DNA of 21,377 bases, from IMG/VR virus record IMGVR_UViG_3300025879_000132, positions 1-21,377 of that record. One strand, 5' to 3'. A model generated the notes under the pieces. It had not been told where the DNA came from, did no database searches, and worked only from the letters and a program-made list of their open reading frames with translations. The translations under genes were made by a program, and so were the position numbers. Below, in pieces: positions 1 through 21,377 of this stretch. The stretch's first letter is position 1, and each line of letters opens with the position of its first letter. This DNA comes from a virus.

Positions 1-600
1 GTACATTTACTGGTAATGGTAGTGGACTTACAAATGTAGATGCCGCAACACTAGATGGTATTGATAGTGTAAACTTCTTACGTAGTAATGTTGCAGATAC
101 AATGACAGGCTTACTAACAATGTCACACGCTGGTGACGAAATGATTCGTTTGCAAGATACAAGTGCTACTGGTAATCCGTATATTAGTTGGTATCAATCA
201 ACTACAAGACGTGCTTATATGCAGTATAGAGACGGCGATGATAGTCTGTACATTAAAAACGAAGGTGCTAATACTGCACTTGAGATTGATAACGGAACCA
301 GCGGATTAATATTCCAAGACGGTTCTACCAACTATACTGTATGGCACAGTGGCAACGACGGTTCTGGTAGTGGACTAGATGCTGATACACTTGATAGTCT
401 AAGCAGTGGAAGTTTCTTACGTAGTGATGCAAATGATGCATTTAGTGGAACACTAAGTGGTGCTGGTAGTATTAACATTACAGGAAACATTACTGCTAAC
501 GCATTTACAGGTAACGGTAGTGGTCTAACAGGTGTTACAGCTGATAATGCTAACACACTAGATAACTTGGATAGTACAGATTTCTTACGTAATAGTGCAA
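1..600 (+). repeat. Internal repeats in fibre shaft coding sequence
   Basis: Three imperfect copies, around 48-88, 383-426 and 553-596, share a stretch coding for LD-x-(I/L)-x-S and a TTCTTACGTA core. A linked TGGTAGTGG/TGNGSGLT element occurs near 12-32 and 509-530. They encode fibre shaft modules and could be sites of recombination between fibre genes. Confidence 0.7.
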
Positions 601-1250
601 CAGCACAAACTTCCAATATGTTCATTAGAAACGGTTCGCCAACAGTGTATTTGCGTGATACTGATCATAGAAGTAGTATGATTCACTGTAACAGTAACAT
701 TTGGTACGTACTACGTGGTAGCGGAAATGACAGTACAAGTTGGGCACAAGTTGACAGTCGTTGGCCATTAGAAATCAACCTCACTAATAACAATATAACC
801 ACAGGTGGTAGTATCAATGCACGTACTGAGATCACTGCTTACGGTTCAGATGAAAGACTAAAAGAAAACATCAAACCAATTGAAAACGCACTAGATAAAG
901 TTAAATCACTAGACGGTGTAACATATGATTGGATGGACAAAGTTGAAGAAGTAGGCTTCTTCCCAGAGCGCAGAAAAAATGAAGCAGGGGTTATTGCACA
1001 GCAGGTACAGAAAGTACTACCACAAGCTGTTGCACCAGCACCGTTTGATAGAGACTGGGTCAAAGACGAAACTGGTGGTGCTACAAGCGAATCTTATAGT
1101 GTTAGTGGCGAAGAATACTTAACAGTTAAGTATGAAAAACTAGCTCCGTTGTTTATTGAAGCAATCAAAGAACAGGATGCTAAACTAGAAGCACAAGCAG
1201 CAGAGATTGCAGAACTACGTACAATGGTACAAAAACTACTAGATAAATAA
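1..1250 (+). CDS. Tail fibre protein with C-terminal S74 chaperone domain (5' partial)
   Basis: The frame is open from base 3, so the N-terminus lies outside the window; 415 codons remain. The first 200 residues carry spaced repeats of the type LD-x-(I/L)-x-S-x-x-FLR(S/N) and TGNGSGLT, typical of marine phage fibre shafts. The C-terminus from about residue 282 matches the peptidase S74 intramolecular chaperone: SDERLKENI (probable catalytic Ser282 and Lys287), then GVIAQQVQKVLPQAV, then LTVKYEKLAPLFIEAIKEQ, and a final coiled-coil tail. In this family the domain trimerises the fibre and then cleaves itself off N-terminal to the Ser. The fibre presumably acts in host recognition at the virion surface. 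The last codons (GAT AAA TAA) also form a late-promoter-like box. Family assignment of the domain is firm; which fibre this is in T4 terms is unknown. Confidence 0.9.
   Translation, partial: TFTGNGSGLTNVDAATLDGIDSVNFLRSNVADTMTGLLTMSHAGDEMIRLQDTSATGNPYISWYQSTTRRAYMQYRDGDDSLYIKNEGANTALEIDNGTSGLIFQDGSTNYTVWHSGNDGSGSGLDADTLDSLSSGSFLRSDANDAFSGTLSGAGSINITGNITANAFTGNGSGLTGVTADNANTLDNLDSTDFLRNSATAQTSNMFIRNGSPTVYLRDTDHRSSMIHCNSNIWYVLRGSGNDSTSWAQVDSRWPLEINLTNNNITTGGSINARTEITAYGSDERLKENIKPIENALDKVKSLDGVTYDWMDKVEEVGFFPERRKNEAGVIAQQVQKVLPQAVAPAPFDRDWVKDETGGATSESYSVSGEEYLTVKYEKLAPLFIEAIKEQDAKLEAQAAEIAELRTMVQKLLDK
1242..1249 (+). promoter_or_regulatory. Late-promoter-like box GATAAATA overlapping fibre stop codon
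   Basis: GATAAATA matches the T4 late -10 class (TATAAATA) and contains the start of the fibre gene's TAA stop. A strong hairpin follows 8 bp later, so a transcript begun here would meet it at once. Function is uncertain. Confidence 0.35.
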
Positions 1251-1257
1251 TACAAAG

Positions 1258-1279
1258 GATAGCCACAAATGTGGCTATC
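1258..1279 (+). terminator. Hairpin after tail fibre gene, probable terminator
   Basis: GATAGCCAC pairs with GTGGCTATC (9 bp) around an AAAT loop and is followed by TTTACTT. The T-run is short, so it may act as a weak rho-independent terminator or protect the mRNA 3' end. It separates the fibre gene from the next promoter. Confidence 0.7.
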
Positions 1280-1284
1280 TTTAC

Positions 1285-1313
1285 TTGACACTGCTTAAAT
1301 AATGTGTTATATT
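1285..1313 (+). promoter_or_regulatory. Sigma70-type promoter with extended -10, copy 1
   Basis: TTGACA (1285-1290), 17-bp spacer, TATATT (1308-1313), with TGT directly before the -10 (extended -10). The spacer holds TAAATAAT. It lies just after the fibre hairpin and 24 bp before the 58-aa gene, so it should drive the cassette 1337-5115. A near-identical element occurs at 9990-10018. Consensus match is direct; activity is inferred. Confidence 0.75.
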
Positions 1314-1336
1314 AATAGAGAGAAATAGGAAGTAAT

Positions 1337-1513
1337 ATGGCATTACCAGCAACAGGCTCGACTATAACAATGTCTCAAATCCGCAACTACTTTAGTGCGG
1401 GTAACAGTACTATTGCTATTGGTACATTAGGCACTTACATTGGTATTAGTGTAGGCAATACTATTAGTATGAGCTCTAGTTTTGGTGGCTACTATTTCCC
1501 AATATTACCATAA
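1337..1513 (+). CDS. 58-aa fibre/tail-type small protein
   Basis: A short frame starts with MALPATGSTITMSQIRNYF and ends in SMSSSFGGYYFPILP. The opening matches the (S)G-x-(I/L)-(S/T)-M/L-S-x-I module that I recall from N-termini of marine phage fibre and structural proteins, where it is followed by a Gly/Ser-rich segment and an ISLS-x-FYGG-like end. Here that module is the whole protein. AGGAAGT, 4 nt before the ATG, is a good ribosome binding site, and the sigma70-type promoter at 1285-1313 lies immediately upstream. The next gene follows after 11 nt. No signal peptide or membrane segment is obvious. Role is unknown; a small virion protein or fibre tip fragment is plausible. Confidence 0.7.
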   Translation: MALPATGSTITMSQIRNYFSAGNSTIAIGTLGTYIGISVGNTISMSSSFGGYYFPILP

Positions 1514-1524
1514 AAGGAAACAAA

Positions 1525-1902
1525 ATGAAAACATTATACGAAGTATTAAATGTAGACCTTGCACAAGAGTATACTAAAGAACGTAAAAAAGAAGTAGCAA
1601 CATCACTTAACCTTAATGGCGATCTTCACGAAGACGTTTTTGCAGCTATTGACGATATGATTATTCCAAACGACGATGATAGACTCCACTGGATTCAAAA
1701 ATTTGGAAGAGCTGCGGGCGCCGACTTACTTACACTAGGTAAAGTACAACCCGAAAGCATGATAGCTATGGCTTGTTTGCCAGCAGAAGATTTTAAAGAA
1801 GCTGTTAAGATTGCAACAAGTGCTGCAAGAACTTGGAACGACTATACTGTACAAGCTGAAAAAGATTTAAACGAAGAAACTATGCCATCAACAATGTTGT
1901 AA
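1525..1902 (+). CDS. Hypothetical protein, 125 aa
   Basis: I do not recognise this family. The product is soluble, acidic and mostly helical in appearance, with no signal peptide or membrane segment. It begins MKTLYEVLNVDLAQEYTKER and ends in an acidic DLNEETMPSTML tail. AAGGAAAC precedes the ATG at usual SD distance. It sits between the 58-aa protein and the glycosyltransferase, with 11 nt and 1 nt spacing, so it is very probably co-transcribed and translationally coupled with them. Codon use and base composition look like the neighbours. A role linked to the glycosyltransferase pair is only inference from position. Confidence 0.75.
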   Translation: MKTLYEVLNVDLAQEYTKERKKEVATSLNLNGDLHEDVFAAIDDMIIPNDDDRLHWIQKFGRAAGADLLTLGKVQPESMIAMACLPAEDFKEAVKIATSAARTWNDYTVQAEKDLNEETMPSTML

Positions 1903-1903
1903 T

Positions 1904-2488
1904 ATGAAACTAAGTATTTGTGTTCCTGCACGTGATCAAGTCCATACAGGATTTACACGCAGTCTCTGTAATCTAACAAATAGATTAACAAAACAAAATG
2001 TTGACTTTAATCTACATATTGTTTGCGGCAGCGTGATTATTGAAAGTCGAACTGCACTAGTAAAGGAAGCATTAGAAAATAATGCAACACATACTTTGTG
2101 GCTTGACAGTGATATGCATTTTCCAGCAAACGTATTTGATAAACTACATGAACATCAAAAAGATATTGTTGCAGCACAATACAGTACACGATATGCTCCG
2201 TATCGTACTGTAGCATTTACTGATTGTGAAAATGCAGACAACAGACTAGATGCTAGTTTTGGATTGCACAAGGTATGGGCAGTTGGCATGGGATGTATGT
2301 TGGTTAATACAGATGTGTACAACAACTTGCCTAAGCCGTGGTTTGATCACGAATACAATAAACGACTAGACACTTTCAGCGGAGAAGATATATACTTTTG
2401 TAACCAAGCAATGCATCACGGTTATGAAGTATGGATAGACGCAAGTATCGAACTTGCACATTTTGGAACAAAGGCAAATATACTATGA
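1904..2488 (+). CDS. GT-A fold glycosyltransferase (family 2-like)
   Basis: The 194-aa protein has the marks of a compact GT-A sugar transferase. It opens with a beta strand KLSICVPARDQ, has ESRTALVKEAL near residue 47, a metal/nucleotide-sugar motif WLDSDM (Asp68-x-Asp70), a GED motif at 160-162 (usual catalytic base region) and a late His186 in AHFG, a common metal ligand. The Q-Y-S-T-R region after the DxD resembles phage homologues. It should transfer a sugar from a nucleotide donor; the acceptor cannot be read from the sequence and could be phage DNA, a virion protein or host surface glycan. Its ATG lies 1 nt after the preceding stop and its TGA overlaps the next ATG (ATGA), so it is coupled to the large repeat protein. 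Confidence 0.85.
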   Translation: MKLSICVPARDQVHTGFTRSLCNLTNRLTKQNVDFNLHIVCGSVIIESRTALVKEALENNATHTLWLDSDMHFPANVFDKLHEHQKDIVAAQYSTRYAPYRTVAFTDCENADNRLDASFGLHKVWAVGMGCMLVNTDVYNNLPKPWFDHEYNKRLDTFSGEDIYFCNQAMHHGYEVWIDASIELAHFGTKANIL

Positions 2489-5115
2489 GAGCTATTGATA
2501 GATTTGAAAAATTTGGAACGCCAGTGCATAACGGACAAGATTTTTTAAAGAATCATATTTTTCAAAAATACCCAGTTGTAAAAACAGACGACTACGAAAA
2601 CTTAGAACAAGTTTGGAAATCAGATTATGATTCTGATTACGTATGGGTTGTTGATAGTAATATCGAAACATATAGTACCTTTCCTTGGTTTTTTAAACCA
2701 AAAGCAGATGAAGAAGTTTGCATACATGCTTTTCCTTATGTATTTGAAAAAAGTCGTAAAGTTAAAGATTGGAACAGAGTTCGATTAGTTCCAACTAAAA
2801 AAGGCGAATATAATGTAAATCAACACGCTTATATTTGTGGACATTATGATCCTTACAAAGGCAAAGACAAGTTTGATATTTTTTATATTGGAAAAGATAC
2901 AAAGGTATTAAAAAATCTTGAGACTAGAGGGTTTGATGTACAGGTAGTAGATTCTTTAAACACTGCTAAACAAAATAGTTTTACTGATATGTTTTGGATA
3001 GTGTATGATGATACTGAAGTAAGAGATACATTTAAATTCAGCTACAAGCCAGACGAATGGAGTTTTAATATTCCTCATGTGTTTGGCAATGGCGATATAG
3101 ACACACTAGATGGTATTGTACTTTGCCCTAAGTCATGTGAGCTAACTGATAAAGAAATCAAACATAGATTTTTTGTTAACAAAAAAGAAGTAAGAATATT
3201 AGCAAGTAATCCAAGACATTATGATAGATATGTTATCAACAACTATCAAGATTACGAATATGCAGCTGAACTTTCAACAACTGATATGTTCTGGGGATAT
3301 TCAGATAATATTGTTATCGACGAAAAGTTCAAGTTTGATTATTATATTAGTCATCATAGCAGTGAAAAAAAATCAAATCACGCTTGGCTAAATGGAAACA
3401 AATACGATGGTGTATTTTTGTTTAGTAAACAAGCATTAGTAAGCAAAGAAGAAATAGAACACAAAGAACTAAAACAAAAGATCGATCACAATGTTGTAGC
3501 AAGTGGTCCAAAAGATTATGAAAAGTTTATAGTTGAAAACTACGAACAATACAAAAGTGCATTTCATAGTTGCGGAAGTGATATGATGTGGCTTATTCCA
3601 AATGACGTAGATCCTTTGAGCGATTTTGAATGGGATGGTTATTTCCACAATCAAGATTCGTTTGATCGTTCAACCAATCACGTATTTTTAAATGGGGTTG
3701 ATTACGATGGTATTGCATTATTAAATACTATAGATCTTATATCTGAAAAAGAGTTTGACCATAGATTCTATGTTAATAAAAAAGAACATAATGTTGTAGC
3801 AAGTAATCCAAAAAAATATAAAAAGTTTACAATAAACAACTATGATGATTATGCAAATGCATTATATAACTCCGACACTGAAATGTTTTGGGGTGTGCCT
3901 ACTGATGTTGATGTAGACAAAGACTTTGATTTTAGTTTATACTTTAGTCATCAGAATACATTTGATAGAAATATCAACCATGTGTTTTTAAATGGCGATA
4001 GCTATGATGGTATTGTATTATATAGTAAAAACGTATTGGTAAGTGAAAAAGAAATAGAACATCGTTTTCTTATAAAAAAGAAAGAATACGAGATTGTAGC
4101 AAGTACTCCAAAACAATATCCAACATATACTGTAAATGATTATCAAGATTATTTAGAAGCAAAAGAAAACTGTAATACAGATATGTTTTGGATTGTAAAC
4201 AATTCATTTTTACCTAATGAAGATTTCAACTGGAATTTTTATATTAGTCATCACAATCAATACGAAAGAAAAATAAATCATGTTTGGAAGAATGGCGACT
4301 TTTATGACGGCATTGCATTGGTTAGTAAACAACTAAACATCAGTCAACGAGAGATAGATTATAGATTTTTTGTTACTAAAAAAGAATATGATGAAGTTGG
4401 TAGTATGCCAAAGCCTTATGATATTGTGTTTATTAGTAATGGCGAACCAAATGCTGATGATAACTATTATGAACTAAAAGAAAAGTATCCAAGAGCAAAA
4501 CGAGTAATGGATATCAAAGGAATACATGCAGCTCATAAACGTGCTGCTGAGTTAGTTGAAACAGAAATGTTTTGGGTTGTTGACGGCGATGCTGAAATTA
4601 TAGATGATTTTGAATTTGATTATTATGTGCCTGCATACGACATTGACGGCAAAGATACTGTGCATGTATGGAGAAGTCATAACCCAGTAAATGGACTGGT
4701 GTATGGATATGGCGGTGTTAAACTTTTGCCTACTCGATTAACAAGAAATCTTGATGAAACAACAACCGATATGACCACTAGTATTAGTGACAAGTTTAAA
4801 GGTGTAGACAAAATGAGTAATACCACTGCATTTAATACTGATGCATTTAGTGCATGGCGTAGTGGATTTAGAGAATGTTGTAAACTTGCTAGTCGCACTA
4901 TTGCTCGTCAGAAAGATGACGAAACTGATTTTAGATTAGATGCATGGTGCTCAAGAGGTGACGACAAACCCTTTGGAAAAGCAGCCATTGCTGGAGCAAT
5001 AGCAGGTAAAGCATTTGGCGAAATGAATGCAGACAATCCAAACGAACTAGTAAAAATCAATGATTTTGAATGGCTTAAGAATCAGTTTGAGATATTATAT
5101 CTACCAACCGTATAA
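2485..5115 (+). CDS. Tandem-repeat glycosyltransferase-like protein, 876 aa
   Basis: I start it at ATG 2485, which overlaps the preceding TGA in ATGA; an upstream in-frame ATG at 2431 lies deep inside the glycosyltransferase gene and is less likely. Seven copies of a D-(M/Y)-(F/V)-W-x-V motif begin at residues 51, 168, 267, 366, 466, 566 and 694, with spacings 117, 99, 99, 100, 100 and 128 aa. Each is followed by an acidic DF-x-F-x-Y segment, an H-(V/A)-(F/W)-x-NG-x-YDGI segment, EI-x-HRFF and VAS-x-P. Only the last unit keeps a full VVDGDAEI motif plus VHVWRSHNPVNGL and YGYGGVKLLP, as in marine phage glycosyltransferase-like proteins. A C-terminal domain (about 760-876) has ETTTDMTTSIS, WRSGFRECCKLASR and RLDAWC. 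Inference: one possibly active terminal unit with degenerate binding-type copies. No membrane segments. Confidence 0.8.
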   Translation: MRAIDRFEKFGTPVHNGQDFLKNHIFQKYPVVKTDDYENLEQVWKSDYDSDYVWVVDSNIETYSTFPWFFKPKADEEVCIHAFPYVFEKSRKVKDWNRVRLVPTKKGEYNVNQHAYICGHYDPYKGKDKFDIFYIGKDTKVLKNLETRGFDVQVVDSLNTAKQNSFTDMFWIVYDDTEVRDTFKFSYKPDEWSFNIPHVFGNGDIDTLDGIVLCPKSCELTDKEIKHRFFVNKKEVRILASNPRHYDRYVINNYQDYEYAAELSTTDMFWGYSDNIVIDEKFKFDYYISHHSSEKKSNHAWLNGNKYDGVFLFSKQALVSKEEIEHKELKQKIDHNVVASGPKDYEKFIVENYEQYKSAFHSCGSDMMWLIPNDVDPLSDFEWDGYFHNQDSFDRSTNHVFLNGVDYDGIALLNTIDLISEKEFDHRFYVNKKEHNVVASNPKKYKKFTINNYDDYANALYNSDTEMFWGVPTDVDVDKDFDFSLYFSHQNTFDRNINHVFLNGDSYDGIVLYSKNVLVSEKEIEHRFLIKKKEYEIVASTPKQYPTYTVNDYQDYLEAKENCNTDMFWIVNNSFLPNEDFNWNFYISHHNQYERKINHVWKNGDFYDGIALVSKQLNISQREIDYRFFVTKKEYDEVGSMPKPYDIVFISNGEPNADDNYYELKEKYPRAKRVMDIKGIHAAHKRAAELVETEMFWVVDGDAEIIDDFEFDYYVPAYDIDGKDTVHVWRSHNPVNGLVYGYGGVKLLPTRLTRNLDETTTDMTTSISDKFKGVDKMSNTTAFNTDAFSAWRSGFRECCKLASRTIARQKDDETDFRLDAWCSRGDDKPFGKAAIAGAIAGKAFGEMNADNPNELVKINDFEWLKNQFEILYLPTV
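2635..4580 (+). repeat. Tandem ~300-bp coding repeats
   Basis: Repeat starts, set on the GAT/GAA codon before ATGTTTTGG-like DNA, fall at 2635, 2986, 3283, 3580, 3880, 4180 and 4564. Four consecutive spacings are 297, 297, 300 and 300 bp. Similarity is visible in the DNA too, for example GTTGTAGCAAGT at about 3492 and 3792, so some duplications look fairly recent. Confidence 0.85.
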
Positions 5116-5521
5116 CTGTATCAAGTTTCTTTTGATTGGTTTTACTTCGCAGTGTATTACTCAATCCGTGATGTAAAGGTTTTGGCCACTTTCCAAATGT
5201 TACCCAAGCATACCCATCGTGCTCATTATTTAACTCTGGAATAAATTCATTATCAACTACACAAAGATATGTATGAAAACTAAAATGATTATCACTGCTT
5301 ATAAATGTTTCTAAAGGTATTGTTTTTTTAATACCAGAAAGATTGCCTATTTCTTCAGTTATTTCTCGTTGCAAACCTTCCCACGGTGTTTCAATACCTT
5401 CGTTTGTTCCGCCAACTAATCCCCAAAGGTTTTTTGTTTTTCCTTTAGTACGATGTAAAAATAAAAATCTTTTAGTTTTGAGACTATAAAATAAAGCACC
5501 ACTACAAATTATTTTGTTCAT
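5075..5521 (-). CDS. Nudix hydrolase, 148 aa
   Basis: The Nudix box is complete at residues 38-60 of the chosen start: G-x5-E-x7-REITEEIG, with metal-binding Glu53, Glu56 and Glu57. Members hydrolyse nucleoside diphosphates linked to another moiety (oxidised dNTPs, ADP-sugars, capped RNA or similar); substrate cannot be told here. I chose ATG 5521 (MNKIICSGALFYS) because it begins right at the first strand of the fold and 13 nt after the gp15 stop; a longer frame to 5584 would overlap gp15. It is the last gene of the minus-strand 14-15 unit. Its 3' end overlaps the converging repeat-protein gene by 41 bp. No good SD is visible upstream. Confidence 0.9.
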   Translation of the reverse strand: MNKIICSGALFYSLKTKRFLFLHRTKGKTKNLWGLVGGTNEGIETPWEGLQREITEEIGNLSGIKKTIPLETFISSDNHFSFHTYLCVVDNEFIPELNNEHDGYAWVTFGKWPKPLHHGLSNTLRSKTNQKKLDTVIRLVDIISQTDS

Positions 5522-5534
5522 ACAAGTACTTATT

Positions 5535-7238
5535 TTATAATATAATAGTCCAGGTTCCTCGTGGATAATATCCGTCGACTGCACTTTGCCAATAATATCC
5601 GTTCCAATAAAACTGTTGTCCAGTAGTTACGTTAGTAACGTATGTAGTTTCATTGTCATTGCTAGAGTTCCAAATATTAACCCATTTAGATCCATCCCAT
5701 TCGACTATATCATTTGCATCAGCTGAAAAATCTGTATTGTCTGCATTTTTCCAAGCCTCTGGTCCTTTTTCGTTTAGATTAAGTACATAAGATACAGTGT
5801 CGTCTACACTGTATGCTGTAGTTAGATTTATAACAAACTTATCGTCAATATTTGATTTTGTTGCTGCTACCGGTGTTCCGTTTACAAACACTTCAAAGCT
5901 GGTAACACGTTCGTCTCCGGCTCTACCGGCTAACTCGCTAGTAGTAATAATAAAATCTATATCGGTATCTATTCTATTACTACTAGTAGTAGCTTTAAAA
6001 CTACGTTCGACTTTATAACCTATTGGCCCTAACAATAATAATCTAACACCAGGTGTTTTTACTGTTTGAGGATTAAAACTTATAGGATCGATGATGTAAT
6101 CAATAGTTCCATCAGTCTTAGTTGGCCCTGTTATAATAGTGTTAGCTGGCAATGTATCCTCGTCCCAATCAATGATCATTGTATGATTATCATTGCTTGG
6201 AATATTAAATGTACCAATAATTTCGCCACTTAACTCTGCTCGACGTAATCTTATTTGACTTATGTTGGGTTGATATTTTGCTGGCAGTTCTGCCTCAATG
6301 ATATTAAGCCAACTAATATCGCCTACTCGAAGTTTTTTATTTTTAGCTAGTTTGGCTTCATCGTCGTTGATTATAACGTCAAAATCTCTGTAACTTGTAA
6401 CTATCGGATTGCTTAAATCTAAACCTGTGTTACTTACACTGGAAGTACTAGTAATACCAACATTTCCTAAATTAACAACAGTACCGTCTGGTAACACAGT
6501 AACTCCGCTTGCAGCACCTTGATCTGATGTAGTTGGTGGATTAAACCCTTCAAGGCTTATTGTTCCTGCGTCTTGACTATAAACACCAGTAATAATATCT
6601 GTTATAATGCCCAACTTTTTAACTTTGCTCGGAGGCGAAATGTATATTGGTGCTGTAAATCCTAATGTAGCAACATCTATATCATCTTGTGTTCCTACAG
6701 GAATAGTTCTACTACTAAAGTTAATATCTTCTAAATATAATGCACTTAAACTAGTCCAATCTACATAGTTGTCAGATGTTTGAAATTCTAAGTCTGGATT
6801 AAACAACATAAAGATTTGTTCAAGTATTTGTAGTTTTTGATCAGTACTAGTTGACCATACATCAACATTAACACTTAAAGTATACGGAGTTGGGTGTAAT
6901 CTCTCAACTGTATATCCTTTGGCTTGTTGTGCTACGTAACTACTAGTGTTTTCATCAAATGCTTTTTCTCTAAGATTGATTTTACTAACATAACTACTAT
7001 CACTTAGACGTGATCTATCCATTTGCAAACTAGTAACATATACGCCCATTCGAGGAGCACTTGGTAATTTGTTATCACTATTTTCTCTAATAATACTGCC
7101 AACTTGTCTCGTAATATCTCCATATAATACAGGAACTACTTTAATATCGCCATCTCCATCGCGATAGCTAAAGTTACTAAATGCTCTTACTATTTGAGTA
7201 ATATATCTACGTATTTGTCCATCATAAAAGTATTGCAT
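5535..7238 (-). CDS. gp15: Tail sheath stabiliser and completion protein gp15-like
   Basis: The N-terminal 230 residues follow the T4 gp15 pattern: F-Y-x4-RRY near the start, an FSNF-x10-K-VPV-YGD strand, a P-x-PYTLSVNVDVW segment followed by QILEQIFMLFNPDLEF, and an A-x-LGFTAPIYISPP end of the core. In T4 gp15 caps the tail tube and sheath and joins the tail to the neck. At 567 aa it is about twice T4 gp15 (272 aa). The C-terminal half is an extra Thr/Asp-rich region ending in aromatic repeats (VEWDGSKWVNIW, FYWNGYYWQS). The ATG overlaps the gp14 stop in TAATG, with AGGTGA as SD inside gene 14, so the two are translationally coupled. Assignment rests on remembered family pattern, not a search. 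Confidence 0.82.
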   Translation of the reverse strand: MQYFYDGQIRRYITQIVRAFSNFSYRDGDGDIKVVPVLYGDITRQVGSIIRENSDNKLPSAPRMGVYVTSLQMDRSRLSDSSYVSKINLREKAFDENTSSYVAQQAKGYTVERLHPTPYTLSVNVDVWSTSTDQKLQILEQIFMLFNPDLEFQTSDNYVDWTSLSALYLEDINFSSRTIPVGTQDDIDVATLGFTAPIYISPPSKVKKLGIITDIITGVYSQDAGTISLEGFNPPTTSDQGAASGVTVLPDGTVVNLGNVGITSTSSVSNTGLDLSNPIVTSYRDFDVIINDDEAKLAKNKKLRVGDISWLNIIEAELPAKYQPNISQIRLRRAELSGEIIGTFNIPSNDNHTMIIDWDEDTLPANTIITGPTKTDGTIDYIIDPISFNPQTVKTPGVRLLLLGPIGYKVERSFKATTSSNRIDTDIDFIITTSELAGRAGDERVTSFEVFVNGTPVAATKSNIDDKFVINLTTAYSVDDTVSYVLNLNEKGPEAWKNADNTDFSADANDIVEWDGSKWVNIWNSSNDNETTYVTNVTTGQQFYWNGYYWQSAVDGYYPRGTWTIIL

Positions 7239-8392
7239 TAGTCACCTGCCTTTGCTCTAAGAGCTTTACTAAGAGCTTGTCTTTCGACTACATCTTCACC
7301 GCTGATAGTATTTACAGTTAGATTGTTTATAAATGTTCCTTTTAGAGTATCACGTCCGCTAGTTTGTGTAAGGGTAGTTCTAACCGCATCTTCGATCTTG
7401 CGCCAACTATTACCATCGTATCTAAACAATCTATTAGGAGATAAATCAATTCTTAAAAAATAATCTCCCAAATCTGGTGCAGCTGGAAACCCAATGCCTT
7501 GACCGTATGGTGCTCCGTTTGGTGGAATACCATCGCCGACCAAATAACCTTGGTAACCATTGCCATCAGGTGTAACAAAAACAGTGTCTGCTGTTATCTG
7601 ATCATCGGCTAATAAACTGTCATAGTCAGTACTAACAATTTCAATTTCGCCCGAGTCACTTAACTGTAGTGTATAGAACTGTATAGTAGAATACCCACTA
7701 AGAGGAACATCAACTTCTGCTTGCGCTATAACAGCTTCGTTTATTTGCATTTCTTTTTCATATGTACTGAGTACATCTCTAAGCGTATTTGCACTACCTT
7801 CTTCTGCAGGTAAATCTAAAATATCTTTGTATTCTTGCGAATCTAGTATTTGTTTTGCACGTAATCTATACAAGTGCGGATACCAAGTTTGACTAAATCC
7901 TTCTGCTGCTCTAGTAACTTCGTCTATTACATAAAATCTTTTTAGTGCAACATTGTAATCATTTGCAGCATATTCATCTTTCATATGCGGCAGTTCTATT
8001 ACATCTCCTGGCATTATTTTTCTACCTAATGTTTTTACACTACTATTAATATGTATGGTCATAAACAATGTGTCGTTTTGTAAAAACAATCCAAACTGAC
8101 TTAAATCAAAGTCTTGATCTTGTAAGTTGTAATGACCTCTGATTGTATATATATCGGCATCATACTTTCTATCTCTGTTTTCGAGAAATAATAAATCTTG
8201 GATATTTGTTTCTTTTACAACATCATACACAGGTTGTTCAACTGTCGCATCATCTTCTAATGTGTTTTTTGGCCCAAGATATTTGTGAATATTAAAATCA
8301 GTCCCTCCAACGGTAAACTGTTCATAGACAATACCATCTAGGAAGGAATAATCTTTTGTTTTCTCGGGTCTGTATAAACTAAGTCTTGGCAT
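7238..8392 (-). CDS. gp14: Neck protein gp14-like
   Basis: This 384-aa protein matches the marine T4-like gp14 family: an N-terminal MPRLSLYRPEK, then NIHKYLGPKN, NIQDLLFLENRDRKYD, DFDLSQFGLFLQNDTLFM, GRKIMPGDVIELPHMKD and a W-Y-PHL segment. gp14 with gp13 forms the neck collar where head and tail join. I chose ATG 8392 because the family begins MP-x-L/Y there and because the upstream in-frame ATG at 8407 lies inside the promoter box. A CTAAATA late box ends exactly 5 nt before this ATG, so the mRNA may start at the ATG itself; no SD is present. The C-terminal third contains an aromatic module (LFRYDGNSWRKI) shared in style with gp15 and gp18. Confidence 0.82.
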   Translation of the reverse strand: MPRLSLYRPEKTKDYSFLDGIVYEQFTVGGTDFNIHKYLGPKNTLEDDATVEQPVYDVVKETNIQDLLFLENRDRKYDADIYTIRGHYNLQDQDFDLSQFGLFLQNDTLFMTIHINSSVKTLGRKIMPGDVIELPHMKDEYAANDYNVALKRFYVIDEVTRAAEGFSQTWYPHLYRLRAKQILDSQEYKDILDLPAEEGSANTLRDVLSTYEKEMQINEAVIAQAEVDVPLSGYSTIQFYTLQLSDSGEIEIVSTDYDSLLADDQITADTVFVTPDGNGYQGYLVGDGIPPNGAPYGQGIGFPAAPDLGDYFLRIDLSPNRLFRYDGNSWRKIEDAVRTTLTQTSGRDTLKGTFINNLTVNTISGEDVVERQALSKALRAKAGD

Positions 8393-8397
8393 ATGTA

Positions 8398-8404
8398 TAT
8401 TTAG
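8398..8404 (-). promoter_or_regulatory. Late promoter box for gp14-gp15-Nudix unit
   Basis: Read on the minus strand this is CTAAATA, followed by TACAT and then the gp14 ATG. With T4 late geometry (-13 to -6 for the box) position +1 is the A of the ATG. Confidence 0.7.
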
Positions 8405-8412
8405 CATAAATA
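8405..8412 (+). promoter_or_regulatory. Late promoter box for gp13 unit
   Basis: CATAAATA abuts the minus-strand box with no gap. The transcript would carry a short leader holding GGAGA, the gp13 ribosome binding site, before ATG 8429. Confidence 0.75.
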
Positions 8413-8428
8413 CTAGTGGAGACAAACT

Positions 8429-9187
8429 ATGGCCGAACTTACAACACAGAAACAAGAAGTATTTGATTACGTAAATGCCTTTCTAGGCGGAGGAATGGTA
8501 GATGTAGAACTAGATCCTATACACTACGAAACTGCACTAGGAAAAGCAACTGCACGATATAGACAACGTAGTGAAAACAGCGTTGAAGAAAGTTATATTA
8601 CTCTTGCACTAACCGAAGATGTAAATGCATATACATTACCTAATGAAATAATCGAAGTGCGTAAAGTTCATAGACGTAGTGTAGGAAGTAGATTAGGCGG
8701 CAACAGTGGCGGCACAACATTTGAACCATTTAACCTTGCATATACAAATACATATCTATTAGCAGGAAGCGGTATCGGCGGCCTCGCTACGTATGATTTC
8801 TTTGCTCAACAACAAGAACTAGTAGGAAGAATGTTTGGTAGTTTTATCGAATTTGTTTGGAACACTAGTACAAAAAAGCTAACTATATTAACAAGACCAA
8901 GAGCCGAGGAAGAAGTATTGTTATATTGCTATAATCATAGACCTGACTTTGAGTTGTACAAAGACTACAAAGCATTTCAATGGATTAAGGAATATACTCT
9001 TGCTAACTGTAAATATATGTTAGGTGAAGCACGTAGTAAGTTTGCTACTATTGCCGGACCAGGCGGCGGTACTACACTCAACGGTGATTCGCTTAAAGCC
9101 GAAGCTCAACAGGAAATGGAAAAACTTGACAACGACCTAGCTATGTCTGTTGCAGGTGGTGTTGGCTACGGTTTTTTAATTGGATAA
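8429..9187 (+). CDS. gp13: Neck protein gp13-like
   Basis: At 252 aa it matches the T4-like gp13 family. The N-terminal GGGMVDVELDPIHYETALGKATARY corresponds to the T4 G-x-P-x-(I/V)-NVEL-x-P-x-Q-x-x-x-x-x-A-x-x-x-Y segment. The C-terminus has WIKEYTLANCKYMLGEARSK, PGGGTTLNGDSL, EAQQEMEKL and a closing G-x-GFLIG, as in T4 gp13 (PGG-x-TIDGQRL, EEARLEKEAL, FGILVG). gp13 builds the neck with gp14 and completes the DNA-filled head. GGAGA lies at usual distance before the ATG. It faces away from gp14 across 36 bp, an arrangement different from T4 where 13, 14 and 15 run together. The stop codon lies inside the next gene's start region. Confidence 0.85.
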   Translation: MAELTTQKQEVFDYVNAFLGGGMVDVELDPIHYETALGKATARYRQRSENSVEESYITLALTEDVNAYTLPNEIIEVRKVHRRSVGSRLGGNSGGTTFEPFNLAYTNTYLLAGSGIGGLATYDFFAQQQELVGRMFGSFIEFVWNTSTKKLTILTRPRAEEEVLLYCYNHRPDFELYKDYKAFQWIKEYTLANCKYMLGEARSKFATIAGPGGGTTLNGDSLKAEAQQEMEKLDNDLAMSVAGGVGYGFLIG

Positions 9188-10007
9188 TAGATTTAATAAT
9201 ATCAAAAAAGTAATAGCAGGCGGCTGTAGTTTTACAGCAGGATCAGAGCTGGCTGACGAGTCTTGGGATCGTAATCATAAAGGAATATGCTACGAGATAA
9301 GTTATACAGCATGGCCAAACTTGCTTCAACAAAAAATGTTTACTAATGCAACAGTTGATAATACTGCTGTACCAGGCGCAGATTATGGAAGTATAGTTAG
9401 ACGTATAATATACCAAACTAGGCACAATCTAAGGATACACAAGCCAGAAGATATTGTTGTAGTTGTAATGTGGACAAGTATTTTACGTAGAGAATATCCT
9501 AGTATATATCCTGTAGACAGAAAAATAAAAACTCACGAAGATAGATTTTTAACTTCATTGCCATCAGACGGCGATGGCAAAACTAAAGGTTATTCAAATG
9601 AGATGTTATACAGAAGAAGACAAATGTGGGCATCGGAACATCTAACACGAACAAATGTAGAGTTTTATGCTAGGCGTGACACACACGATAATCATGTATA
9701 TTATCCACTACAGCAACTAGAATATTTAACAAGCTGGCTTGAAAATAATAATATTAAGTATTTTTATACATCTGCGTTTAAAGATATTGAACCAGAGTTA
9801 TTGAATCAAGACAATGTGTTTTTACAAGACATGGTTGCAAGATTAAATCTTCCTAATCTTGTACATAAGGAAGACGGCATTGGATTTTGGGATTGGGCAA
9901 CAAAAAACAAATACGAATGTGGAAAAGAATCAGATCATCCTCTTGAACAAGCACACATTGATTGGACAGATCTTTTTGCAAAATGGATATTGACAAAATC
10001 TAAATAA
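9180..10007 (+). CDS. SGNH/GDSL-like hydrolase, 275 aa
   Basis: Block I is IAGGCSFTAG with probable nucleophile Ser17; block II is NTAVPGADYGSIVRR; VVVMWTS fits the block III strand; and the last block is ESDHPLEQAHIDW with probable catalytic His253. Family members cleave ester bonds in lipids or sugar acetyl groups; in phages they can deacetylate host surface glycans. The start is TTG 9180: a TAA stop lies directly upstream in frame, and the first in-frame ATG is beyond the Ser motif. It overlaps the gp13 3' end by 8 nt, so translation is probably coupled to gp13. The catalytic block has Glu250/Asp252 rather than a plain DxxHP, so activity is not certain. Its last codons hold a promoter. Confidence 0.75.
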   Translation: MDNRFNNIKKVIAGGCSFTAGSELADESWDRNHKGICYEISYTAWPNLLQQKMFTNATVDNTAVPGADYGSIVRRIIYQTRHNLRIHKPEDIVVVVMWTSILRREYPSIYPVDRKIKTHEDRFLTSLPSDGDGKTKGYSNEMLYRRRQMWASEHLTRTNVEFYARRDTHDNHVYYPLQQLEYLTSWLENNNIKYFYTSAFKDIEPELLNQDNVFLQDMVARLNLPNLVHKEDGIGFWDWATKNKYECGKESDHPLEQAHIDWTDLFAKWILTKSK

Positions 10008-10018
10008 TATGTTATATT
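9990..10018 (+). promoter_or_regulatory. Sigma70-type promoter with extended -10, copy 2
   Basis: TTGACA (9990-9995), 17-bp spacer, TATATT (10013-10018), with TGT before the -10. The spacer contains CTAAATA (10000-10006), itself a late box, which includes the first two bases of the SGNH gene's stop codon. The kinase ATG is at 10025, so the leader would be very short. 23 of 29 positions match the copy at 1285-1313. Confidence 0.75.
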
Positions 10019-10024
10019 TAAATT

Positions 10025-10525
10025 ATGAAAAAGAAGTTATTAGTAATAGGTCATGGCAGACATGGCAAAGATACTGTATGTGAAATCCTGCGTGACGAAT
10101 ACGGATATACATTTGAAAGCAGCAGTAAGTTCTGCTCAAAGTTGTTTATCTATGATGACTTAAAGGAAAAATATGGATATGCTGATGAAGAAGAGTGTTA
10201 TGCTGACAGGCATAATCACAGAGCAGAATGGTATAATGCTATCTGCGATTATAATGTTCCTGATGCAGCGACTCTAGGTAGAGAGATGTTTGCAGCCTAT
10301 GACATCTATTGTGGGCTACGCAACAAGCGTGAATTCTTTGCAATGCAAAACACTGGAGTTTTTGATTATTGTATCTGGGTTGATCGCAGCAAATATCTCA
10401 TGCCCGAGTCAAAAGATTCGATGAGCCTAGAACAATGGATGGCAGATTACACCATTGACAACAACGGAACGTTGGATGATCTTTGGTTTAATATTAGACA
10501 GCTAATGAGTTATATACATACTTAA
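10025..10525 (+). CDS. P-loop (deoxy)nucleoside monophosphate kinase-like protein
   Basis: The 166-aa protein starts with a strand KKKLLVIGHGRHGKDT whose G9-x4-GKDT17 is a Walker A of the NMP kinase/dephospho-CoA kinase type, where Asp replaces the usual Ser/Thr after Lys as in T4 gp1. Length suits the dNMP kinase class (T4 gp1 is 241 aa, so this is shorter). CIWVDRS near residue 119 resembles the Walker B/lid strand and TIDNNGTLDDL near the end matches the DN-x-G-x-x-x-x-L finish seen in these kinases. It probably phosphorylates a nucleotide for phage DNA synthesis. The promoter at 9990-10018 directly upstream sets it apart from the late structural genes around it. Substrate is not readable. 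Confidence 0.75.
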   Translation: MKKKLLVIGHGRHGKDTVCEILRDEYGYTFESSSKFCSKLFIYDDLKEKYGYADEEECYADRHNHRAEWYNAICDYNVPDAATLGREMFAAYDIYCGLRNKREFFAMQNTGVFDYCIWVDRSKYLMPESKDSMSLEQWMADYTIDNNGTLDDLWFNIRQLMSYIHT

Positions 10526-10558
10526 CCCCTAAAAACCGCCTTTTTCTCCGGTGATCTG

Positions 10559-10565
10559 CTAAATA
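10559..10565 (+). promoter_or_regulatory. Late promoter box for tail sheath gene
   Basis: CTAAATA lies 35 bp before ATG 10601. The leader contains AGGAGAAA (10587-10594), the strongest SD in the window, as expected for a highly made structural protein. Confidence 0.7.
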
Positions 10566-10600
10566 GTTGTAAGTGAAACACTTTACAGGAGAAATTTAAA

Positions 10601-13600
10601 ATGGCATTAACTTCACCAGGTGTAGAGGTCAGCGTTATTGATGAGAGTTTTTATACTCCAGCAGAACCAGGCACAGTACCTATAATATTTGTCGCAACAG
10701 GCGAAAATAAACTAAACGGCGCAGGAACTGGTGTTGCACCAGGAACTCAAAAAGCCAATGCAGGTAAACCATACCTACTAACATCGCAGCGAGATCTAGT
10801 AGACACATTTGGCGATCCTACATTTTATACAGATGCTAACAACAATCCTATTCATGGCGGCGAACAAAATGAATACGGACTACAGGCAGCATATTCATAT
10901 TTAGGCGTAAGCAACAGAGCGTATGTAGTAAGAGCAGACCTTGATCTTACAGCAATATCTGCTAGTGCAACGCCAACAACTGCAAACCCAACAGACGGAA
11001 CATATTGGTTAGATACTCAAGTAACAAAGTTTGGTATCTTTGAATGGAACGGCAGTGCCGAATCAGCAACCAACAAAGTTGGTCAAACATTTACTAACAA
11101 AACACCAACTGTTATTACTGATGCAACACAAACAACAAATTCACCTCCTTATGCTCCAAAACAATCAGTAGGCGCTATTGGTGATTATGCAGTTGTAGCA
11201 GTTTCAACTATTATACGCACATGGTATAAAAATACTTCGGGTACTTGGGTACAAGTTGGTAGTGCAGATTGGAAAGGCAGTTGGCCTTCAGTAACAGGTA
11301 CAGCAGCTACTCCAACATTTATAGCAAGTGATACTATTACTATTGGATCTGCAGAAGGTCTTAGTGTAACAGTTACACTTTCGGGCACTAGTCTTGCTTT
11401 AGCAGTAAGTGATATTAACACAGCATTAGGTCCTGTTGGAATCACAGCAGAGGCAGTTGATAATAGATTGGTATTTAAAAATACTGGCGCAACACATTCA
11501 AACATTGTTCTTGGACAAGGAACAGGAACACCATTAACTGCTGCAGGTATTGCTGCTGGCACATATTATCCACCAGCACATCAAGCATCTGCTCACACAA
11601 GCGTTCCAGAATGGAAAACAGCAGATTTAGCAACCAAACGTCCAACAGGAAGTGTATGGGTTAAAACAACTACACCAAACAGTGGTGCAGATTGGAAAAC
11701 AAAAGTATGGAACGGTTCAACTGAACTATGGGATGCAGTAAGCACACCGATTTATACTTCAAACTCAGCAGCATTGCTTGGCCTAGATAAAACAGGTGGC
11801 GGAGCCAATCTAACATCGCTTAATGTTTATGCAATGGCAAATGTTACAGAATCAGCAACAAACTTAGCCAACTTTACTTTGTACAAGCGTAATGCTAATG
11901 GCGCAACAACTATTACTAGTTCGGTTGTTACTGGCTCACCATCTTCAACATTTACAGTAGGTGCTAATGATTTTACTATTAGTGAAACAGTAAAAGGAAT
12001 TCCAGGATTAAGTACACCAGTAACTATTTCATTTAGTGCAACAGGTGCTACAACTGATGCAGATTTAATGGCAGCAGCTATTAATACAGCAGGTTTAACT
12101 AATGTTACTGCTAGTGTCGATTCAAGCAATAGAGTTGTAATAACACATGCAATAGGCGGAGACATTAGATTTGTAGATGGTGCAAACACACCATTAGTTG
12201 ACGCATTTACTGCTTGGAACTACTCAACAAAATCAGGAACTGTAAACTTTTATGATTCACCAAATGGGTTGTCAGGTGCATATATTGCAACACTTTGGAA
12301 AGAACTAACTTATACAGCAAGTAACAATGCACCAACTGCTCTTGCAGCAGACGGCGCTCTATGGTATAGCAGTGTTGTTGACGAAGTTGATATCATGGTA
12401 CATGATGGAAGCAAGTGGGTTGGATACTTGAATAGTGATTCGCCATATTATGATGTTACACCTGCAAACGCACCAGATCCAGCAGGACCGATTGTTGCTG
12501 CAACTGAGCCAGTTAATGGTGATCGTTCAGATGGCGGAGATCTAGTAACAGGTGATATTTGGATTAGTACAGCAGATCTTGAAAACTTCCCAAGAATCTA
12601 TCGCTGGAACAATACACTAAACAGTTGGGTTGAACTAGATACAACCGACCAAACAACTGAAAACGGTGTACTATTTGCAGATGCACGTTATAACACAGCA
12701 GGCGCAAACAGTGGCACAGCAGGAACTATTGCTAATATGATTGTTAGTAACTATGTTGATGCAGATTGTCCAGATCCAGCACTATATCCAAAAGGAATGA
12801 TACTATGGAACTTACGTAGAAGCGGATTTAACGTCAAGCGTTTTGAACGTAACTATGTAGACTTGGCAGCAGTCAATGAACGTTTTGGTGACCAGTCAAT
12901 GTCAGCATATTATCCGCATCGTTGGGTTACTGAATCAGCTAATGAAGCAGATGGCTCAGGTAGTTTTGGACGTAAGGCACAGCGTAAAGTTGTAGTACAA
13001 AAACTACAAGCAATGCTAAACGAAAACCAAGACATTCGCGACAACGAATCACGTATCTTTAACTTGATGGCAACACCAGGTTATCCAGAGCTAATCGGAG
13101 AAATGATTACACTAAACTATGACAGAGGCTTAACAGCATTTGTTATTGGTGATTCACCATTCCGTTTAACACCAGATGCAACTTCGCTTAACGAATGGGC
13201 AACCAACGTTAACACAGTTGTTGAAGATAACGATGACGGACTTGTAAGTAGAGATGAGTACATGGGTGTTTATTATCCAAGTGGCTTTACTAGTGACAAT
13301 GCAGGCAACAATGTAGTTGTTCCGCCAAGTCATATGGTACTACGTACTTTCGCACTAAATGACCAAGTTGCGTATCCATGGTTTGCACCAGCAGGTACAA
13401 GACGAGGTGGAGTTACAAATGCAACTTCAACAGGTTACATCAACGGCGAAGGCGAGTTTGTTGCAGCAGCACTAAACGAAGGTCAAAGAGATACATTGTA
13501 TCAAAACAACGTTAACCCTATTACATTCTTAACAGGTGCAGGGCTAGTTGTATTTGGACAAAAAACTCGTGCAAGAAATGCAAGTGCTCTTGATAGAGTT

Positions 13601-13909
13601 AACGTTGCAAGACTTGTAGTATACTTACGTAGTCAGCTGAATCAGTTAACAAAACCATATCTATTTGAACCAAATGATAAAATCACACGTGATGAAATCA
13701 GAGCACAAGTAGAAAGTTTAATGGTTGAACTAGTGGGACTAAGAGCTCTATATGACTTCTTAGTTGTGTGTGACGAATCAAACAACACACCAGCGAGAAT
13801 TGATCGAAATGAACTATATGTAGATATTGCTATTGAACCAGTCAAAGCAGTTGAGTTTATTTACATTCCATTGCGTATCAAAAACACAGGAGAAATCGCA
13901 GGGTTATAA
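10601..13909 (+). CDS. gp18: Tail sheath protein gp18-like, enlarged (1102 aa)
   Basis: The N-terminal domain (MALTSPGVEVSVIDES, LTSQRDLVDTFGDPTF, LGVSNRAYVVRAD) and the C-terminal domain from about residue 736 (NLRRSGFNVKRF to FIYIPLRIKNTGEIAGL) are those of contractile sheath proteins. gp18 polymerises round the tail tube and contracts at infection. T4 gp18 has 659 aa; here roughly 125-700 is expanded. The insert holds two segments resembling the flagellin-hook IN motif (about 241-317 and 448-524: a beta pair, a helix with A-x-x-IN, then a V-x-A-x-x-x-x-R-(L/V)-V strand) and several aromatic modules such as YWLDTQ/FEWNG, VWNGSTELW and IYRWNNTLNSW. These probably form surface domains on the sheath. 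Strong SD and own late promoter; a hairpin follows. Confidence 0.9.
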   Translation: MALTSPGVEVSVIDESFYTPAEPGTVPIIFVATGENKLNGAGTGVAPGTQKANAGKPYLLTSQRDLVDTFGDPTFYTDANNNPIHGGEQNEYGLQAAYSYLGVSNRAYVVRADLDLTAISASATPTTANPTDGTYWLDTQVTKFGIFEWNGSAESATNKVGQTFTNKTPTVITDATQTTNSPPYAPKQSVGAIGDYAVVAVSTIIRTWYKNTSGTWVQVGSADWKGSWPSVTGTAATPTFIASDTITIGSAEGLSVTVTLSGTSLALAVSDINTALGPVGITAEAVDNRLVFKNTGATHSNIVLGQGTGTPLTAAGIAAGTYYPPAHQASAHTSVPEWKTADLATKRPTGSVWVKTTTPNSGADWKTKVWNGSTELWDAVSTPIYTSNSAALLGLDKTGGGANLTSLNVYAMANVTESATNLANFTLYKRNANGATTITSSVVTGSPSSTFTVGANDFTISETVKGIPGLSTPVTISFSATGATTDADLMAAAINTAGLTNVTASVDSSNRVVITHAIGGDIRFVDGANTPLVDAFTAWNYSTKSGTVNFYDSPNGLSGAYIATLWKELTYTASNNAPTALAADGALWYSSVVDEVDIMVHDGSKWVGYLNSDSPYYDVTPANAPDPAGPIVAATEPVNGDRSDGGDLVTGDIWISTADLENFPRIYRWNNTLNSWVELDTTDQTTENGVLFADARYNTAGANSGTAGTIANMIVSNYVDADCPDPALYPKGMILWNLRRSGFNVKRFERNYVDLAAVNERFGDQSMSAYYPHRWVTESANEADGSGSFGRKAQRKVVVQKLQAMLNENQDIRDNESRIFNLMATPGYPELIGEMITLNYDRGLTAFVIGDSPFRLTPDATSLNEWATNVNTVVEDNDDGLVSRDEYMGVYYPSGFTSDNAGNNVVVPPSHMVLRTFALNDQVAYPWFAPAGTRRGGVTNATSTGYINGEGEFVAAALNEGQRDTLYQNNVNPITFLTGAGLVVFGQKTRARNASALDRVNVARLVVYLRSQLNQLTKPYLFEPNDKITRDEIRAQVESLMVELVGLRALYDFLVVCDESNNTPARIDRNELYVDIAIEPVKAVEFIYIPLRIKNTGEIAGL

Positions 13910-13918
13910 GTCATTAAA

Positions 13919-13944
13919 GTAGGGGGAAAATAAAATCCCCCTAC
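13919..13944 (+). terminator. GC-rich hairpin after tail sheath gene
   Basis: GTAGGGGG pairs with CCCCCTAC (8 bp) around a 10-nt A-rich loop. No T-run follows, so on this strand it looks more like an mRNA-stabilising or attenuating hairpin than a full terminator. It lies 5 bp before the gp19 promoter box. Confidence 0.6.
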
Positions 13945-13948
13945 AAAT

Positions 13949-13956
13949 GATAAATA
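13949..13956 (+). promoter_or_regulatory. Late promoter box for tail tube gene
   Basis: GATAAATA precedes ATG 13979 by 22 bp, with AAGGAG (13965-13970) as SD in between. Confidence 0.75.
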
Positions 13957-13978
13957 CATGTGATAAGGAGAAACATAG

Positions 13979-14617
13979 ATGGCAATCTCAACTCTATTAA
14001 ATTTAACAGTACCGTTAGCAAACGATACTAGTGCAAGCAGTCAGGGTCTGCTAATGCCGAAACTACAATACCGTTTCCGTGTAACATTGGAAAACTTCGG
14101 TATTACCGGCAACACAACTGAATTAACAAAACAGGTTATTGATGCAACCCGTCCAAATATATCATTCCAACAAATACCGATTGATGTTTACAACAGTAAA
14201 ATTTATATGGCCGGCAAGCACGAATGGCAAGCAGTTACAATGAATTTACGTGACGATGTTAATGGAAACGTACAACGTTCAGTAGGCGAGCAACTACAGA
14301 AGCAGTTTGATTTCTTTGAACAGTCTAGTGCTGCTACAGGACAAGACTACAAGTTTACACAACGCATTGAAGTACTAGACGGTGGTAACGGCGCTAATAC
14401 TCCAGCTGTGCTCGAAACTTGGGAATTGTATGGTTGCTATTTAACAAGTGTTGACTATGGATCAATGAGTTACTCAGCAAACGATGCAATGACAGTAGCT
14501 CTTAATATTCAATATGACAACGCTGTACAACTTAACGTAGGTGTTGGAACTCCTAATAACTTCCAAGATCGAAATACTGAAACAGGCACAGGTGCCACAG
14601 GCGCTGCCGCTCTTTAA
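13979..14617 (+). CDS. gp19: Tail tube protein gp19-like
   Basis: The 212-aa product follows the T4-like tube family: LMPKLQYRFRVTLENFG for the first strand, FQQIPIDVYNSKIYMAGKHEW, TMNLRDDVNGNV, VGEQLQKQFDFFEQSSAATGQDYKF and a closing ETWELYGCYLTSVDYG and MTVALNIQYDNA. gp19 hexamers stack into the inner tube through which DNA passes. T4 gp19 has 163 aa; the extra length is mainly an N-terminal 20 residues and a Thr/Gly/Ala tail. It has its own late box and a good SD and is closed by a strong hairpin, so it is an independent high-expression unit next to gp18. Confidence 0.9.
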   Translation: MAISTLLNLTVPLANDTSASSQGLLMPKLQYRFRVTLENFGITGNTTELTKQVIDATRPNISFQQIPIDVYNSKIYMAGKHEWQAVTMNLRDDVNGNVQRSVGEQLQKQFDFFEQSSAATGQDYKFTQRIEVLDGGNGANTPAVLETWELYGCYLTSVDYGSMSYSANDAMTVALNIQYDNAVQLNVGVGTPNNFQDRNTETGTGATGAAAL

Positions 14618-14644
14618 TAACATTTAAGAGATTGCTTGACTTCT

Positions 14645-14665
14645 AAGGAGCCCAATGGGCTCCTT
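14645..14665 (+). terminator. Hairpin terminator after tail tube gene
   Basis: AAGGAGCCC pairs perfectly with GGGCTCCTT (9 bp) around AAT and is followed by ATTTGTT. Short T-run but a stable stem. Confidence 0.75.
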
Positions 14666-14693
14666 ATTTGTTATGTGCGCTGTTTAAATATAA

Positions 14694-14701
14694 GATAAAT
14701 A
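14694..14701 (+). promoter_or_regulatory. Late promoter box 4 nt before ATG 14706
   Basis: GATAAATA, then CTTT, then ATG. T4 late spacing would place +1 at or within the ATG. There is no SD; a second TTAAATA lies at 14683-14689 and could give a transcript with a short leader instead. Confidence 0.65.
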
Positions 14702-14705
14702 CTTT

Positions 14706-15983
14706 ATGCCGTTAAATAGAAACTTTGATAACTTTAGCAATTTTGATACCAACAAAGGTATAATGGGTGATTTTACTCATGCTTCAAACTTGTATCGACG
14801 CAATAACTTTAGATTAGCGCCTAAAGTTAAATTCCTATATCATGTTGTAATAGATGTAAATCCAATAGCGTTACAATCACTTGGTAACAATATTAGCAAC
14901 TTATTAAACAAACGAGAGTTTAATATACTAGCATCAGCTGCTGACTTGCCAACATATACTGTTAATACAGAAACTATGAATCAATACAATAGAAAAAAAG
15001 TAGTTCAAACAAGAATAAACTACAATCCTGTTAATATTGAATTTCATGACGATGCAGCAGGCCTAACAACACTGCTATGGGAAGCCTACTATAGATATTA
15101 TTATGAAGACGGCAACTATGCTGATCAAGGAACTCGTCCACGTGCATATCAAACTGGATTATATGATAGCGAACCTCAAAATACTTATAGACATGGTTTT
15201 AACAGAGCAGGCAAAACATATCCATTTTTTAACAGCATAACTATACACCAACTTCATCATCAAAATGCTGATAGTCATTTTACTAGTTTTACACTTGTAA
15301 ATCCTCTTATAGGAGAATGGCAGCATGATAGAGTAGATCAAACAGATGCTTCAGGCATAATGAAAAACACCATGCGTGTTGATTATGAAACTGTGCTGTA
15401 TGATAGAGGATATACAGGATTGGATCAGCCAGCAGGGTTTGCAGACAATGCACACTATGATAGATCACCTAGTCCATATATTAGTACAGGATCAACAGAT
15501 ACCAATACAACCGGAGTAGATGAAGGTTGGAAAAAAGTATTCACTGATATATTTTTAGAAGCAATAGGACTAACTGATTTTAATAGTGAACAACAACGCA
15601 ATCTAAGATCGACATTTTCGACTACTCCAGTTACAACAAATAATAGAGTTCCGTTTAACAACAATACATTTTTTCCAACAAACTCAACTCAAACAGCTAT
15701 AACTACAGCATTTCTTGATGCAGCGTTAGAACCAACAATATCTGAAAGAGAGTTGAAAAATAGCACCATCAAGCAAAGAGACTTGGCTAGAAATGCACTT
15801 CGAAACTATTCGATAGCAAAAGGATCGGCAAACTCGTTTAATAATAATGTACAGTTGTTTGATAACTTGAACACAACTCAGCAATCTCAACTGCAACAAG
15901 CGGTAGTTGATAACTACAGAGTAGATCCAACATTACAAGGTGCAGCATTTACCAGCATTCTTGAAAATATTATAGGTGGTTAA
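14706..15983 (+). CDS. Virion protein with probable tail-tube fold (gp54/gp19-like)
   Basis: No exact family name comes to mind, but the 425-aa protein looks like a tube-fold paralogue. It has LAPKVKFLYHVVIDV early (the tube F-x-V-x-(F/L) strand), ILASAADLPTYTVNTETMNQYNRKKVV followed by NYNPVNIEFHDD (compare T4 gp54: MPENRLSYETDWNYN then PLVISFRMD), an aromatic helix WEAYYRYYYED, ITIHQLHHQ, FTLVNPLIGEW and TMRVDYETVLYDRGY as the closing strand. Residues beyond about 245 are Asn/Thr/Gln-rich and probably an added tail. Candidate roles are tube initiator at the baseplate (gp54 or gp48 class) or a tube-associated protein. It follows gp19, ends directly against the next gene and appears to be the head of a 14706-16795 unit. 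Confidence 0.65.
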   Translation: MPLNRNFDNFSNFDTNKGIMGDFTHASNLYRRNNFRLAPKVKFLYHVVIDVNPIALQSLGNNISNLLNKREFNILASAADLPTYTVNTETMNQYNRKKVVQTRINYNPVNIEFHDDAAGLTTLLWEAYYRYYYEDGNYADQGTRPRAYQTGLYDSEPQNTYRHGFNRAGKTYPFFNSITIHQLHHQNADSHFTSFTLVNPLIGEWQHDRVDQTDASGIMKNTMRVDYETVLYDRGYTGLDQPAGFADNAHYDRSPSPYISTGSTDTNTTGVDEGWKKVFTDIFLEAIGLTDFNSEQQRNLRSTFSTTPVTTNNRVPFNNNTFFPTNSTQTAITTAFLDAALEPTISERELKNSTIKQRDLARNALRNYSIAKGSANSFNNNVQLFDNLNTTQQSQLQQAVVDNYRVDPTLQGAAFTSILENIIGG

Positions 15984-16358
15984 ATGAGTAGTATAACTGA
16001 TAAAAGTATTAATAAATCAACAGATAGCGCAACAGAAGTAAAATCATTTTTTGATAGATACTTTTCAAAATCAATATCAATCACAAGCAACGAAGTTGAT
16101 AGTATGTTGGGATTTTTTAAAAAAAGAAAGTTTGATGAAAGTGCAGCTATTGCAGTAACTACAGTGCTGTTACAACAAGCTAAATCTGAAAATAAAAATA
16201 TATTTGAATTATTAGATAGTTTAAAAGGATTAGAAGAAGTAAAACTCAGTCAGCTAGTGGCTGCTATTTTAAATAACAACAGAAGTAAAGTAAGTGCTCT
16301 TGGCTACACATCTGATTACCAAGTTGTAACATACGAAAATAGAAATGTTATATTATAA
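15984..16358 (+). CDS. Conserved T4-like marine phage protein, 124 aa, unknown function
   Basis: The sequence pattern FFDRYFSKSISITSNEVDSMLGFFKKRKFDESAA followed by VTTVLLQQAKSENKNIFELLDSLKGL and LSQLVAAILNNNRSKVSALGY is one I associate with a conserved unnamed protein of marine T4-like phages near structural genes. It looks all-helical and soluble. Its ATG directly abuts the preceding TAA with AGGTGG as SD inside that gene, and its TAA overlaps the gp4 ATG (TAATG), so it is translationally locked between a virion protein and a head-completion protein. A small structural or assembly role is inferred from that position only. Confidence 0.75.
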   Translation: MSSITDKSINKSTDSATEVKSFFDRYFSKSISITSNEVDSMLGFFKKRKFDESAAIAVTTVLLQQAKSENKNIFELLDSLKGLEEVKLSQLVAAILNNNRSKVSALGYTSDYQVVTYENRNVIL

Positions 16359-16795
16359 TGTCACGTTTTGCACAAGGCAAGTATACATTAAAAAACCCTG
16401 AAAAATACATAGGCGGTAGAACTCCTACTTATCGAAGTAGTTGGGAGTTTGCTTTTATGCGTATGTGTGATACAAATGAAAATATAACAAAGTGGGCAAG
16501 TGAAGCAGTTCGTATTCCTTATAGAAATCCACTAAGTGGAAAATATACTATATATGTTCCAGACTTCTTTTTAGTATACAATGATCGTACTGGCAAACAA
16601 CATGTTGAACTTATAGAAGTTAAGCCAGCAAATCACACATTTAAAGAGCAACTAGGAAATAGTAAAGTAAACAAGTTGCATTATGTAGTCAATCAAGCCA
16701 AGTGGGGTGCTGCTAGAGCTTATTGTAAACAAAAAGGAATGATATTTAGAGTTGTTAACGAAGGAGATATTTTCCATCAGGGCAAACGTAGATAA
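16358..16795 (+). CDS. gp4: Head completion protein gp4-like, PD-(D/E)XK nuclease-type
   Basis: The 145-aa product follows T4 gp4 (about 150 aa): KNPEKYIG, then YRSSWEFAFMRMCD, W-A-SEAVRIPYRNPLSGK, Y-VPDFFLVY and ELIEVKP. The last two blocks form a PD-(D/E)XK arrangement with Asp69, Glu87 and Lys89, and Glu30 in the helix before, like TnsA-type endonucleases. In T4 gp4 (with gp50 and gp2) is needed to finish filled heads before tail joining. Retention of all metal-binding residues suggests a real nuclease activity in head completion, though that is inference. Coupled to the upstream gene by TAATG; its stop (TAA) lies in the next late box. Confidence 0.88.
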   Translation: MSRFAQGKYTLKNPEKYIGGRTPTYRSSWEFAFMRMCDTNENITKWASEAVRIPYRNPLSGKYTIYVPDFFLVYNDRTGKQHVELIEVKPANHTFKEQLGNSKVNKLHYVVNQAKWGAARAYCKQKGMIFRVVNEGDIFHQGKRR

Positions 16796-16798
16796 ATA
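16791..16798 (+). promoter_or_regulatory. Late promoter box for small terminase, overlapping gp4 stop
   Basis: GATAAATA contains the gp4 TAA stop (16793-16795). ATG 16824 follows after 25 bp, with AGGTG at SD distance. Confidence 0.7.
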
Positions 16799-16823
16799 AT
16801 AGTAGCATATTATAGGTGTTATT

Positions 16824-17306
16824 ATGACAAAAAAACTTGAAGAAATGTTGAATCTTCCAGACAACGAAGATATCAAACAAGAAGCACAAAAGCAAGCTGT
16901 TGTACAGCAAGAAGATACTTTTAGAGACATAGCAGAGTTTGACAAGATTGCAAGTGCATTACCAGCAGTTAAAGGTCTTGGACAAAAAGCAGACGACGAA
17001 CTTGAAGACATTGCAAAGCGGGCACTCGAAGCATACGACGATTTAATGGATCTAGGCATGAACGTAGAATCACGTTATGCAAGTAGAGTATTTGAAGTAG
17101 CAGGCGGCATGCTTAAAACTAGTTTAGATGCTAAAGTTGCAAAGATGGACAAAAAACTAAAAATGATTGACCTGCAACTTAAAAAAGAAAAAATGGATAG
17201 AGACAATAGCCCAGGCGACGGCGCCATAGTCAACGGCGAAGGTTATGTTGTCTCTGATCGTAATAGTCTTTTAGAGAAGTTAAAAGGCATGAACAATGAT
17301 AAATAG
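16824..17306 (+). CDS. gp16: Terminase small subunit gp16-like
   Basis: The 160-aa protein is the size of T4 gp16 (164 aa) and has the family's central helical hairpin: LEDIAKRALEAYDDLMDLG, then SRYASRVFEVAGGMLKTSLDAKVAKMDKKLKMIDLQLKK (compare T4 [25 protein letters not shown] and LKLHKDMKDI). The C-terminal GAIVNGEGYVVSDRNSLLEKL resembles the late part that ends gp16 proteins. gp16 forms a ring that recognises the DNA to be packaged and stimulates the gp17 motor. The N-terminus is Glu/Gln-rich. It has its own late box upstream, and its stop codon TAG is inside the next one. Confidence 0.8.
   Translation: MTKKLEEMLNLPDNEDIKQEAQKQAVVQQEDTFRDIAEFDKIASALPAVKGLGQKADDELEDIAKRALEAYDDLMDLGMNVESRYASRVFEVAGGMLKTSLDAKVAKMDKKLKMIDLQLKKEKMDRDNSPGDGAIVNGEGYVVSDRNSLLEKLKGMNNDK
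17298..17305 (+). promoter_or_regulatory. Late promoter box overlapping gp16 stop
   Basis: GATAAATA reads GAT AAA TA(G) at the end of gp16. ATG 17329 follows after 23 bp, with TAGGA as SD. Confidence 0.7.
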
Positions 17307-17328
17307 TAACATAACGTAGGACACAATA

Positions 17329-17811
17329 ATGAAAAACTTTGCTGATTATTTAACTGAAAGTAAAAAGACATATGAATTTAAGATTGGTGTAGCTGGAGAG
17401 CTACCTGAAAACTTTGAAGATATGCTTGAAACCAGTTTACAAAAATACGGATGCTCTAATATTGCAGCTGGTAAAAAAACACCGATACAAGAACGTCCAC
17501 TAGATTTCCCACAGTTAGAAAACTGCGAAGCTACATACTTTGAAATAACTTGTACATATCCAACAACAGTACAAGTACTACAAGAGTATATTGGACAGTG
17601 TTGCGGTGTTAAACAAAGTCATATTATTGTACGTAATCCAAATGAGCCACAAGAGTTATATCAAGAAGAAACTTCATCTGATGTATATGTTGCAAAGCTA
17701 ACAGTTGAAGAACTAGAAGGCGAAAGCGCACAGGAATCAGTTGGTGAAGATAGAGTAATGAACCTACTAAAAGAACTAGAGACAGCTCGTAAAGAACAGT
17801 CAGGAGACTAA
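17329..17811 (+). CDS. Phage protein with capsid-targeting-like N-terminus, 160 aa
   Basis: The N-terminus MKNFADYLTES resembles the T4 capsid targeting sequence of internal proteins (MKTYQEFIAE): M-K-x-(Y/F)-x-(E/D)-(F/Y)-(I/L)-x-E. LTE before Ser fits the T4 gp21 prohead protease rule (hydrophobic-x-Glu, then small residue). The rest is an alpha/beta protein, with Y-F-EITCTYPTTVQVLQEYIGQCCGVKQSHIIVR suggesting a ferredoxin-like beta-alpha-beta half, and a strongly acidic C-terminus. I do not recognise the main domain. It may be a prohead core or internal protein cleaved in maturation. It lies between the two terminase subunits; TAA is 1 nt before the next ATG, whose SD (AGGAGA) is inside this gene. 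Confidence 0.75.
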   Translation: MKNFADYLTESKKTYEFKIGVAGELPENFEDMLETSLQKYGCSNIAAGKKTPIQERPLDFPQLENCEATYFEITCTYPTTVQVLQEYIGQCCGVKQSHIIVRNPNEPQELYQEETSSDVYVAKLTVEELEGESAQESVGEDRVMNLLKELETARKEQSGD

Positions 17812-17812
17812 T

Positions 17813-18652
17813 ATGAAAAAAGTAAACGAAGCTAATATGAATATTAGTGTAAATGGCGAGAGTGCTTCGGAAGTTTCAGAACTACTCCGCATCATGCAAC
17901 TTGCAGGATCAGATGCTAAAGTAGTTGGCGATGACGATATCAATCCAGGACCTAAGCCTTGCCCAATATGCGGTAAGATGCACGGACCAAGCCAGCCAAT
18001 GGGCGGTTGCGGTTCAAAAGGACCTGAAGAGCCATCTATGTCAGATACTATCAAAATGATTTCAAAAGAAGAAGAAGATTATGATGGTGACTTTGGTGAT
18101 GTTACTACAGAACCTGATGATGAATATATGAGATCAAATGCAGGCGATGTAAGTGACATGATTCCAAGTGGTGACGATTTGCACAAAGAAAAAGGATCTC
18201 ACCCAGCTACAGCAGGCGGCGATAATCCAATGAATACTAAAGAAAGTATTCATGCAATGCTTACAAAAGCACTTGCTGAAAAAAAATCTAATAAAAAACC
18301 AGACAATGACGGCGACGGTGTTCCACCGTGGGCAGACAAAGATGATAACGATCCAGAAGTTGGCGCTGATGACGAAGAAGTAGCAGAGTATGATGTGCCT
18401 AGTAACTTTGAAAACAAGCACAAAGATATTAACAATCTTGGACGCAAAATGATGGACATGAGTTCAAATATGTCAGGAACTGATGATACTAGTTTGATGA
18501 TGGCAAATGCACTTTCAAGACTTGGCGAGGTATTGGCTGAGTTTGGTGGCAGCGGATTTGCTGCTAACAACATGGGAGACGTTGTCAAGAAATCATCTTT
18601 AACTCCAGAGATTGTAAAAATGCTGATGAAAAAAGCAAAAGAAGAAGATTAA
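17813..18652 (+). CDS. Acidic phage protein with C2HC and DxDxDG motifs, 279 aa
   Basis: I do not recognise a named function. Order of parts: NMNISVNGESASEVSELLRIMQLAG (about 8-32, a beta-then-helix module I recall from marine phage proteins), a possible zinc knuckle Cys50-x2-Cys53-x3-His57-x8-Cys66, an acidic low-complexity region, a calcium-type loop at 164-180 (DNDGDG then PWADKDDND, like DxDxDG repeats), and a helical C-terminus (residues about 200-279) with LGRKMMDMSS, MMANALSRLGEVLAEF and EIVKMLMKKAKEED. Very high Asp/Glu content fits a scaffold or prohead core protein, or a DNA mimic. It is coupled to the preceding gene and ends the unit at a strong terminator just before gp17. Confidence 0.75.
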   Translation: MKKVNEANMNISVNGESASEVSELLRIMQLAGSDAKVVGDDDINPGPKPCPICGKMHGPSQPMGGCGSKGPEEPSMSDTIKMISKEEEDYDGDFGDVTTEPDDEYMRSNAGDVSDMIPSGDDLHKEKGSHPATAGGDNPMNTKESIHAMLTKALAEKKSNKKPDNDGDGVPPWADKDDNDPEVGADDEEVAEYDVPSNFENKHKDINNLGRKMMDMSSNMSGTDDTSLMMANALSRLGEVLAEFGGSGFAANNMGDVVKKSSLTPEIVKMLMKKAKEED

Positions 18653-18671
18653 CAAAATATTCCCCCAACTC

Positions 18672-18698
18672 AATAGCGCCTCCGGGCGCTATTTTTTT
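18672..18698 (+). terminator. Rho-independent terminator before large terminase
   Basis: AATAGCGCC pairs with GGCGCTATT (9 bp) around TCCG, then runs into a T tract to 18698. This is the clearest terminator in the window. The late box for gp17 starts 2 bp after it. Confidence 0.9.
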
Positions 18699-18699
18699 G

Positions 18700-18707
18700 A
18701 ATAAATA
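18700..18707 (+). promoter_or_regulatory. Late promoter box 4 nt before large terminase ATG
   Basis: AATAAATA, then TTGT, then ATG 18712. T4 late spacing places +1 at the start codon, and no SD is present between terminator and ATG. Confidence 0.7.
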
Positions 18708-18711
18708 TTGT

Positions 18712-20292
18712 ATGGCAGCATCATTAGACGGCGTCTTAATCAAAAAGGCGAATAGAAAAGAAACATTTACCGAAGAACAAGTTGAAGATCTTCTAGCTTG
18801 CATGGATCCTGATACAGGCTACTTGCATTTTTCTCGCAAGTTTGCATACATACAACACCCAACCAAAGGCAAACTATTATTTGATCCTTATGAATATCAG
18901 TTAGGATTAATGGATAGTTATCACAGTTTTAGATTTAACATAAACATGATGCCTAGACAAACTGGCAAAACCACTTGTGCTGCAATCTATTTGGCATGGT
19001 TTGCAATGTTTAATCCAGATCAAACTATTCTTATTGCTGCACACAAATACACAGGTGCGCAAGAGATTATGTCTCGAATAAGATTTGTGTATGAAACTTG
19101 TCCGGATCATATTAGAGCAGGTGTTACAAGTTACAACAAAGGCAGTATAGAGTTTGAAAATGGAAGTCGTATTGTAAGTCAAACAACAACAGGCAACACA
19201 GGACGTGGTATGTCAATCTCGTTACTATACTGCGACGAGTTTGCATTTGTGCAACCTAACATTGCGGAAGAGTTTTGGACTTCAATATCACCTACACTAG
19301 CAACAGGTGGTCGTGCTATCATTACAAGCACACCAAACTCAGACGAAGATACGTTTGCTACTATTTGGAAACAAGCAGAACAAAAGTTTGACGAGTATGG
19401 CAACGAACAAGACATAGGCATAAACGGATTTCACTCGTTTATTGCCGAATGGCACGAACATCCTGACAGAGACGAAGAATGGAAAAAAGAAGAAATAGGA
19501 CGTATTGGAGAAGAAAAGTTTAGACGTGAATACGGCTGCGAGTTTTTAATCTTTGACGAAACTCTTATTAACAGTATAAAACTTGCTGTAATGGAAGGTG
19601 CAAATCCTATTATCAATATGGGTCAAGTACGTTGGTATAAAAAACCTAGTCCAAAAAAATCCTATGTAGTAGCTCTTGACCCAAGTATGGGCACAGGAGG
19701 AGACTATGCTGCAATACAGATTATCGAACTCCCTGGTTACGAACAAATAGGAGAATGGCAACACAATACAACTGCTATACCAGGACAGGTTAGAGTACTT
19801 GCCGATGTATGCAAATATATTGAAAGTGAAACTAAATCTACTAATAATATATATTGGAGTGTAGAAAACAATGGAATCGGTGAAGCATGTTTACTTGTTA
19901 TTAATGATTTTGGTGAAGAAAATATTCCTGGGTTGTTTATTAGTGAACCAATGAAAAAAGGACACGTAAGAAAGTTTCGCAAAGGGTTTAACACAACTCA
20001 TAGCAGTAAAACAACAGCATGTGCTAGACTTAAAACAATGATTGAAAATGATAAACTTACTCTAAATAGTAAAGCATTGATTAGTGAACTAAAAGCATTT
20101 ATTTCTTCCGGCAGCAGTTTTCAAGCTAAACCAGGACACCATGACGATCTAGTTAGTAGCTTATTATTAACATTGCGAATTATGAGTGTAATGAAGGATT
20201 GGGATCCGACTGTATATGAAACATTTAATCAAATTGAAGCAGATGAGAACTATGAAATGCCAATGCCGATCTTTGTTAGTAGCAGTTATTGA
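18712..20292 (+). CDS. gp17: Terminase large subunit gp17-like
   Basis: The 526-aa protein is the packaging motor ATPase and headful nuclease. Walker A is RQTGKTT (82-88), Walker B is LLYCDEF (Asp175, Glu176), and motif III-like TSTP (around 205) follows. The RNase H-fold nuclease domain has VVALDPSMG (Asp323), GDYAAIQ, SVENNGIGEA (Glu385) and HHDDLVSSLLL (Asp478/479), matching T4 gp17 Asp401, Glu458 and Asp542 in order. It is shorter than T4 gp17 (610 aa). I start it at ATG 18712; a TTG five codons upstream lies in the terminator T-run and promoter box and is very unlikely. It is a single-gene unit between a terminator and the next late box, which overlaps its TGA stop. Confidence 0.95.
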   Translation: MAASLDGVLIKKANRKETFTEEQVEDLLACMDPDTGYLHFSRKFAYIQHPTKGKLLFDPYEYQLGLMDSYHSFRFNINMMPRQTGKTTCAAIYLAWFAMFNPDQTILIAAHKYTGAQEIMSRIRFVYETCPDHIRAGVTSYNKGSIEFENGSRIVSQTTTGNTGRGMSISLLYCDEFAFVQPNIAEEFWTSISPTLATGGRAIITSTPNSDEDTFATIWKQAEQKFDEYGNEQDIGINGFHSFIAEWHEHPDRDEEWKKEEIGRIGEEKFRREYGCEFLIFDETLINSIKLAVMEGANPIINMGQVRWYKKPSPKKSYVVALDPSMGTGGDYAAIQIIELPGYEQIGEWQHNTTAIPGQVRVLADVCKYIESETKSTNNIYWSVENNGIGEACLLVINDFGEENIPGLFISEPMKKGHVRKFRKGFNTTHSSKTTACARLKTMIENDKLTLNSKALISELKAFISSGSSFQAKPGHHDDLVSSLLLTLRIMSVMKDWDPTVYETFNQIEADENYEMPMPIFVSSSY

Positions 20293-20298
20293 TAAATA
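20291..20298 (+). promoter_or_regulatory. Late promoter box overlapping gp17 stop
   Basis: GATAAATA shares two bases with the gp17 TGA. ATG 20306 follows after only 7 nt (GTATACA), so the mRNA would have a leader of 0-3 nt. Confidence 0.7.
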
Positions 20299-20305
20299 GT
20301 ATACA

Positions 20306-21377
20306 ATGAGAAACTTAGATACAGTAGCAGAACAACTTTTTAATGAGATTAGAGGACGTTATTCCAGCGTTACCATTGGTGATGCAGAAGGAAATATAAC
20401 AAGTGCTCCTAGTCTTGCAAGATTTTATGAGTTTGATTTTAAAAGCGGCAACACCGATATAGGCAAAGTAAGTGTTTCACTGGATGAAAAATCTGGTGTT
20501 ACTATAATGTACAACAAGGACTTTACTGAAGAAGTTGGCGCAGAAGAAACCAACGAATGGTATGGCTTTTTAAAACAAATGAGAATGTTTTCAAAAAAAC
20601 GTTTATTAAATTTTGAAGTTAGAGATATTAACAGAACTAACTTTACAAAAAGAGATTATGCGAGCATGGCAGTAAATCGCGGAGAAACACAAATGGCAGA
20701 GTCAAAAATGTATGGCACTCACAAAACTAGCTTTCAAAAGTTTGGAAGTGCCAAACTTTCAATAAAACATACAGGTAATATTATTGAAGGCGAAAGTAGA
20801 AATAAAAAGATAGGATCTCTTTTTATTGAAAACGCACAAGGTGAAAGATTTAAATATCCTTTCAAACATCTTAGTGGTGCAAGAGCAATGGCTATCCATG
20901 TCAGCGAAGGTGGCCACCCATATGACGACTTTGGCAAACACATTACTGGTCTAAGTGAAGAACTTTCAAATCTCCGCAAGTTTAAAACTTACATGGGTCG
21001 TAGTAGTGTAATGGCTGAAAGTTTAGCAGAACACATGGGCACTATTAACGAACGCATTGTAGCTGTCAAAAAAACAATACAAACATTGCAAAAGCCATCA
21101 AACTATCAAACTGCATTTGAAGAATATGTTCCGATGGAAGAATCTGAAGTTCCTGCTGATGTTGCTAGTAACTGGATTGATCAACTTACTATCAAACAGT
21201 TTAATGAAGATTTAAAAGATGTATTTCCGTACATTTATAAACTAGTTGGTGAAGCAACTGCATCAGAAGACCTGACGTTTGATGATATTATGGCAGAAGC
21301 AGATGTGTATCCGCCACGTGGCGATATGGAAATGGATCCATCAAACATGCGTCCACAAGCAAAACCAACAGCTCCAA
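20306..21377 (+). CDS. Large phage protein, 3' partial, unknown function
   Basis: The frame is open for 357 codons from ATG 20306 to the window edge. It begins MRNLDTVAEQLFNEIRGRYS, followed by a strand-rich region (VTIGDAEG, ARFYEFDF, GKVSVSLDE, VTIMYNKDF), an aromatic helix EWYGFLKQMRMFSKKRLLNFEVRDINRTNF and a helical part with SLAEHMGTINERIVAVKKTIQTLQ; the visible end is Pro/Ala/Met-rich. I recall similar N-termini in unnamed proteins of marine T4-like phages but no function. No enzyme motif, signal peptide or membrane segment is evident. It immediately follows gp17 with its own late box, so late expression and a structural or packaging-related role are inferred. The Ala/Glu-rich later part may be flexible. 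Confidence 0.8.
   Translation, partial: MRNLDTVAEQLFNEIRGRYSSVTIGDAEGNITSAPSLARFYEFDFKSGNTDIGKVSVSLDEKSGVTIMYNKDFTEEVGAEETNEWYGFLKQMRMFSKKRLLNFEVRDINRTNFTKRDYASMAVNRGETQMAESKMYGTHKTSFQKFGSAKLSIKHTGNIIEGESRNKKIGSLFIENAQGERFKYPFKHLSGARAMAIHVSEGGHPYDDFGKHITGLSEELSNLRKFKTYMGRSSVMAESLAEHMGTINERIVAVKKTIQTLQKPSNYQTAFEEYVPMEESEVPADVASNWIDQLTIKQFNEDLKDVFPYIYKLVGEATASEDLTFDDIMAEADVYPPRGDMEMDPSNMRPQAKPTAP

Follow-up and report, generated by a model that had tools for sequence, protein, structure and literature searches.

A phage gene in which a conserved GT-A glycosyltransferase domain follows a tandem array of its degenerate copies

Introduction

GT-A enzymes and multi-domain glycosyltransferases are already known. 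Both domains of the chondroitin polymerase K4CP are enzymes. The polypeptide GalNAc-transferases of family GT27 and OGT carry a catalytic domain and a separate acceptor-binding part, which is a lectin domain or a TPR superhelix.

The K4CP structure 2z87 is the prototype of the GT-A core as defined in PMC7185993. For phages, PMC7029224 places a ‘host recognition cluster’ of pelagimyophages between VrlC and gp14, containing tail fibres, glycosyltransferases and radical SAM cassettes. Glycosylation of the virion has been reported for mycobacteriophages, as cited in PMC12619734. Here, an array gene from an uncultured T4-like phage is compared with these systems.

Results

Locus and domain layout

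The window, i.e. the whole stretch of DNA analysed, is a virus record of 21,377 bases with T4-type structural genes (fibre end, gp15-type stabiliser, sheath and large terminase). The nearest annotated relatives of its terminase are found in jumbo phages such as PA5oct, at approximately 54% identity. The array gene is placed between the giant tail-fibre gene and the neck genes (Table 1), and the order fibre, 125-aa protein, GT-A-like 194-aa protein, array protein, Nudix hydrolase and gp15 is conserved in the lineage. An earlier note, made from the letters of the sequence, had described the gene as lying next to a fibre gene and coupled to a compact GT-A enzyme. Both observations hold: the end of an S74 tail fibre lies upstream, and the stop codon of the compact gene overlaps the start codon of the array gene (ATGA). 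Matches to the compact protein were present in 147 phage records. The array locus matches the pelagimyophage ‘host recognition cluster’.

The open reading frame could extend upstream to position 2431 (ORF 2431-5115). The ATG at 2485 is the likely start because of the ATGA overlap and because several homologues have a stop codon between the positions equivalent to 2431 and 2485. Seven homologous domains were recognized in the protein: a divergent N-terminal unit, five units of about 100 aa and a C-terminal domain of about 230 aa.

Table 1. Features of the array gene and its neighbours (positions in the window)
Feature	Position	Strand	Evidence
C-terminal end of giant tail fibre with Peptidase_S74 chaperone	3..1250	+	PF13884, E 8.8e-20
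125-aa protein of unknown function	1525..1902	+	phrog_1409; position conserved
Compact GT-A-like protein, 194 aa	1904..2488	+	PHROG glycosyltransferase families; Pfam Anp1 just under cut-off
Multi-unit GT-A protein, 876 aa	2485..5115	+	ATG 2485; AF2 pLDDT 84.2
Divergent N-terminal unit (aa 1-118)	2485..2838	+	VVDSN at DxD position; 28.5 bits with iterated family HMM
Unit 1 (aa 119-237)	2839..3195	+	VYDD at DxD position; HMMs, AF2 model
Unit 2 (aa 238-336)	3196..3492	+	YSDN at DxD position; HMMs, AF2 model
Unit 3 (aa 337-435)	3493..3789	+	IPND; iterated HMM, AF2; C-domain-only HMM weak (3.1 bits)
Unit 4 (aa 436-535)	3790..4089	+	VPTD at DxD position; HMMs, AF2 model
Unit 5 (aa 536-642)	4090..4410	+	VNNS; single-unit model, Foldseek top matches are GT-A enzymes
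C-terminal catalytic-type GT-A domain (aa 643-876)	4411..5112	+	Foldseek GT-A; invariant motifs
DGD, the DxD motif (D700, D702)	4582..4590	+	Invariant in 232/232 C-type domains
YGYGGVK (aa 740-746), probable G-loop	4702..4722	+	Conservation; GT-A core definition in PMC7185993
WRSGFRE (aa 791-797)	4855..4875	+	R796 and E797 invariant
Nudix hydrolase, conserved downstream neighbour	5075..5584	-	PF00293; synteny
gp15-type tail sheath stabiliser	5535..7238	-	PF16724

Several other features of the structural region were recorded. The tail-fibre open frame reaches 3,637 aa in near relatives of the window. S74 fibre frames uncut by contig ends measured 3,185-3,796 aa at loci with seven to nine domains and only 587 and 642 aa at a locus with two domains (L062), which is a small sample. 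The tail sheath protein of the window (10601-13909) is 1,102 aa long, and the Pfam sheath C-terminal domain is limited to residues 995-1093, which implies large insertions. A gene resembling DUF6071 and GDSL-like hydrolases (9180-10007) is located among the neck and sheath genes.

Origin of the units

In the longer ORF, a T/S-D/E-M-F/M-W motif recurs at residues 185, 284, 383, 483, 583 and 711. Successive copies are 99, 99, 100, 100 and 128 aa apart, and the first four of these spacings are exactly those listed in the earlier note. Its count of about seven units was also right, with the divergent N-terminal unit, recognized by the iterated family HMM, as the seventh. This HMM scored the seven domains in order at 28.5, 64, 84, 80, 101, 94 and 389 bits. 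Since it contains unit sequences, the independent test consists of two other HMMs, each compared with shuffled sequences. The single-domain HMM, built exclusively from free-standing single-domain relatives without any repeat protein, gave 16.1, 14.8, 9.8 and 3.6 bits for units 1, 2, 4 and 5; the best of 200 shuffles reached 4.7 bits, so that unit 5 was not above chance with this model. With the HMM built from C-terminal domains only, the same four units scored 12.4-22.7 bits against a shuffle maximum of 5.9, and unit 3 (3.1 bits) and the N-terminal unit (-0.2 bits) did not exceed the shuffles.

Chance periodicity was ruled out by the HMM scores against the 200 shuffles, and an assembly artefact by the fact that dozens of contigs, from many samples, carry the same array. 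Repeats unrelated to GT-A were ruled out by the HMM scores together with the single-unit model and Foldseek matches described below. It is thus practically certain that the units descend from a GT-A domain.

Predicted fold

The AlphaFold2 model of the full-length protein (pLDDT 84.2) has a C-terminal domain with a GT-A fold whose N-terminal part is Rossmann-like, in agreement with the Foldseek matches. For the full model, Foldseek ranked 15 GT-A glycosyltransferases first in the PDB, each with an E-value below 0.001; K4CP (2z87, E 8.7e-6) was the best match, and SunS/ThuS, RmlT and PcManGT were among the others. A profile made from the alignment gave only chance-level matches to PDB sequences.

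A single unit modelled alone (110 aligned units; unit 5 as window 4102-4419) reached a pLDDT of 94.6 and a pTM of 0.86. Its best PDB matches were beta-1,4-galactosyltransferases and other GT-A enzymes, each of them individually weak (best E 0.024, TM about 0.4). The unit aligns with approximately residues 18-118 of the 224-position C-domain profile, and is devoid of the helix and strand that follow the first strand of the C-terminal domain and of the C-terminal helices. Each unit is a trimmed copy of the C-terminal GT-A domain, and the GT-A relationship of the repeat fold put forward in the earlier note is borne out by structure prediction. In BFVD, the best matches of the single unit were A0A6J5LK21 (804 aa) and A0A6J5L5L5 (1076 aa), with a probability of 1.00 and a TM of 0.62-0.64. 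These are uncharacterised proteins of uncultured Caudovirales phages, likened by structure alone, and possibly arrays too.

Catalytic motifs in the last copy and in the units

A set of C-type domains was assembled from 71 C-terminal domains of array proteins, 79 other viral domains and 82 bacterial domains. All 232 contain DxD. Every viral domain (150/150) and nearly all bacterial ones (80/82) combine it with N92, YxxG and K102, a combination seen in none of the units. DxD was found in 0/258 internal units and kept in 7/73 first units. In the window protein it is confined to the C-terminal domain as DGD, with VDSN, VYDD, YSDN, IPND, VPTD and VNNS in the units; only the last copy keeps the catalytic motif, as had been noticed earlier.

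YGxGG is nearly invariant after DxD and was taken as the G-loop by its order along the chain, not by superposition. The search patterns themselves account for part of the conservation near YGxGG and WRxGFRE, whereas neither set of patterns contains DxD. At the xED position the C-type domains have an invariant F-R-E (profile E153) and no ED, so that xED is unrecognisable; this motif varies in several GT-A families (PMC7185993). C-His is absent, with no conserved histidine in the C-terminal half of the C-type domains (maximum 27%). This is not decisive against GT-A, since C-His was lost independently in several GT-A families (PMC7185993). With xED unrecognisable and C-His absent, the catalysis may be of an unusual kind.

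The donor-site residues E10, H40, D56, D58, N92, YGxGG and K102 are systematically lost from the units, which argues against donor binding in the ancestral mode. The earlier view of the units as degenerate modules for binding sugars or nucleotides is thus unsupported as it was stated. A new binding surface on the units is possible. They have a signature of near-invariant residues of their own (Y17, A20, F29, W30, H60, G70, L73, E84 and R88), and F, W, Y and H make up 18-22% of the units versus 14% of the C-terminal domain.

Relatives and genomic contexts

At least 596 stretches of the family were found in IMG/VR and 88 in GTDB genomes; among the ‘bacterial’ loci that come from MAGs, some could be contigs of phages. 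In family-library searches with the multi-unit protein, the domain fell into no Pfam, NCBIfam or PHROG family, and no match exceeded the curated cut-off of PF00535 (GT2) or PF03452 (Anp1). When 50,697 phage records were searched by tblastn, neither the whole protein nor the C-terminal domain nor a single-domain relative found a match. The terminase query matched 2,652 records, which shows that this collection can be searched, though records near the window may be left out of it.

In a second genomic context the array protein usually follows an overlapping paralogue of about 300 aa (L127, L129, L130, L138, L150, L153 and others). Radical SAM/SPASM genes are often adjacent, with matches to the radical SAM family in 21 of the 73 scanned neighbours; this proximity could point to a different acceptor in the second context.

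Single-copy relatives are present in both phages and bacteria, confirming that the periodicity is the result of domain duplication, as the earlier note had supposed. The single-domain family is common in Streptomyces and related actinobacteria (L199-L253), where it has no Pfam or NCBIfam family. A Micromonospora homologue reaches 22.3 bits with Glycos_transf_2 (PF00535), just below the cut-off of 23.3. In Micromonospora (L205), GT4- and GT2-type genes come after the family member, and a kinase-like gene of the AAA_33 type is also nearby. The Dyadobacter homologue is fused to a GT2-type domain and lies beside a GT4-type gene. Many members of the family have no array but look intact, so that the arm of units is not needed for the core reaction.

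Selection and copy number

All units are under purifying selection, with a dN/dS of 0.02-0.12 in close pairs. The N-terminal unit evolves faster in distant pairs (dN/dS up to 0.48, with dS near saturation). Among phage relatives, the number of domains per protein varies from 1 to 11. The syntenic locus carries proteins of two (L062, 374 aa), five (657-680 aa), seven (870-904 aa), nine (1,127 aa), ten (1,196 aa) and eleven (1,300 aa) domains, and the second context has one to eight. A seemingly one-domain form at the syntenic locus (L030) was rejected as a frame break.

L059 and L051 differ by an exact indel of one unit of 104 aa between flanks that are 93-94% identical, by sequence comparison a recent gain or loss of a unit. 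Lineage-specific unit copies were observed in L059, L128 and L153. In nine phages with seven domains, units -1 to -4 group by position (FastTree supports 0.86-0.94), two of the four groups containing one extra member; the seven-domain array is thus an old and stable one.

Other variants were also encountered. An internal deletion of 69 aa in the array of L056:4992-8372 has left a partial unit (profile positions 24-56) with the frame open. The array of L137 is divided over two overlapping frames (1410-2708 and 2686-3663), either a split gene or a sequencing frameshift. In L122:1285-4632 a seven-domain array is followed by an extra C-terminal part of about 230 aa. This part contains a domain resembling SCP2 sterol-transfer domains (PF02036, E 1.1e-8), possibly a hint that the substrate of this variant is lipid-linked.

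Discussion

The reading we favour, at about even odds, is that the gene product is an active GT-A glycosyltransferase whose arm, made of six dead, shortened copies, holds or positions the acceptor, within a cluster for host recognition or virion glycosylation. Its parts differ in strength. Judging by its motifs, the C-terminal domain of about 230 aa is probably a transferase, which would transfer a sugar from a nucleotide-sugar donor. The six units would make up a solenoid-like arm for gripping or positioning an acceptor that is long or repetitive, the reach or avidity of the arm being tuned by the gain or loss of units. This role of the arm as an acceptor-binding or positioning scaffold, for which the chances seem evenly balanced, is suggested by the selection on the units, their copy-number dynamics and the analogy with transferases carrying accessory binding parts. 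The likeliest acceptor would be the neighbouring fibre or another virion surface protein, with a host surface glycan as the second choice; the virion or fibre is proposed tentatively, from the position of the gene. A bolder and rather unlikely version makes the pseudo-GT-A units a modular acceptor reader, each binding one repeat of a long fibre or glycan. If true, the unit number, changed by recombination, sets the reach or the spacing of the sugars added by the C-terminal enzyme, a molecular ruler made from the enzyme's own dead copies.

The main rival is that the protein modifies the host surface, altering LPS/O-chain or capsule and blocking superinfection while the arm binds the host polysaccharide. 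Such a role has been proposed for glycosyltransferases of the equivalent pelagimyophage island (PMC7029224), and sugar-nucleotide biosynthesis genes occur near some relatives as single cases. We consider it possible at a clearly lower probability, as the loci read showed no membrane or polyprenyl-linked context and the gene keeps its place next to the fibre gene and the small GT-A-like gene in the lineage of the window. The adjoining giant S74 fibre can also be read differently, with the array as a virion-displayed, lectin-like receptor-binding component and the C-terminal domain as a vestige, in line with the variable copy number and the F, W, Y and H content of the units. This is improbable given that the C-terminal domain keeps every catalytic-type motif across phages and bacteria, and that free-standing single-domain relatives exist, which in bacteria adjoin other glycosyltransferase genes.

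An expansion that is neutral or purely structural, in which the units are spacers without a binding role, is equally improbable. The unit number is readily changed and the near-invariant unit residues look largely structural, but the strong purifying selection and the stable positional orthology across divergent seven-domain phages argue against it. Phage glycosyltransferases often act on DNA, and a dNMP-kinase-like gene is present at 10025-10525; yet hypermodification of the phage DNA by this transferase is very unlikely in view of its conserved place in the fibre and neck region, the failure to find a base-modifying gene beside the array gene and the single-domain homologues in Streptomyces and other bacteria, which are unlikely to be phage-DNA enzymes.

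A large GT-A family without a matching Pfam, NCBIfam or PHROG entry has been brought to light, and with it a natural series of 1 to 11 domains in which pseudo-enzyme copies are attached to a conserved enzyme. The conversion of dead enzyme domains into scaffolds thereby becomes a testable question, as does the possible glycosylation of their own fibres by T4-like phages of aquatic habitats.

In comparison with known systems, the pelagimyophage cluster is likewise an island that holds genes for tail fibres, glycosyltransferases and radical SAM proteins and extends to the neck protein gp14; the available text of PMC7029224 stresses GT8-type enzymes and describes no tandem pseudo-GT arrays, and no description of such arrays in phages was found in the open-licence literature. 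Relative to the papers and libraries searched, a conserved GT-A domain that carries a tandem array of degenerate GT-A modules in variable number appears to be new. It suggests an arm of adjustable length, of a kind not described before, on a phage glycosylation enzyme. K4CP (GT2-like, 2z86/2z87) has the same predicted fold and also two GT-A domains per chain, and the window protein has DxD and a G-loop-like motif as in GT2-like GT-A enzymes. Unlike in K4CP, six of its seven domains have lost their motifs, C-His is absent and xED is unrecognisable. By analogy, the arm may work like the GT27 lectin domain or the TPR superhelix of OGT; in those enzymes the accessory part is unrelated to the catalytic domain, whereas in the array protein it is made of copies of the catalytic domain.
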